Shown here: positions 1-64,000 of the stretch, piece by piece | Layout of the letters: every line of letters begins with the position of its first letter | Position numbering within the stretch: position 1 is the stretch's first letter | From: Nocardioides sp. zg-1230 | GTDB lineage: Bacteria > Actinomycetota > Actinomycetes > Propionibacteriales > Nocardioidaceae | DNA: 64,000 bases | Direction of reading: 5' to 3' | Assembly (NCBI RefSeq): GCF_013155335.1 | Contig: NZ_JABJQZ010000001.1 | Coordinates: 248,001 to 312,000, forward strand | Made by a program: the position numbers and the translations under genes | Notes under the pieces: generated by a model | What the model saw: only the letters and a program-made list of their open reading frames with translations | Told to the model about the DNA's origin: nothing | Databases searched by the model: none

Positions 1-79
1 CCCACCGACACCGCGCTTGCAGCTGATGCTGACGCCCTCCCGACATCAGCCGCACGACCAGAGCCTGCCGGCATGAGGA

Positions 80-664
80 CTACCGGACGAGCGCGTCGAG
101 GGCGGCCTCCGCCGCCTCGGGCGCGAGGTGGCCGAGCGTGATCAGCTGCGCCATCCCGTGCACCGTCGACCAGAGCGCGGCCGACAGGGCCATCGGGTCG
201 CGACCCTCCCAGCCGGGCTCCTGCACGAGCTCGTCGACCAGGGAGCCGAGCAGCTCCTCGTTGCGGGCGATCAGGGGCGCCATCTCCGCGCTGGGTGCGC
301 CCGCGGCGCAGTAGTCCGGGTCGAAGACCAGCGCGAACGCCTGCGGGTGGGCGGCGGCGTACGCGACGTAGGCCAGTCCGAGCGCACGCACCTTCGCAAC
401 CGTCCCCTCGGCCGCGGCGACCGCCTCCTCCTGGGCGGCCAGCAGTGCCGCCATGCCGCGCACCCCGAGCGCGCTGAGCAGCGCGGCGCGGTCGCCGAAG
501 TGGTGGTAGGGCGCGTTGTGGCTCACCCCGGCCCGCCGGGCGACCTCGCGCAGGCTGATCTTGGCCGCCGACGTGGTCTCGAGCAGGTCGAGCGCGGCGT
601 CCTCGAGCGCGGCCTGCAGGTTGCCGTGGTGGTATCCGGCCGCAGATCTTGACATGAGCAACAT
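80..664 (-). CDS. TetR/AcrR family transcriptional regulator
   Basis: This is a 194-residue one-component repressor of the TetR family. The N-terminal helix-turn-helix lies at about residues 11-57 (key stretch SLREVARRAGVSHNAPYHHF), followed by an all-helical C-terminal ligand/dimer domain of the WHG type. The ATG at 664 is chosen because GGAG lies just upstream; an in-frame ATG at 655 is the alternative. The gene is divergent from the flavodoxin-fold oxidoreductase at 721, and the short gap holds a palindrome at 671-713 that overlaps this gene's ribosome binding site. Autorepression and control of the oxidoreductase are inferred from that layout. The ligand is unknown. Confidence 0.9.
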   Translation of the reverse strand: MLLMSRSAAGYHHGNLQAALEDAALDLLETTSAAKISLREVARRAGVSHNAPYHHFGDRAALLSALGVRGMAALLAAQEEAVAAAEGTVAKVRALGLAYVAYAAAHPQAFALVFDPDYCAAGAPSAEMAPLIARNEELLGSLVDELVQEPGWEGRDPMALSAALWSTVHGMAQLITLGHLAPEAAEAALDALVR

Positions 665-670
665 CCTACT

Positions 671-713
671 CCAATGTGGACGTTGTCCAGATTCTTGTCA
701 CTGTCCAGATTGG
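671..713. promoter_or_regulatory. Probable TetR operator between divergent genes
   Basis: The outer arms CCAAT and ATTGG bracket an imperfect 43-bp dyad. Inside it the sequence TGGACGTTGTCCA (677-689) is a perfect inverted repeat around GTT. The 10-mer TGTCCAGATT occurs twice, at 684 and 702. The block occupies the whole gap between the two divergent starts, the usual place for a TetR operator. Confidence 0.6.
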
Positions 714-720
714 AGCCACC

Positions 721-1338
721 ATGGGCAACGTCCTCGTCATCGACGGCCACCCCGACCCCGCTTCTCTCACCGCCCGCCTTACTGCGTCGTACGCCGACGG
801 CGCCGCGGCCACCGTGCTCGTCCTGCGCGACCTCGACTTCGACCTCACCCTCCACACTGGCTACCGGACGCCGCAGGGCCTCGAGCCCGACCTGGCCCGC
901 GCGCACGAGCTGCTCGAGTGGGCCGACCACGTCGCCGTCTTCACGCCACTGTGGTGGGGCTCGGTGCCCGCGCTCCTCAAGGGCTTCTTCGACCGCACGC
1001 TCGAGCGCGGCTGGGCCTTCCGCTACAAGGACAACGGGATGCCCGAGGGCCTGCTCGCCGGGCGCACCGGCCGGCTCGCGGTCACCTCCGACTCGCCGCG
1101 GTGGTACCTGCCGCTCGTCGGCGACAGCACCGTCAAGCAGGTGCGCGGCCGCACCATGGAGTTCTGCGGCATCAAGCCGACGCGGGTCACGCGCTACGCC
1201 GACGTGCGCGGGCGGACGCCCGAGCAGATCGAGCAGTGGATCCGGGAGGCGGCCGACCTCGGCGCCGCCGACGCATCACGTCCCGGGCGTCCCGGTCGCC
1301 GACCCCACCCCGACGTCGTACGCCCGGCCGCGGCCTGA
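721..1338 (+). CDS. Flavodoxin-fold NAD(P)H dehydrogenase (quinone) family protein
   Basis: This 205-residue protein has the flavodoxin-like fold of NAD(P)H:quinone oxidoreductases and FMN-dependent reductases. An N-terminal beta strand and FMN loop are visible (VLVIDGHPDPAS), then the family signature FTPLWWGSVPALLKGFFDR at about residues 80-98, and a later GR-rich turn. It would carry out two-electron reduction of quinones or electrophiles in the cytoplasm. GGAG six bases ahead supports the ATG at 721; a GTG at 676 would run through the operator. The C-terminus is an Arg/Pro-rich tail of low complexity. Control by the divergent TetR protein is likely. Confidence 0.85.
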   Translation: MGNVLVIDGHPDPASLTARLTASYADGAAATVLVLRDLDFDLTLHTGYRTPQGLEPDLARAHELLEWADHVAVFTPLWWGSVPALLKGFFDRTLERGWAFRYKDNGMPEGLLAGRTGRLAVTSDSPRWYLPLVGDSTVKQVRGRTMEFCGIKPTRVTRYADVRGRTPEQIEQWIREAADLGAADASRPGRPGRRPHPDVVRPAAA

Positions 1339-1501
1339 GCCTGGTTCCATCGATCGACGCCGTCGCGAGCGACACCAGGCGGGTGTGCTGGCAAGGCGGA
1401 GGGCCGAAGGCGGGCCGCCAGGCGCGTCGAGCGCGCGACAACGCAGTCAAGCGCGCCCGAATGGTGGCGCGCAGCAGGCGAGAGATCGGTGGAACCAGGC
1501 T
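1339..1501. repeat. 163-bp element with 17-18 bp terminal inverted repeats
   Basis: The segment exactly fills the gap between two convergent genes. It begins with GCCTGGTTCCATCGATC and ends with the near-complement GATCGGTGGAACCAGGC, with one mismatch. The interior has no coding potential but further GC-rich self-complementary stretches. It could be a bidirectional terminator or a copy of a non-autonomous palindromic element; the internal length favours the latter. Confidence 0.5.
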
Positions 1502-1504
1502 GAG

Positions 1505-2416
1505 TCAGCCGAGCCGCTCGACCGCCCCGACCGCCTTCTCCACGCGGTCGGGGTCGTCGTGCGCGACCCAGACGATGCGCGGGTCCTTGCGGAACCACGA
1601 GTCCTGGCGGCGCGCGAAGCGGCGCGTGGCGACGGTCGTCTGCTCGATCGCCTCGGCGAGGCTGCGGTCGCCGGCGAGGAAGCCCATCACCTCGCGGTAG
1701 CCGATGGCCCGCGAGGCCGTGCGGGCGTCGGCGAGGCCGTGGGCCAGCAGCGCCTCGACCTCCTCCACGAACCCGCCGGCGAACATCTCCTCGACCCGCC
1801 GGGCGATCCGCGCGTCGAGCGTCGGCCGGTCGACGTCGACGCCGATCTGCACCGTCAGCGGGTCGACGTACTCCAGGCGCGGGAGGCTGGCGCTGAACGG
1901 CCGGCCGGTGAGCGCGACCACCTCGAGCGCGCGGACGACGCGGCGCCCGTTGTCGGGCAGGATCGCCGCCGCCGCCTCGGGATCCACCCCCGCCAGCCGC
2001 TCGTGCAGCGCGTGGCTGCCCACCCGCTCGAGCTCGGCCTCGAGCTCGCGCCGCAGCGAGTCGTCGGTGCCGGGGAACTCGAACCGGTCGACGATCGCGC
2101 GGGTGTAGAGCGCGGAGCCGCCGACCAGCACCGGGGTGGCGTCGCGGCCGCGGATGTCGGCGATCGCGTCGCGCGCCCAGCCCTGGAAGAGCGCGACGGT
2201 GGCGGGTGCGGTGACGTCGTACAGGTCGAGCAGGTGGTGCGGGATGCCGCGGCGCTCCGACTCCGGCAGCTTGGCTGTGCCGACGTCCATCCCGCGGTAC
2301 ACCTGCATCGCGTCGGTGTTGACCACCTCTCCCCCGAGCCGCTCGGCGAGGTCGAGGCTCAGCCCGGTCTTGCCGGACGCCGTCGCGCCGACGAGGGCGA
2401 CGACCGGACGAGGCAT
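1505..2416 (-). CDS. miaA: tRNA dimethylallyltransferase
   Basis: MiaA transfers a dimethylallyl group from DMAPP to N6 of A37 in tRNAs that read codons starting with U. The 303-residue protein has the P-loop GATASGKT at residues 10-17, the DAMQVYRGMDVGTAK block and the usual length for the family. Its product is the substrate of MiaB, encoded at 4682-6187 on the same strand, although the two genes are separated here. The gene is convergent with the oxidoreductase upstream in the map. Confidence 0.95.
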   Translation of the reverse strand: MPRPVVALVGATASGKTGLSLDLAERLGGEVVNTDAMQVYRGMDVGTAKLPESERRGIPHHLLDLYDVTAPATVALFQGWARDAIADIRGRDATPVLVGGSALYTRAIVDRFEFPGTDDSLRRELEAELERVGSHALHERLAGVDPEAAAAILPDNGRRVVRALEVVALTGRPFSASLPRLEYVDPLTVQIGVDVDRPTLDARIARRVEEMFAGGFVEEVEALLAHGLADARTASRAIGYREVMGFLAGDRSLAEAIEQTTVATRRFARRQDSWFRKDPRIVWVAHDDPDRVEKAVGAVERLG

Positions 2417-2452
2417 GCCCCGATTGTCGCAGCGTGGCTAGTCTCGGGACCC

Positions 2453-2671
2453 ATGGGATTCCTGGACAAGGCGAAGGCCAAGCTCACCGACGCGGTCGAC
2501 CAGCACGGCGACAAGATCGCGCAGGGCATCGACAAGGCCGGCGACATGGTCAACGACAAGACCGGCGGCAAGCACGCCGACAAGATCGACCAGGCCACCG
2601 GCAAGGCGCGCGACGCGCTCGACTCCCTCGATGGCAGGAACGACGACATCCCGCCGGGCACCACCCGCTGA
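2453..2671 (+). CDS. Small MT0933-like antitoxin-family protein
   Basis: This 72-residue, Lys/Asp-rich helical protein resembles the MT0933/Rv0909-like antitoxin family in layout: MGFLDKAKAKL at the start, then amphipathic repeats of the DKIDQATGKARD kind. No toxin-like partner lies beside it; the next gene is a NUDIX hydrolase 20 bases downstream. In actinobacteria such genes are often solitary, so a toxin-antitoxin role is only a family label. CsbD-like stress protein is the alternative reading. Confidence 0.7.
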   Translation: MGFLDKAKAKLTDAVDQHGDKIAQGIDKAGDMVNDKTGGKHADKIDQATGKARDALDSLDGRNDDIPPGTTR

Positions 2672-2691
2672 CCCGGTTCTACGGTGGCCGC

Positions 2692-3195
2692 GTGAGTGAC
2701 CGCTTCGCCCTCGTCCCGGCGTCCTACGTCTACCTGCTGCGCGACGGGACCGACGGCACGGAGGTCCTCCTCCAGCGACGCGGACCCGTCCCCTACATGC
2801 CCGACCACTGGGCCGCCGCGGCCGCCGGGCACGTCGAGCCGGGCGAGACGGCGTACGACGCCGCGCGCCGCGAGGCGGTCGAGGAGCTCGGCATCACCGA
2901 CGTCGCGCTCGAGTTCGCCTTCTCGATGCAGCGCAGCCAGTTCGGTCCGGCGATCGAGGAACGGGTCGACTGGTTCTTCACCGCCCGCTCGTGGACGGGC
3001 GAGCCGCGGATCCTCGAGCCGGAGAAGGCGGCTGAGCTGGGGTGGTTCCCCCTCGACGCGCTCCCCGAACCGATGGTCCCGCACGAGGCGCACGCGCTCG
3101 CCCACCTGCTGTCCGGGGTCGGCTACCTCACCTTCGGGTGGGACGCTCGCCCGAGCGGGGGTGGCCGGCCGACGGCCACCGCGACAGGATCGTGA
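2692..3195 (+). CDS. NUDIX hydrolase
   Basis: This 167-residue protein has a complete Nudix box at about residues 43-65 (G-x5-E-x7-R-E-x2-E-E-x-G), which coordinates metal for cleavage of nucleoside diphosphate-linked substrates. The region before it (VYLLRDG...VLLQRR) and after it (VDWFFTAR, LGWFPLDALP) matches the small NTP/NDP-sugar pyrophosphohydrolases. The substrate cannot be read from the sequence. The start is GTG preceded by GGTGG. Confidence 0.9.
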   Translation: MSDRFALVPASYVYLLRDGTDGTEVLLQRRGPVPYMPDHWAAAAAGHVEPGETAYDAARREAVEELGITDVALEFAFSMQRSQFGPAIEERVDWFFTARSWTGEPRILEPEKAAELGWFPLDALPEPMVPHEAHALAHLLSGVGYLTFGWDARPSGGGRPTATATGS

Positions 3196-3220
3196 TGAGT
3201 GACCCCCAGGGAGGGATTCG

Positions 3221-3526
3221 ATGACCAACGAAGAGCTGAGCCCGATGCCCGAGCCGTACGCCGAGGAGCCTCAGCTGGTGCCCGGCGGAGTCGACGCGCT
3301 CGAGGAGGACCCCGCCGACTCGGGCCTCGCGCGTGACCTCGACCCCGACGACAACCCCGCCGTGGACGACGTCCTGCCCGACGAGATCTCCGAGCCCGAC
3401 GAGAAGTCGCAGGCCCCCGACGACGGGGCTGAGGACAAGGAGTCCGACACCCCGCGGTCGTCGGGCGACGACGCACCCAGCGCCGGCCAGGAGGCCGAGG
3501 ACGGCTCCCCGGAGCCCCCGGCCTGA
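3221..3526 (+). CDS. Acidic, disordered small protein of unknown function
   Basis: I do not recognise a function. The 101 residues are rich in Asp, Glu, Pro and Ser, with no hydrophobic core, so the protein is probably disordered. The middle (LVPGGVDALEEDPADSGL, then DPDDNPAVDDVLPDE) looks more constrained than the ends. The ATG follows a strong GGGAGGG ribosome binding site, which supports real translation. It lies 25 bases after the NUDIX gene and ends nine bases before a hairpin. Confidence 0.75.
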   Translation: MTNEELSPMPEPYAEEPQLVPGGVDALEEDPADSGLARDLDPDDNPAVDDVLPDEISEPDEKSQAPDDGAEDKESDTPRSSGDDAPSAGQEAEDGSPEPPA

Positions 3527-3535
3527 GTCAGGATC

Positions 3536-3574
3536 GTGGAGGATCCGAGTCGCCAGGTGGCTCGGATCTTCCAC
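3536..3574. terminator. Bidirectional hairpin between convergent genes
   Basis: GTGGAGGATCCGAG (3536-3549) pairs with CTCGGATCTTCCAC (3561-3574) around an 11-base loop, with one G-T pair. It starts nine bases after the acidic protein stop and lies two bases beyond the AbiEi-like stop, so it can end both transcripts. The same arm sequence recurs at 4624-4662. Confidence 0.7.
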
Positions 3575-3576
3575 GG

Positions 3577-4563
3577 TCACGCCGCCTCGAGGAAGGCGCA
3601 CCCCGCGCCGCACGCTCGGCCCGGGGGCCAGCCGTCCCGTTCCAGCAGGGCCGAGACCTTGACCGCGGTCGAGCACGGCCGCCCGACGACCTGCCCCCAG
3701 GTGAGTCGAACGGTGTCGCGGCCCTCGACCGCCGCGTCGAGGTCGCGTTCGAAGTCCCGGTCCCGCTGCTCGGCGGAGTCGTGGAACAGGCGGCCGTCGA
3801 GCTCGATGAGTCGCGTCCCGTAGTCCGCGTCGCGATACACGATGCCGGTGGCCGTCCCGGCTCGGCGCTGGCGTTGGGCGCGCGGCAGGCCGTGCGGGCG
3901 CTCGACGCGGGTGAGGAACGCGTGCTCCAGCACCGAGCACGTCCCCTCGGCGACGTCCCGAAGCACTGCTTCGAGGAAGTCCCGCCGCGGCGCCCTCTTC
4001 CGGGAGGCCAGGGCCTGCCGCATCCGGACGGCCGTGGTGTGGCGGCCCTGCACCGCCCGCGCCACCGCGCCGACGGCAGCAAGGTCCCCCACTGCGGACA
4101 GCGCGACGGCGAGCGCAGCCTCGTCGTAGCGCATCCGGGGCGGACCAAGGTTCCAGTGCACCCGGTCGAGGACGAGAAAGGTGCGCGTCACCTGGACACC
4201 TCGTGGTGCCACCACTCGCCTGCTGCGAGGGACGACCACCTGGATCGGTCCGGCGTCGTCGCCGGCTCGGCCCGGACCGTCGGCAGCCCGCATGGCGGAG
4301 GCACCGCCGAGGGCCGCACCGAGGTCGGCACCGGCCAGTCCTTGCGGGCTCGAGCAGGCAAGCACAGCACCCCACGCCCGCTGCGCCCAGGACGGCTCGC
4401 CTGTGTGATCGACGTACACACCGGGCAGGAGCGGGGCAAGCTCATGGCGGCGGACGAGCCGACGTACGTCGTGGGCCTGCATGCCCACCTGCAGTGCCTG
4501 GGCGCGGGAGACCACGCCACCCTGAGCGAGGAGGAGACGATCGAGACCGGTCACGCGACCCAC
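3577..4563 (-). CDS. AbiEi-type winged-helix protein with C-terminal DUF559/Vsr-like nuclease domain
   Basis: Residues 1-50 resemble the winged-helix domain of type IV AbiEi antitoxins (LLLAQGGVVSRAQAL...LVRRHELAPLLPGVY). The last third, from about residue 205, has the order of a restriction-endonuclease-like DUF559 domain: RVERPHGLPRAQRQ, then DADYGTRLIELDGRLFHD, then RDRDFERDLDAA. No AbiEii toxin gene adjoins. Such fusions are frequent in Nocardioides-type genomes and their function is unestablished; sensing or defence is inference. The gene sits between two matching hairpins. The start is GTG; another GTG three codons in is possible. Confidence 0.75.
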   Translation of the reverse strand: MGRVTGLDRLLLAQGGVVSRAQALQVGMQAHDVRRLVRRHELAPLLPGVYVDHTGEPSWAQRAWGAVLACSSPQGLAGADLGAALGGASAMRAADGPGRAGDDAGPIQVVVPRSRRVVAPRGVQVTRTFLVLDRVHWNLGPPRMRYDEAALAVALSAVGDLAAVGAVARAVQGRHTTAVRMRQALASRKRAPRRDFLEAVLRDVAEGTCSVLEHAFLTRVERPHGLPRAQRQRRAGTATGIVYRDADYGTRLIELDGRLFHDSAEQRDRDFERDLDAAVEGRDTVRLTWGQVVGRPCSTAVKVSALLERDGWPPGRACGAGCAFLEAA

Positions 4564-4623
4564 GGTCGCGTGCAGCGCAGTGCTGCGCGATCCCCTGCCG
4601 GCAATCTGTGGATGACCGCGATC

Positions 4624-4662
4624 GTGGAGGAATCAGGTCACCTGATGGCTCGGATCCTCCAC
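4624..4662. terminator. Hairpin downstream of miaB, sibling of the 3536 hairpin
   Basis: Outer arms GTGGAGGA and TCCTCCAC enclose a second palindrome, ATCAGGTCACCTGAT. It lies 20 bases beyond the miaB stop and 60 bases ahead of the AbiEi-like start. It probably terminates miaB; an operator role for the AbiEi-like protein is possible. Confidence 0.55.
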
Positions 4663-4681
4663 AGTCTCGCGGACGAGGCGG

Positions 4682-6187
4682 TCAGCCGCAGGCGTTGGCC
4701 GCGGGCGGGAGGGGTGCCGGGACGCCGACCGACGGCATGCCGAGGCCCACGGAGGACGCGGCGGGCGGGGTCGACGTACGACGCTCCCAGGCGTCGCCGG
4801 CGCGGGTGCGGCGCACGGAGCGGATCGGCAGGTCGGCGACGAGGTGGTGCGGGGCGGCGTAGGTGATCTCGACGGTCACCATGTCGCCGGGGCGAACCGA
4901 GTCCTCGGAGACCTGCGAGAAGTCGGCGGCGAAGTGCACGAGCCGGTTGTCGGAGGCGCGGCCTGACAGCCGCTTGGTGGCGAGGTCCTTGCGGCCCTCG
5001 CCCTCGGCGACCATCAGCTCGACGGTGCGCCCGACGAGGGCCTTGTTCTCCGACCAGGAGATCTCCTCGACGACCTCGACGAGGCGCTGGTAGCGGTCCT
5101 TGACGACGTCGGCGGGCACCTGGTCCTCCAGAACCGCGGCCGGCGTGCCGGGACGCTTGGAGTACTGGAAGGTGAAGGCGGCCGAGAAGCGGGCGGCGCG
5201 CACGACGTCGAGGGTGGCCTGGAAGTCCTCCTCGGTCTCGCCCGGGAAGCCGACGATGATGTCGGTCGTGATCGCGGCGTCGGGGATCGCGGCGCGGACG
5301 CGCTCGATGATGCCGAGGTACTTCGACTGGCGGTAGGAGCGGCGCATGTCGCGCAGCACCTTGTCGGAACCGGACTGCAGCGGCATGTGGAGTGACGGCA
5401 TGACGTTCGGCGTGGCGGCCATCGCCTCGATGACGTCGTCGGTGAACTCCGCGGGGTGCGGCGAGGTGAAGCGCACCCGCTCGAGGCCCTCGACGTCGCC
5501 GCACGCGCGCAGCAGCTTGGAGAAGGCCTGGCGGTCGCCGAACTCGACGCCGTAGGCGTTGACGTTCTGCCCGAGCAGGGTGATCTCGGTGACGCCCTCG
5601 GCGACCAGCGCCTCGACCTCGGCGAGGATCTCGCCGGGGCGACGGTCCTTCTCCTTGCCGCGCAGCGCCGGGACGATGCAGAACGTGCAGGTGTTGTTGC
5701 AGCCGACCGAGATCGAGACCCAGGCGGCGTACGCCGACTCACGCTTGGTGGGCAGCGTCGACGGGAACACCGACAGCGACTCGAGGATCTCGACCTGCGC
5801 CTCCTCCTGGACACGCGCCCGCTCGAGCAGCACCGGCAGCGAGCCGATGTTGTGCGTGCCGAAGACGACGTCGACCCACGGCGCCCGCTTCGTGATGGTG
5901 TCGCGGTCCTTCTGCGCGAGGCAGCCACCGACCGCGATCTGCATGCCGGGCGTCGCAGCCTTGACCGGCGCGAGGTGGCCGAGGTTGCCGTAGAGCTTGT
6001 TGTCGGCGTTCTCCCGCACCGCGCAGGTGTTGAACACGACGACGTCCGCCTGCTCGTCCGACGTGGCGCGCACGTAGCCGGCGTCCTCCAGCAGGCCGCT
6101 GAGCCGCTCGGAGTCGTGGACGTTCATCTGGCACCCGTGGGTCTTGACCTCGTAGGTGCGGGCTGTGGTCTCTGCGACGGTGCTCAT
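4682..6187 (-). CDS. miaB: tRNA-2-methylthio-N6-dimethylallyladenosine synthase
   Basis: MiaB is a radical-SAM methylthiotransferase that converts i6A37 made by MiaA into ms2i6A37. The 501-residue protein has the N-terminal UPF0004 domain ([12 protein letters not shown], cluster cysteines), the radical-SAM motif CNNTCTFC at roughly residue 160, and a C-terminal TRAM domain. The ATG at 6187 gives the canonical N-terminus [20 protein letters not shown]; the open frame runs further upstream without family similarity. The last 40 residues beyond TRAM are low complexity. Confidence 0.95.
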
Positions 6188-6271
6188 CTCGCGCACAAGG
6201 GTACGGCGGTGGGCGGGGGCCCGGGAATCGCGAGGCCGCGCTAGTCCAGTCGGGGCACCTAGGCTCGCGCC

Positions 6272-6769
6272 ATGCCCCGCATGCACGCGCTCGAGCTGCT
6301 GCCCGACGACGCCGGCTGCGACGTCGTACGCCGTGACTGGCAGGCGCTGCGCGACGCTGGGCTGCCCTCGCAGCTGGACCACCGCGGCACCTCCAACAGC
6401 CCGCACGTCACGGTGCTCGCCGCACCGGCGCTGGACGGCGACGACGAGGAGCGGGCGGTCGACCTGGTGACCCCGCTCCTGCCGGCGCAGGTGCGCGCGT
6501 CGGGAATCGCGCTCCTCGGCGGCACGCGCGTCTCCCTCGTCCGCGTCCTGGACGTGCCGGACCCGCTGGTGCGCGTCGTGCTCGACCTGCGGTCACGGGT
6601 GCGCGACGTGCAGCACGTCGGCTGGCTCCCGCACATCACCCTGGCCCGCCGCCTGGACCGCGCCGACGTGGGCCGGGCGGTGGAGGTGCTGGGGCACGAG
6701 GACGTGCTCCTGACGCTGGCGTCGCTGCGACTCTGGGATCCCGACGCCGGAATCGTCACCACTCTGTAA
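6272..6769 (+). CDS. 2H phosphoesterase (2'-5' RNA ligase family) protein
   Basis: The 165-residue protein carries the two His motifs that define the 2H superfamily: SPHVTVL at about residue 44 and PHITLAR at about residue 122. Members act on 2',5' or cyclic 2',3' phosphodiesters of RNA or ADP-ribose products. Length and spacing fit LigT/ThpR relatives. It starts 84 bases from the divergent miaB. The physiological substrate is unknown. Confidence 0.85.
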
Positions 6770-6828
6770 TGGTCCCGACGGGCCATGTGTGATGGCCCAA
6801 GCGGTCCACCTGCCGATAGGTTGCGCCT

Positions 6829-7605
<777 letters not shown>

Positions 7606-7690
7606 CCATCCCTGCCTGAACCATCCAGGCCGCAGCACACCCACCATCCACGGGGGCCGGACACTCGGCTCGGGAAAGAAGGAGAAGCAG

Positions 7691-8581
7691 ATGCGATTCA
7701 TCCGCACCAAGGCCGTGATCGCGACGGTCGGGCTGGCCCTCTCGCTGGCGGCCTGCGGCGACGCAGGTGACGACGGCGGCGAGGCCACCGACGTCGAGGT
7801 CCAGGAGAACGCCGCCGACGAGTTCGAGGACGGGACGGCGATGAAGGACTTCGCCGACTCCGGCGAGATCACCATCGGCGTCAAGTACGACCAGCCCGGG
7901 ATCGGCTTCAAGGGCGCCACCGACGACATGCCGGTCGGCTTCGACCCCGAGATCGGCAAGATCCTGGCCGGCTCGCTCGGCATCGCCCCCGAGGACATCA
8001 CCTGGAAGGAGACGATCTCCGACAACCGTGAGCCGTTCCTCCAGGAGGGCGAGGTCGACCTCGTCATCGCCTCGTACTCCATCACCGACGAGCGTCGCCA
8101 GGTCGTCGGCCAGGCCGGCCCCTACTACGTGACGGGCCAGCAGCTGCTGGTGAAGTCCGACAGCGACATCGAGAGCCTCGAGGACGTCGCGGGCACCGAG
8201 GTCTGCTCGGTGACCGGTTCCACCTCGCTGGAGAACATCAAGGCCGAGGGCGCCAAGCCGCGCGGCTTCGACACCTACTCCGAGTGCGTCGACCAGGTCC
8301 TGAGCGGCACGGTCGACGCCATGACGACCGACGGTGCGATCCTCCTCGGCTACGCCGCGGAGAACCCCGACGAGCTCAAGGTCGTCGTCGACCCGTTCTC
8401 CGAGGAGCGCTACGGCGTGGGCTACAGCCTCGACAAGCCCGAGATGTGCCAGTGGATCGTCGACACCCTCACCTCCGCGCAGGAGGACGGCACGTGGGGC
8501 GAGGCCTTCGAGGCCACCCTGGGCCAGTCGGGCGTCGAGACGCCCGAGCCGCCGGCGATGGACGAGTGCCCGGCCGCCTGA
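7691..8581 (+). CDS. gluB: Glutamate-binding lipoprotein of ABC transporter
   Basis: The 296-residue protein opens with a lipoprotein signal (MRFIRTKAVIATVGLALSL) and the lipobox LAAC, then an acidic linker and a type II periplasmic binding domain (ITIGVKYDQPGIGFKG, EVDLVIASYSITDERRQ, GTVDAMTTDGAIL). It captures extracellular glutamate or related amino acids and hands them to GluC/GluD. An AGAAGGAGAAG ribosome binding site lies just ahead of the ATG. Confidence 0.93.
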   Translation: MRFIRTKAVIATVGLALSLAACGDAGDDGGEATDVEVQENAADEFEDGTAMKDFADSGEITIGVKYDQPGIGFKGATDDMPVGFDPEIGKILAGSLGIAPEDITWKETISDNREPFLQEGEVDLVIASYSITDERRQVVGQAGPYYVTGQQLLVKSDSDIESLEDVAGTEVCSVTGSTSLENIKAEGAKPRGFDTYSECVDQVLSGTVDAMTTDGAILLGYAAENPDELKVVVDPFSEERYGVGYSLDKPEMCQWIVDTLTSAQEDGTWGEAFEATLGQSGVETPEPPAMDECPAA

Positions 8582-8673
8582 CGCCGGAGCACCTCACCAC
8601 CCGGATCACCACCTGATCGGACGCCGGCGGGCCACCAGGCCCGCCGGCGTCCCGCAGAGAGGAGCCCGCCGCC

Positions 8674-9363
8674 ATGGATGCGGTGTTCTCGAACTTCGAC
8701 GAGTTCCTGAAGGCGTTCGGCCTGACCATCGGCCTGTTCGTGGTCTCCGGCATCGCCTCGCTGGTGCTCGGGACCATCCTCGCCGTCCTCCGCGTCGGCC
8801 CCGTGTCGGTGCTCAACAAGGCGGCGGCGGTCTACGTCACGCTCTTCCGCAACACGCCGCTCCTGATGATCTTCATCTTCATCTTCATCGCGATGCCGGT
8901 GCTGGGCTACAACTTCAAGGTCGTCGAGGACATCGAGATCGCGGGCTGGAACGTCTCTGCCTTCTTCTTCCGCGCCTGCCTCGCGCTGACCCTCTACACC
9001 TCGGCCTTCGTCTGTGAGGCGATGCGCTCCGGCGTCAACGCCGTGCCGCTCGGGCAGGCCGAGGCCGGCCGCGCGATCGGCCTCACCTTCGCCCAGTCGA
9101 TGAGCCTGGTGATCCTCCCCCAGGCGGCGCGCGCGGTGATCCCGCCGATGACCAGCGTGCTGATCGCCCTGGCCAAGAACACCTCCGTGGCCGCGGCCTT
9201 CGGGCTCGCCGAGGCGACCGCCACGATGCGCGGCTTCACCAACGACAACGCCGACCAGCGGATCGGCATCTTCCTCGCGTTCGCGATCGGCTACATCATC
9301 GTCGTCGAGGTCATCTCGCTGGCGTCCTACTTCGTCGAGCGAAAGGTGAGGGTGGCCCGATGA
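8674..9363 (+). CDS. gluC: Glutamate ABC transporter permease
   Basis: This 229-residue membrane protein of the HisM/GlnP type has several hydrophobic segments and the EAA loop that docks the ATPase (GQAEAGRAIGLTFAQSM at about residues 127-143). It forms the channel with GluD. GAGAGGAG precedes the ATG. Its stop overlaps the gluD start by four bases (ATGA), indicating translational coupling. Confidence 0.92.
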   Translation: MDAVFSNFDEFLKAFGLTIGLFVVSGIASLVLGTILAVLRVGPVSVLNKAAAVYVTLFRNTPLLMIFIFIFIAMPVLGYNFKVVEDIEIAGWNVSAFFFRACLALTLYTSAFVCEAMRSGVNAVPLGQAEAGRAIGLTFAQSMSLVILPQAARAVIPPMTSVLIALAKNTSVAAAFGLAEATATMRGFTNDNADQRIGIFLAFAIGYIIVVEVISLASYFVERKVRVAR

Positions 9364-10220
9364 GCGCATCCGTCCTCTTCGACGCACCGGGCCCCAAGAC
9401 CGTCGCCCGGCACCGCATCTACTCCGTCATCAGCGTCGCGGCACTGATCGCGCTCGTCGCCTACGCGGTCTGGGCCCTCTACGACGCCGGACAGCTCGAG
9501 TACGAGCTCTGGGAGCCCTTCCTCACGCCCGAGTACATCGAGTTCATCCTCGTCGACGGTCTCATCGAGACCCTCAAGATGGCGTTCTTCTCGATCATCT
9601 TCGCGGTGGTCTTCGGGCTCGTGTTCGGTGTCGCCAAGCTGTCCGACCACGCGTGGGTGCGCTGGCCGGCCTGGCTCGTCGTGGAGTTCTTCCGCGCCGT
9701 CCCGGTGCTGCTGCTGATGGTCTTCGCCTTCTTCCTGCTCGCCATCGGCAACGGACCCCTCACGTCGTTCTGGTGCGTGGTCATCGCCCTCACCCTCTAC
9801 AACGGGTCGGTGCTGGCCGAGGTCTTCCGGGCCGGCATCAACGCCGTGCCGCGCGGCCAGGCCGAGGCGGCGTACGCCATCGGCATGCGCAAGTCGCAGG
9901 TGATGACCTCGGTGCTGCTGCCGCAGGCGGTCAAGATCATGCTGCCCGCGATCATCAGCCAGATGGTCGTCGCGCTCAAGGACACCAGCCTCGGCTACTA
10001 CATCCTCGCCCCGGGCCTCACGGCCGTCGGCAAGCCGATCTACCTCGAGTTCTCCAACCAGGTGCCCACCGCGATCGTCATCACCGGCATCTACGTCGCG
10101 GTCAACCTGGTCCTCACGTGGATCGCGACCATCGTGCAGAAGCGCCTCGTCGGCGAGAAGAAGGTGCTCGACGTCCCGATGGTCGGGCCGGCTCAGGCCG
10201 GCAACGCGCCCGTCGTCTAG
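9360..10220 (+). CDS. gluD: Glutamate ABC transporter permease
   Basis: The 286-residue second permease has the EAA-type loop RGQAEAAYAIGMRKSQVM in the middle and five to six membrane segments. A C-terminal cytoplasmic tail (EKKVLDVPMVGPAQAGN) is longer than in GluC, as in other actinobacterial GluD proteins. It overlaps gluC by four bases and overlaps the convergent hotdog gene by four bases at its stop, leaving no room for a terminator between them. Confidence 0.92.
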   Translation: MSASVLFDAPGPKTVARHRIYSVISVAALIALVAYAVWALYDAGQLEYELWEPFLTPEYIEFILVDGLIETLKMAFFSIIFAVVFGLVFGVAKLSDHAWVRWPAWLVVEFFRAVPVLLLMVFAFFLLAIGNGPLTSFWCVVIALTLYNGSVLAEVFRAGINAVPRGQAEAAYAIGMRKSQVMTSVLLPQAVKIMLPAIISQMVVALKDTSLGYYILAPGLTAVGKPIYLEFSNQVPTAIVITGIYVAVNLVLTWIATIVQKRLVGEKKVLDVPMVGPAQAGNAPVV

Positions 10221-10690
10221 GCCTTGCGGGGGCTGATCCAGAGCCGGATCTCGCCCTCGACGACGACCGTGCCGTCGGTGCGCACGCCCCGCACGCGCAC
10301 CGGCAGGTCGTACCCGTCACCGAGCTCCGCGGTCCACTGCCCGGGGTCGGTCTCGGCGATACAGGTGATGTCGGTCGTCGCCTTGGCGGTGTAGGCGACC
10401 TCCATCCCCTTGGGGATCCACCGCCGGTCACGCGGGATCGTCGACTCGGCGAGCGCGCCCATCGCCGCCTCGAGGCCGTTGCAGAGCGCGATGGCGTGCA
10501 CCGTCCCGAGGTGGTTGTGCACCCGGCGTCGCTTCGGGATCACGAGCTCGGCACGGTCCGGCTCGATGACCGTGAACCGCGGCCGGATCGAGGCGAAGTA
10601 GGGAGCCTTCTGGCTGAAGGCGAGCGAGAAGACCCGGTGGCCCAGCGGGAGGGCGGAGGTCTTCCTCCACAGGTCGAGGACGGCAGTCAT
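10217..10690 (-). CDS. DUF4442 hotdog-fold protein
   Basis: The 157-residue protein belongs to the DUF4442 group of hotdog-fold, thioesterase-like proteins: SIRPRFTVIEPDRAELVIPK, then VHNHLGTVHAIALCNGLEAAMG with the central helix of the hotdog, and a final strand VVVEGEIRLWIS. A cytoplasmic acyl-CoA thioesterase role is likely from the fold but not proven. It is convergent with gluD. Confidence 0.85.
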   Translation of the reverse strand: MTAVLDLWRKTSALPLGHRVFSLAFSQKAPYFASIRPRFTVIEPDRAELVIPKRRRVHNHLGTVHAIALCNGLEAAMGALAESTIPRDRRWIPKGMEVAYTAKATTDITCIAETDPGQWTAELGDGYDLPVRVRGVRTDGTVVVEGEIRLWISPRKA

Positions 10691-10723
10691 GCCGGGATGC
10701 TACCAGTGGGTAACTTTCTCTCG

Positions 10724-11638
10724 TCAGCTCCGACGGACGGTGATGACGCGGATGTTGCCCTCGTCGTCCTCGACCGGCTCGACGACGTCCCACCCGGGGA
10801 AGCGCGGGATCCGCTTCTGCCAGTACGACCCCTGGCCGAGGCCGATCTCGAAGCACAGCCACCCGCCGGGCCGCACCCATTCGGGCGCCTCCTGCACGAG
10901 CCGGCTGACGATCGACAGTCCCAGGCTGCCGCCGTCGAAGGCCATCCGGGGCTCGTGCTCGGAGATCTCGGCCGCCATCTCCCCCACCCGGGCCGAGGAG
11001 ATGTAGGGCGGGTTGCAGATGAGTACGTCGACCTCGCCCCGCAGCTCGGCGGGCAGGGCGTCGAACAGGTCCCCCTCGTGGAGGGTGACGCGGTCCGCGA
11101 CCCCGGTGAAGACCATGTTGGCCCGGGCCAGGCCGACGGCCGCCGTCGAGAGGTCGGCGGCGTGCAGCGTGACGTGCGGCGCTGCCACCGCGACGGCGGC
11201 GGCGAGGTTGCCGGCGCCGGTGCACAGGTCGACGACGAGCGAGCCGTCGGTGGTGCGGACCAGGTCGAGTGCGGTCCGCCCGAGGATCTCCGTCTCCACC
11301 CGGGGCACGAGCGCCTCCGGGCCGGCCAGGAGCTCGACCCCCATGAAGCTCTGCCGCCCGGTGAGGTGGCCCAGCGGCGACCCGGCGACGCGTCGCTCCA
11401 CGAGGGCGCCGAGCAGCCGCTCTCCCTCGTCGGTCAGGGGCGCCAGCGGCGCGGCGGCCGCGGCCGCCACCGACAGCGGCGTACCTGCCGCCACGGCCCA
11501 CAGGGCGCGCAGGGTCGACTCGCTGGTCTCCTCGGGATGGTCCGGCAGGATCGCGGCCTCGACCTCGAGCCGGGCGAGGTGCCGCTCGAAGAGGGGCGGC
11601 GCGTCGGTGGTGGTAGCAGCGGTGGTGGTGGCGGTCAT
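10724..11638 (-). CDS. HemK/PrmC-like class I SAM methyltransferase
   Basis: The 304-residue protein has the SAM motif VVDLCTGAGNLAAAVAV at about residue 135 and the amino-methyltransferase motif NPPY (LICNPPYISSA) near residue 208, as in HemK/PrmC and other N-methyltransferases. The N-terminal helical domain is unlike standard PrmC, and the protein may not be the release-factor enzyme. The N-terminus is Thr/Ala-rich. Its start overlaps the stop of the SGNH hydrolase gene by four bases, so the two are probably co-transcribed. Confidence 0.8.
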   Translation of the reverse strand: MTATTTAATTTDAPPLFERHLARLEVEAAILPDHPEETSESTLRALWAVAAGTPLSVAAAAAAPLAPLTDEGERLLGALVERRVAGSPLGHLTGRQSFMGVELLAGPEALVPRVETEILGRTALDLVRTTDGSLVVDLCTGAGNLAAAVAVAAPHVTLHAADLSTAAVGLARANMVFTGVADRVTLHEGDLFDALPAELRGEVDVLICNPPYISSARVGEMAAEISEHEPRMAFDGGSLGLSIVSRLVQEAPEWVRPGGWLCFEIGLGQGSYWQKRIPRFPGWDVVEPVEDDEGNIRVITVRRS

Positions 11639-12483
11639 GCGGGTGCTCCCTGCGTGAGGACGTCGAGGAACCGGGCGGCCAGCACGGTCGATCCGGCGGG
11701 GTTGAGGTGCTGGCGGTCGGCGTCGGCCCAGCCCGGGGCGAGCGTGGCCAGCCTGGTGCCGTCGGCGGCGGTGCTCTCGACGGCGGCGATGTCGAAGAGG
11801 TCGTCGTCGGCGTAGGCCTCGCGCACGAGGTCGTTGAAGCGTTCGCGGGCGTCGTTGTCGTCGCCGCGCACGAGGACCTTGAGGTGCTGCTTGATGCCGG
11901 ACGGGGCCGCGGTCAGGGGCACCGTCGCGTGGAGGAACCGGACGTCGGGGTGGTCACGCTGCAGCTCGTCGAGCGTCTGCTGGTACGCCGCGAAGAGCCG
12001 GTCGACGTCCGTCGCCGCCGTCACGTCGGTGTAGCAGAGCTTGACCATCGCCACGTCCACCTCATCCGCCAGGCCGGCACGCATCGCGGTGTCGAAGTTC
12101 GCGAGCTTGCCCATCGGGTCGCCGTTGACGCCGATCTCGGCGTGGATCACTGCGCCCTGCCCGGCGGGGACCTCCGGGACCGGGTCGTCGAGCGTCACCT
12201 CCACGACCCGCGCCTCCGCGACGTCCCGCGCGGCGTAGAGGCGGTCGAGGCCGTCGAGCATGTTCCAGCCGATCGACATGTGGCCGATGAAGACGCGCTG
12301 TCCCGCGGCCTCGCGCAGCTCGGCGGGCGGTACGGACTGCGCCGCGGTGTCGGGCGACGGCTCGGGCTCGCGAGGCCCCCAGAAGCGGACCAGCACGACC
12401 GCGCCGACCGCCAGGACGACGGCAGCGCCGAGGAGCACCCGCCCGACGGCGCGTGCTCCCGTCCCCCTGCGCTCCCTCAGCAC
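11635..12483 (-). CDS. Membrane-anchored SGNH/GDSL-type hydrolase
   Basis: The product is about 282 residues from a GTG at 12483; the frame stays open upstream but the added residues look non-coding. A membrane anchor at about residues 13-33 is followed by an extracytoplasmic domain. A C-terminal D-x-x-H (DADRQHLNPAGSTVLAARFL) is typical of the SGNH catalytic Asp-His. The Ser and Gly blocks are less obvious (FIGHMSIGWNMLDGL may hold the nucleophile). An ester substrate on the cell surface is inferred. It is coupled to the methyltransferase gene. Confidence 0.7.
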   Translation of the reverse strand: MLRERRGTGARAVGRVLLGAAVVLAVGAVVLVRFWGPREPEPSPDTAAQSVPPAELREAAGQRVFIGHMSIGWNMLDGLDRLYAARDVAEARVVEVTLDDPVPEVPAGQGAVIHAEIGVNGDPMGKLANFDTAMRAGLADEVDVAMVKLCYTDVTAATDVDRLFAAYQQTLDELQRDHPDVRFLHATVPLTAAPSGIKQHLKVLVRGDDNDARERFNDLVREAYADDDLFDIAAVESTAADGTRLATLAPGWADADRQHLNPAGSTVLAARFLDVLTQGAPA

Positions 12484-12558
12484 CCGGACACCGTAGGGAC
12501 GGATCGGCCCCAGATGGGCGCGCGGTTGCCGAGGTGCCCCCATTCTGGGGACAGCCGT

Positions 12559-12936
12559 TCAGACCGGCTGCAGCACCTCGACCCGGTTGCCGTGGCCGTC
12601 GTGGGCGTGGAGGCGTACGTGGCCGGGGAACGAGTCGCGCTGGCTGTCGTCCACGTCGAAGCCGAGCGCCCGCAGCCGGCCCGCCACCTCGTCGAGGTCG
12701 TCGACGACGAAGGCCGGGTGCGCCTTGCGCGCCGGCGCGAACGGGTCCTCGACGCCGACGTGCAGCTCGGCTGCGACGGCGCCCGCGTCGTCGTACGCCC
12801 GGAACCAGCACCCGCCGCGCGCCACCAGGTCGGCCGGCTTGTCCACCTCGACCATGCCGAGCCCCTCGGCGTAGAAGCGTCGGGCCGCGTCCTCTCCCCC
12901 GGGCGGACAGGCGACCTGCACGTGGTGGAGCCTCAC
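12559..12936 (-). CDS. VOC (glyoxalase/bleomycin resistance) family protein
   Basis: The 125-residue single-domain protein shows the paired beta-alpha-beta-beta-beta units of the vicinal oxygen chelate fold: LHHVQVACPPGGEDAARRFY, then HPAFVVDDLDEVAGRLRALG and DGHGNRVEVLQP. Metal ligands would be the first His and the Glu near the end. The GTG start overlaps the tam stop by four bases, so it is translated from the tam transcript. The substrate is unknown. Confidence 0.88.
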   Translation of the reverse strand: MRLHHVQVACPPGGEDAARRFYAEGLGMVEVDKPADLVARGGCWFRAYDDAGAVAAELHVGVEDPFAPARKAHPAFVVDDLDEVAGRLRALGFDVDDSQRDSFPGHVRLHAHDGHGNRVEVLQPV

Positions 12937-13736
12937 GGGACCGGTACCCCCTGCGGCTTGCGCGCCACCACGAAGATCCGCCGGAAGGGCAGGACGACGC
13001 GGCCCGCGGTGTCGGCCGGGTAGGCCTCGCGCAGCAGCGCCTTGAACTCGTCCTCGAAGAGCGGTCGCAGGTCGTCGGGCAGCGCCTGCAGCGTGGGCCG
13101 CGCGCCCGTGCCGGAGACCCAGTCGAAGACGGGGTCGTCGCCGGTCAGGACGTGGAGGTACGTCGTCTCCCACGCGTCGACCTCGCAGCCGAGGTCGAGC
13201 AGGACGCGGGCGTAGACGTCCGGGTCGTGGCTCGTCGGCACCCGGGCGTCGCGCACGTGCTCGGCGTACGGCGCCCGGGCCGCCAGGTCGGTGCGGGTGG
13301 TGTGGCTGGGCTCGTCGAAGTTGCCGGGCACCTGGAAGGCGAGCCAGCCGCCGGGCTGGAGGCGGTCGAGCAGGCCGGGCAGCAGCTCGAGGTGCTCGGG
13401 GACCCACTGCAGGGTGGCGTTGGAGACGAGGACGTCGATCGGCTCGCGCAGCGCGAGCGGGTCGGGGCGGGCCCAGTCGCGCAGGTCGCCGACCTCCCAG
13501 CGAATGCCGTCGACGGCGCGGGCGGCCTCGATCATCTCCGGGCTGCTGTCGACGCCCGTCACGTCGGCGCTGGGCCACCGCGCGGCGAGCAGCGCGGTGA
13601 GGGTGCCGGGGCCGCAGCCGAGGTCGACGACGACGCGCGGGTTCTCGGCAGGCACCCGGGCGAGCAGGTCGACGAACGGCCGGCCCCGCTCGTCGGCGTA
13701 CGCCAGGTAGCGGTCGGGGTCCCAGGTGTGGCTCAT
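12933..13736 (-). CDS. tam: Trans-aconitate 2-methyltransferase
   Basis: Tam methylates trans-aconitate, a spontaneous isomer of cis-aconitate that inhibits aconitase. The 267-residue protein has SAM motif VVDLGCGPGTLTALLA at about residue 36, and the SNATLQWVPEH and GGWLAFQVPGNFDEPSH blocks of the family. GGAGG ahead of the ATG at 13736 fixes the start; an upstream ATG at 13811 lies inside the hairpin region. It is divergent from a MarR gene, the arrangement of Streptomyces tam/tamR. Confidence 0.9.
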   Translation of the reverse strand: MSHTWDPDRYLAYADERGRPFVDLLARVPAENPRVVVDLGCGPGTLTALLAARWPSADVTGVDSSPEMIEAARAVDGIRWEVGDLRDWARPDPLALREPIDVLVSNATLQWVPEHLELLPGLLDRLQPGGWLAFQVPGNFDEPSHTTRTDLAARAPYAEHVRDARVPTSHDPDVYARVLLDLGCEVDAWETTYLHVLTGDDPVFDWVSGTGARPTLQALPDDLRPLFEDEFKALLREAYPADTAGRVVLPFRRIFVVARKPQGVPVP

Positions 13737-13783
13737 GGCGTCCTCCACAGGCGTCGGTTCGCGGCCTTCGTCGTCCCCACCGA

Positions 13784-13847
13784 GATATCTGAGGACGTCC
13801 TGGTAGGTCAATCACCCGATCCACCTACCAGAACGTCCTCAGATATC
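13784..13847. repeat. 25-bp near-perfect inverted repeat in the tam leader
   Basis: Two 25-base arms (13784-13808 and 13823-13847) match at 24 positions around a 14-base spacer. Each arm starts or ends with GATATC, and the left arm holds the palindrome AGGACGTCCT. It lies 48 bases upstream of the tam start, so the tam transcript would begin with a very stable stem-loop if initiated beyond it. Confidence 0.75.
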
Positions 13848-13865
13848 CGGGCGACGAGGAAGTTC

Positions 13866-13918
13866 TCTTGATGTCGAGACATCTCGCACCCTCACCTCCA
13901 ACAGTCTCGATGTCAAGA
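13866..13918. promoter_or_regulatory. Paired MarR/TamR-type operators
   Basis: TCTTGATGTCGAGAC (13866-13880) and GTCTCGATGTCAAGA (13904-13918) form an inverted pair 38 bases apart, and each half is itself a near-palindrome of the TCTTGA-N2-TCGAGA type. They lie between divergent tam and its MarR gene. The layout fits binding of one dimer to each site, as described for TamR; the exact Streptomyces site is not compared here. Confidence 0.65.
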
Positions 13919-13946
13919 TTCTCGACCGATCTGGCACGATGGCGGC

Positions 13947-14432
13947 ATGCGTGACGAGGTGGACGACCTGGTCGAGGCATGGCGCCGTGAGCGCGGCGAC
14001 CTGGACCTCGCGCCCGTCGAGGTGTTCTCGCGCATCAGCCGTCTGGCCCGCCACCTCGACCTCGCCCGGCGCGATGCCTTCACCGCGCACAGCATCGAGT
14101 CGTGGGAGTTCGACGTGCTCGCCGCGCTGCGCCGTGCGGGCCAGCCCTACGAGCTCTCCCCCGGCCGGCTGCTGCGCGAGACGCTCGTGACCAGCGGCAC
14201 CATGACCAACCGCGTGGACCGGCTCGCCGGACGCGGGCTCGTCGAGCGGCTCCCCGATCCCCGCGACCGCCGCGGCGTGCTCGTCCGGCTGACCGCCGAC
14301 GGCAAGGCCGCGGTCGACGGCGCCTTCGAGGCGCTGCTCGCGGCCGAGGCCGACCTGCTCGCCGACCTCCCGGACCGCGACCGCACCCAGCTCGCCGGGC
14401 TGCTCCGCTCGCTGCTCGCGCCGTTCAGCTGA
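13947..14432 (+). CDS. tamR: MarR-family regulator, TamR-like
   Basis: This 161-residue MarR protein has a winged helix at about residues 50-115 (ESWEFDVLAALRRAG, then VTSGTMTNRVDRLAGRGLVERL, then wing DPRDRRGVLVRLT). The N-terminal extension DEVDDLVEAWRRERGDLD is typical of the PecS/UrtA/TamR subgroup that binds small ligands at the dimer interface. In Streptomyces, TamR is displaced by citrate and aconitate isomers and derepresses tam; the divergent tam gene and paired operators support the same role here. Confidence 0.85.
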   Translation: MRDEVDDLVEAWRRERGDLDLAPVEVFSRISRLARHLDLARRDAFTAHSIESWEFDVLAALRRAGQPYELSPGRLLRETLVTSGTMTNRVDRLAGRGLVERLPDPRDRRGVLVRLTADGKAAVDGAFEALLAAEADLLADLPDRDRTQLAGLLRSLLAPFS

Positions 14433-14448
14433 ACTCGTCGGGCTGGGG

Positions 14449-16287
<1,839 letters not shown>

Positions 16288-16346
16288 GTCCGAGCGATCC
16301 TCTCAGGTGCGGCCCAGCGGACGCGGATCGGCGTACGCCCTCGACT

Positions 16347-16398
16347 GAGCGGTGGCCCAGCCACAGTCCAGCGTCCAGGAACGTGGGTGGACCACCGC
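16347..16398. repeat. 52-bp dispersed hairpin repeat, copy 1
   Basis: It begins GAGCGGTGGCCCAGCCACA and ends GTGGGTGGACCACCGC, folding into a long stem. It lies in the 207-base gap upstream of the ABC-F gene. Copies 2 and 3 are at 16430 and 42122. Confidence 0.8.
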
Positions 16399-16429
16399 CC
16401 GTCCCGGCGGGTTGCTCCGACACGCCAGC

Positions 16430-16481
16430 GAGCGGTGGCCCAGCCACACTTCCCCGCTGAGGAAGGTGGGTGGACCACCGC
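16430..16481. repeat. 52-bp dispersed hairpin repeat, copy 2
   Basis: It has the same 52-base length and arms as copy 1, in direct orientation 83 bases further on, with a different inner loop (CTTCC pairing with GGAAG). It ends 14 bases beyond the flotillin stop, so it may also terminate that transcript. Confidence 0.8.
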
Positions 16482-16494
16482 TTCGGGCGGGCGA

Positions 16495-18036
16495 TCAGGA
16501 AGTGGGGCGACCCTCGCCGTCGGGCGCGCCCCCGGCGAGGGAGGGCGCCGACGTGCCGTTGGTGCCGGAGTACTTCTGGATCAGCGACTCCACGTCGAGC
16601 CCGGTGGTGGCCTTGAGCATCTCCATCGTCTGCACGAGGTTGTTGGTCACCTGCTTGGGCAGCTCGCCGGCGCCGTCGGCGGAGATCACCGTCAGCTTGT
16701 CGATGCTGCCCATCGGGCGCGCCAGCTCGGCGGCCACCTTGGGCATCACCTCGATGAGCATCTGGAGCACGGCGGCCTCGTTGTAGCCGGCGAACGCCGC
16801 GGCCTTCTTGTCCATCGCCTCCGCCTCAGCCTGGCCCGCGGCGAGGATGGCGGCGGCCTCCGCCTCACCCTCGGCGCGTACGGCGTCGGCCTCCGCGACG
16901 CGGCGGGCCTTCTCGGCCTCACCGCGCTTGGCGCCCTCGATGGCCTCGGCCTCGGCGAGGGCGGAGCGGCGGGACTTCTCGCCCTCACCGGTCAGGCGGG
17001 CCTTCTCGGCCTCCGCCTCGGCGTTGGCGATCGAGGCGGCCTTGCGGGCCTCGGCCTCGAGGATCGCGGAGCTGCGGCGGCCCTGCGCCTCGGTCTCGAC
17101 GCGGTAGCGCTCGGCGTCTGCCGGCTTGCGCACCTCGGTGTCGAGCTGGCGCTCCTTGAGGGCGGCCTGCCGCACGGCGACCTTCTCCTGCTCGAGCAGC
17201 ACGGCCTGGTCGCGGTCGGCCTGGGCGAGGGGCCCGGCGGCCGCGGCCTGCGCGTTGGCGGCGTCGGTCTCGGCCTTGATTTCGGCGTTCTTGAGCGCGA
17301 GGGCCCGCTGGGTGACGGCGATCTCCTGCTCGGCGGCGATGCGCGCCTGCTCGGCCGCCTGGCGGGCGTTGGCCTCGGCGATGGAGGCGAGCTGGTTGAG
17401 CTTGGCGGCCTCGGGACGACCGAGGTCGGCGAGGTAGGAGCCGTCGTCGGTGATGTCCTGGATCTGGAAGGTGTCGAGCACCAGGCCCTGGCCGGTGAGC
17501 GAGGACTCGGACTCCTCGGCGACGCGCTGCGCGAAGGCGGCCCGGTCGCGGATGATCTGCTCGACCGACATCGAGCCGACGATCGAGCGCAGCGCACCGG
17601 CGAGGACCTCCTGGGTGAAGGTCTCGATCTCCTCCTGCTGGCTCAGGAAGCGCTGGCCGGCGGCGCGGATGGAGTCCTCGTTGCCGCCGACCTTGACCAG
17701 CGCGACGCCGTCGAGGTTGAGCTTGATGCCCTGCCCGGAGACCGCTCCGCGGATCTGCACCGAGATGCGGCGCGAGGACAGGTCGAGGGTGGCGAGGCGC
17801 TGCACGAACGGGATGACGAACACGCCCCCGCCCATCACGACCTTCTGGCCGGACAGGTCGGTGGAGATCTCGCCCGTCTCCGGGTTGCGCACCTCGCCCT
17901 TGCCCTTGCGTCCGGTGACGATGAACGACTCGTTGGGCCCGGCCACCTTGTAGCGCGTGGTGACCAGCAGCGCCAGCAGCACGAGGAGGACGACGAGGCC
18001 GATCACGGCGGTGACGACCGGGGACAGTCCGAACAT
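16495..18036 (-). CDS. Flotillin-family (SPFH/Band 7) membrane protein
   Basis: The 513-residue protein has one N-terminal membrane segment (VVTAVIGLVVLLVLLALLV), an SPFH domain to about residue 200, then a long Ala/Glu-rich coiled coil (about 220-420) and a short C-terminal domain. This is the FloT/flotillin architecture; such proteins scaffold membrane microdomains. GGAG eight bases ahead supports the ATG at 18036. An NfeD-like gene lies directly upstream, the conserved partner arrangement seen as yuaF-floT in Bacillus. Confidence 0.9.
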   Translation of the reverse strand: MFGLSPVVTAVIGLVVLLVLLALLVTTRYKVAGPNESFIVTGRKGKGEVRNPETGEISTDLSGQKVVMGGGVFVIPFVQRLATLDLSSRRISVQIRGAVSGQGIKLNLDGVALVKVGGNEDSIRAAGQRFLSQQEEIETFTQEVLAGALRSIVGSMSVEQIIRDRAAFAQRVAEESESSLTGQGLVLDTFQIQDITDDGSYLADLGRPEAAKLNQLASIAEANARQAAEQARIAAEQEIAVTQRALALKNAEIKAETDAANAQAAAAGPLAQADRDQAVLLEQEKVAVRQAALKERQLDTEVRKPADAERYRVETEAQGRRSSAILEAEARKAASIANAEAEAEKARLTGEGEKSRRSALAEAEAIEGAKRGEAEKARRVAEADAVRAEGEAEAAAILAAGQAEAEAMDKKAAAFAGYNEAAVLQMLIEVMPKVAAELARPMGSIDKLTVISADGAGELPKQVTNNLVQTMEMLKATTGLDVESLIQKYSGTNGTSAPSLAGGAPDGEGRPTS

Positions 18037-18090
18037 GGGCAGTGCTCCTAGCGAGAAGGCGTACGTGGATCTGGACGGAACTGGGACGGA

Positions 18091-18588
18091 TCAGGGAAGG
18101 AAGAGCGGCTCGACCTGGACGGCCGTGGGCGAGATGACCTGGGTGACGCTCACCTGCGTGCCGGCGGGTACGGCGATGCTCGAGCGGGCGTTGAGGCGGG
18201 TGATGTGGCCGCCGACGCTGAGCGACACGACGCCGAAGCCGCCCTCGGGGATCGCGCTGACCACCGAGCCGATCTTCTCGAGCACGTCGGTGGTGCGCAC
18301 GGTGTCGCCCTCGCCGTTGCCGTGGAGGAACTTCGAGGCCCGTGCGGCGAGCCAGCCCAGCAGGACGCCGAGCACGAGACCGACGACGACGGCCAGAGTC
18401 GTCGACCCGGTCGTCGCGAGCGCGATCGCGCCACCGAAGCCGAGGGCGCCGAGGAAGCCGGCGAGGGCCTCGGTCGAGAAGAAGCCCGCGCTGAGCCCCT
18501 CGAGGGCGCCGTCCAGGACGTCGCCGACGACGAGCGCCACGAGCAGCAGCAGGACGCCGACGGCGCCCACCACCAGGAACACGGTCAC
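18091..18588 (-). CDS. NfeD-like membrane protein
   Basis: The product is about 165 residues from a GTG at 18588, chosen because GGGGGAGG lies just ahead; an ATG at 18606 precedes that ribosome site and is unlikely. Two or three membrane segments are followed by a C-terminal OB-like domain (IPEGGFGVVSLSVGG, SIAVPAGTQVSVTQV), as in YuaF/NfeD1b proteins. It lies 54 bases upstream of the flotillin gene and probably acts with it in membrane organisation. Confidence 0.8.
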   Translation of the reverse strand: MTVFLVVGAVGVLLLLVALVVGDVLDGALEGLSAGFFSTEALAGFLGALGFGGAIALATTGSTTLAVVVGLVLGVLLGWLAARASKFLHGNGEGDTVRTTDVLEKIGSVVSAIPEGGFGVVSLSVGGHITRLNARSSIAVPAGTQVSVTQVISPTAVQVEPLFLP

Positions 18589-18738
18589 GATGCCTCCCCC
18601 AGGCAATCAGTGCAGCGATCAGTGCGACGTCGTCGACGCCGCGCACAACATATCGGCATGCTCCCCCGTTCGCGGCAGTTCATGCCATCGGGTCCGGACC
18701 CCATCCGGGTCCGTGTCTGCGGCGGGCGACCGGTGCGC

Positions 18739-19632
18739 TCAGCCGAGCAGGTGCGCGCCGGCGACGGGACCGACGGCGGTGAGCACGACGTCGTACGACG
18801 CCGACAGCGCGGTGAGCACCTCCGTGGAGCCCTCCTGCGAGTCGCAGAGGAAGACGCAGGTGGGGCCCGAACCACTGACCATCCCGCGCAGGGCACCCTC
18901 GGCCTCGCCGCGCTCGATCAGGTCGCCGAGCTCGGGGCGCAGGTCGATGGCCGGCTCCTGCAGGTCGTTGTGCAGCGCCCGCGCCAGCCGCACGGGCTCC
19001 CCGGTGGCCAGGGCGGCGAGCAGCTCGGTGGGCTCGGCGGGCTGCGCCGGCGCATCGGGGTGGAGCCGGTCGAAGTGGCGGTAGACCTCCGGCGTCGAGA
19101 GGCCCACAGCGGCCGGGACCACGACCCACCACCACGTGCCGTGGTCGACGATCGGCTCGACCACCTCGCCGCGGCCCCGGCCCCGCGCCGTACCTCCCAC
19201 GAGCGAGAAGGGGACGTCGCTGCCGAGCCGGGCGGCCTGCGCGAGCAGTAGGTCGTCGGGCTGGCGGAGGTCGTGGAGCCGGTCGTGCGCCAGCAGGGCT
19301 GCGGCGCCGTCGGCCGACCCGCCCGCCATGCCGCCCGCGACGGGGACCTGCTTGGCGATCTGCACGGCGTGCGCGCTCCCGCAGGCCACCTCGGCCAGCG
19401 CACGCAGGGCGATGTTGGTGGCGTCGGTGGGCACGCCGGCCGCGTCGACGTGCGACGAGCCGGTGACGACCAGCTCGTCCGCTGATCCTGCAGGGGCCTC
19501 GGAGACGGTGACATCGTCGTAGAGCGAGATCGCCTGGTAGACCGTGTCGAGCGGGTGGAACCCGTCCTCGCGGGGCGCGCCGACCCCGAGGTGGAGGTTG
19601 AGCTTCGCGGCCGCCCGGACCGTGACGCTCAC
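18739..19632 (-). CDS. ispE: 4-diphosphocytidyl-2-C-methyl-D-erythritol kinase
   Basis: IspE phosphorylates CDP-methylerythritol at the 2-hydroxyl in the MEP isoprenoid pathway, whose end products include the DMAPP used by MiaA. The 297-residue GHMP kinase has the N-terminal KLNLHLGVG, the phosphate loop [17 protein letters not shown] at about residue 96, and the C-terminal [12 protein letters not shown]. The GTG start overlaps the rsmA stop by four bases, keeping the actinobacterial rpfB-rsmA-ispE order. Confidence 0.95.
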
Positions 19633-20498
19633 GAGGTCGCCGCCAGGCCCTCGGCGATGCGGGCGAAGTCGTGGACGTCGAGCACCTCACCTCGGGCGGT
19701 GGGGTCGACGCCGGCCGCCTCGAGCGCGGCGGTGGCGGCGTCGGCCGAGCCGGCCAACCCGCGCAGGGCGGCGCGCACCTGCTTGCGGCGCTGGGCGAAG
19801 GCGGCGTCGACGACGGCGAAGACCTGCTCCCGGGTGGCGGTGGTGTCCGGCGGGTCGCGCCGTGTCCAGGCGACGAGGCCGGAGTCGACGTTGGGGGCCG
19901 GCCAGAAGACGTTGCGCCCGATCGCTCCGGCGCGGCGTACGTCGGCGAACCACGCGGCCTTGACGCTGGGCACGCCGTAGGTCTTCGACCCCGGTGGGGC
20001 GGCGAGCCGGTCGGCCACCTCGGCCTGCACCATCACCAGCCCCCGCTCGAGCGACGGCAGCAGGGTGAGGAGGTGGATGAGCACCGGCACCGAGACGTTG
20101 TAGGGCAGGTTGGCGACCAGTGCCGTGGGCGGCGGCCCGGGCAGGGCGTCGACGCGCATCGCGTCGGCCAGCACGACCTCGAAGCGGTCGGCCTGTTCGG
20201 GGGCGTACGACGCGATGGTGGCCGGCAGTCGCTCGGCCAGGAGCGGGTCCACCTCGATCGCGACCACCCGGCGCGCAACCCCGAGCAGCGCCAAGGTGAG
20301 CGAGCCCAGCCCCGGTCCGACCTCGACGACCACGTCGTCACCGGTGATGCCGGACTCGCGGACGATCCGCCGCACGGTGTTGGCGTCGATGACGAAGTTC
20401 TGGCCGCGCTGCTTGGTGGGCCGCAGGTCGAGCTCGGCCGCCAGCCGACGCACCTCGGCCGGCCCGAGGAGTCTCGGGCCGGCCGGGTCGGTGGTCAT
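19629..20498 (-). CDS. rsmA: 16S rRNA (adenine1518/1519-N6)-dimethyltransferase
   Basis: RsmA (KsgA) dimethylates two adjacent adenines in helix 45 of 16S rRNA during small-subunit maturation. The 289-residue protein has [15 protein letters not shown] near residue 33, SAM motif [16 protein letters not shown], and the catalytic [11 protein letters not shown]. It couples to ispE by a four-base overlap. A 16-bp perfect inverted repeat begins 19 bases upstream of its start. Confidence 0.95.
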
Positions 20499-20516
20499 GG
20501 CGTCACCCTAGTGGCC

Positions 20517-20592
20517 GCTGTAACGCCGGGTTCATCGCTGTACCGACCCTGATGCATCGGGGTGGGTAGTTGCAGTAACCCGGCGTTACAGC
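20517..20592. terminator. Perfect 16-bp inverted repeat between rpfB and rsmA
   Basis: GCTGTAACGCCGGGTT (20517-20532) is exactly complementary to AACCCGGCGTTACAGC (20577-20592). The 44-base loop contains a second stem (CCGACCC with GGGTGGG-type pairing). It lies 14 bases beyond the rpfB stop and just ahead of rsmA, so it may end or attenuate read-through from rpfB. Confidence 0.65.
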
Positions 20593-20605
20593 ACGCGGTG
20601 GCCAG

Positions 20606-22018
<1,413 letters not shown>

Positions 22019-22939
22019 CTACCAGGTGCCTCCGAAGGCGCGTTCGGTGTTGCCGTCGATCGCCCGGCACAGCGTCTCCAGGTCCGCCTGCAGCACCTCG
22101 GCCATCGCCCGCACGGTGAGGGGGACGAGGTAGGAGGCGTTGGGTCGCCCGCGCCACGGCGCGGGCGTCAGGTAAGGAGCGTCCGTCTCGACCAGGACCC
22201 GGTCCAGCGGGGTGACGGAGAGCGCGTCGCGCAGCTGCTGCGCGTTCTTGAAGGTCATCGTCCCGGCGAAGCTGAGGTACGCCCCGCGGTCCAGGCACTG
22301 GCGTGCGAAGGCCTCGTCGCCGGAGAAGCAGTGCATCACCCAGCGCTCGGGCGCGCCCTCGGTGTCGAGCACGCGGAGCACGTCGTCATGTGCGTCGCGG
22401 TCGTGGATGACCAGGGTCTTGTCGAGTCGCTTGGCCAGGTCGATGTGGCGCCGGAAGCTCTCCTCCTGCGCCGCCCACCCGTCCTCGCCCGTGCCGCTCT
22501 GGGCGTGGCGGAAGCGGTCGAGACCGGTCTCGCCGACGGCCCGCACCTTGTCGTGCGTCTGCGCGAGCTGCTCGATCTCGGCGAGCGCCTCCTCGAGGCG
22601 ACCGGCCGCGGCGAGCCGGGGTGCCTCGTTGGGGTGCAGCGCCACGCCGGCGACGAGCGCGTCGTGCTCGGCCGCCGCGGCCACGGCCCAGCGGGCGCCG
22701 GGGAGGTCGCAGCCGATCTGCACGATCCGCGGCACGCCGACGGCCGCCGCAGCCGCGACGGCGTCCGCGGTGTCGAGCCAGTCGCCGTCGGCGATGTCGA
22801 GGTGGCAGTGGTTGTCGACGACCGGGTACGGCAGCGGCTCGGGCGCAGGCGGGCGCTCCCGGTCGCGCCGGGAGCCGGAGGTCTCCTCGGTGGCCGCACG
22901 GCTGCGCGTCGGGCCGGCCCCTTCCTCAGCGGTGGACAA
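22019..22939 (-). CDS. tatD: TatD family metal-dependent hydrolase
   Basis: TatD proteins are TIM-barrel metal-dependent DNases. The metal-binding HCHLD sits at about residue 45, with [24 protein letters not shown] and ETDAPYL in family order. The start is a TTG at 22939, 14 bases inside rsmI, which gives a 40-residue charged N-terminal extension; a later start is possible. Neighbours rpfB and rsmI are conserved in actinobacteria. Confidence 0.9.
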
Positions 22940-23756
22940 CGTCGTACACCTCCCGCTTGGGCAGGCCGGCGCGCTTGGCGACCTCGGCGATCGCCTCCTT
23001 GCGGGTGGATCCGGCGGCCTCGAGGTCGGCCACGGCGGCGCGCAGGGTGCCGGGGTCGGTGTCGAGGGCAGGGGCGCCGCTCGATCCCTCGACCACGATC
23101 GTGACCTCTCCGCGGACGCCGTCGGCGGCCCAGGCGGCGAGCTCGCCCAGCGGGCCGCGACGCACCTCCTCGTGGGTCTTGGTGAGCTCGCGGCAGACCG
23201 CGGCCGGACGGTCCTCGCCCAGCGCCTCGGCCATCGCGGCCAGCGCCGCCTCGGTGCGGTGCGGCGCCTCGAAGAACACCATCGTGCGCTCCTCCGCGGC
23301 CAGCGCGGCCAGGCGTCGCCCCCGCTCGCCGGCCTTGCGGGGCAGGAAGCCCTCGAAGCAGAACCGGTCGACGGGCAGCCCGCTGACGGCCAGCGCGGTC
23401 AGCACCGCGCTCGGTCCGGGCACGGCCGTCACCCGTACGTCGTGCTCGACCGCCGCGGCGACCAGCCGGTAGCCGGGGTCGGAGACGCTCGGCATGCCGG
23501 CGTCGGTCACCAGGACGACCCGCTCGCCTGCCAGGAGCGCCTCCAGCAGCACCGGGGTGCGCGCCTGCTCGTTGCCCTCGAAGTAGGAGACCACGCGCCC
23601 CGACAGGGTGATGTCGAGGTCCGCGCACAGCCGCTTGAGCCGCCGGGTGTCCTCGGCCGCGACGACGTCGGCCCCGGAGAGCTCGGCGGCGAGCCGCGGC
23701 GGCGCGTCCCCGGCCTGTCCGATGGGGGTGCCCGCGAGCACCAGGACGCCAGTCAT
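22926..23756 (-). CDS. rsmI: 16S rRNA (cytidine1402-2'-O)-methyltransferase
   Basis: RsmI 2'-O-methylates C1402 of 16S rRNA. The 276-residue tetrapyrrole-methylase-fold protein begins [17 protein letters not shown], then [37 protein letters not shown] and [17 protein letters not shown], all family landmarks. The ATG at 23756 gives the canonical N-terminus. It overlaps tatD by 14 bases. The divergent pmt nearby is the usual actinobacterial neighbour, here separated by the PhoX-like gene. Confidence 0.95.
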
Positions 23757-23860
23757 GGGGTTCACCGTAGATCCTCGAAAAGGGGGTTCCGCTCCCGGCT
23801 CCCCCCGCCTAGCGTGTCGAGATCCCCCCACCGCCCACGCTGCCCTCGGAGGTCAGTCGC

Positions 23861-25309
23861 ATGCAGCTCAACCGTCGCACCGCCATCACGGGAGCCCTCG
23901 GTGGCGCCCTCGCCGCCGGTCCGTTCGCCGGCTTCGCCAACGCCTCCGCGCTCTCGCGGACGGGGGCCCTCGCCGGCGCCGCCGTCGGCACACTCGTCCC
24001 GGTCCCCGACCTCCGCGACGGCGTCGTACGCCTCGAGCTGCCGGCCGGCTTCGCCTACCGCTCCTTCCACGAGAGCAGCGCGCAGGCTCCGACGATCCTG
24101 CCCGACGGGACCCGACTGCCGGCCCGCCACGACGGGATGGGCGCCTTCCCCGGCCCCGACGGATCCGTCCTGCTGGTGCGCAACCACGAGGTCAACAACC
24201 CGCAGCCGGCCTTCGGACCGACCAAGCCCTACGACAAGCGGGGCGGCGCCGGCACCACCACCATCCAGGTGACGGGGCAGGGCGAGGTGCTGGACGCGTA
24301 CACCAGCCTGAGCGGCACGATGATGAACTGCAGCGGTGGCCAGATGCCGTGGGGCGCCTGGGTCACCTGCGAGGAGACGGTCAACGGACCCGACGTCGGG
24401 CCGGACTTCACCGGGGTGTCCAACGTGCCGCTGCAGAAGCGGCACGGTTACATCTTCGAGGTCCCGGCCGGTGGCCTCTCCGACGCCCGTCCGATCCGCA
24501 AGGCCGGCCGCTTCGCGCACGAGGCCGTGGCCTTCGACCCGGTCGAGGACGTGCTCTACCTGACCGAGGACAACTTCGCCTTCCCCTCCGGCTTCTACCG
24601 TTACGTCCCCCGCGACAACCCCGCACGCCGCCGCAACATCGACCACAACGGGCAGCTGCAGATGCTGGCCGTCAAGGGTTCCCCGCAGGCGCACCTCGAG
24701 GCGCACCAGGACACTACGACCGTCCGCGACGTGGAGTGGGTCGACATCGACGAGCCGGACTTCGAGTTCGACTACACGCCGGGCGAGCCGGCGCCGACGA
24801 GCAACGACACCGCGATCAACTACGTCGGCGACCAGGGCCGCGCGAAGGGCGCGGCCCACTTCTCGCGCTGTGAAGGGCAGGTCTTCCACGACGGAGTCGT
24901 CTACTTCACCGCCACGCAGGGCGGCGGGCCGGCGATGACCGGACCCGACAACGTCAACGGCTACGGGCGTGGCTGGGGGCAGGTGTGGGCCTACGACACC
25001 CGCGAGCAGACGCTGCGCTGCGTCTTCCAGTCGGAGAGCCGCGAGGTGCTCGACTTCCCCGACAACGTCACCACCAGCCCCCGCGGCACCCTCGTCCTCT
25101 GCGAGGACCACGACCAGGGCAACTACCTGCGCGGCCTGACGACCGACGGCGACCTCTTCTCCATCGCGCGCAACACCATCGGCTCGGGGAACGACGAGTT
25201 CGCCGGGTCCACCTTCAGCCCGGACGGGAAGACCCTGTTCGTCAACATCCAGGCGAGCCGCGGGCTCACCTTCGCGATCTGGGGGGACTGGGCCTCGATC
25301 GGCGTGTGA
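23861..25309 (+). CDS. PhoX-like (DUF839) exported phosphatase
   Basis: The 482-residue protein belongs to the PhoX/DUF839 family of calcium-dependent secreted phosphatases. The N-terminus LNRRTAITGALGGALAAG has a twin Arg and a hydrophobic core, so Tat export is likely. Family blocks follow: GTRLPARHDGMGAFPG, LLVRNHEV, NCSGGQMPWGAWVTCEETV, KAGRFAHEAVAFDP, YLTEDN. These include the Cys and acidic residues that ligand the metals. The role is phosphate scavenging by family; no Pho box was identified. Confidence 0.85.
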   Translation: MQLNRRTAITGALGGALAAGPFAGFANASALSRTGALAGAAVGTLVPVPDLRDGVVRLELPAGFAYRSFHESSAQAPTILPDGTRLPARHDGMGAFPGPDGSVLLVRNHEVNNPQPAFGPTKPYDKRGGAGTTTIQVTGQGEVLDAYTSLSGTMMNCSGGQMPWGAWVTCEETVNGPDVGPDFTGVSNVPLQKRHGYIFEVPAGGLSDARPIRKAGRFAHEAVAFDPVEDVLYLTEDNFAFPSGFYRYVPRDNPARRRNIDHNGQLQMLAVKGSPQAHLEAHQDTTTVRDVEWVDIDEPDFEFDYTPGEPAPTSNDTAINYVGDQGRAKGAAHFSRCEGQVFHDGVVYFTATQGGGPAMTGPDNVNGYGRGWGQVWAYDTREQTLRCVFQSESREVLDFPDNVTTSPRGTLVLCEDHDQGNYLRGLTTDGDLFSIARNTIGSGNDEFAGSTFSPDGKTLFVNIQASRGLTFAIWGDWASIGV

Positions 25310-25383
25310 GCGGGCGCCCGCCGGGCCGGCGCGCACGTCCGGACCCGGCGGGGACGTCGGCGGCGTCTGGCTAGAGTGCCCGC

Positions 25384-26955
25384 GTGACTCCGACAGCCGC
25401 CGAGCGGAATCGTCCGCGCTGGCGGTCGGAGGACCCGATGTTCGGGTGGGCCGGCGCGCTGTGCCTGGCCAGCCTGGCCTTCTTCCTGAGGCGCTGGCAC
25501 CTCGGCACACCGCACGCGTTCTCCTTCGACGAGACCTACTACGCCAAGGACGCGTGGTCGCTGCTCGACCACGGCTACGTGCGCCAGTACGTCGAGGACG
25601 CCGACAAGACGATCCTCAACGGAGACCTCACCGGGCTGTTCCAGGACGGCCCGTCGATGATCGTCCACCCCGAGGTCGGCAAGTGGCTGATCGCCGGCGG
25701 CATCGAGGTCTTCGGGATGGACCCCACCGGCTGGCGCACGGCGTCGGCGGTGGTGGGCGCACTGATGGTCCTGCTGATGTGCCGCTTCGCACGGCGCGTC
25801 ACCGGGTCGACGGTCCTCGGGCTGGTCGCCGGCCTCCTGCTGTCGGTCGACGGCCTCCAGCTCGTGCTGTCCCGGCTGGCGCTGCTCGACATCTTCCTGG
25901 CCTTCTTCACCCTCTGCGGCGTGCACTGCGTCGTCGCCGACCGCCAGTGGCTGCGCGACCGGCTGGCCGCGGGTACGACACGGACGTGGTGGCGCCCTTG
26001 GCTCGTCCTCGGCGGCGTGTCCTTCGGCCTGGCGTGCGGCACCAAGTGGTCGGCGGTCTACGCGCTCGCGGTGTTCGGCCTGCTCGCCTGGCTGTGGAGC
26101 GCCGGCGCCCGGCGGGCGTTCGGCCAGCGTCGGCCGCTGCTCCGCTCCGTCGTCCTCGACGGCGTGCCGGCGTTCGTCGCGCTGGTGGGCGTCGCGCTGG
26201 CGACGTACGTCGCGTCGTGGACGGGGTGGCTCGCGCACGCCGACGTCTACGAGGAGGCGTTCAGCAACACGCAGTACACGTCGTACGGCGGCGACGGTCC
26301 GTGGCCGACCGCGAGCGAGCCCGACGCGGACGGCCTCGGGGAGGTCACCCAGTCTCTGCGGTCGCTGTGGTCCTACCACCAGGACGTCTACACCTTCCAC
26401 AGCCACTTCCTCAACGACTCGACGCACGTCTACGCCTCCAAGCCCTCGACGTGGCTCGTCATGGGCCGCCCGGTGGGGGTCGACGCCCAGACCGACATCC
26501 AGCCCGGCTCGCAGGCGTGCGAGGCTCCCGCGGGCTCCACCTGCATCCGGCAGGTCCTGCTCATCGGCAACCCCGTCGTCTGGTGGGGCGGCTGCCTGGC
26601 GGCCATCGCCTCGCTGCTGCTGTGGGCCGGTGCGCGCGACTGGCGCCACGGCGTCGTCGTCGCCGGCCTCGCCAGCACCTGGCTGCCGTGGTTCGCCTAC
26701 GACGACCGGCCGATCTTCTTCTTCTACGCCATCACCTCGCTGCCGTTCCTGGTGCTCTCCACCGTGCTGGTGATGGGTCACCTCATCGGCACCTCCGACG
26801 TGCCGACCCCGAGGCGCACCTTCGGAGTCGTGGTCGCCGGCAGCTACACCGTGCTCGCCCTCATCGCCTTCGCGTGGTTCTGGCCGATCTGGACCGACGT
26901 CCTGCTGACCAAGTCGGAGTGGAACGCCCGGATCTGGTTCCAGCGCTGGATCTAG
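25384..26955 (+). CDS. pmt: Dolichyl-phosphate-mannose-protein mannosyltransferase (Pmt)
   Basis: Pmt O-mannosylates exported proteins from polyprenyl-phosphate-mannose. The 523-residue polytopic GT-C enzyme has the catalytic acidic pair in the first extracytoplasmic loop (FSFDETYYAKDAWSLLDHGY, about residue 44), HPEVGKWLIAGG, and some ten membrane segments. The start is GTG. In mycobacteria pmt lies beside rsmI; here the PhoX-like gene sits between them. Confidence 0.93.
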   Translation: MTPTAAERNRPRWRSEDPMFGWAGALCLASLAFFLRRWHLGTPHAFSFDETYYAKDAWSLLDHGYVRQYVEDADKTILNGDLTGLFQDGPSMIVHPEVGKWLIAGGIEVFGMDPTGWRTASAVVGALMVLLMCRFARRVTGSTVLGLVAGLLLSVDGLQLVLSRLALLDIFLAFFTLCGVHCVVADRQWLRDRLAAGTTRTWWRPWLVLGGVSFGLACGTKWSAVYALAVFGLLAWLWSAGARRAFGQRRPLLRSVVLDGVPAFVALVGVALATYVASWTGWLAHADVYEEAFSNTQYTSYGGDGPWPTASEPDADGLGEVTQSLRSLWSYHQDVYTFHSHFLNDSTHVYASKPSTWLVMGRPVGVDAQTDIQPGSQACEAPAGSTCIRQVLLIGNPVVWWGGCLAAIASLLLWAGARDWRHGVVVAGLASTWLPWFAYDDRPIFFFYAITSLPFLVLSTVLVMGHLIGTSDVPTPRRTFGVVVAGSYTVLALIAFAWFWPIWTDVLLTKSEWNARIWFQRWI

Positions 26956-27146
26956 ACCGGCGGAGGTCTCCCCCTCCTCGCGGGTGTGCGGTTCGGATGG
27001 ACTCGGCATGGACAACCGAGGTTTCCTCAAGATGCGTCGTAGTTCGACTGCCGCCCATTCTCTTTCGGCTAACGCCCCGCGACGATGGTCACGCCCGGCG
27101 CACACGGGGGTTTGTGCCAGGGCTCGACGCGAGGGAGGGAGCGTTG

Positions 27147-27374
27147 ATGGACTCCACGATGATCCACGTCTGCCTGCAGACCGAGGGAGCACCGACCGGC
27201 GAGGACCACGAGGTGGGCGAACGCTGGGTGTGCTCGTGCGGCGACAACTTCGTCTACCGCGAGGGCTTCAACCGCGCCGGACACGCGAGCCTCGAGTGGT
27301 GGCCCGCCCCGGCCGTCCCGCAGCCGCGCAAGGCCCCGCGCCGCGGGCTGCTGTTCGGTCCCCGCAAGGGCTGA
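27147..27374 (+). CDS. Small Cys-containing protein of unknown function
   Basis: I do not recognise a function. The 75-residue product has a Cys near the start (HVCLQT) and a CSCGDNFVYREGF motif, then a Trp-rich stretch and a basic tail. The cysteines could bind a metal. A strong GAGGGAGGGAG site precedes the ATG, which supports translation. The 191-base gap before it, after pmt, holds no other convincing gene. Confidence 0.7.
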   Translation: MDSTMIHVCLQTEGAPTGEDHEVGERWVCSCGDNFVYREGFNRAGHASLEWWPAPAVPQPRKAPRRGLLFGPRKG

Positions 27375-27398
27375 GCTCCCGCTCCTCAGCTCCGCTTC

Positions 27399-28289
27399 TC
27401 AGTCAGCCCAGGAGCGGCTGCGCACGAAGGCCAGGAACCGTTCCGCGGGCGGGGCGAGCGGTCGTTCGGTGCGCCAGGTGAGGCCGATGGTGCGCGTCGC
27501 CGAGGGCGAGGACAGCGCGAGGCCCACCGAGCCCGACTGTCCCGCGAACGCCTCCGGGACGATCGCCACCCCGAGCCCGGCGGCCACCAGCCCCTCGATG
27601 GTGGCGAGGTCGGCGCTCTCGAAGGACACGCGCGGGCTCACCCCGGCCTCCGCGAGCAGCGCCTGCACCAGCGCGCTGTGACCGAAGCCGGGCGGGGTCG
27701 TCACCAGCTCGTCGTCGGCCAGCTCGGCGAGGTCGACGCGTGACCGGTCGCTGAACCGGTGGGTCGGCGGCACCACGACGACGAGCCGCTCCCGCTGCAC
27801 CGCCAGCCACCCGAGGTCGGCGGCCCGGTCCATGGTGAGCCCGAGCTCGACGGCCCCGCGGTCGAGGTCGCTGCGGATGTCGTGGGCCGGCTCCTGGCTC
27901 AGCGCCACCTTCACCCCGGGCGCCTCGGCGTGGAAGGCCCGCAGCAGCTTCGGCACCAGCGTCGTGGCCATCGAGTCGAGGAAGGCGAGCCGGACGATCC
28001 CGGTGTCGGGGTCGAGCCGGTTGGCCAGGTCGGCGCGCAGCTGCTGGTGGCGTACGACGAGATCGCGGGCGGCGTCGAGGACCACCCGGCCGTCCGGCGT
28101 GACCTCCATCCCGGTCGGCGTCCGCTCGAAGACCCGCACCCCCAGCTCCGCCTCGACCCGCGCCAGCGACCGGGACAGGGTGGGCTGGCTGGTGCCGAGC
28201 GCCGCGGCCGTCTCGGTGACGTGGCCGACCTCGCCGAGCTGCAGGAGCCACGCCAGGTCACGGAGCATCACCTGCGCCATCATACGCAT
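27399..28289 (-). CDS. LysR family transcriptional regulator
   Basis: The product is about 296 residues. The N-terminal LysR helix-turn-helix (VGHVTETAAALGTSQPTLSR, about residues 20-39) is followed by a PBP2-type effector domain (IVRLAFLDSMATTLVPKLLR onward). Three in-frame ATGs at 28289, 28283 and 28280 compete; none has a clear ribosome site. It is divergent from an MFS transporter, and CATACGCATGCCGTATG (28281-28297) overlaps the starts. Control of the transporter is inferred. Confidence 0.88.
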   Translation of the reverse strand: MRMMAQVMLRDLAWLLQLGEVGHVTETAAALGTSQPTLSRSLARVEAELGVRVFERTPTGMEVTPDGRVVLDAARDLVVRHQQLRADLANRLDPDTGIVRLAFLDSMATTLVPKLLRAFHAEAPGVKVALSQEPAHDIRSDLDRGAVELGLTMDRAADLGWLAVQRERLVVVVPPTHRFSDRSRVDLAELADDELVTTPPGFGHSALVQALLAEAGVSPRVSFESADLATIEGLVAAGLGVAIVPEAFAGQSGSVGLALSSPSATRTIGLTWRTERPLAPPAERFLAFVRSRSWAD

Positions 28290-28297
28290 GCCGTATG
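28281..28297. promoter_or_regulatory. Dyad overlapping the LysR start
   Basis: CATAC and GTATG flank an inner palindrome GCATGC. It lies between the divergent LysR and MFS genes and overlaps the LysR start codons, so it suits an autoregulatory site, although it is shorter than a usual LysR box. Confidence 0.4.
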
Positions 28298-28353
28298 GCT
28301 CGGGCACTTGATCGACATTGGACGCATCACGTCCGACGGCGCACCATCGACGG

Positions 28354-29604
28354 ATGCCCGCCACCCGTGCCCCGAGCCCCGACGCCGGCCCCGCGCCGTA
28401 CCGTCCGGGCACCGCCGGCTACCGGCGGGTGATGGTGGCGGTGTTCGCGGCGGGGATGGCGACGTTCGTGCTGCTGTACGACGTCCAGGCGCTGCTGCCC
28501 GAGCTGGTCGAGGCCTTCGCCGTCTCCCCCACCCGCGCGACGCTCGCGATGTCGCTGACGACCGCGACGCTGGCCGTCGCCCTGCTCGTCGCCGGACCCG
28601 TGTCGGAGGCGGTCGGTCGCACGCCCCTGATCCACCTCGCGCTCTGGTCGGCGGCGGTCGTCGCCGTGCTGTCGGCGCTGGCGCCGTCGTGGGAGGCCCT
28701 CCTCGGGCTGCGGATGCTGCAGGGCGTCACGCTGGCCGGGCTGCCCGCGGTCGCGACGGCGTACCTCCGCGAGGAGCTGCACCCCTCCGCCCACGGACGC
28801 GCGTTCGGGCTCTACATCGCCGGCACCGCCCTCGGTGGCATGGCGGGCCGGGTGGTGACCGCGCCGGTCGCCGACGCCGCGGGCTGGCGGTGGGGCCTGG
28901 CCGCCGCCGCGCTCGCCGCCCTCGCCTGCGCCGCGCTCGTCGCCTGGCTGCTGCCCGCGTCGCGGCACTTCGTCCGACGTCCGGCCGACCTGCGGTCGGT
29001 GCTCGGCGGCGCCCGCGCGGCGGTGCGCGACCGGGCGCTGGTCGCCCTCTACGTCCTGGGGGCCTGCGGGATCGGCACGATGGTCGCGGTCTTCAACGCG
29101 CTCGGCTTCCGGCTGAGCTCGGCGCCCTACGGGCTCTCGGTCGGCACGATCAGCCTGGTCTACCTCGTCTACGCCCTCGGCTCGGTGAGCTCGGCCGCGT
29201 CCGGGCGGATCGCCGACCGCATCGGCCGCCGGGCCACCATCCCGGTCGGCTGCGCCTTCGCGTTGGCGGGCGTGTGGCTGACCCTGGCGGACGCGCTGCC
29301 GGTCGTCGTCCTCGGGATGGCGGCCCTCACCGTCGGCTTCTTCTGCATCCACGGCCTGGCCAGCGGCTGGGTTACCGCGCGCGCCCACCTGGCCGGCGTA
29401 CGCACCGGGCAGGCCGCGGCGTTCTACCTCTTCGCCTACTACGTAGGGGCGTCGGTGTTCGGCAACCTCGGCAGCGCGGCCTGGAGCCACGCGGGCTGGC
29501 CCGGCGTGGTCGCCCTCGCCTCCGCGCTCCTGCTCACCGTGTGCGCGATGGTCGTGGTGCTGCGTCGTACGCCCGCCCTCGCGCCGCCGGGTGCCCCGGC
29601 CTGA
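28354..29604 (+). CDS. MFS transporter (YnfM-like)
   Basis: The 416-residue protein has twelve predicted membrane segments and an MFS loop between helices 2 and 3 (GPVSEAVGRTPLIHLAL). LLYDVQALLPELVEAFAVSP in helix 1 and a second half beginning RDRALVALYVLGACGIGTMV match the YnfM/arabinose-efflux group. The ATG at 28354 gives a short cytoplasmic N-terminus. It is divergent from the LysR gene, a common YnfM pairing. The substrate is unknown. Confidence 0.87.
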   Translation: MPATRAPSPDAGPAPYRPGTAGYRRVMVAVFAAGMATFVLLYDVQALLPELVEAFAVSPTRATLAMSLTTATLAVALLVAGPVSEAVGRTPLIHLALWSAAVVAVLSALAPSWEALLGLRMLQGVTLAGLPAVATAYLREELHPSAHGRAFGLYIAGTALGGMAGRVVTAPVADAAGWRWGLAAAALAALACAALVAWLLPASRHFVRRPADLRSVLGGARAAVRDRALVALYVLGACGIGTMVAVFNALGFRLSSAPYGLSVGTISLVYLVYALGSVSSAASGRIADRIGRRATIPVGCAFALAGVWLTLADALPVVVLGMAALTVGFFCIHGLASGWVTARAHLAGVRTGQAAAFYLFAYYVGASVFGNLGSAAWSHAGWPGVVALASALLLTVCAMVVVLRRTPALAPPGAPA

Positions 29605-29605
29605 C

Positions 29606-29647
29606 GTCACCAGGCGCGCGTCACCAGGCGCGCACGTCACCAGGCGC
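29606..29647. repeat. Three short direct copies of GTCACCAGGCGC
   Basis: The 12-mer occurs at about 29606, 29620 and 29636, in the gap between two convergent genes and running into the stop of the membrane protein gene. It probably arose by slippage; no function is apparent. Confidence 0.6.
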
Positions 29648-30248
29648 CGGGGAACCTCGCGGACCCTGCGATCGCGAGCAGCGACACCCCGAGCGAGACC
29701 GCGACCGCGATCAGCACCGACTGGCCGAGCCAGCGGCGCCCGGGCAGGGCCAGCAGCACCACTCCGGCCACCGCCGCCAGGGTCGGCAGCACCCACACCG
29801 GCACCGCCGCGGACAGCAGGCCGACCAGCAGCGCGAGGGCGACACCGGCACCGGCGGCCCGGCCCAGCGGGACCGGCCGCGAGCCGCGGGGCAGGCCGAC
29901 CTCGGTGACGGGCCCCGACGCCGGGAGCTGGTCGGGGGCCAGCACCCGGAGCAGCAGGGTGATCGTGGCAGGGTCGGCCACCACGACGACGTCGCGGAAG
30001 CGGTCGGCCACGGCGTGGCGACGTACGACCTCGTCGAGCCGGTGCCCGCGGTCCACGTCGGGGAAACGCACCGGCGCCAGCACCGTCTCGGGGTGGGCGG
30101 TGTGCCCCAGGCCCTGCACGATGCGCTTGCCGTCGGCGGTCGGGGCGGTGAGGACGACCGCGGACGACCCGATCCCGGCCCGCACCCGCGCGACCTCGGC
30201 AGCGTCGGCCTGCGTGCTGACCACGAGGATCCGCTGGAAGTCGCTCAC
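29637..30248 (-). CDS. Hypothetical membrane protein
   Basis: I recognise no family. The product is about 203 residues from a GTG at 30248 (VSDFQRILVVSTQ). A soluble N-terminal half with Rossmann-like alternation (ILVVSTQADAAEVARVR, VVVVADPATITLLLRVL) is followed by four hydrophobic segments in the C-terminal half. Upstream in-frame codons overlap the divergent Mo-oxidoreductase start and are less likely coding. Confidence 0.6.
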   Translation of the reverse strand: MSDFQRILVVSTQADAAEVARVRAGIGSSAVVLTAPTADGKRIVQGLGHTAHPETVLAPVRFPDVDRGHRLDEVVRRHAVADRFRDVVVVADPATITLLLRVLAPDQLPASGPVTEVGLPRGSRPVPLGRAAGAGVALALLVGLLSAAVPVWVLPTLAAVAGVVLLALPGRRWLGQSVLIAVAVSLGVSLLAIAGSARFPGAW

Positions 30249-30325
30249 GGGACGACCGTAGCGCCGAGCCCGGCCCGCTCCCGAGCACAGGTGCGGGCGC
30301 TGGCCTCCCACGGCAGACTGGCTCC

Positions 30326-30937
30326 ATGCCTGTGACCCGAGGGTTCCACCGCCGCCGCCCCGAGCCCGAACGCGGCCGGCTGCCACCCGGGCAGTACGAC
30401 ACCGGCTCGTCGTGGCCGGTGCTGAGCGCCGAGGCGACCCCGCACCGGTCGGCGGAGGACTGGACGTTCCGCATCGACGGCCTCGTCGAGTCGCCGCACA
30501 CGTGGACCTGGCAGGAGCTGCACGCCTTCCCGGGCTCGACCTACTTCGGTGACATCCACTGCGTCACGACGTGGTCGAAGTTCGACATGACGTTCAGCGG
30601 CGTGAGCGTGGACGACCTGCTCGAGGTCGCCCGGCCGACGTCCGAGGCCGCCTTCGTGCTCGCCCACTCGGTCACCGGCTACACGACCAACCTGCCGCTG
30701 GCCGACGTCACCGACGGCAAGGCGTGGGTGGTGTGGAGCGTCGACGGCAAGCCGCTCCCCGAGCAGCACGGCGGACCGCTGCGGCTGCTGGTGCCGCACC
30801 TCTACTTCTGGAAGTCGGCCAAGTGGGTCTCGCGCCTCGAGCTGATGACGGAGGACCGCCCTGGCTTCTGGGAGCAGAACGGCTACCACGACCGCGGCGA
30901 CCCGTGGCGCGAGCAGCGCTACCAGGGTGACGACTGA
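30326..30937 (+). CDS. Sulfite oxidase-like molybdopterin oxidoreductase
   Basis: The 203-residue protein is a single SUOX/MsrP-type Mo-pterin domain: RIDGLVESPHTWTWQELHAF, then DIHCVTTWSKFDMTFSGV, in which the Cys of HCVT would ligate molybdenum, then GGPLRLLVPHLYFWKSAKWV. It lacks a signal peptide, so it should be cytoplasmic. It overlaps the flavin reductase gene by 11 bases; the two likely form an electron-transfer pair. Molybdenum-cofactor genes lie 3 kb away. Confidence 0.88.
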   Translation: MPVTRGFHRRRPEPERGRLPPGQYDTGSSWPVLSAEATPHRSAEDWTFRIDGLVESPHTWTWQELHAFPGSTYFGDIHCVTTWSKFDMTFSGVSVDDLLEVARPTSEAAFVLAHSVTGYTTNLPLADVTDGKAWVVWSVDGKPLPEQHGGPLRLLVPHLYFWKSAKWVSRLELMTEDRPGFWEQNGYHDRGDPWREQRYQGDD

Positions 30938-31640
30938 CGTGGCCCCGGCGCCCATGGCGGCCTGGAGCGACGGCCGCATCATCGAGAAGGACCAGCCCAC
31001 CGCGAAGACGGTCCGGCTGCGGCTGCACGTGGACGACCGGCCCCACCACCTGCCCGGCCAGCACTACATCCTGCGGCTGCGCGCCCCCGACGGCTACACC
31101 GCGCAGCGCTCCTACTCGCTGGCGTCCGACAGCGACGACCCGCTGCTCGAGCTGCTCGTCGAGCGGCAGCCCGACGGCGAGGTCTCGGAGTTCCTCGCCG
31201 ACGTCGCCGAGGTGGGTGACGTGCTCGAGCTGCGCGGGCCGATCGGTCGCTGGTTCGTGTGGGACACCAAGAGCCGTGTCCTGTGCCTCGTCGGGGGCAC
31301 CGGGGTGGTGCCCGCGGTCGCCATGGCTCGCACCGCGCGCCGGCTCGGTCGCACCGAGCTGCTGCGCATCGCCGCGGTCGGTCGCAGCCGCGACGACCTT
31401 CCCTACGCCTCCGAGCTGGAGAGGTACGGCGCGACGCTGGCCTTCACGCGCGCGGACGTCGACGGCCGGCCGGCCGGGCCGTTCACCGCCGCCGAGCTGG
31501 CGCCGATGCTCGACGGCGTCGACCTCGGCTACGTCTGCGGCTCGGCCCGCTTCGCGTCGTACGCCGAGGACCTGCTCCTGGAGTGCGGCCTCGACCCGGG
31601 CGCGATCCGGGTCGAGCGGTTCGGGCCGACCGGCGACTGA
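30927..31640 (+). CDS. FAD/NAD(P)-binding ferredoxin reductase-like protein
   Basis: The 237-residue protein has the ferredoxin-NADP reductase fold: an FAD domain with the R-x-Y-S motif (QRSYSLASDS, about residue 60), and a nucleotide domain starting CLVGGTGVVPAVAMA. It has no [2Fe-2S] domain. The GTG start lies inside the preceding Mo-oxidoreductase gene, so the two are translationally linked; passing electrons between NAD(P)H and the Mo enzyme is inferred. Confidence 0.87.
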   Translation: MTTDVAPAPMAAWSDGRIIEKDQPTAKTVRLRLHVDDRPHHLPGQHYILRLRAPDGYTAQRSYSLASDSDDPLLELLVERQPDGEVSEFLADVAEVGDVLELRGPIGRWFVWDTKSRVLCLVGGTGVVPAVAMARTARRLGRTELLRIAAVGRSRDDLPYASELERYGATLAFTRADVDGRPAGPFTAAELAPMLDGVDLGYVCGSARFASYAEDLLLECGLDPGAIRVERFGPTGD

Positions 31641-31654
31641 CGGCGTTCCACGAC

Positions 31655-31709
31655 CTGGGGAACCGTCGGGTCGTGAACACCGGAGCTGGGCGACCCGAAC
31701 GTTCCCCAG
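31655..31709 (+). terminator. Hairpin after the Mo-oxidoreductase operon
   Basis: CTGGGGAACCGTCGGGTCG pairs with CGACCCGAACGTTCCCCAG over 17 of 19 positions, with a 17-base loop, starting 15 bases after the reductase stop. No T-run follows, as is usual in high-GC actinobacteria. Confidence 0.65.
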
Positions 31710-31756
31710 CGTCCCCCTGCGCTCAGCCTTCAGCGCGACCGGGCTCCGCAGACGCA

Positions 31757-31790
31757 GAACCGCCCGTCACCTGCTGGTGACGGGCGGTTC
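31757..31790. terminator. Perfect 15-bp hairpin next to tRNA-Ala
   Basis: GAACCGCCCGTCACC and GGTGACGGGCGGTTC form a perfect stem with loop TGCT, seven bases beyond the 3' end of the minus-strand tRNA. It should terminate the tRNA transcript and possibly plus-strand read-through as well. Confidence 0.8.
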
Positions 31791-31797
31791 GTCGTGC

Positions 31798-31873
<76 letters not shown>

Positions 31874-31942
31874 ATGCGCCCGGAGGCGCGACGCCAAGAT
31901 ACACGAGCGGTTCGGCGCCCACCCAATCGCCCTGACCGGACG

Positions 31943-32908
31943 TCAGGCGCCGCTGGCTCGCCGCTGCTCGCCGGCCTCGCGGGCGGCCTTGGTGTCCTTG
32001 GCGGACTGCTCGGCCGACCGGGCGAGGGCCGAGTCACCGTCGTGGTGACCGCTCGACCAGACGCCGGTGGAGTCGAGGTCGATCGTGGAGACCGTGCGCC
32101 GCTGGGCGGCCGGCTTGCTGACGTAGGTCGGCAGGGTGGTGGGCACCATGTCCCAGCCGCCGACGACCGGGACCTCGCCGGTGACCACGGCCGGAGCGTC
32201 GGCCGCGGGCGAGGCCTGCGCGGGCTGGGCCTGCGCGGGCTCGGCCGGCGCGGCGGGGACGCGGGGCTGCGGCGGGGTGACGATGATCTCGCCGGTCAGG
32301 TCGGACTCGTCCGCCTCCTCCTCGACGACCGGCGGCAGGCCGATCTCGATCGCGGAGCGCGTCGCGCGCTGGCGGCGCTCGGCGCGCACCGACACGCGGC
32401 AGGCCACCAGCCAGGCGACCAGGACGACCGCCGGCGCCGCGACCCACGGCCAGGCGACGACCTTCGCGATGGCGAGGCCGATCACGACGGCGTTGGCAAG
32501 CAGGACGAGTGCCAGCACGTTGCGCCGGCGCTTCGCGGCCCGGCGGGCGGACGCCCGCTCGGCGGCGGGCGACACGGCGCGCGACGCCGTACGACCCGTG
32601 GCGACGGTGGCGGTGACCTCGCGGGTCACCTCCGTGCTGACGGAGGTGGTGACCGAGGCGACCACCTCGGGCTCGGCGTGGGCCTTGGTCTCGACCGGCG
32701 GGCGGAGCGCGGCGCGGATCGGCGAGACGACCAGGCGCGCGTTGCGGCGGTCGACGGGCTCGCGCCGGGCCAGGACGCGCATCGTGTGGGAGAACTTCTC
32801 GACGGAACGGCTGCGGACGACCTCGTCATGGTGCTTGAGGGCCTTGGGGATCAGGTAGACGGCCCACGCCACGGCAAGGGCGACGAAGATGAGAGCGCTC
32901 AGGTCCAC
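31943..32908 (-). CDS. sepX: Divisome membrane protein SepX/GlpR
   Basis: The 321-residue protein begins with a membrane segment followed by a basic region (MDLSALIFVALAVAWAVYLI, then PKALKHHDEVVRSRSVEKFS), the signature start of the SepX/GlpR family. Two more membrane segments lie at about 128-170, then an acidic/Pro-rich disordered tail. In Streptomyces SepX stabilises FtsZ assemblies, and in Corynebacterium GlpR is the membrane receptor of Glp. Glp is encoded in the same block (34537-35766), which strengthens the call. Confidence 0.85.
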   Translation of the reverse strand: MDLSALIFVALAVAWAVYLIPKALKHHDEVVRSRSVEKFSHTMRVLARREPVDRRNARLVVSPIRAALRPPVETKAHAEPEVVASVTTSVSTEVTREVTATVATGRTASRAVSPAAERASARRAAKRRRNVLALVLLANAVVIGLAIAKVVAWPWVAAPAVVLVAWLVACRVSVRAERRQRATRSAIEIGLPPVVEEEADESDLTGEIIVTPPQPRVPAAPAEPAQAQPAQASPAADAPAVVTGEVPVVGGWDMVPTTLPTYVSKPAAQRRTVSTIDLDSTGVWSSGHHDGDSALARSAEQSAKDTKAAREAGEQRRASGA

Positions 32909-32968
32909 GCTCGAAGCGTAGGAGCGGTGGGCGCAGGCGGGGCGGATGTCAAGTGGTGTGTCGCAGAA

Positions 32969-33532
32969 CTACTGCTGTGACTGGTGTGTCTGGAGCCGTC
33001 CGAGGACCCCTTCGGGTGCCTCCTCGACGGTCACGGCGAAGATGCGGTGGTCGCGCCATGCGCCATCGATGTGCAGGAAGCGCGGGGCGTAGCCCACCTG
33101 CTCGAGGCCGAGCTTCTCGACCACGCGCAGCGAGTTGGTGTTCTCGGGTCGCACGCAGATCTCGACCCGGTGCAGGCCCACGGGCCCGAAGCAGTGGTCG
33201 ATCACCATGCCCACTGCCCGGGGTGCCACGCCGCGGCCTGCGACCTCCGCGGCCACCCAGTAGCCGATCGAGCCCCACTGCGCCGAGCCGCGGGCGACGT
33301 TGCTCACCGTGACCTGCCCGGCGAAGCGGCCGCCGACCTCGATGACGAAGGGCAGGCACTGGCCCAGCCTGGCCTGGTGGAGCAGCGAGCGGGTGACCAC
33401 CTTGTACGACGACGGGCGCGGCGCGGCGCCGGGCGGCACGGTCGCGTCCCAGGGCCGCAGCCAGTCGTGGTTGCGGGCGCGCACGACCTGCCACTCGTCG
33501 GCGTCGGAGCGGCGCAGCGCCCGGACCACCAC
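32969..33532 (-). CDS. GNAT family N-acetyltransferase (RimJ-like)
   Basis: The 187-residue protein has the acetyl-CoA-binding segment WVAAEVAGRGVAPRAVGMVID and the C-terminal NTNSLRVVEKLGLEQVGYA typical of RimJ/RimL ribosomal-protein or other N-acetyltransferases. Its place between the glp block and sepX is conserved in actinobacteria. The GTG at 33532 is used; similarity appears to extend about 15 codons upstream (GWPARLESQG), where only rare start codons are available. Confidence 0.85.
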   Translation of the reverse strand: MVVRALRRSDADEWQVVRARNHDWLRPWDATVPPGAAPRPSSYKVVTRSLLHQARLGQCLPFVIEVGGRFAGQVTVSNVARGSAQWGSIGYWVAAEVAGRGVAPRAVGMVIDHCFGPVGLHRVEICVRPENTNSLRVVEKLGLEQVGYAPRFLHIDGAWRDHRIFAVTVEEAPEGVLGRLQTHQSQQ

Positions 33533-33584
33533 GCCCTGCGACTCCAGGCGGGCCGGCCAGCCCGGGGCGGTCCCCGCCAGGCCG

Positions 33585-34061
33585 CTAATGGTCGCTCCCG
33601 ACGACCTGCTCCACGGCGTGGCGCACGACGGGCTCGAGGACGCCCAGGCCGTCCTTCACCCCGCCGCGGGAACCGGGGAGGTTGACGACGAGGCAGTCGC
33701 CGACGACCCCGGCGAGCCCGCGCGAGAGCATCGCCGTCGGCACGCCCTTGGCCACCCCGGCGGCGCGGATCGCCTCGGCGATGCCGGGCACCTCGCGGTC
33801 GAGCAGCGGCGCGGTCGCCTCGGGCGTGCGGTCGGTGGGGGTGAGCCCGGTGCCGCCGGTGGTGAGCACCAGCCGCGCGCCGGCCGCGACGGCCGCCGCG
33901 ATCGCCGCGCGCACGGGGTCGCCGTCGGGCACGACGGCGGGCTCGCCGCAGTCGAAGCCCCGGCCGCGCAGCCAGTCGACGATGAGCGGTCCGGTCTCGT
34001 CGGCGTAGGTCCCCGCAGCGGCGCGGTTGGACGCGACGACCACGGCGGCAGGGAGGGTCAT
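33585..34061 (-). CDS. mog: Molybdopterin adenylyltransferase/MoaB-Mog family protein
   Basis: The 158-residue MoCF-domain protein has [30 protein letters not shown], spanning the pterin-binding TTGGTG motif, and [13 protein letters not shown]. It would adenylate molybdopterin before metal insertion. The start is the ATG at 34061, which overlaps the moaC stop (ATGA). Mog and MoaB are hard to separate by sequence alone. Confidence 0.87.
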
Positions 34062-34537
34062 CGCGTCCAGTCCCCCGACCGGCCGCCCGACTTGGCCTCG
34101 ACCCGGATGTCGGTGATGGTCGCGGCCTTGTCGACCGCCTTGACCATGTCGACGACGGTGAGCGCGGCGACCGAGACGGCGGTGAGGGCCTCCATCTCGA
34201 CGCCGGTGCGGTCGGTGGTGCGGACGGTCGCGGTGATCTCGACCGACTCGTCGGTGACCTCGAGGTCGACCGTGACGCCGGAGATCGACAGCGGGTGGCA
34301 CAGCGGGACGAGGGCGGGTGTCTGCTTGGCGCCCATGATCCCGGCGATCCGCGCCACCGCGAGCGCGTCGCCCTTGGGCACGCCCTCGCCGCGCAGCAGC
34401 TCGACGACGGCCGGGCTGACCAGCACGCGGCCGGAGGCCGACGCCGTACGCGCGGTGACGGGCTTGTCGCCCACGTCGACCATCCGGGCGGCGCCCTGCT
34501 CGTCCACGTGCGTGAGCCGATCCTGCGCCTGGCCCAT
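34058..34537 (-). CDS. moaC: Cyclic pyranopterin monophosphate synthase
   Basis: MoaC completes the first step of molybdenum-cofactor synthesis, forming cPMP with MoaA. The 159-residue protein has the full family set: [37 protein letters not shown] and [20 protein letters not shown]. It overlaps the glp stop and the mog start by a few bases each, so the three genes are co-translated. Confidence 0.95.
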
Positions 34538-35766
34538 CAGAACTCCTCGTCGAGCTTGCGGATGGCGACCATCTCGCCGGCCGGGATCGCGGTGGTGTCC
34601 GCGGGCACCTCGATGAGGCAGTTGGACGTCGCGAGGTCGCCGATGAGGTGCGAGCCGTGGCCGCCGACCGGTGAGACGAAGCTGCCGCCGCGGTCGGTCT
34701 CGTAGTGGCCGCGCACGAGCTGCACCTTGCCCGCCGGCGACGACAGGCCGTGGGTGAGCCGGGCGCGGCCGGCGGGCCGGACGTAGGGCAGCTTGCCCAT
34801 CATCCGGCGGATCGCCGGCAGCACGAACATCTCGAACGAGACGTAGGACGAGACCGGGTTGCCCGGCAGGGTGAAGACCGGGGTGTCGTCCTCGCCGACG
34901 GTGCCGAAGCCCTGCGGCTTGCCGGGCTGCATGCCGACACCGCCGAACCACATCGAGCCGTGGTGCGACAGCGACTCCTTGACGACGTCGAAGTCGCCCT
35001 CGCTCACCCCGCCGCTGGTGACGACGAGGTCGGCGCGGACGAGCTGGTCGCTCAGCGCCTCGGTGAAGGCGTGCGCCTCGTCGGGCACGATCCCGACGCG
35101 GTAGGCGATCGCGCCCGCGGCCCGGGCGGCGGCAGCCAGGAGGTAGGAGTTGCCGTCGTAGATCGAGTCGCGGCCCAGCGGCGTGCCGGGGTCGCGCAGC
35201 TCGGAGCCGGTGGAGATCACCACGACCCGCGGCCGAGGGCGGGTGCGTACGGTCGCGCGACCCACCGCGGCGAGCAGGCCGAGGTGGCGTGGCCCGAGGA
35301 CCGTGCCCTCCTCGAGCAGCATGTCGCCCTCGGTGATGTCGTCCCCGGTGGGCCGGATGTGCTGCCCGGGGGTGGCGGCGCGGCTGATCCGGACGCTGGC
35401 GACGCCACGATCGGTCCACTCGTAGGGCACCACCGTCGTGGCGCCGGCAGGCACCGGGGCGCCGGTCATGATCTTGACGGCGCTGCCCGGCGAGATCGCC
35501 AGGATGGAGGACTGCCCGGCGCCGATCTCCCCGACGACCGGGAGGGTGACCGGGGCGTCCTCGCTCGCGTCGGCGACGTCCTCGGCGACCACGGCGTAGC
35601 CGTCCATCGCGGAGTTGTCGAAGCTCGGCAGCGAGATCGGCGCGACGACGTCCTCGGCCAGGGCCAGCCCGAGCGCCTCCATCAGGGGCTGCGGGAAGGC
35701 GGGCAGCGGGGAGACGGTGGCGAGGATGCGCTCGACGTAGTCGGCAACGGGCAGCAGGTCAGCCAT
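34537..35766 (-). CDS. glp: Gephyrin-like molybdotransferase Glp (MoeA family)
   Basis: The 409-residue protein has the complete MoeA architecture: [49 protein letters not shown], the metal/pterin loop QPGKPQGFG and [14 protein letters not shown], and a C-terminal beta-barrel. Actinobacteria carry a MoeA relative, Glp, between galU and sepX that binds FtsZ in division. This gene has that position but also adjoins moaC and mog, so it may keep the molybdenum-insertion activity, the division role or both. Confidence 0.82.
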
Positions 35767-37174
35767 CGGTGCCCTGGGCCGGGTCCGGCTCGCTGAGCAC
35801 GGTGCCGCCCTCGACGCGCTGGGCGGCCGACGCCTCCAGCGCGACGTCGCCGACGACCCGGACGCCGGGCCCGAAGGTCCAGTCGCCCTCGACCGTGAAC
35901 GACCCGGCCTCGCGCAGCGACGGGGCTCCCTCCGGGAAGCGCTTGTCGAAGTCGCCGACCAGCTTGTAGAAGTGGCCGTCGAGGGACACGAACGGCACCT
36001 CCTCGCCCGCCTGGTCGAGCACGAAGTCGCGACCCAGGTCGTAGACGTCGGAGCGCAGGACCAGCAGGTCGTCGGTCGTCTTGACCGGCACGAAGCGGTC
36101 GCGGCCGACCTCGATCGTCAGCGCGCCCTCGAAGACCTCGATCGCGGCACCCATCGCCGTCTCGATCTGGATCACCTCCGGGGTGGAGGCGTCGGCCGGG
36201 TCGAGGTGCTTGACGTTCTTGATGAGCGGCAGGCCGAGGATGCCGCCGCGGGCGTCGAGCGCGTCGACCATCGCCTGCAGGTCGAACCACAGGTTGTTGG
36301 TGGAGGCGTACTTGTGGCGGCTCAGGTCGGCCAGCGCCTCCTTGTCGGCGTCGAGCGTCTGGGCCGACTCGCGCAGCACGACGCGGCCGTCGGCCTTGCG
36401 GCGCGCGAAGTGGCCGCCCTTGCGGTCCGACGGCGTACGTCGCACGGCCTCGATCGCGAACGGCGCACCGCTCTGGGCGAACCAGCCCGCCACGCGCGCG
36501 TCGGGCACGGCGCCGAGGTTGTCGGAGTTGGAGACGAAGACGTAGCGGTAGCCGGCGTCGAGCAGCCGCGCCAGCAGCCCGGTGCCGCGCAGCGCGGTGT
36601 AGATGTCGCCGTGGCCGGGCGGGCACCACTCGAGGTCCGGGTTCTTCGGGTACGCCGCGGGCATGAGGTCGGCGGCGAGGAGCTTGGGCTCCTTGTTCTG
36701 CAGGAACTCCAGCGGCAGGCCCTCGACCGGGAGGTCGTCGTAGCGGGCGAGCGCGGCCATGGTGTCGGCCGAGGTGCGGAAGGAGTTCATGAACAGCAGC
36801 GGCAGCGTGGCGTCGTACTCCTTGCGGAGGTGGAGCACCTGCCGGGCGATGATGTCGAGGAAGCTCAGCCCGCGGCGCACGCACAGCAGCGACTTCGCCC
36901 GCTCCATGCCCATCGACGTGCCGAGGCCGCCGTTGAGCTTGATGACGGCCGTCTTGCGGATGGCCTCGGCGGCGGTCTCCTCGGGGACCTCCACGTCGGC
37001 CAGCGACTCCATGTCGAGGGGCTCGATGGAGTCCTCGGTGATCATGCCGGTCTCGCCGTGCTCGAGGAGCCGGTAGTAGTGCGCGAACGTGTCGATCGCG
37101 ACGTCGTCGACGCCTGCCTGACGCATCTTCTCGCGCGCGAGCTCGAGGCCCTGCGGATTGCCCTTGCCTGCCAT
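35759..37174 (-). CDS. galU: UTP-glucose-1-phosphate uridylyltransferase (UDPGP type)
   Basis: The 471-residue enzyme makes UDP-glucose for envelope polysaccharides. It is of the larger UDPGP type shared with eukaryotes rather than the usual 300-residue bacterial GalU: KLNGGLGTSMGMERAKSLL holds the nucleotide loop, then LPLLFMNSFRTSADT, CPPGHGDIYTAL and YVFVSNSDNLGA. It overlaps glp by eight bases and is divergent from the 5-FTHF cyclo-ligase gene, a conserved actinobacterial layout. Confidence 0.92.
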   Translation of the reverse strand: MAGKGNPQGLELAREKMRQAGVDDVAIDTFAHYYRLLEHGETGMITEDSIEPLDMESLADVEVPEETAAEAIRKTAVIKLNGGLGTSMGMERAKSLLCVRRGLSFLDIIARQVLHLRKEYDATLPLLFMNSFRTSADTMAALARYDDLPVEGLPLEFLQNKEPKLLAADLMPAAYPKNPDLEWCPPGHGDIYTALRGTGLLARLLDAGYRYVFVSNSDNLGAVPDARVAGWFAQSGAPFAIEAVRRTPSDRKGGHFARRKADGRVVLRESAQTLDADKEALADLSRHKYASTNNLWFDLQAMVDALDARGGILGLPLIKNVKHLDPADASTPEVIQIETAMGAAIEVFEGALTIEVGRDRFVPVKTTDDLLVLRSDVYDLGRDFVLDQAGEEVPFVSLDGHFYKLVGDFDKRFPEGAPSLREAGSFTVEGDWTFGPGVRVVGDVALEASAAQRVEGGTVLSEPDPAQGTDG

Positions 37175-37197
37175 GCCTTCGATCGTAGGCTGCTCAC

Positions 37198-37806
37198 GTG
37201 GGAGCGGGACACTCGGCAGACAGCTCGGTCGCCAAGAGCGCCCTCCGGGACCAGGTGCGGGCGGCCCGCAAGCGCCGTCCGCTCGAGGCCGGAGCGGGCT
37301 TCGCCGGGGCCGTGGCCGACGTCGCGATGGGGTGGGAGCCCGTACGTCGCGCGGCCACCGTGGCGGCGTACGTCTCCGTCGGCAGCGAGCCGGGCACCGG
37401 CCTCCTGCTCGACGCGCTGGTGGCAGCGGGGCGGCGGGTGCTGGTGCCGGTGGTGCTGCCCGACCTCGACCTCGACTGGACCGTCTACACCGGGCGCGAC
37501 GACCTCGCCCCGGCCGTCCGGGGGCTGCTGGAGCCGACCGGACCGCGGCTCGGCGTGGACGCCGTCGGGACGGCGGACGTGGTGCTCGTGCCCGGGCTCG
37601 CCGTCTCGGGCTCCGGGGACCGGCTCGGGCAGGGCGGCGGCTGCTACGACCGCGCGCTCGCGCGGGTGCCGGCCGGGACCCCCGTCGTCGTGGTGCTGTA
37701 CGACGACGAGGTCGGGCTCGCCGTGCCGACCGATCCCCACGACGTGCGGGTCGGCTTCGCCCTGACGAGCAGCGGCGTGGTGGGGCTCAGTCCGAGCCCG
37801 GGGTGA
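37198..37806 (+). CDS. 5-formyltetrahydrofolate cyclo-ligase
   Basis: This enzyme converts 5-formyl-THF to 5,10-methenyl-THF using ATP. The 202-residue protein has the N-terminal basic ALRDQVRAARKRR and the C-terminal GSGDRLGQGGGCYDRAL, the nucleotide and folate-binding GGGxYDR motif. The GTG start at 37198 lies 23 bases from the divergent galU start. It overlaps the convergent acylase gene by 20 bases at the 3' end. Confidence 0.92.
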   Translation: MGAGHSADSSVAKSALRDQVRAARKRRPLEAGAGFAGAVADVAMGWEPVRRAATVAAYVSVGSEPGTGLLLDALVAAGRRVLVPVVLPDLDLDWTVYTGRDDLAPAVRGLLEPTGPRLGVDAVGTADVVLVPGLAVSGSGDRLGQGGGCYDRALARVPAGTPVVVVLYDDEVGLAVPTDPHDVRVGFALTSSGVVGLSPSPG

Positions 37807-40492
37807 GCACCAGGCGGTCCTCGGCGGCCGCCTCGACGGCACCGCGGGAGAAGGCCCACGGCAGGGTCTCGCCGTCCACGAAGAGCTCGGTCTGGTCGGC
37901 GTAGTGCGCGGAGGTCGGGTGCCCGGAGACGCCGGTGAGGTTGATCCACCGGGAGTCGTCCCAGTCGGCGAGCGAGACCACCATCCGCATCGACGGCGCG
38001 GCGGTGACCTCGAAGCCCTCGACGGCGTCCCACGACGTCGCGTCGACGATGGACGAGCCACCGCCGACCTCCCACCCGGTGCGGTTGAAGAAGCGCTCGA
38101 CCGGGCCGATGCCCGACTCGCCGAGGGAGGCGTTGCGCAGGTCCATCCGGTGCAGCCGGCCCCACTCCCAGAGCCGAGGGTCGCGGGACTGGCGGCGGGT
38201 CATCTCGTCACGGGCGTCGATGAGCGAGGCGCGCAGGATGTCGTCGCGGGTCTCCACGACGTCGTCGGTGCGGGCGTCGTCCCACCACGGCCCGGCGGGC
38301 TCGGAGAGCATCTGCCCGACCACGCGGAACCACCGGTCGCCGCCGTCGGGCCAGGTGCGCTGGCGCAGGTCGTCGTGGAAGGTCTTCTCCAGGATCGTGC
38401 GCCACACGACGTTGAAGTAGGCCGCGGCCGGGCTGTCGGCCGGCGAGGAGAAGTCCCACTGGCGCAGCAGGTTCACCGCGTTGCGGTAGTAGGGCGACGG
38501 CAGTGCCTCGACGTCGAGGAGGTAGGGGACGAGCGTCTCGGCCATCGGGTTGGCGGAGTCGAGCTGGAGGGCGGTCATCTCCGTGACGGACAGCTCGCCC
38601 TCGTCCTCGAGCACCTCGCGGATGCGCGTCGAGCGGTAGCCGTAGTCCCAGTCCTTGGTGAGCAGGTAGGGGTAGCGCTCGTCGATGACGGCCTGGTTGG
38701 CCGTGGCGATGAAGCCCTCCTCGGGGTCGAGCACGCTCGGCAGCCCGTCGAAGGGGATGTAGCTGCCGGTCCAGTCGTTGGCGCTGATCCAGCCCTCCAC
38801 CGGCATCGTGCCGTCGTTGCCGCCCCGGCGGATCGGGATCCGGCCGGGCGACTGGTAGCCGATGTGGCCCTCGCGGTCGGCGTAGACGAGGTTCTGCGCC
38901 GGCACGGAGAAGTCGGCGGCGGCGGCGCGGAAGGAGTCCCAGTCGGACGCCCGGTTGAGGGCGAGGATGGCGTCGGCGGTGGGTGCCGGCTCGAGGGCGG
39001 TCCACGCCAGCGCGACGGCGTACCCGCTCCCCCGGCCATCCCCTCCTGCGGCCGGCTCGTCGGTCGGTGCGTTGGCGCCGACGGTCGCGAACTCCGACGA
39101 CACGTCGCTGATCAGCGGCCCGTGCACGGTCTCGCGCACACGCAGCTCGACGTCGTCCTCGCCGCGCACCTCGATCGTCTCGGTGCGCACCTCCATCGCC
39201 TCGGTCTCGCCGTCGCGGACGTAGCGGTCGTCACCCTCGGTCTGCTCGAGGAAGAGGTCGGTGACGTCGGGGCCGAGGTTGGTCATGCCCCAGGCGATGT
39301 CGGCGTTGTGGCCGATGATGACGCCGGGCACGCCGGAGAACGTGAAGCCCGAGGTGTCGAGCGTGCAGTCGGTCGTCTGCTCGCGGCAGTGCAGCCCCAT
39401 CTGCATCCAGATGCCGGGCTGGCTGATGCCGAGGTGCGGGTCGTTGGCGAGGATCGGCGCGCCGGTCGCGCTGTGCTCGCCGTCGACGACCCACGAGTTG
39501 CTGCCGATGCCGCGGCCCTTGCCGATCAGCGCGGGCATCGCGTCGAGCCGGTCGCGCACGCGCTCGAGCGCCGCCACGACCCCCGGGGCGTACGCCGGCC
39601 GGCGGGGGTTGCGGGTCGCGTTGCCCGTCGCGTTCTGCTCGAAGACGCCGTCGACGACCCCGCCACCCGTGACGATCGGCCGGTGCTCGTCGAACGGGTA
39701 GTCCGGCCACAGCGACGCGATCTCGTCCTCGGTGTGGTCGAGCGAGAGCAGCACCCGGTCGACCTCGGCGTCCATGTTGCCGCGCAGGTCCCAGGCCATG
39801 GCCTTCAGCCAGGAGAGCGAGTCGACGGGCTCCCAGTCCTCCGGCGAGTAGTCGAGCCCGGTGAGCCCGAGCACGCTGTACTCCGCCGCCAGCTGCGACG
39901 GGCTGCGGTCGGCGAGGTAGGCGTTCACCCCGGCGGCGTACGACGTCAGCGCGTCGCGCGTCGCGGGCTCCAGCAGGGCCAGCTCGCGCTCGGCGACCCG
40001 TCGCCAGCCCATCGTCCGGATGAAACGGTCGGTCTCGAGGGTGTCGGGGCCGAAGAGCTCCGAGAGCCGGCCCGCCGTCACGTGGCGACGGAAGTCCATC
40101 TCGAAGAAGCGCTCCTGGGCGTGCACGAAGCCCTGCGCGAACATCAGGTCGGCGTCGGTGTCGGCGTAGACCTGCGCGATGCCGTTGTCGTCGCGCACCA
40201 CCTCGACGGAGGCGGCCAGCCCGGGCACCTCGATCTCGCCGTCGGTCTGCGGGAGCGGACGGCGTACGACGACCACGACTGCCACGGCCAGCACCAGGAG
40301 CAGCAGCACGAGGCCGAGCGCGATCCACGCCGTCCAGCGCACCGCCCGGGGAGCTCGACGGAAGGCCTGCAAGCGCGAGCCGCGCCCGGGGCCGGGCACC
40401 GGGTCGGCGGTCGGCCGGGAAGCGTCGGCTGCGGGGCCGGTGGCGGGGTCGGCGGTGGGGCTGGCGTCGGGTGTGGCGTCGGGCTCGGTCAT
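37787..40492 (-). CDS. Penicillin acylase family (Ntn) hydrolase
   Basis: The roughly 901-residue precursor has a Pro/Ala-rich N-terminus, a membrane anchor at about 54-77, an alpha chain, a spacer, and the autocleavage site before Ser331 (GIGSNSWVV). That Ser would become the N-terminal nucleophile of the beta chain, with the family Asn and Arg positions further on (LYFW-like and NLVYAD blocks). Family members hydrolyse beta-lactams, acyl-homoserine lactones or other amides; this substrate is unknown. Extracytoplasmic location is inferred from the anchor. The ATG at 40492 is used. Confidence 0.88.
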   Translation of the reverse strand: MTEPDATPDASPTADPATGPAADASRPTADPVPGPGRGSRLQAFRRAPRAVRWTAWIALGLVLLLLVLAVAVVVVVRRPLPQTDGEIEVPGLAASVEVVRDDNGIAQVYADTDADLMFAQGFVHAQERFFEMDFRRHVTAGRLSELFGPDTLETDRFIRTMGWRRVAERELALLEPATRDALTSYAAGVNAYLADRSPSQLAAEYSVLGLTGLDYSPEDWEPVDSLSWLKAMAWDLRGNMDAEVDRVLLSLDHTEDEIASLWPDYPFDEHRPIVTGGGVVDGVFEQNATGNATRNPRRPAYAPGVVAALERVRDRLDAMPALIGKGRGIGSNSWVVDGEHSATGAPILANDPHLGISQPGIWMQMGLHCREQTTDCTLDTSGFTFSGVPGVIIGHNADIAWGMTNLGPDVTDLFLEQTEGDDRYVRDGETEAMEVRTETIEVRGEDDVELRVRETVHGPLISDVSSEFATVGANAPTDEPAAGGDGRGSGYAVALAWTALEPAPTADAILALNRASDWDSFRAAAADFSVPAQNLVYADREGHIGYQSPGRIPIRRGGNDGTMPVEGWISANDWTGSYIPFDGLPSVLDPEEGFIATANQAVIDERYPYLLTKDWDYGYRSTRIREVLEDEGELSVTEMTALQLDSANPMAETLVPYLLDVEALPSPYYRNAVNLLRQWDFSSPADSPAAAYFNVVWRTILEKTFHDDLRQRTWPDGGDRWFRVVGQMLSEPAGPWWDDARTDDVVETRDDILRASLIDARDEMTRRQSRDPRLWEWGRLHRMDLRNASLGESGIGPVERFFNRTGWEVGGGSSIVDATSWDAVEGFEVTAAPSMRMVVSLADWDDSRWINLTGVSGHPTSAHYADQTELFVDGETLPWAFSRGAVEAAAEDRLVLTPGSD

Positions 40493-40603
40493 CGCTCGAC
40501 CATTGTGCCGTACCATTGGCAGTCGAAGGGCTCGAGTGCCAGCGCGTCGCGCCGGCCCGGGCGATCCCGTCAGTCGCTCTCCCGTCGCTCCCAGAGGACC
40601 CAC

Positions 40604-40912
40604 ATGCCGACCTACCAGTACGCCTGCACCGAGTGCGGCCACTCCTTCGAGCAGTTCCAGAGCTTCAGCGAGGACGCGCTGACCGTCTGCCCCGAGTGCG
40701 ACGGCAAGCTGCGCAAGCTCTTCAACGCCGTGGGCGTGGTGTTCAAGGGCTCGGGGTTCTACCGCACCGACAGCCGCTCGGGCTCGTCGTCGACCGACAC
40801 GGCGTCCACCACGTCCACCTCGTCGAAGGGCTCGGAGTCGAAGGCGCCGGCCGCGTCCGGCTCGGGCACGTCCTCGTCCTCTTCCTCCGCGACGACCTCG
40901 TCCTCCGACTGA
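40604..40912 (+). CDS. FmdB-type zinc-ribbon protein
   Basis: The 102-residue protein has the FmdB zinc ribbon with Cys8, Cys11, Cys29 and Cys32 (MPTYQYACTECGHSFEQF, then CPECDGKLRKLF, then GVVFKGSGFY), followed by a Ser/Thr-rich low-complexity tail. CAGAGGAC precedes the ATG. In actinobacteria it commonly precedes the SAF-domain and mscL genes, as it does here. The role is a putative regulatory protein. Confidence 0.9.
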   Translation: MPTYQYACTECGHSFEQFQSFSEDALTVCPECDGKLRKLFNAVGVVFKGSGFYRTDSRSGSSSTDTASTTSTSSKGSESKAPAASGSGTSSSSSSATTSSSD

Positions 40913-40967
40913 CGGCCCCTGTGGAGAGGCCGAGCGGAAGCACGCACGTCCGGCCTAGCGTCGGTGC

Positions 40968-41600
40968 ATGTTCTCGGGACTCCCGCCGGCACGTCGCCGG
41001 CTGCGCGCCGTACGCCACCAGCTGCGACGCCGCCGTCGGCTGATCGCCGCGGCGCTCACCGCGGTCGCGGCCCTCGCCGCGCTGCGCACGCTCGCCCCGC
41101 CGCCGGTCGAGACCGTCGAGGTGCTGGTCGCGGCGCGCGACCTGCCGTCGGGCTCGCTCCTCGACGAGGACGACCTCGTGGCACGCGACTGGCCCGCCGA
41201 CCTGGCCCCGGCCGACGCCGCGGCCGGCGCGGCCGGTCGGGTGCTGGCCGCACCGATCGGCCGCGGCGAGGCCCTGACCGACGTACGCCTCGTCGGACCG
41301 GGCCTGGCGCTCGCCCACCCGGGCGAGACGGTCGTGCCGGTCCGCCTGCCCGACGCCGGCATGGCCGCGCTGCTCCACGCGGGCGACGAGGTCGACCTGA
41401 TGGCGACCGACCCGGGCACTGGAGAGGCGACCCTGGTGGCGCGCGACGTCACGGTCCTCGCGACGCCGACGGGCGTGCCGGAGGGGCCGGCGGGCGGGTC
41501 GGGAGGGGCGCTCGTCGTCGTGGGAGCGAGCGCCCAGGAGGCGGTCACGATCGCGGGCGCCGCGCTGACGCAGTTCCTGACGGTGTCGTGGAACCGCTAG
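40968..41600 (+). CDS. SAF-domain (CpaB/RcpC-like) exported protein
   Basis: The 210-residue protein has a basic N-terminus, a membrane or signal segment at about 25-44, and a SAF domain (VEVLVAARDLPSGSLLDEDDL, then GRVLAAPIGRGEALTDVRL) followed by a CpaB-like region (VPVRLPDAGMAALLHAGDEVDL). Pilus-assembly CpaB proteins share this order, but no other pilus genes lie in the window, so the function is open. Confidence 0.8.
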   Translation: MFSGLPPARRRLRAVRHQLRRRRRLIAAALTAVAALAALRTLAPPPVETVEVLVAARDLPSGSLLDEDDLVARDWPADLAPADAAAGAAGRVLAAPIGRGEALTDVRLVGPGLALAHPGETVVPVRLPDAGMAALLHAGDEVDLMATDPGTGEATLVARDVTVLATPTGVPEGPAGGSGGALVVVGASAQEAVTIAGAALTQFLTVSWNR

Positions 41601-41660
41601 CGTGAGGCGCACACCACCGTCCGCGGCTCCTCTCGGGGCCTCGTCAGAAGGAGAACCAGC

Positions 41661-42011
41661 ATGAGCGGTTTCAAGGCCTTCATCCTCAAGGGCAACCTCG
41701 TCGAGATCGCCACCGGCCTGATCATGGCGCTCGCGTTCGCAGCGGTGGTGAGCACGTTCACCGAGTGGCTCACCGGCCTGCTGCCCAACACAGAAGACCT
41801 CTTCAGCGACGAGACGGGCAGCTTCGGCGCCTTCCTCAACGCCCTCATCGCGTTCCTCATCATGGGCGCGGTCGTGTACTTCTTCGTCGTGCTGCCCTAC
41901 ACCAAGGCACGCGAGCGCTTCTTCCCCACCGAGGAGGCCGGCGCCGCACCCGACGTGGCCCTGCTCGAGGAGATCCGCGACCTGCTCCGCGCCCGCGGCG
42001 GCGCGGTCTGA
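41661..42011 (+). CDS. mscL: Large-conductance mechanosensitive channel
   Basis: MscL relieves turgor on hypo-osmotic shock. The 116-residue protein opens GFKAFILKGNLVEIATGLI and has the first membrane helix ending AAVVSTFTEW, a short periplasmic loop, the second helix FLIMGAVVYFFVVLPY and a C-terminal helical bundle. AAGGAGAA precedes the ATG. A strong hairpin lies 38 bases after the stop. Confidence 0.95.
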   Translation: MSGFKAFILKGNLVEIATGLIMALAFAAVVSTFTEWLTGLLPNTEDLFSDETGSFGAFLNALIAFLIMGAVVYFFVVLPYTKARERFFPTEEAGAAPDVALLEEIRDLLRARGGAV

Positions 42012-42048
42012 GCCACGCCGCCTGAGCCACGCCGTCGTACGACGCTCG

Positions 42049-42080
42049 AACGGCCCGTCCCCTGCTGGGGGCGGGCCGTT
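42049..42080 (+). terminator. mscL terminator hairpin
   Basis: AACGGCCCGTCCCC pairs with GGGGGCGGGCCGTT around loop TGCT, with one G-T pair. The sequence TTCCTCG follows. The position suits termination of mscL. Confidence 0.8.
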
Positions 42081-42121
42081 CCTCGTCCCGGGGTCGCTGC
42101 GGTGGGTCGGGCACGCCCGGG

Positions 42122-42173
42122 GAGCGGTGGTGGAGCGACATTCCGGCGCCCCGGAATGTGGGTCGACCACCGC
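42122..42173. repeat. 52-bp dispersed hairpin repeat, copy 3
   Basis: It begins GAGCGGTGGTGGAGCGACA and ends GTGGGTCGACCACCGC, exactly the length of the copies at 16347 and 16430. The inner stem ATTCC/GGAAT differs with compensating changes. It lies between the convergent mscL and small-protein genes. Confidence 0.8.
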
Positions 42174-42210
42174 CCACCGGCGCGGCGTACGACGACCCGA
42201 CCGGCGGAGA

Positions 42211-42399
42211 TCAGCCGTGGTGGGGCGGGACCTGGTCGCGGTACCAGTCGTCGCCCTTGCCCGAGCCGTCCTCGCGCGGGTCGCGGTCGTCGCTCGTCTG
42301 GTCGGGCCCACCGTCGCCGAAGACCGCCGCCAGCCGGCGCCGGCGCTTCCACTCGGGCTCCGGCTCGACCGGAGGGGTCACGGAATCGTCGGGAGCCAC
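42211..42399 (-). CDS. Conserved small actinobacterial protein
   Basis: I know no function. The 62-residue product has EPEWKRRRRLAAVFGD, an acidic middle and the C-terminal GKGDDWYRDQVPPHHG; basic-then-acidic proteins with this ending are widespread in actinobacteria. It follows the LCP gene by ten bases on the same strand and may be co-transcribed with it. Confidence 0.7.
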   Translation of the reverse strand: MAPDDSVTPPVEPEPEWKRRRRLAAVFGDGGPDQTSDDRDPREDGSGKGDDWYRDQVPPHHG

Positions 42400-42409
42400 G
42401 ATCGGTCGA

Positions 42410-43687
42410 TCAGGCGCAGACGCCCGGGACGGGCTCGGGCTCGGTCGTGGCCGGGGCGTCCGGGGTGGCGGTCTCGCTCGGCGAGGCCGTCTCCGAGGGC
42501 GTCTCGGTCGGGGTCTCGGTGGGCGTCTCGGTCGGTGTCTCGGAGGCGGACTCCGAGGGTGACGGGCTGGGCGACTGCGCCTCGGCGGAGGTCTTGGGGG
42601 GCTCGGCGGTGACGGCGTTGCCGGACAGCAGGCGCGCCGGGAGCTCCTTGTCCTCGTTGATCAGCTTCCAGATCTGGTCGGCCTGGGGGGTCCAGAAGAC
42701 CCGGCCGCTGAACTCCGAGTCGGTCGGGTAGTACTCCGTCGGCAGGGTGACGAACTGGATCTTGTCGAGGCCCACGCTCTGCAGCTGCATGGCGATCTTG
42801 CCGATCCGCGTGACGGAGTCGAGCTCGTCGTCGGTGGTGAGCGACTGGGTGGCGGCGTCGAGGAAACCGACGACGCGGTCGAGCCGCGTCAGCGTCCCGG
42901 CCGACTTCACCTCGCGCACCAGGGCGGCGATGAAGGTCTGCTGGCGGCGGATGCGGGAGATGTCGTTGCGCTGGGCGAGCTCGCCGACCGACCGCGCGCG
43001 GACGTAGTCGAGCGCCTCGTCACCGGTGAGCACCGACGGGTCACCGGCCGGCACGAAGATGCCGTGCTCGCGGTCCACGAGGTCCTCCGGCACGCAGACG
43101 GGCACGCCGCCGACGGCGTCCACCATGTCGCCGAAGCCGTTGAAGTCGACGACGACGAAGTGGTCGACGAAGACGTCGGCGTTGGCCTCGAGCTGGGCGA
43201 GCGTGCAGACGGGGCCGCCCTCGGTGTAGGCGGCGTTCCACATCACGTCGGTGGCCGCCGACGACTCGCCGTCGTTGCACTCCGGGCGGTCGACGATGGA
43301 GTCGCGCGGGATGGAGACGGCGTACGCCCGGCTGCGGTCGGCGGAGATGTGCACGAGGATGGTGGTGTCGGACCCGCCGCCACCCGACTCCCCGTCGATG
43401 GCGTTGCCCTCGCCCTCACGCGTGTCGTCGCCCATCACCAGGATGTTGAGCGGCTCGCCGTTGCCCTTGTAGACCTTCTCGGGACGGTCGTCGCCGAGCT
43501 CGTCGAGCGAGATGCCCTCGATGTTGCCGTTGAGGTGGCGGATGAAGTAGACGGTGCTCAGCCCGGTCACGAGCGCGAGCACGACGGCACTGATCAGGAT
43601 GACGCGGCCGACGGTGTGCTTGCGCGCTGCCTTGCCGCGGCGCTTGGGGACGCCGGCGGACGACTCCGGGCGCGACTCGTCCGACAC
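42410..43687 (-). CDS. LytR-CpsA-Psr (LCP) family cell-wall ligase
   Basis: LCP enzymes attach secondary polymers to peptidoglycan. The 425-residue protein has a cytoplasmic basic N-terminus, one membrane segment at about 28-47, and the LCP domain: LNILVMGDDTREGE, SDTTILVHISADRSRAYAVSI, the Arg-rich YVRARSVGELAQRNDISRIRRQQTFIAALV. The C-terminus ends in tandem TETP repeats, a wall-spanning style linker. The start is GTG. Confidence 0.9.
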   Translation of the reverse strand: MSDESRPESSAGVPKRRGKAARKHTVGRVILISAVVLALVTGLSTVYFIRHLNGNIEGISLDELGDDRPEKVYKGNGEPLNILVMGDDTREGEGNAIDGESGGGGSDTTILVHISADRSRAYAVSIPRDSIVDRPECNDGESSAATDVMWNAAYTEGGPVCTLAQLEANADVFVDHFVVVDFNGFGDMVDAVGGVPVCVPEDLVDREHGIFVPAGDPSVLTGDEALDYVRARSVGELAQRNDISRIRRQQTFIAALVREVKSAGTLTRLDRVVGFLDAATQSLTTDDELDSVTRIGKIAMQLQSVGLDKIQFVTLPTEYYPTDSEFSGRVFWTPQADQIWKLINEDKELPARLLSGNAVTAEPPKTSAEAQSPSPSPSESASETPTETPTETPTETPSETASPSETATPDAPATTEPEPVPGVCA

Positions 43688-43798
43688 GGGCTCACCTTCG
43701 TTGGGGTGGGGAGGGGCTGACCGGACTGAACCTACTTCACTCCGGCAAGATTTCCGCTCCCGCCGGGCACCGCCACCGAGCGCGAGTCCGGTGACGGC

Positions 43799-44203
43799 TC
43801 ACGGCCGGCGACGCGCGTCGAGGAGGCCGATGAACTCGTCGGCCATCTCGAGCTGGCGCACGAGCCGCTGCCGCCGTTCGCGGGCGTCCTGCGAGACCGC
43901 CTCCAGACGACGCCCCGCGTCGGCTCGACCGGCGGCGTCGGTCGCGGGGTCGTCGAGCAACTCCAGGTCGTCCATCACGGCCTTCATCTCGTCGATGCTG
44001 AACCCGAGCGGCTTCATCCGCCTGATGACCAGGATCTTGTCGACGTCGGACTCGGCGTAGAGGCGGAACCCTCCGTCGCTGCGCCCCGACGGCGTCAGGA
44101 GGCCGACGTCCTCCCAGTGGCGCAGGCTCCGCAGGGAGAGCTCCGTGCGCGTGGCGACCTCGCCGATCTGCATCAGGCGTCCCTCGACGGACTGCTCGCC
44201 CAC
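43799..44203 (-). CDS. MerR family transcriptional regulator
   Basis: The 134-residue protein has a MerR helix-turn-helix with wing (MQIGEVATRTELSLRSLRHW, then EDVGLLTPSGRSDGGFRLY), then the dimerisation coiled coil. No metal-binding Cys is seen. The GTG at 44203 is backed by GGAGGGGG; an ATG at 44173 lacks one. It is divergent from a SulP transporter across a 22-bp perfect palindrome. Control of the transporter is inferred. Confidence 0.87.
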   Translation of the reverse strand: MGEQSVEGRLMQIGEVATRTELSLRSLRHWEDVGLLTPSGRSDGGFRLYAESDVDKILVIRRMKPLGFSIDEMKAVMDDLELLDDPATDAAGRADAGRRLEAVSQDARERRQRLVRQLEMADEFIGLLDARRRP

Positions 44204-44227
44204 CGGCCCCCCTCCAGAGATTTCAAC

Positions 44228-44249
44228 CCTACCCTCACGTGAGGGTAGG
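44228..44249. promoter_or_regulatory. 22-bp perfect palindrome, probable MerR operator
   Basis: CCTACCC-TCACGTGA-GGGTAGG is perfectly self-complementary, and AA/TT pairs extend it further out. It lies 25 bases from the MerR start and 11 bases from the SulP start. MerR proteins bind such dyads inside the promoter spacer. Confidence 0.7.
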
Positions 44250-44259
44250 TTTTCCCTCC

Positions 44260-45771
44260 GTGCCTGACGTCGCCGAGCCTATGACCCCCGCCGCCGAACC
44301 CACCGTCCGCGCTGCCCTGAGGTCCCCCAGGCTGCTGCGCACCGAGGTCCTCGCCGGGCTCGTCGTCGCGCTCGCCCTGATCCCCGAGGCCATCTCGTTC
44401 TCCATCATCGCCGGGGTCGACCCGCGGATCGGACTCTTCGCGTCGTTCACGATGGCGGTCTCCATCGCCTTCCTCGGCGGCCGCCCCGCGATGATCTCGG
44501 CCGCCACCGGCGCGATCGCGTTGGTCATCGCGCCCGTGATGCGCGACCACGGCTACGACTACCTCATCGCCACGGTGCTCCTCGGCGGCGTCCTCCAGGT
44601 CGGTCTGGGCGTCGCCGGCGTGGCCCGGCTGATGCGCTTCATCCCGCGCCAGGTGATGGTCGGCTTCGTCAACGCGCTCGCCATCCTCATCTTCCTCGCG
44701 CAGGTGCCGCACCTGGTCGACGTGCCGTGGCTGGTCTACCCGATGGTGGCCGTGGGCGTCGCGATCATCGTGGGCTTCCCGCGGGTCAACACCGTCGTAC
44801 CGGCACCGCTCGTCGCGATCGTCGCGCTGACCGGGTTCGTGTTGCTGGCCGGCCTGGCCCTGCCCGACGTCGGCGACGAGGGCGAGCTGCCCGACAGCCT
44901 GCCGGCGCTGTTCCTGCCCGACGTCCCGTGGACGCTCGAGACGCTCCGCATCATCGGCCCGTACGCCGTCGCGATGGCGCTGGTGGGCCTGCTCGAGTCG
45001 CTGCTGACCGCCAAGCTCGTCGACGACATCACGGACACCCACTCCGACAAGACCCGCGAGGCGTGGGGCCAGGGCGCCGCCAACGTGGTCACCGGGTTCT
45101 TCGGCGGCATGGGCGGTTGCGCGATGATCGGCCAGACGATGATCAACGTGAAGGCCTCCGGCGCCCGGACGCGCCTCTCCACCCTCCTCGCCGGTGTCTT
45201 CCTGCTCGTCCTGGTCGTCGGCTTCGGCGACGTGGTCGCGCTCATCCCGATGGCCGCCCTCGTCGCGGTCATGGTCATGGTGTCGGTCGGCACCTTCGAC
45301 TGGCACTCCGTACGGCCCGCCACGCTGCGGCGGATGCCGAAGTCCGAGACGACGGTCATGCTGGCCACGGTCGTCGTGACCGTGCTGACCCACAACCTGG
45401 CGATCGGCGTCGGGGTCGGCGTCCTGGTCGCGATGACGCTCTTCGCGCGCCGGGTCGCGCACCTCACCGAGACGCACCGTGAGCTGGTGGAGGGCCGCGA
45501 CGGCACCACGTCGGCCGTCTACCGGGTCACCGGCGAGCTGTTCTTCGCCTCCAGCAACGACCTCTACACCCAGTTCGACTACGCCGGGGACCCCGACCAC
45601 GTCGTCATCGACCTGTCGCAGTCCCACGTGTGGGACGCCTCCACCGTCGCCTCCCTCGACGCGATCACCACCAAGTACGCCCGCAAGGGCAAGACGGTGG
45701 AGATCATCGGCCTGAACCCGTCGAGCGCCGAGCGCCACGAGCGGCTGTCGGGCTCGCTGCCGTCCCCCTGA
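44260..45771 (+). CDS. SulP family anion transporter with STAS domain
   Basis: The roughly 503-residue protein (GTG at 44260; ATG at 44281 is possible) has about 12 membrane segments, beginning [20 protein letters not shown], and the SulP core [28 protein letters not shown]. The C-terminal cytoplasmic STAS domain lies at about 410-500 ([20 protein letters not shown], then [19 protein letters not shown]). It transports sulfate, bicarbonate or another anion. It is the last gene before the island boundary at 45856. Confidence 0.9.
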
Positions 45772-46144
45772 CGCCCGCGACGCCGCGCTGATGGGCGAGG
45801 GCGTACGACGTCGTGGCAGGATGCTTCCCGCCGCAGCACCACCGGTGACGTGGCACCGCCCCAGTAGACCGTGTTGATAACTCACATCCCCGCGTGAGAC
45901 GACTGCTCTCGCAAGAGCGTTGAACAGATGTCGCGAGAACTTGAACAACTCGACACATCGTGGCGCTGTCCCACGCACTCATCGCGGCACGTCAAGGCAC
46001 TCGATGTGCAACCAAGTGGGGCGATGGCTCGTGGGTACGAGGACCTGTCCGTGGCGTCTCTTAGATTTTTGACGCTCGATGCAACCTAGCCAACCTCTAC
46101 GGGGCTATTAGTGGCTAGGAGGACCTACCAAGGGCAGGAGGCGT
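45772..46144. other. Gene-free 373-bp stretch holding the left island end
   Basis: No gene is seen. The first 84 bases keep core composition, then the 12-bp repeat at 45856-45867, after which composition becomes less GC-rich. Inside the island end lie inverted repeats CTCAC/GTGAG (45881-45898) and GCTCT/AGAGC (about 45905-45918), two copies of TTGAACA (45920, 45941), and the dyad CCTAGCC/GGCTAGG (46085-46119) ahead of the sigma gene, suited to an operator. Confidence 0.6.
45856..45867. repeat. attL: 12-bp copy of the tRNA-Arg 5' end
   Basis: CCGCCCCAGTAG is identical to 54255-54266. It marks the change from core to island composition. It continues ACCGTGTTG rather than the tRNA D-arm sequence, so only the crossover core is duplicated. 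Confidence 0.7.
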
Positions 46145-46633
46145 ATGAGCAACTCAGGGAGTTTTGATGCCTTCTATGCCGCACGGGCCCCGAGGCTGGT
46201 GCGCAACATCTACTTGCGTACAGGCGATGCCACCCGTGCCGAGGACTGCGTGCAGGAAGCCTTTGTGCGGGCGTGGCGCAGGTGGGACCGGCTGGAGAAC
46301 GACGACCCGGTGGGGTGGGTGACCACGGTGGCCGTGGCGGCTAGCCATTCGGGATTGGCGGCGCACCCTGCGAGAAGCCGGGGCGCGGCTGGGTCTTGAA
46401 GCGAGGTCATGCGAGCACATCCGCCTCCGGATGAGTTGCTCCACCTACACCAAGCGTTGGCGAAGTTGGCTCCAGCACAACGCGACGTTCTGGTCCTCCA
46501 CTACTTCGAGGACTTGCCCGTGCGGGACGTCTCGGCACTCCTTGGGATGCCGGAAGGGACGGTCAAGTCCCACCTGTCTCGGGGCCGCGATGCCCTACGT
46601 GAAGCACTTGCTCTAGGAGGAGCAACCACATGA
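46145..46633 (+). pseudogene. ECF sigma factor, disrupted by two compensating frameshifts
   Basis: The 5' part encodes sigma region 2 (FDAFYAARAPRLVRNIYLRT, DCVQEAFVRAWRRWDRL) to WVTTVAV at about 46337. There an extra G shifts the frame; the next frame reads RLAIRDWRRTLREAGARLGL as expected. Near 46419 a missing base returns to the first frame, which encodes region 4 (PAQRDVLVLHYFEDLPVRDV, GMPEGTVKSHLSRGRDAL). As read, the first frame stops at 46399. GGCAGGAGGC precedes the ATG. It is followed by, and overlaps by four bases, an anti-sigma-like gene. Sequencing error is an alternative cause. Confidence 0.75.
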
Positions 46634-47300
46634 ACGACTTCGACCTGCTTGAGAATGCCCGCGACACGCAGTGGGAGCACGACCTCCTCCTCCCGCACGA
46701 AATCCGCCGACGTGGCAACCGTCGCGCAACAGTCCGCCGAGTATCAGGCGTTGTGGCCGTCGCCGCGACCATTGCCACCGCCTACGCCGTGGCCGGACCC
46801 ATGAGCCCAGCACTGAACAGGTGGCGACGGACCCGTCTACCAACGCCGTGAACCTCAACGGGGCAGAGTTCGACCTGCCGCCCGACTGGCAAGTTCTCAA
46901 CCGACCCTCCCCAGCCCAAGCGTGTGTCGGCGACGCCACCCAACCCACCACCAGTTGCCCCGTCCGCATCGCTGTCGCAGATGACCCAGAGACGGCAATG
47001 GTGAACGGACTGGACGTCGTACCCGACCTGATGAGCACCTGCCAAGCCAACGATCCGCAGTTTGTCGAGGTTACCCAAGACAGGCCGGGCACCAGCACGT
47101 ACTCGGGTCGGTGCACAGCCAGTAGCCCCGTCATGATGGCTTGGTCCTTCGACAATCGCACGGTCTACGTCCTCGCCACGGACGTGCGCTGGACCCCCGA
47201 CGGTGCGGACATTTTCAACACCGTCACCGTGCCTACACATTGGCCCCAAGCCCCAGCCCCCGCCGCGACCGAGTCTGCCACTCCAGCCAGTCCACGGTGA
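46630..47300 (+). pseudogene. Membrane anti-sigma-like protein, frameshifted
   Basis: The N-terminal part (MNDFDLLENARDTQWEHDLL, then a membrane segment VVAVAATIATAYAVAGP) runs to about 46800 and its frame stops at 46851. The continuation is found in another frame (STEQVATDPSTNAVNLNGAE onward) and ends at 47300 as a Cys-containing extracytoplasmic domain. One base appears lost near 46800. With the ATGA overlap to the sigma gene, a regulated sigma/anti-sigma pair is inferred. It resembles the intact membrane protein at 47863 in layout. Confidence 0.65.
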
Positions 47301-47368
47301 ACGAGTAGACCCAACTCACGGACGTTCACACGGGAGCCTAGTGACCGCATCTCGGTTGCGGGGTGGCC

Positions 47369-47866
47369 TCAGTCGTGCCGCTCCTGCACGAGCAACGTCT
47401 CAAGCGCCGACAGTCCTCGGCTGCTGTGGCTCTTGACCGTGCCGTCGCTGATGCCCAGTTCGGATGCCGTTTCTCGCACCGATAGGCCGAGCCAGTGTCG
47501 GAGCACCACCACTTTGCGCTGCTGCTCTGGGAGTGCTTGTAGCGCATCGAAGAGAGCAGAACGCTCCTCGATGGAAGGCGCGGCATCGGCGGCGCGCTCG
47601 GGCAGGACTTCGGTCGGCCACTCGCGCCGCCAACTTCTTCGCAAGTCGTCGATGTTCGTGCGAACCAATATCTGTCGGCAGTATGCCTCCTCGCCGCCTT
47701 CGTGGTGGATGCGAGGCCAAGCGACGTACAACTTGGCGAGGGCTGTTTGTAGCAGGTCTTCTGCATGGTGCCGGTCGCCAGTCAGCGCGTACGCGATGCG
47801 CCGCAGGTGGGGCAACCGACCAACTACGAAGTCGGTGAACTGGGCGTCGCGCTCGTCGCGATTCAC
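47369..47866 (-). CDS. ECF sigma factor (SigE-family type)
   Basis: The intact 165-residue sigma factor has region 2 (FTDFVVGRLPHLRRIAYALT, DRHHAEDLLQTALAKLYVAW), region 2.4 and linker (RTNIDDLRRSWRREWPTE) and region 4 (LPEQQRKVVVLRHWLGLSVR, ISDGTVKSHSSRGLSAL). It redirects RNA polymerase to a stress regulon. It lies downstream of, and overlaps by four bases, the membrane protein gene that is its probable regulator. It is convergent with the broken sigma module, separated by 68 bases. Confidence 0.88.
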   Translation of the reverse strand: MNRDERDAQFTDFVVGRLPHLRRIAYALTGDRHHAEDLLQTALAKLYVAWPRIHHEGGEEAYCRQILVRTNIDDLRRSWRREWPTEVLPERAADAAPSIEERSALFDALQALPEQQRKVVVLRHWLGLSVRETASELGISDGTVKSHSSRGLSALETLLVQERHD

Positions 47867-48444
47867 GGGGCTCCGAAATCGGTGATCACATCGGCGACAA
47901 ACTCCTCGAAGTCTGCATACCGCTGCCCTGGTGCCTCGACATTGAGTGCGACAGTCTCCTGCGCGAGCCAGTCAATCGTCACCCATCGCTCTGTCTCTGA
48001 GCGTTCCTGGACTACCTGTATCGCCCACCGCGCGGTCCATCCCGCTTCGCCGATTGACTCGATGCTGCGGTCTACTCGCCATCCGGGTCGAACAATGAAC
48101 GCGTCGCCACTCTCGGGCAACGTCACTGGCACTCCGTCCGGCATCCTCTCCAGTTCCTGCGGCGACGCGGTGCGAAAGCGAGAAGGTCTCGCTACATCCG
48201 ACGAGGCTGGCGACGCTCCCGGCCCCTCGCCAGCGACCACGGAGTCGCCCGACGAGTAGAGCGCTGGCAGCGCCGCCCATGTCATTGTGGCTGCAACCAA
48301 CGTGGCTGCCGCAGCAATCGTTGTGAACGTCCTACGGTGGCGTAGCGCCCGGTGACCTCGCGCCACGTAGCGCTCGACGGCGATGGGCTCCTCAATGGCA
48401 AACGAGCGATCGAGTTCGTGCCCCCAGTCGATTTCGGTCTTCAT
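47863..48444 (-). CDS. Membrane anti-sigma-like protein
   Basis: The 193-residue protein has a cytoplasmic N-terminus (MKTEIDWGHELDRSFAIEEP), one membrane segment at about 38-60 (TFTTIAAAATLVAATMTWAA) and an extracytoplasmic domain of about 130 residues of no recognised family. Overlap with the sigma gene by four bases suggests it holds or releases the sigma factor; no zinc anti-sigma HxxxCxxC motif is present. GGAGG precedes the ATG at 48444. The hairpin AGTGTCCC/GGGACACT (48463-48486) lies just upstream. Confidence 0.7.
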   Translation of the reverse strand: MKTEIDWGHELDRSFAIEEPIAVERYVARGHRALRHRRTFTTIAAAATLVAATMTWAALPALYSSGDSVVAGEGPGASPASSDVARPSRFRTASPQELERMPDGVPVTLPESGDAFIVRPGWRVDRSIESIGEAGWTARWAIQVVQERSETERWVTIDWLAQETVALNVEAPGQRYADFEEFVADVITDFGAP

Positions 48445-48873
48445 GACGTTCCTCCACTCACCAGTGTCCCTCGAAACAGGGACACTTAGAAACACGGGTG
48501 AACGGACCGAACGGTTGTCTTACCTCACCTACCCCTACCCCTGTGCAGCAGGACGCCCGAGGTTGGGAAAACGCCGTCCGCACATCCGCATGAGCGGATG
48601 GTCATGCCGAGAACAACCTCGTGAGATGCAGCCGCTAGAGCCACCAGAAATGTCTTGTCGGGCACCCGGTCCGCCTGATCACCGCGCACCGGGTGCCCGC
48701 TGGTAGACAGCATCCGGCCGACCGGGTGGGGTCCGCAAGCGCGGTCGGCGGGTCAGTTCAGTGACCAGCCGCGAGGACGAGGTTCTACGTCGTTGACCCG
48801 GTCGGGGAGAACCGGGAGCACCTCCACTTAGAACCGCCCCCGGACCGCTACCCGACACCCACCGCCTGTCGGA
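48445..48873. other. Gene-free 429-bp stretch with two hairpins
   Basis: No gene is convincing. AGTGTCCC (48463-48470) pairs with GGGACACT (48479-48486), which suits an operator or leader hairpin of the minus-strand sigma module. GGGCACCCGGT (48660-48670) pairs with ACCGGGTGCCC (48688-48698), an 11-bp perfect stem suited to a terminator for the small gene at 48874 on the minus strand, although it lies 176 bases beyond it. Confidence 0.5.
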
Positions 48874-49041
48874 CTAGGTGGCGAGGCGGCGACGTGCGAC
48901 GGGGCGGCGGCGTTCCTGTGCCATCTCGGCGCTGACCTCCCGCAAGGCGCGCTGGCGGGCTTGGTCGAAGTAGGTCTTGGGGTCCGCGAGCGCGCGCTCG
49001 ATGCGGTCGTCGCGGCGAGGCTTCGACAGTTTTTGTGCCAT
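48874..49041 (-). CDS. Small basic protein of unknown function
   Basis: I recognise no family. The 55-residue product (MAQKLSKPRRDDRIERALAD, then PKTYFDQARQRALREVSAEM and a basic C-terminus) looks like one long amphipathic helix. GGAAGGGG precedes the ATG at 49041. Similar short basic proteins accompany some actinobacterial antitoxin loci, but no toxin is adjacent. Confidence 0.55.
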   Translation of the reverse strand: MAQKLSKPRRDDRIERALADPKTYFDQARQRALREVSAEMAQERRRPVARRRLAT

Positions 49042-49150
49042 CACTGACCCCTTCCTGTGTGGTGTTCCACTTTGCCACATTGTCCTAGCGGCACTCTAGA
49101 CATCGGCTCCGACAACAAGTGGGTGAACTGCCTGCCGTTCGCCCGTGTCG

Positions 49151-49930
49151 TTACCGGCCTTGGGCGAGCGCGGCGGCGAGCGCTGAAGCCATCAGACCGA
49201 GCATGCGCAGATCATCGTTGGTGAGGTCACCGGCCTCCAACGCATCCAAGGTCAGCATCCCGAACGCGGTGTCGGCAGCGGTCACCGACACGGAGATGAA
49301 GGTCTTGTAGTCGCGCTTCTTGGAGGAGTCCCAGCCCGGTGGCGGCTCAGTGTCGATATCACGACAGAGCAGGTTCTCGCCAGCGAGCACCATGCCGATG
49401 GCAGCGTCGCCGGATGGGGTGTTCGGTTCGAAGATGGTGGAGGCGGACCCGCTACGTCCTGCGTCGAGCCGTGGCACCAGTCGCGGCGGCACGTCATCGG
49501 TCAGTTCGAACCAGCATGCCCGTGACCGGTCGGACCCGATGAGGTTCGATGCGGCGGTCAACACGAACGGGATGGCCTGGGCGATGAGCCGGTCACGGAC
49601 AGGCTTGCTGCGCTCGGCAGAGATGTCACCCAGTTGCCGAAGGATGGGGTCGAGTGCGTCGTTCACCGCTGCCCGCGTGTCGGCCCGCGCTTCCAGTTCG
49701 CGCACCTCAGCGGTCGTCTCGGCTTCCTTGGCTCGTAACTGACGAACCTGTGGGATGAGGAACGCGAAGGCGGTGAGCACAAACTGCAGACCGACGAGGA
49801 GCCAGACCCCTTTGCCGTCAACCTTCTGGGATGCGTAGGCAGCCCCGGGCGACCCGACCACGCACACGACGGTGATGACCAACCACAACCATGCGCGGTC
49901 TTGCTTCTCCGGTTCGGGCATGAGGCTCAC
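49151..49930 (-). CDS. Two-helix membrane protein with a GAF domain
   Basis: The 259-residue protein has membrane segments at about 14-33 and 43-60, a charged coiled coil (QLRAKEAETTAEVRELEARA), then a GAF-type domain at about 100-257 (AIPFVLTAASNLIGS, IGMVLAGENLLCRDI, TFISVSVTAADTAFGMLTLD). It has no kinase, cyclase or DNA-binding output, so it is a membrane sensor or adaptor whose partner is unclear. The GTG at 49930 or ATG at 49921 may be the start. The ligand is unknown. Confidence 0.7.
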   Translation of the reverse strand: MSLMPEPEKQDRAWLWLVITVVCVVGSPGAAYASQKVDGKGVWLLVGLQFVLTAFAFLIPQVRQLRAKEAETTAEVRELEARADTRAAVNDALDPILRQLGDISAERSKPVRDRLIAQAIPFVLTAASNLIGSDRSRACWFELTDDVPPRLVPRLDAGRSGSASTIFEPNTPSGDAAIGMVLAGENLLCRDIDTEPPPGWDSSKKRDYKTFISVSVTAADTAFGMLTLDALEAGDLTNDDLRMLGLMASALAAALAQGR

Positions 49931-50087
49931 TCAAAGAAGGCGGCTTGGACGTTGTTCGGCTCAGGGACGCCGGAACGCGGCTGACCGTACACGGGCGCAG
50001 GGACCCCGAGGAGCGCACACACAGAGACCAAGCGCACCCGTTAGAGACCGACTGCCAGACCAGCAGGTCCACGAACGGGGTGTCAGC

Positions 50088-50411
50088 ATGTGTCAGACGA
50101 AGGCGAAGGGCGGTCGACGGTGCGCTACCCGCCTTCAGAACGCGTCGTGGGCTGCTATGGAGTCGGTGCTGACCGCTGACTGCACTCGGGGCGCACGGGA
50201 AGCACGCGAAGCCGCGCGGGAGGCCGTCATTGCCTACGCCCGCACGGCTTCCGGTAGGAAAGCCCTCGTCGAGGTCTCCGAGCACCTCTATCGCAACCGT
50301 CGGTCCTACGTCGACGGGCTCTGGGCCGCGAAGTTTGTCTTGGAGTGCTGCTACGAGGCCGACGAACTAGAGAACCGACCCAGAACTGAACCGCTGCCCG
50401 GACCGGGCTGA
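50088..50411 (+). CDS. Unassigned protein with N-terminal CxxKAxGGRRC motif
   Basis: The 107-residue product starts MCQTKAKGGRRCATR; this Cys/Gly/Arg motif heads many uncharacterised actinobacterial and phage-like proteins and may bind zinc. The rest is helical (REAREAAREAVIAYARTASG, then YRNRRSYVDGLWAAKFVLEC). I do not know its function. It is convergent with the gene at 50421, nine bases apart. Confidence 0.6.
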   Translation: MCQTKAKGGRRCATRLQNASWAAMESVLTADCTRGAREAREAAREAVIAYARTASGRKALVEVSEHLYRNRRSYVDGLWAAKFVLECCYEADELENRPRTEPLPGPG

Positions 50412-50420
50412 CAGTCAGCG

Positions 50421-50975
50421 CTACTGCGACGAACCCCTGCGTGCCGGAGCACCGGCGCGCTTCTGCTTACGTTCAAGCCGTTTGACGATTCCGTCTTCCA
50501 TGTTTTCGCCGGGACGGAACATGTCGGTACTGAGGTCCGGGACTCGGATGACCTCGTCGATGACTTCGATGAGGCTCAACACGTCGTCCACGTAGGACCG
50601 GAGCCGTCCGAGTTCTTGCGAGTTCAACACGTCGCTCCAGTGGACATCCTTGAGTGCTTCATGAAACGCGTGGCTGGCGAGCAATGGTTTGAGGGCTGCT
50701 GCGCGGATGGCGGCTGCCCGGTCGCCGGGAACGACCTGTCCTTTAACGGTGACTCGTCCGGCCCGGAAGTCGGCAGGTACCAGCGACTCGACAGGCGGGT
50801 TGTGGCGTGCTCGGTAGGCGGCTTGGTTGCGAGCGTGCCTGGCCTTGCGGACGGCGTCTGCGCAGTCGCCGGGGTGGTAACGCCGGTTGCCGTGAGTCTC
50901 ACCGAGCGCCAACCCGCACGCCTCGCACGGACGCCTGCCAGTTGACGCAGATGCGGTCTCTCGATCACTCGTCAC
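50421..50975 (-). CDS. Unassigned protein with Cys/His zinc-finger-like N-terminus
   Basis: From a GTG at 50975 the product is 184 residues. RPCEACGLALGETHGNRRYH with a following C gives a CxxC...HxxxC arrangement like a zinc ribbon, then a basic helix (ARHARNQAAYRARH). The C-terminal half is helical and charged (SDVLNSQELGRLRSYVDDVL). It may be a small DNA-binding protein of the element; this is inference. The frame is open upstream to 51092. Confidence 0.6.
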   Translation of the reverse strand: MTSDRETASASTGRRPCEACGLALGETHGNRRYHPGDCADAVRKARHARNQAAYRARHNPPVESLVPADFRAGRVTVKGQVVPGDRAAAIRAAALKPLLASHAFHEALKDVHWSDVLNSQELGRLRSYVDDVLSLIEVIDEVIRVPDLSTDMFRPGENMEDGIVKRLERKQKRAGAPARRGSSQ

Positions 50976-51302
50976 GTGATTGGTATACAGGCTGCCAAGG
51001 CGTACCAGCGGGCATACACGCCTTACACCTGCACAACTCGTCCTGTTTCGAACAAAGGTTCGACACGGCTCACGATCACTGATACAAGTCACATATGCCT
51101 TGTTCTGTCGCCCTCACTGTTGGACCTGTCAGCAACAGACACGTCCACAAGGAGAGCAAGCATGAAGCGAGCAGGAGGCGACCCGCAGTACCAGCGGGTC
51201 CGGTGCAGACGCACCTAGCGAGCAGACCGGCGTCTCGAACCCAGCCCTAGACGTGGGGGGTTCGTAGAAGGGTCTGTTCCTGAGCCCCAAAGGGCCGAAC
51301 CC
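50976..51302. other. Leader region of the recombinase-fold/DDE operon
   Basis: The 327 bases separate divergent genes and hold an 18-codon reading frame (51162-51218), a stem GACCCGC/GCGGGTC inside it, and a second stem CGAACCC/GGGTTCG (51236-51264) between it and the recombinase-fold gene. A/T-rich stretches around 51000-51120 suit promoters, but none can be fixed. Confidence 0.5.
51162..51218 (+). CDS. Putative 18-residue leader peptide
   Basis: ATG follows a near-ideal AAGGAGAG site at five bases. The frame encodes MKRAGGDPQYQRVRCRRT and stops 84 bases before the recombinase-fold gene. A 7-bp stem (51179-51199) lies within it and another follows. Strong initiation plus downstream stems suggests translation-linked attenuation; this is inference. 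Confidence 0.45.
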   Translation: MKRAGGDPQYQRVRCRRT

Positions 51303-52415
51303 ATGTCCAGCAAGAACCCCAAGCAGTACGTCCGCCGCTCCTCCAACCGCCGCCGTATCGGTCTCCCCGGCCCCTACGACGCCTTCACCCTCACCACAGG
51401 TCTCAAGGCACCCGGCCTCATCGCCGTCGCCGAAGCCCTCACGCTCGTCCTCACCGCCTGGCGCGCCAACACGGTCGAAGTTGGCTTCACCGACGCCACG
51501 CTGCGCCGCTACGAACACAACCTCGTCCGGTTCGTCGCCTACGTAACCGCCATGGGGTACCCGACCCTCGCGGACCTCGACGCGACCATCTGCGCTGACT
51601 GGGTGCACGCTCGACCCACCGGCAAGATGTGGTCCTCCAACACCACCGGTCAGCCCGCCTACGGCACTCAGGCGAACCGCCGTACCTCGCTCATCAACTT
51701 CTTCGCCACCTGCCACCACCTCGGCTTGTGGGACCAGAACCCCGGCGAGAAGGTCACCACTCACGGACGGTCCGTCAACCGCGTCCGCCCCCTCACCCCT
51801 GCCGAGGCGCAGCGGGTCATGGACCGTGCCGCCTACCGAGCACGCGAGTCTAAGTTGCCCGCAGTGGTCGCTCTGGCGTTCGCCGGGGCGACCGTCACTG
51901 AGATTCCGCAGGTGCAGGTCAACGACGTACACCTCGCCGAGGGGGTGGTGTGGCTGCCCGGACTGGGACGCCGCAACCTCCCTCGCTGGGTCGCACTCGA
52001 CAAATGGCAGACCGAGGCCCTCACGGCACGCATCAACTACCTCGCCCGTGCCCACCGCTCCGCCGACCTCACCGGACTCTCGCTTGCCCGTCGCGACCGG
52101 GTTGCTGACCAAGACCCCACCAAGGTCGCGATGGCCACTAACGGCATGCTGTGGCGCGCCCTCACCAAGGCCGGGCTCAGCCCGGATGACGGCGTCCGCC
52201 CCACCTCCATCCACGAGTACGTCGCCAACCGCGTCTACCGCGAGACCGGCTCAATGGAGGCTGTCGCTGTCACCTGTGGACTGCGTTCGCTGGACGCCGC
52301 CGCTCGCCTCATCACGGTCGACTGGCGCGCAAACTACGAAGTCTCAGCACCGGATGGTGCGACCGGCACCAACCGCTACGACCTGACCGGCACCCAGCAG
52401 GGCGGGGTGCTCTGA
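51303..52415 (+). CDS. Tyrosine-recombinase-fold protein lacking the catalytic residues
   Basis: Residues 40-150 form a typical core-binding (SAM-like) domain (TDATLRRYEHNLVRFVAYVT, ANRRTSLINFFATCHHLGLW). Residues 160-345 follow the catalytic fold, starting VRPLTPAEAQRVMDRAAYRA. By hand alignment the first Arg (usual GLRxxEL) is replaced in AFAGATVTEIPQV, the HxxR box is TSIH, the next GH is GL (CGLRSL), and the Tyr is replaced in AAARLIT. It should bind DNA without cutting it. The stop overlaps the DDE gene start by one base, so the two are coupled. Confidence 0.72.
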   Translation: MSSKNPKQYVRRSSNRRRIGLPGPYDAFTLTTGLKAPGLIAVAEALTLVLTAWRANTVEVGFTDATLRRYEHNLVRFVAYVTAMGYPTLADLDATICADWVHARPTGKMWSSNTTGQPAYGTQANRRTSLINFFATCHHLGLWDQNPGEKVTTHGRSVNRVRPLTPAEAQRVMDRAAYRARESKLPAVVALAFAGATVTEIPQVQVNDVHLAEGVVWLPGLGRRNLPRWVALDKWQTEALTARINYLARAHRSADLTGLSLARRDRVADQDPTKVAMATNGMLWRALTKAGLSPDDGVRPTSIHEYVANRVYRETGSMEAVAVTCGLRSLDAAARLITVDWRANYEVSAPDGATGTNRYDLTGTQQGGVL

Positions 52416-54028
52416 TGGGCAAGGCCCACCGCATCCGCGAGGACGCCGCCCGCACCGACCGGCTCGTTCGCCGCTACAAGCAAGACCAGTCCCGCGCGGC
52501 ACTGGTCGCCATCCTCGACGAGACCATCGCCGAGCAGCGCGCCCGTCGTCTCGGCGACATCGGCAAACTGCTCGCAGCAGCCACCGACCCGTGGCTCCTC
52601 AAGCGCGCTGCCGTCCTCGACGACACCACGACCCGTACCACCGGACGTCCCTGCCTTTACCCCAACTGGGCGCTCCTGCTGTTCGGGCAGGCCATCGACA
52701 TCTATGGCTCCGCGCTCTACACCGACATCAACCTCGGCGACCACAACGTTTGGGCGCTGGTCGTCAACGCCGTTCGTGACGTGCATGGCGACGAGGTCGC
52801 CGCCAAACTCCCCGCGACCGGACCGACGGTGAACCACTGGAACCATTTCCAGCGCAAGAGCAAGCAGCGCGGTTGGGTGCAGAAACTCCGCGTCGCCCAC
52901 CGCCGCGCCGCTACCGAGCAGGCCATCGCCATGGGCATGTTCGAACCGGGCAACGCTTTCCAAGTCGCCAAGCCCACCCGCGAGGTCTGCATCACCCTCG
53001 ACGGCAAGGTCTCCACCTCCCCATCCAAGTACGAGCCCGGCACCGAGTACGTAAACAAGACCACCGGTGAAATCCGCGTCCGACGGGCCGACGACAACAC
53101 CGACCTATGGCCCGAGGCTGGTAGCCCGGTCATCCCTGAGGGTTCCTCCGCTGAGGAGATTGCCAAGTACCGGGGCGACAAGACCCACCGCTACGAGTGG
53201 GGCGTCAAGGGCACCTACGCTTGGGCGCGTCTTGTCCAGTCCGGCACCCGCATCTGCCTCGACGTGGAAACCATGACCCCCTCCGAACACGACGAGGGCC
53301 GCGCCATCGTCGACATCGTCAACTCCCTTGCCGACCTGCTCCCCGGCCTCCAAACGGTCGTCGTCGACGGCATCCTGCGCCACAAGCACATCGACCCACT
53401 GATGCGACGCGGCCTCATGGTCGTCAACAAGCCCGCCCAAGGTCCCAAGAAGTCGCGCTCCACCGTCAAGGTCGGCGACCGGTACGAGAAGTCTCACCAC
53501 GTCGGCACCTATGAGAAGACCGGCAAGCACGGCACCTGCCGCCACCGTTTCTACGGCATCGGCGGAGCCGTCTACGAAGCGACCGCCAACGACCAAGGCA
53601 CCGAAGTTCAAACCCTGCTCAAGCAGCGCACCATCCGTCGCCCCGGCGCGAAGAACGAGTTCAACTGGTACCGGAGCATCGACATCGACTGCGCCCGCTG
53701 CGGCGGCGTCACGGGCCACTCCGTACCTCTCGTCGCGCAGGACGACGACGGCTTTCTCCGCTCCGAGTACCTGCGGCAAATGGCCATCACTGACGGCACC
53801 TTCGCGCAGACCTACGGCTTCCGCCCTGACGCCGAATCCGGCAACAACGGCATCGAACAAGCCTGGTACCTCAAGCGCATGCCCGCCTACGGACACCACA
53901 ACCAGTCCTTGCGCATGCTCCTGCACGCCGCCCAAATCAACGCCGAGGCATGGCACATCCACGCCGGACGTCTCGCCCACCACGACCTGCTCCCCGACCC
54001 CGAACCCACGAAGCAGGTCGCCGCCTAG
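52415..54028 (+). CDS. DDE-type transposase-like protein with zinc-ribbon-like insertion
   Basis: The 537-residue protein is unlike common IS transposases end to end, but a DDE triad can be read: Asp196 (VCITLDGKVS), Asp318 (TVVVDGILRHKHID) and Glu481 (GNNGIEQAWYLKR, with the Lys that often follows). Between the last two lies an insertion with basic/His/Cys segments and CARCGGVTGH, a zinc-ribbon-like motif. The N-terminal 190 residues are helical and basic. It is coupled to the recombinase-fold gene and lies 227 bases from attR. Transposition or excision is inferred. Confidence 0.6.
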   Translation: MGKAHRIREDAARTDRLVRRYKQDQSRAALVAILDETIAEQRARRLGDIGKLLAAATDPWLLKRAAVLDDTTTRTTGRPCLYPNWALLLFGQAIDIYGSALYTDINLGDHNVWALVVNAVRDVHGDEVAAKLPATGPTVNHWNHFQRKSKQRGWVQKLRVAHRRAATEQAIAMGMFEPGNAFQVAKPTREVCITLDGKVSTSPSKYEPGTEYVNKTTGEIRVRRADDNTDLWPEAGSPVIPEGSSAEEIAKYRGDKTHRYEWGVKGTYAWARLVQSGTRICLDVETMTPSEHDEGRAIVDIVNSLADLLPGLQTVVVDGILRHKHIDPLMRRGLMVVNKPAQGPKKSRSTVKVGDRYEKSHHVGTYEKTGKHGTCRHRFYGIGGAVYEATANDQGTEVQTLLKQRTIRRPGAKNEFNWYRSIDIDCARCGGVTGHSVPLVAQDDDGFLRSEYLRQMAITDGTFAQTYGFRPDAESGNNGIEQAWYLKRMPAYGHHNQSLRMLLHAAQINAEAWHIHAGRLAHHDLLPDPEPTKQVAA

Positions 54029-54061
54029 AACACAACAGGCACCGCAACAGAACAGCACCAC

Positions 54062-54097
54062 CTCGTACCCCGCTGGCCTCGCCACGCGGGGCACGAG
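54062..54097 (+). terminator. Hairpin after the DDE gene
   Basis: CTCGT-A-CCCCGC pairs with GCGGGG-C-ACGAG, with one internal mismatch and an inner TGG/CCA pairing, 34 bases after the stop. It is the probable operon terminator. Confidence 0.7.
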
Positions 54098-54254
54098 TGC
54101 TGCCCAGACCAACAACAGAGCCCGTCGCACCTTTGGTCGACCATTGCGCTGACGCCGCGCATCCGCAGCGTGAGGCCGGAAACTGGTCCCGCAAGCCGCC
54201 GTGGCAAGATGCCGACCGACGTGTAACGCTTTTCAACACGAATGTGCACACGTC

Positions 54255-54266
54255 CCGCCCCAGTAG
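54255..54266. repeat. attR: 12-bp repeat covering the tRNA-Arg 5' end
   Basis: It is identical to 45856-45867. It spans two bases upstream of tRNA-Arg and its first ten bases. Insertion leaves the tRNA body intact but replaces everything upstream of position -2, including the native promoter. Confidence 0.7.
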
Positions 54267-54329
54267 CTCAGTGGATAGAGCAGCCGCCTCCTAAGCGAAA
54301 GGTCGCAAGTTCGACTCTTGCCTGGGGCA
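54257..54329 (+). tRNA. tRNA-Arg (anticodon CCT)
   Basis: The acceptor GCCCCAG pairs fully with CTGGGGC, the D stem is GCTC/GAGC, the anticodon loop CTCCTAA gives CCT (reads AGG), and the T arm GCAAG/CTTGC is perfect. CCA is not encoded. The anticodon stem is weak: three C-G pairs next to the loop but G-A and C-A at its base. It is the integration site of the island. Confidence 0.85.
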
Positions 54330-54359
54330 CCGACCGACCGGGCGTCATCGGGCCGTCGC

Positions 54360-55202
54360 TCACGCCGAGTGACGACCCGTCGTGCCGGGTCGCGGCGGAT
54401 CGAGGAGGTCCTCCAGGTCGTGCAGGACGACGACGCCACGGTCGTCCGGGTCGGGGTCGGGCAGGAGCGATCGCGGGTCGACGACGTGGACGGTGTGCCC
54501 GTCGAGCACGAGTCGTCGCACGACTTCCGTGAGCATCCGCCGGGACACGTCGTCGACCGAGAAGACCATGGTGAGGTCGAGCGCCACCGTGGTGCCTCCC
54601 GGCGGGATCTGCACCGCCTCCCGGACCACCCTCTCGGCTCCGGCGAACCGGATCCCACCCTGCAGCTGCAGCACCCGGGTCGCGTTCGCGCCGGAGCCCC
54701 TCACGTGGTGGGACCGTACGACCGCGGGCGCCGCGGGCGGCACCTCCATGACGTGCAGGCCCATGTCGGCGGAGAACCGCTCGAACAGCGACACCCCGCG
54801 GACGCTGGTCCCGTGGGAGTCCAGCCGCGGGCTGAACGTCGCGATCCCGATCTGGCCGGGGAGCGCGCCGATCAGGCCCCCGGCCACGCCGCTCTTGGCC
54901 GGGATCCCGACCTGCGTGGCCCAGTCGCCGGCTCCGTCGTACATCCCGCACGTGGACATGACGCTCAGGACCTGGCGGACCGCCCGTTCGGGGACCACCT
55001 GCTCGCCGGAGCGGGGATTGACCCCGCGGTTGGCCAACGTGGCAGTCATCAGGGCCAGGTCGCGGGCCGTGACGAGCAGCGAGCACTGACGGGTGTAGCC
55101 GGCCACCACCTCGGTCGGGTCCTCGTCGAGGAGGTCGTGGCTGCGCAGCATGTGGGCGATCGCGCGGTTGCGGTGCGCGTGCTCGATCTCCGAGGTGCAC
55201 AC
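54360..55202 (-). pseudogene. Glutaminase C-terminal remnant with regulatory domain
   Basis: The frame encodes the second half of a serine-dependent glutaminase (HRNRAIAHMLRSHDLL, GYTRQCSLLVTARDLALMTA, VMSTCGMYDGAGDWATQVGI, PAKSGVAGGLIGALPG) followed by a STAS/cyclic-nucleotide-like C-terminal extension. The first ~150 residues, with the catalytic Ser and Lys, are missing; homology begins near 55202 and the frame then runs into the DUF4260 gene at 55277. An internal GTG at 55202 could start translation, but the product could not be an active glutaminase. Confidence 0.78.
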
Positions 55203-55276
55203 CGACTCGTCGCGGTGGTCGTCGACGCCGCCGACCGGAGCGGCTCCACCGCCACCGGGTGTGCCCCGGTCCCGGA

Positions 55277-55684
55277 TCACGGCTGGCCACGGCTGCTCTG
55301 CTCGTGGCCGATCCGTCCGAGATGGGTGTTCCTGAACGAGTCGGGCAGCTTCAGGCCGTAACCGAGGGCGCGGTCGACCCCGACGTGGAACGCCCACGCG
55401 CACGCGAGCACACCGGTCGCCGCCGACATGGTCGAGGACACCGCGTCCAGGGCGAGCGCGGCCGCGGCCGCGAGGGCGGGGAACGCGTAGTTGTGCACCA
55501 GGTTGTACGTCGTCGCGCCGGTCGCCGCGGATCGCACGTAGCCGAGCATCGAGAGGTCGAAGACGAGGAACGCCGCGAGGACCACCCACCACGAACCGGG
55601 GTAGAGCAGGACCGCCGCGACGACCGCGGCGAGGGCCAGTGCCCCCGCCTCGACCCGCTGGGTGGTGTGGACCTGTCGGGTCAT
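55277..55684 (-). CDS. DUF4260 membrane protein
   Basis: The 135-residue protein has four hydrophobic segments and the DUF4260 pattern: LAAFLVFDLSMLGYVRSAAT, then TYNLVHNYAFPALA, then the C-terminal FHVGVDRALGYGLKLPDSFR. The function is unknown. The ATG at 55684 lies four bases after the stop of the hydrolase gene, so both are on one transcript. The glutaminase remnant begins right after it. Confidence 0.85.
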   Translation of the reverse strand: MTRQVHTTQRVEAGALALAAVVAAVLLYPGSWWVVLAAFLVFDLSMLGYVRSAATGATTYNLVHNYAFPALAAAAALALDAVSSTMSAATGVLACAWAFHVGVDRALGYGLKLPDSFRNTHLGRIGHEQSSRGQP

Positions 55685-55688
55685 CGAC

Positions 55689-58287
<2,599 letters not shown>

Positions 58288-58360
58288 GGGTCGGTTCCCC
58301 TTCTGGTCGTCGGCGTCGGTCCGTGCCGTGGGATCAGGTTCTCGCGGACCGTGGGGCACT

Positions 58361-58447
58361 CGCGTCGGTGAAATGTCCCGATGTCGGGGACCGGCTGGCG
58401 CCCCGCTCGCCGGGCGAGCGGTTGGCGCACCGGGTCCGCGTCGGTGA
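58361..58447. promoter_or_regulatory. Two direct CGCGTCGGTGA boxes and a palindrome ahead of the LAL regulator
   Basis: CGCGTCGGTGAAA at 58361-58373 and CGCGTCGGTGA at 58437-58447 are direct copies, 76 bases apart. CCCGATGTCGGG (58377-58388) adjoins the first. They lie between the divergent ABC exporter and the LAL gene. The same box recurs inverted at 61265. Confidence 0.6.
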
Positions 58448-58483
58448 GAATCACCTAGACCGCCGAGGGACGGAGCGTTGCTG

Positions 58484-61228
58484 GTGAACCTCGTGGGCCG
58501 GCGCGCCGAACGCGAAGCGGTCGAGGCCCTGCTGGAGGGTGCTCGGACCGAGGGGTGCCGGGTCCTCGTGGTGCGGGGGGAAGCGGGCATCGGGAAGACC
58601 GCGCTGCTCGAGCAGGCCCGCGCCCGCGCCGCTGCGACGGGCTTCCGCGTCGAGAGCTCGACCGGCATCGAGTCCGAGTCGCAGTTCGCGTTCGGGGGCC
58701 TCCACCAGCTCTGCCTGCCGTTGCTGGACCGTCTGGACGCCTTGCCGGCACCCCAGCAGGCCGCGCTCAACGTCGCGTTCGGGCAACAGGCCGGTCCCGC
58801 GCCGGACCGGTTCCTGCTCGGGCTGGCCGTGCTGAACCTGCTGGCCGAGGTCGCCGAGGACGGTCCCCTGCTGTGCCTCGTCGACGACGCCCAGTGGCTG
58901 GACGAGGGCACGGCGCAGGTGCTGGCCTTCGTGGCGCGACGCCTGTCGGCGGAGCGGGTCGCGCTGTTGGTCTTCGTGCGCGACCCCACCGAGGACGGCG
59001 ACCTCCGTCCCTTCCGCGACCTGCCGGACCTGCGGCTCGAGGGACTCGGCGCCCCCGACGCGCGAGAGCTCCTCGCGGCCGCCGTCCGCACGCCCCTCGA
59101 CGAGGTCGTGCGCGAACGGATCATCGGCGAGGCGCGCGGCAATCCCCTGGCCCTGCTGGAGCTGCCGCGGAGCGTCGCCACGACGCAGTGGGCCGGAGGG
59201 TTCGGGCTGCCGGACACGATGAGCGTCCCCCACCGCGTGGAGGACGCCTTCCGGGCGCGGTCGGACACGCTGCCCGCGGAGACCCGGCTGCTGCTGCTGG
59301 TCGCTGCGTCGGAGCCGACCGGTGAGGCGGAGCTGCTGCGACGGGCGGCCGCGGAGCTCGGGATCGCCGACGGGGCGGCCGACCTCGCCGAGGCCGCCGG
59401 GCTGGTCACCATCGACACCCGCGTGCGCTTCCGTCACCCCCTCGTGCGCTCAGCGGTCTACCGGGCGGCCCCGCCCCCGGACCGACGCCGGGCTCACCGC
59501 GCCCTGGCGCAGGTGACCGATCCCCGGCTCGACCCTGATCGCCGCGCCTGGCACAGCGCGCAGGCTGCCCTCGGTGTCGACGAGGCAGTCGCCTCGCAGC
59601 TGGAGCAGTCGGCCGGTCGGGCGCGTGCCCGCGGCGGCCTCGCCGCGGCGGCGGCGTTCCTCGAGCAGGCCGCGGAACTGACCCCTGAGCCAGCCAGCCG
59701 CGCGAGGCGCGCCCTCGATGCCGCACTGGCCAAGCACGACGCCGGCGCGTCCGAGGCCGCCCGGGAGCTGCTGACCGTCGCAGCAGCGGGACCGCTCGAC
59801 GCCCTGCAGCACGCCCGGGTCGACCTGCTGGCCGCCCAGATCGCCTTCCACCTGTCCCGCGACACCGGGGCTCCGCGCATGCTGCTCGCCGCGGCGCAGG
59901 CGCTCGCCCCGCTCGACGCGCTGCTGGCGCGCGAGACCTACCTGCACGCGCTGGACGCGGCGTTCATCAACGGCGGCGACGTCGCCGTGGACATCGCGAA
60001 GGCGGCGGCCTCGACCGCGCCGGCACCCGGTCCGGCGAACCGGCCCGTGGACCAGCTCCTCAACGGTCTCGCCACCATCCTCACGCGAGGCTTCGTGGAG
60101 GGAGCCCCCGCGCTGAGACACGCCCTCGAGTCGTTCCGGGACGTCGTGCACGAGGACCCTCGGCAGCGCCAGGACAGCGACCGCTGGCTGTGGCTCGCTG
60201 CCCGCAACGCGGTGGGCGTCCTCGACGACGAGCTGGTCCACGTCCTGGCCGTCCGCAACGTCGACCTGGCTCGCGAGGCGGGTGCGCTGGCGTCGCTGCC
60301 CGCCGCGCTGGGGTTCCTGTCCATCACCTCGGTCCTGGAGGGGGACCTCGTGCGGGCCGGCGAGCTGGCGGCGGAGGCGACAGCCCTCACCGCGGACACC
60401 GGCGGCGTGCCACTGCACCACGTCCAGCTCATCCTCAACGGCTGGCGCGGTGACGAGGAGAAGACCGCGGCGCTCGTCGCCCTCCTCACGCAGGACGACA
60501 CCTACTCCGAGGAGGCCGGGGAGGCCTTCCTCAGCCAGTACGCGCTGGCGGTGCTGCACAACGGGCGGGGCAGCTACTCCGCCGCGCAGCAGGCTGCAGC
60601 GCGGGCGTGCGAGTCGCACGAGTCCTCGCTCAGCAGCGCTTCCCTGCCCGAGCTCGTCGAGGCAGGCGCCCGGTCCGGCGACCGGGCGGTCGCGGCCGCC
60701 GCGCTGGAGGAGCTCAGCCTGAGGGCCGAGACCATCCGTACGCCGTGGGCGCTCGGCCTCGCAGCGCGGTCGCGCGCGCTGATGACCGCGGGACCAGGGG
60801 CGGAGGAGCACTACCGCGAGGCGCTCGGCCAGCTCGACGGGTGCCGGATGAAGGTCTACCTCGCTCGCACCCACCTGGTCTACGGCGAGTGGCTGCGCCG
60901 GGAGAACCGGCGCCAGGATGCTCGCGACGAGCTGCGCACCGCCCACGAGCTGTTGACCGGCATGGGCACCGAGGCGTTCGCCGCCCGGGCCGCCCGGGAG
61001 CTGCGGGCCACCGGCGAGCACCCGCGCAAGCGTGCCGCCAACCGCACCGACGCCCTCACCGCCCAGGAGAAGCAGATCGCACGCCTGGTGGCCACCGGGG
61101 CGACGTCGCGGGAGGTCGCCGCCGAGCTGTTCCTCAGCCCCCGCACGATCGAGGCCCACCTGCGCAGCATCTTCCGCAAGCTCGACATCACGTCCCGGCG
61201 CCAGCTCAGGGACGTACGGCTGACCTGA
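58484..61228 (+). CDS. LuxR-family large ATP-binding regulator (LAL/MalT-like)
   Basis: The roughly 914-residue regulator has an N-terminal AAA/STAND ATPase (Walker A GEAGIGKT at about residue 33, Walker B-like LLCLVDDAQWLD at about 128), a long TPR-like helical middle, and a C-terminal LuxR helix-turn-helix (LTAQEKQIARLVATGATSRE, then LFLSPRTIEAHLRSIFRKLD). LAL proteins activate transcription on binding an effector with ATP. The GTG at 58484 has GGAG at the right distance; a TTG at 58478 is too close. Confidence 0.9.
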   Translation: MNLVGRRAEREAVEALLEGARTEGCRVLVVRGEAGIGKTALLEQARARAAATGFRVESSTGIESESQFAFGGLHQLCLPLLDRLDALPAPQQAALNVAFGQQAGPAPDRFLLGLAVLNLLAEVAEDGPLLCLVDDAQWLDEGTAQVLAFVARRLSAERVALLVFVRDPTEDGDLRPFRDLPDLRLEGLGAPDARELLAAAVRTPLDEVVRERIIGEARGNPLALLELPRSVATTQWAGGFGLPDTMSVPHRVEDAFRARSDTLPAETRLLLLVAASEPTGEAELLRRAAAELGIADGAADLAEAAGLVTIDTRVRFRHPLVRSAVYRAAPPPDRRRAHRALAQVTDPRLDPDRRAWHSAQAALGVDEAVASQLEQSAGRARARGGLAAAAAFLEQAAELTPEPASRARRALDAALAKHDAGASEAARELLTVAAAGPLDALQHARVDLLAAQIAFHLSRDTGAPRMLLAAAQALAPLDALLARETYLHALDAAFINGGDVAVDIAKAAASTAPAPGPANRPVDQLLNGLATILTRGFVEGAPALRHALESFRDVVHEDPRQRQDSDRWLWLAARNAVGVLDDELVHVLAVRNVDLAREAGALASLPAALGFLSITSVLEGDLVRAGELAAEATALTADTGGVPLHHVQLILNGWRGDEEKTAALVALLTQDDTYSEEAGEAFLSQYALAVLHNGRGSYSAAQQAAARACESHESSLSSASLPELVEAGARSGDRAVAAAALEELSLRAETIRTPWALGLAARSRALMTAGPGAEEHYREALGQLDGCRMKVYLARTHLVYGEWLRRENRRQDARDELRTAHELLTGMGTEAFAARAARELRATGEHPRKRAANRTDALTAQEKQIARLVATGATSREVAAELFLSPRTIEAHLRSIFRKLDITSRRQLRDVRLT

Positions 61229-61264
61229 CCGCGTCGGGCTGGACCGCGGCGGGCACTCAGGGAC

Positions 61265-61277
61265 TTTCACCGACGCG
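61265..61277. promoter_or_regulatory. Inverted copy of the LAL-region box
   Basis: TTTCACCGACGCG is the exact complement of 58361-58373. It lies 61 bases before the acetyltransferase start and 36 bases after the LAL stop, so it probably belongs to the promoter of the downstream operon. Confidence 0.55.
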
Positions 61278-61338
61278 AAGGCGCCACGTCCCGCACGAGC
61301 ATGGGGGCGTCGCACCACCCACCCAGGAGGCCCTGCCC

Positions 61339-61665
61339 ATGACGACCGACGTCACCGTGACCAACACCCCGGACCGGAAGCGCTACGAGGCGGTCGTCGA
61401 CCGGGCGACGGTCGCCGGGTGGGTCGACTACCAGGAGACCAGCGAGCTGGTCGTGCTGACCCACACCGAGGTCGACCCGGCCTACGCGGGCCGGCGCGTC
61501 GGCAGCTCCCTCGCCCGTGCGGCGATCGACGACATCCGGGAGCGCGGTCTGAGGGCTCTCGTGATCTGCCCCTTCATCCTCGACTGGCTGCGCAAGCACC
61601 CCGACCACCAGGACGTGCTCTTCAACGCGCCCAGGCCCAGGGTCGGCGACGAGGAGCCGGCATGA
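61339..61665 (+). CDS. Small GNAT-like N-acetyltransferase (YidJ/GNAT_C type)
   Basis: The 108-residue protein matches the short acetyltransferase-like family: RYEAVVDRATVAGWVDYQET, LVVLTHTEVDPAYAGRRVGS with the acetyl-CoA loop, and LRALVICPFILDWLRKHPDH. AGGAGG eight bases ahead fixes the ATG. Its stop overlaps the flavin reductase start (ATGA). The acceptor is unknown. Confidence 0.88.
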   Translation: MTTDVTVTNTPDRKRYEAVVDRATVAGWVDYQETSELVVLTHTEVDPAYAGRRVGSSLARAAIDDIRERGLRALVICPFILDWLRKHPDHQDVLFNAPRPRVGDEEPA

Positions 61666-62399
61666 CGGAGGCCTCGGTGGACCGCGCGGCGACGCCGCCC
61701 CGGTTCGACGGGCTGAGGGCCCTCTTCGTCAACGCCACCCTGAAGCGCTCACCGGAGCCCAGCAACACCGACGGGCTGGTTCGGCTGAGTGGTCGCATCA
61801 TGGATGAGCACGGGGTCGAGGTGGAGGTCCTCCGGGCGGTCGACCACGCGATCGCGACCGGGGTCTGGCCGGACATGACCCAGCACGGCGCGGAGGTCGA
61901 CGAGTGGCCGGCCCTCTACGAGAAGGTCCTGGCCGCGGACATCCTGGTGCTGGCCGGGCCCATCTGGCTCGGGGACAACAGCTCGGTGATGAAGCGGGTC
62001 GTCGAGCGGCTCTACGGCTGCTCCGGCTCCCTCAACGACGCGGGCCAGTACGTCTACTACGGGCGCGTCGCGGGCTGTGTGATCACCGGCAACGAGGACG
62101 GCATCAAGCATTGCGCGATGAACCTGCTCTACAGCCTGCAGCACCTCGGCTACACCATCCCGCCCCAGGCCGATGCCGGCTGGATCGGGAGCGTCGGACC
62201 GGGTCCGTCCTACCTCGACCCCGGGTCGGGCGGTCCGGAGAACGACTTCACCAACCGCAACACCACCTTCATGACCTACAACCTGATGCACCTCGCGGCC
62301 TTGCTGCGCGACGCGGGAGGCGTTCCGGCGTACGGCAACAGGCGCAGCCAGTGGGACGCCGGCTGCGCCCCCGACCAACCCAACCCCGAGCACCGGTGA
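61662..62399 (+). CDS. NADPH-dependent FMN reductase/flavodoxin-fold protein
   Basis: The 245-residue protein begins its flavodoxin fold at LRALFVNATLKRSPEPSNTD (FMN phosphate loop), then ADILVLAGPIWLGDNSSVMK, GRVAGCVITGNEDGIKHCAM and a C-terminal region with NDFTNRNTTFMTYNLMHLA. It would reduce flavin, quinone or electrophiles. It is coupled to the acetyltransferase gene and followed 22 bases later by the DUF5996 gene. Confidence 0.85.
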   Translation: MTEASVDRAATPPRFDGLRALFVNATLKRSPEPSNTDGLVRLSGRIMDEHGVEVEVLRAVDHAIATGVWPDMTQHGAEVDEWPALYEKVLAADILVLAGPIWLGDNSSVMKRVVERLYGCSGSLNDAGQYVYYGRVAGCVITGNEDGIKHCAMNLLYSLQHLGYTIPPQADAGWIGSVGPGPSYLDPGSGGPENDFTNRNTTFMTYNLMHLAALLRDAGGVPAYGNRRSQWDAGCAPDQPNPEHR

Positions 62400-62421
62400 A
62401 CCAGGCCGGGAAGGACAACAC

Positions 62422-63390
62422 GTGACGATGCACGCCAGCCCGCACCAGCCCTGGCCGCGGCTGCGGGTCGACGACTGGACCGAGACCCGCGACACGGTGC
62501 ACATGTGGACCCAGGTCGTCGGCAAGATCCGGCTCTCGCAGGCCCCGCTGCTCAACCACTGGTGGCAGGTCACGCTCTACGTCAGCCCGCGCGGCCTGAC
62601 GACCGGCGCGATCCCCCACCGCGGCGGGCTCGTCGACCTCGAGCTCGACTTCGTCGAGCACCGGCTCAGGATCCGCAGCAGCGACGGCGGCGAGCGGCTG
62701 GTCGCCCTGACGTCGCGGCCGGTGGCCGAGTTCTACCGCGAGACCATGGCGGCGCTCCGGGGGCTGGGCATCGAGGCGACGATCGACCCCCGGCCCAACG
62801 AGGTGGACCCGGCGATCCCGTTCGCCGAGGACCACGAGCACGGCACCTACGACCCCGAGGCGGCGCAGCTCTTCTGGCGGCAGCTCGTGCAGGCCGACCG
62901 CGCGTTGGGTGAGTTCCGCTCGCACTTCGTCGGCAAGGTCAGCCCCGTCCACTTCTTCTGGGGCGCCATGGACCTGGCGTGCACCCGCTTCTCCGGGCGC
63001 GAGGCGCCGAAGCACCCCGGCGGCGCGCCCAACTGTGGCGACTGGGTGATGGTCGAGGGCTACTCCCGGGAGCTGAGCAGTGCGGGGTTCTGGCCCGGCG
63101 GCGGCGAGGAGGGCGCGTTCTACGCCTACGCCTACCCCGAGCCCGACGGCTTCGCCGACGAGCCGGTGGGCCCGGACGGGGCGTACTACAGCGTCGAGAA
63201 CGGGCAGTTCCTGCTGCCGTACGAGGCCGTGGCCGACGCCGAGGACCCGGACAGCGCCGTGGCCGAGTTCCTGCACACCACCTACCGGGCCGCCGCCGAC
63301 CTCGGTGGCTGGGACCGGAAGGCCCTGGAGGACGACCCCTCGCGCTGGCCCCAGCACCGCGTCGGCGGCATCAGCCCACGCGGGACGTGA
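62422..63390 (+). CDS. DUF5996 family protein
   Basis: The 322-residue protein matches the DUF5996 family: WTETRDTVHMWTQVVGKIRL, LNHWWQVTLYVSPRGLTTG, FRSHFVGKVSPVHFFWGAMD and the C-terminal LHTTYRAAADLGGWDR. Biochemical function is unknown. The GTG at 62422 is used; an ATG two codons in is possible. It overlaps the convergent MFS gene by 20 bases. Confidence 0.85.
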   Translation: MTMHASPHQPWPRLRVDDWTETRDTVHMWTQVVGKIRLSQAPLLNHWWQVTLYVSPRGLTTGAIPHRGGLVDLELDFVEHRLRIRSSDGGERLVALTSRPVAEFYRETMAALRGLGIEATIDPRPNEVDPAIPFAEDHEHGTYDPEAAQLFWRQLVQADRALGEFRSHFVGKVSPVHFFWGAMDLACTRFSGREAPKHPGGAPNCGDWVMVEGYSRELSSAGFWPGGGEEGAFYAYAYPEPDGFADEPVGPDGAYYSVENGQFLLPYEAVADAEDPDSAVAEFLHTTYRAAADLGGWDRKALEDDPSRWPQHRVGGISPRGT

Positions 63391-64000
63391 GCCCGGTCTC
63401 GGAGTCCTCGACGTACCGCGGCCGGCAGGCGAACCAGCCGGCGACCACGCCGGGCACCGCGGTCGCGGCGAGGACGACGAGCGGCGTGGTCCACGACCCG
63501 GTCGCCTCGCGCAGCAGCCCCAGCCCGACCGGTCCGACGGCCGCCAGGCCGTAGCCGATGCCCTGGACGAAGCCCGACACGGTCGAGGCGACCTGCGGGC
63601 TCCGGGTGCGGTGGTTGATGAGCGTCATGCAGAGCGGGAACGTGCTGACCCCGATGCCCAGGGCGCAGACCCACAGGACGGTGCCCTCGAGCGGCGCGAC
63701 GGCCAGCCCCGCGTAGCCGGCGACCAGCACCACCGAGCACGCGACCACGACCACGAAGGGGTTCGCCAGGCGCGTGGCCACGTGCGGGACCACCAGGGCC
63801 GCGAGGACTCCCCAGACGGAGTACAGGCCGACCATGGAGCCACCGAACGACGCACTGGCGCCCGCATCGGTCAGCACGGCCGGCACCCACGTGATGATGC
63901 TGTAGTTGGACAGCGACATCATCGCGAACAGGCCCAGCAGCCCCCAGACGGTCGACGACCGGGCGACCCTCGGCCGGGCGGCGGGCGACCCGGCCGGGAC
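63371..64000 (-). CDS. MFS transporter (CynX/NimT-like), 5' end beyond the window
   Basis: The visible part is the C-terminal half of a major facilitator: LLGLFAMMSLSNYSIITWVP, then GLYSVWGVLAALVVPHVATR, LGIGVSTFPLCMTLINHRTR and GFVQGIGYGLAAVGPVGLGL. The NHRTRSPQVASTVSGF block is typical of CynX/NimT proteins. The frame is open to the window edge. The substrate is unknown. Confidence 0.85.
   Translation of the reverse strand, partial: VPAGSPAARPRVARSSTVWGLLGLFAMMSLSNYSIITWVPAVLTDAGASASFGGSMVGLYSVWGVLAALVVPHVATRLANPFVVVVACSVVLVAGYAGLAVAPLEGTVLWVCALGIGVSTFPLCMTLINHRTRSPQVASTVSGFVQGIGYGLAAVGPVGLGLLREATGSWTTPLVVLAATAVPGVVAGWFACRPRYVEDSETGLTSRVG

Follow-up and report, generated by a model that had tools for sequence, protein, structure and literature searches.

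A cargo-carrying transposon of Actinomycetota that probably homes to tRNA 5' ends with a Tn5/IS4-type transposase and an inactive recombinase-fold partner

Introduction

Tyrosine integrases naturally tend to use tRNA genes, and the islands and ICEs that depend on them normally integrate at the 3' half of a tRNA gene via covalent tyrosine chemistry. A tyrosine-recombinase-like fold with a regulatory role is found in SroF, MrpR and YopR, which we take to be integrase-fold regulators of SPbeta-type phages. This fold is also put to use in Tn6022, a DDE transposon directed to a conserved host gene, comM, by TnsF, an inactivated tyrosine-recombinase-like selector (Faure et al. 2023, PMC10293859). 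In the available portion of that article, TnsF is likened to XerH and combines zinc fingers at its N terminus with a partial CAT domain, its removal impaired Tn6022 transposition into comM, and the remaining machinery comprises TnsA, TnsB, TnsC and TniQ. DDE transposases of another type, with a Tn5-like RNase H fold, are those of the IS4 family, which includes the IS10 and IS50 (Tn5) subgroups; as given in the available portion of PMC2266710, target duplications measure 9 bp for IS10, 8-9 bp for IS50 and 10-13 bp for IS4, and most subgroups have C-ends (5'-CA or 5'-CT).

Here, we describe a locus from Nocardioides sp. zg-1230 that we read, with a probability of roughly 0.75, as a cargo-carrying transposon homing to tRNA 5' ends, chiefly those of tRNA-Arg(CCT) genes, in which a DDE transposase moves the element and an inactive recombinase likely recruits it to the target. 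The component parts are of known kinds, and their combination with tRNA homing was not found described: a literature search covering few subscription journals and preprints gave no description that we recognised of this machine or of its tRNA homing, and the available portions of PMC10293859, PMC2266710 and PMC5322544 contain no description of this element.

Materials and methods

The DNA analysed (the window) is a stretch of 64,000 nt of assembly GCF_013155335.1, contig NZ_JABJQZ010000001.1, positions 248,001-312,000 of the forward strand, and coordinates are given within it. From the loci collected, 99 full-length transposase ORFs were reduced to 46 distinct copies by their last 300 residues, leaving out repeat fetches and identical copies; these 46 are phylogenetically non-independent. 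Merging of identical proteins retained the plasmid copy L183 and removed its twin L107, which lies beside a tRNA gene, so the tRNA count reported below (29/46) was not raised by that pair. Residue counts refer to an alignment of 40 transposase/partner pairs, and genome counts include the query's own genome. With three true integrases added to the 40-pair alignment, the column for Tyr was gapped and that for Arg II was out of register, and for this reason Arg II and Tyr of the partner were assessed from alignment A5 (17 rows) alone. The transposase was modelled with AlphaFold2 on the 18-row alignment A4 (pLDDT 81.9, pTM 0.80), and the partner model was built from the 17-row A5 (pLDDT 81.5, pTM 0.66). 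Element ends were taken from boundary comparison; a separate flank comparison of 20 loci included one locus with too short a flank.

Results and discussion

A Tn5/IS4-type transposase

Features of the locus are collected in Table 1. The transposase of the window has no match in Pfam, NCBIfam, PHROG, PADLOC or PDB by sequence, a profile search of the PDB returned only two chance matches (connexins), and the DDE_Tnp_1 profile (PF01609) matched four of the nine members of alignment A1 with E values of 5 or less, 0.0072 at best, and not the window protein. The predicted topology follows an RNase H-like element order, with a probable beta-rich insertion at about residues 350-438 before the last catalytic helix, and Tn5 transposase was the sole Foldseek match against the PDB at E <= 0.001 (1.3e-06). 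Structural comparison likewise ranked Tn5 first (Z 17.8, 290 aligned residues, rmsd 4.3), followed by piggyBac (Z 11.4). A first-pass annotation, made from the sequence alone, had called this protein DDE-like and had proposed looking for an RNase H fold in a predicted structure, which is what the model contains; its remark that the protein matches no family familiar to it holds for Pfam and NCBIfam and fails for the fold, which is that of the Tn5/IS4 type.

Table 1. Coordinates of the element, its genes and its target in the window
Feature	Position	Strand	Basis or remark
Left copy of 12-bp direct repeat CCGCCCCAGTAG (= tRNA-Arg -2 to +10); outer border	45856-45867	.	Exact match to right copy
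Transposon, ~8.4 kb	45868-54254	+	Empty-site comparison and repeats
Left-end motif CGTGTTGATAA, 2 bp inside border	45870-45880	+	Comparable motif at other left ends
Cargo: ECF sigma-factor gene, stop codon between region 2 and region 4	46145-46633	+	Pfam Sigma70_r2, Sigma70_r4_2
Cargo: another ECF sigma-factor gene, plus an adjoining gene unmatched in Pfam	47369-48495	-	Pfam, ORFs
Cargo: GAF-domain protein	49151-49930	-	Pfam GAF_2 8.9e-08
Small gene in divergent orientation to the pair, unmatched in Pfam	50421-51092	-	ORFs, Pfam
Recombinase-fold protein, proposed target selector	51303-52415	+	370 aa; fold comparison and family alignment
DDE transposase, Tn5/IS4-like fold	52415-54028	+	537 aa; structure and alignment
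Catalytic Asp D196, codon GAC	53000-53002	+	Invariant, 40/40
Catalytic Asp D318, codon GAC	53366-53368	+	Invariant, 40/40
Catalytic Glu E474, codon GAA (Y467-R470-E474 signature)	53834-53836	+	Invariant, 40/40
Right end, inward GGGACGTG..., motif CGTGTTGAAAA at 54230-54240	54230-54256	-	
Right copy of 12-bp direct repeat CCGCCCCAGTAG, including tRNA nucleotides 1-10	54255-54266	.	
tRNA-Arg(CCT), target gene, intact after insertion	54257-54331	+	ARAGORN

Conservation among the 40 relatives places the active site. D196 and D318, which the annotation had correctly assigned to a catalytic triad, are invariant, and so is R470 (40/40). The third residue is not the E481 that it had named, a column occupied by D in 31 relatives, K in 6, E in 2 and Q in 1; it is E474 instead, the Glu of the signature (Y 31, R 40, E 40, K 6, the last column being D in 31). 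With E474 as the invariant signature Glu, E481 falls where the IS4-type motif Y-(2)-R-(3)-E-(6)-K has its Lys. The CxxC pair that had caught the annotation's attention proved to be no family feature: the C426 column is Cys in 33/40 and the C429 column varies, and a zinc site here is rejected, as the pair is not family-wide. We infer from the fold, the invariant residues and the length of the target duplication (below) that the protein is a DDE enzyme of Tn5/IS4 type.

As far as the available portion of PMC2266710 describes the IS4 family with its IS10 and IS50 (Tn5) subgroups, the fold, the DDE residues, the Y-(2)-R-(3)-E spacing and the existence of target duplications are alike, and the duplication length found here (9-10 bp, contained in the 12-bp repeat of the window) agrees with the ~10 bp of the family. 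The complete signature is lacking, with E481 for K in the window protein and usually Asp in relatives, and the ends begin with GGG in place of C; because the K of YREK and the C-ends are absent, we do not class the element as IS4. It also differs from that family in having a companion gene, a tRNA-gene site preference and cargo elements of 8-44 kb.

An inactive recombinase-fold partner

The transposase ATG shares one base with the TGA of the upstream recombinase-fold gene, which couples the two genes in translation within the operon that the first-pass annotation had described, and the two-gene arrangement for which it had suggested a genome survey recurs, with the partner directly upstream on the same strand in 42 of the 46 distinct copies. 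Distance matrices of transposase and partner are strongly correlated (r 0.89, 0/999 permutations), which is no proof of contact because linked genes co-diverge anyway.

By sequence, the partner gives a sub-threshold match to Phage_integrase (Pfam, 0.0078) and a match to XerD (NCBIfam, 1.5e-08) under that model's cut-off. Its predicted structure resembles XerA (Z 19.8, rmsd 13.5), XerH (16.9), lambda Int (16.5) and wild-type Cre (15.1) over 264-290 residues, with further matches to the integrase-like phage proteins SroF, MrpR and YopR. The catalytic residues have gone: the Arg I column is R in only 6/40 partners, and the position expected to hold the nucleophilic Tyr is I, L or V in 17/17 rows of A5. 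A Tyr two residues beyond that position occurs in 14/40 partners, is non-conserved and is absent in the window protein. What is conserved is an SLD...W tail, with SLD present in 40/40; the 370-aa translation contains no CxxC pair. The partner is a tyrosine-recombinase fold without the catalytic set, lacking both the Arg I and the nucleophilic Tyr expected of an active recombinase.

Borders and target duplications

The 12-bp repeat that flanks the window element occurs just twice in the 124 kb examined. Empty tRNA-Arg sites in two relatives, G007 (L226) and G012 (L221), align up to the tRNA and resume in the window at 45867 and leftward, 8.4 kb from the tRNA. The window ends are fixed only to within 3 bp because the flanking repeat exceeds 9 bp, and the left end, ACCGTG... 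or GACCGTG..., is an imperfect copy of the right end. GC content within the element is 0.648, against 0.724 for the remaining window. Downstream of the window tRNA lies an insertion of 11 kb, for which the DNA searched held no further copy of the 3' end of the tRNA.

Boundaries of related elements give the duplication more sharply. Plasmid pMK12478 carries an element of 44.1 kb (139483-144951 plus 1-38665), for which NZ_CP015273.1 and others provide the empty site, their backbone being without the insert; the left and right backbone matches overlap by 10 bp, CCGTCCCACC, so written as (C)CGTCCCACC, a duplication counted as 9 bp solely by the symmetry of the ends. Five further elements are flanked by CCGCCCTCG (G1039, 32.8 kb), GGTCAGAG(G) (G1176, 29.3 kb, at a site without a tRNA), CCGCCCCCG (G1088, 31.5 kb), CGCCTCCGT (G717, 22.7 kb) and GGCCTCCGT (G906, 32.3 kb). 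Duplications in these elements of 22-44 kb are about 9 bp long (9-10), and their sequence varies among tRNA sites, a plasmid and another site.

Element ends read GGGAC or GGGCC inward, and in G717 both start GGGCCTTGCGTA, as matching inverted ends. Both ends of the elements in pMK12478, G1039, G1176 and the window have a motif (ACCTGACKAAAA; CGTGTTGAWAA) nearby, which is set about 11-14 bp deeper on the right side. At tandem-array junctions (two in G1109, one each in G912 and G920), one 9-bp tRNA copy separates a right end from the next left end, and in G1131 a remnant of another right end precedes the left end. In the DNA examined around G1157 and two of the G1185 copies, a left end was not found. 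A simple IS bounded by inverted repeats immediately outside the pair (22 nt, at 51101/54033) was rejected, as the flanks of the 20 loci compared never scored above shuffles.

A preference for the 5' ends of tRNA genes

Downstream of the transposase, a same-strand tRNA gene begins 123-254 bp past the stop codon in 29 of the 46 distinct copies (229 bp in the window). The tRNA types are Arg-CCT in 24, Lys-TTT in 2 and Arg-TCT, Phe-GAA and Gly-CCC in 1 each. As a control, of 479 other ORFs with 300 or more codons (from 30 of the 43 loci concerned), only 3 are followed by a tRNA gene within 400 bp, a difference with a Fisher p of 2e-32 that overstates independence because the copies are related. 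In the 22 tRNA loci inspected, 0-3 nt separate the tRNA from the element end, which is usually ...CCC, and TAGCTCA, a motif common to many tRNAs, was found by eye within the first 15 nt of the tRNA in all 22; three of these loci, L066, L112 and L113, carry a broken transposase gene and lie outside the set of 46.

Seventeen of the 46 copies have no downstream tRNA. L024 and L183 are on plasmids, the flank of L165 matches plasmid NZ_CP020813.1 (99.9% over 3,027 bp), L155 and L158 are displaced tandem copies, and L093 and one L095 copy have 98 and 187 bp of flank, respectively. Ten are without explanation (two L096 copies, two L114 copies, the other L095 copy, L124, L125, L164, L169 and L171), and when flanking DNA was searched against plasmids, L169 had one weak match and L171 had none. 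Movement between the two kinds of site is illustrated by the DNA of pMK12478, which is also found beside a chromosomal tRNA-Arg on contig G655:C13 as 38,667 bp at 99.99% identity and 2,859 bp at 100%, the latter running to the contig end, for a total stretch of 41.5 kb. As landing on plasmids is observed, plasmids provide a transfer route for the element. Read from sequence comparison, the data demonstrate mobility as one block, a target-specific duplication of ~9 bp, a strong preference for tRNA 5' ends, use of plasmids and tandem accumulation, and we consider it very likely that the element is a transposon.

The same location could suggest a conventional tRNA-associated integrative element that moves by site-specific tyrosine recombination, with the repeats as attL and attR and the DDE protein as a passenger. 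The tRNA position, the border direct repeats and the recombinase fold fit such an element, tRNA hot spots and flanking direct repeats are shared with tRNA-integrating islands and ICEs that have tyrosine integrases, and a few pairs (L057, L112) have a true integrase gene nearby. We nevertheless regard this explanation as highly improbable: att cores are common to all products, whereas the 9-10-bp duplications vary by target; islands and ICEs normally use the tRNA 3' half and covalent tyrosine chemistry, whereas insertion here is at the 5' end and Arg I and Tyr are not conserved in the partner; and the invariant DDE residues imply that the transposase is under selection. The annotation's tRNA att site is better described as a 5'-end transposition target, of which ~9 bp are duplicated, than as a classical 3'-end integrase att; its broader idea of one mobilisation module beside a tRNA gene is supported by the linked pair, the tRNA following 29/46 copies, the empty sites and the duplications.

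A proposed two-protein mechanism

In the transposon that we propose, the Tn5/IS4-type RNase H/DDE enzyme (D196, D318, E474) would cut the element out at its ends and join it to the target with a stagger of ~9 bp, and repair would then produce the duplication while the tRNA gene stays intact. The partner would most likely bind the tRNA gene in its 5' part and bring the transposase to that place. This selector role is suggested by the coupling in one operon, the tendency of integrases towards tRNA genes and the precedent of TnsF, and on the basis of fold, linkage and analogy we think that the inactive recombinase probably selects the target.

The likeness to Tn6022 lies in the pairing of an inactivated tyrosine-recombinase-like protein with a DDE transposon and a conserved host gene, and XerH is a top structural match for the partner here too, as for TnsF. 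As described in the available portion of PMC10293859, Tn6022 differs in having TnsA, TnsB, TnsC and TniQ, where there is one Tn5/IS4-type transposase here, and in targeting comM, where the target here is tRNA genes. The partner shares with TnsF a tyrosine-recombinase-like fold without an active site; its CB+CAT fold is nearly complete, it has no CxxC pair to match the N-terminal zinc fingers of TnsF, and no TniQ partner was found for it among the window-element ORFs scanned. No Pfam match to TnsB, TnsC or TniQ was found among the 10 window-element ORFs scanned, and the gene table of pMK12478, which is incomplete, names none of the three within the element; because no TnsC or TniQ was found among the window-element ORFs, we do not class the element as Tn7-like.

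Alternatively, the same transposon may be sent to tRNA sites by the transposase alone, the inactive recombinase being an end-binding accessory or a transcriptional repressor of the pair, much as SPbeta-type phages have regulators with an integrase fold. YopR is among the proteins that the partner matches in structure, as are SroF and MrpR, a repressor and a master regulator by their PDB titles, and a divergent HTH gene in several elements makes regulation of the module plausible. SroF, MrpR and YopR are phage regulators with no paired transposase. No IS4/Tn5-type transposase is known to home to a single gene, and a regulator would have no need of translational coupling and co-conservation in 42/46 copies. 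We consider this alternative unlikely.

With the partner as target selector, we somewhat favor placing these elements in a separate superfamily of targeted Actinomycetota transposons, in which a Tn5-type transposase captured an integrase that lost its chemistry and kept its tRNA recognition; such a superfamily would feature two-protein homing without a Tn7-type ATPase, cargo of up to 44 kb, alternation between tRNA genes and plasmids, and tandem islands. Such elements would explain how genomic islands that lack an active integrase come to lie at tRNA genes, and they suggest that a transposase with no relation to the Tn7 machinery can recruit an inactive tyrosine recombinase to select its target. 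Placement of large cargo by two proteins before an undisrupted tRNA gene would be a simpler model, and perhaps tool, than Tn7/CAST, and raises the directly testable question of how a target selector steers a cut-and-paste transposase without an ATPase.

Distribution and neighboring genes

Profile searches matched 27/396 genomes across the phylum and 21/394 in the class, many of these matches being partial or frame-shifted remnants. Single-protein searches matched 16/396 genomes, 2/96 near relatives, and 25/199 and 21/198 genomes of two genera. A phage origin was rejected, with 0/50,697 phage records matched, no confirmed match in viral contigs and no PHROGs match for the three transposases submitted, and a defence system was rejected, as PADLOC returned nothing for six window proteins. 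Plasmid records were matched in 3/72,556 cases. Among 28 loci compared, few other neighbor families recur, a small HTH gene being present in six. In the window element, the interrupted sigma-factor gene consists of ORFs 46145-46399 and 46409-46633.

The tRNA-Arg(CCT) gene as a possible target from both sides

There seems to be a second insertion on the 3' side of the tRNA-Arg(CCT) gene that adjoins the window element, a candidate that we propose because collinearity with the window in relatives such as locus L227 resumes only ~11 kb downstream of the gene (Table), and no second copy of the tRNA-Arg(CCT) 3' end was found in the DNA searched. In G018:C3, G016:C50, G010:C1 and G008:C15, fragments of the 3' part of this tRNA-Arg lie no more than about 15 kb from the complete gene. 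Such partial copies are of the kind that classical integrase islands would leave, and the gene may be attacked from both sides.

Divergent paralogues, shared core and cargo

Longer, divergent transposase paralogues occur at three related loci and possibly represent a second targeting module; at L114, the paralogue is followed by a second recombinase-fold gene. No tRNA gene was found adjoining any of these three.

Table. Coordinates of features in the window and at related loci
Feature	Location	Remark
Transposase paralogue, longer and divergent	L114:12685-16470	close to normal pair
Transposase paralogue, longer and divergent	L096:12259-13788	close to normal pair
Transposase paralogue, longer and divergent	L095:188-2002	close to normal pair
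Candidate second insertion	54332 to about 65348 (G000:C1, the contig containing the window; runs past window end)	collinearity break versus relatives such as L227
Stretch in mycobacterial element with shared core	L109:2886-5565	
Stretch in mycobacterial element with shared core	L025:2218-4910	
ECF sigma-factor gene	46145-46633	inside window element

The mycobacterial elements of L109 and L025 have a core of about 5.4 kb in common, in which the genes divergent from the recombinase-transposase pair encode one HTH protein and others without a clear Pfam match. Within the window element, the ECF sigma-factor gene at 46145-46633 is interrupted by a stop codon and is therefore probably a pseudogene. 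The cargo of the 44-kb element on the Mycobacterium kansasii plasmid pMK12478 (L183, L220) includes MCE-family genes as well as genes for redox enzymes and for sigma factors.
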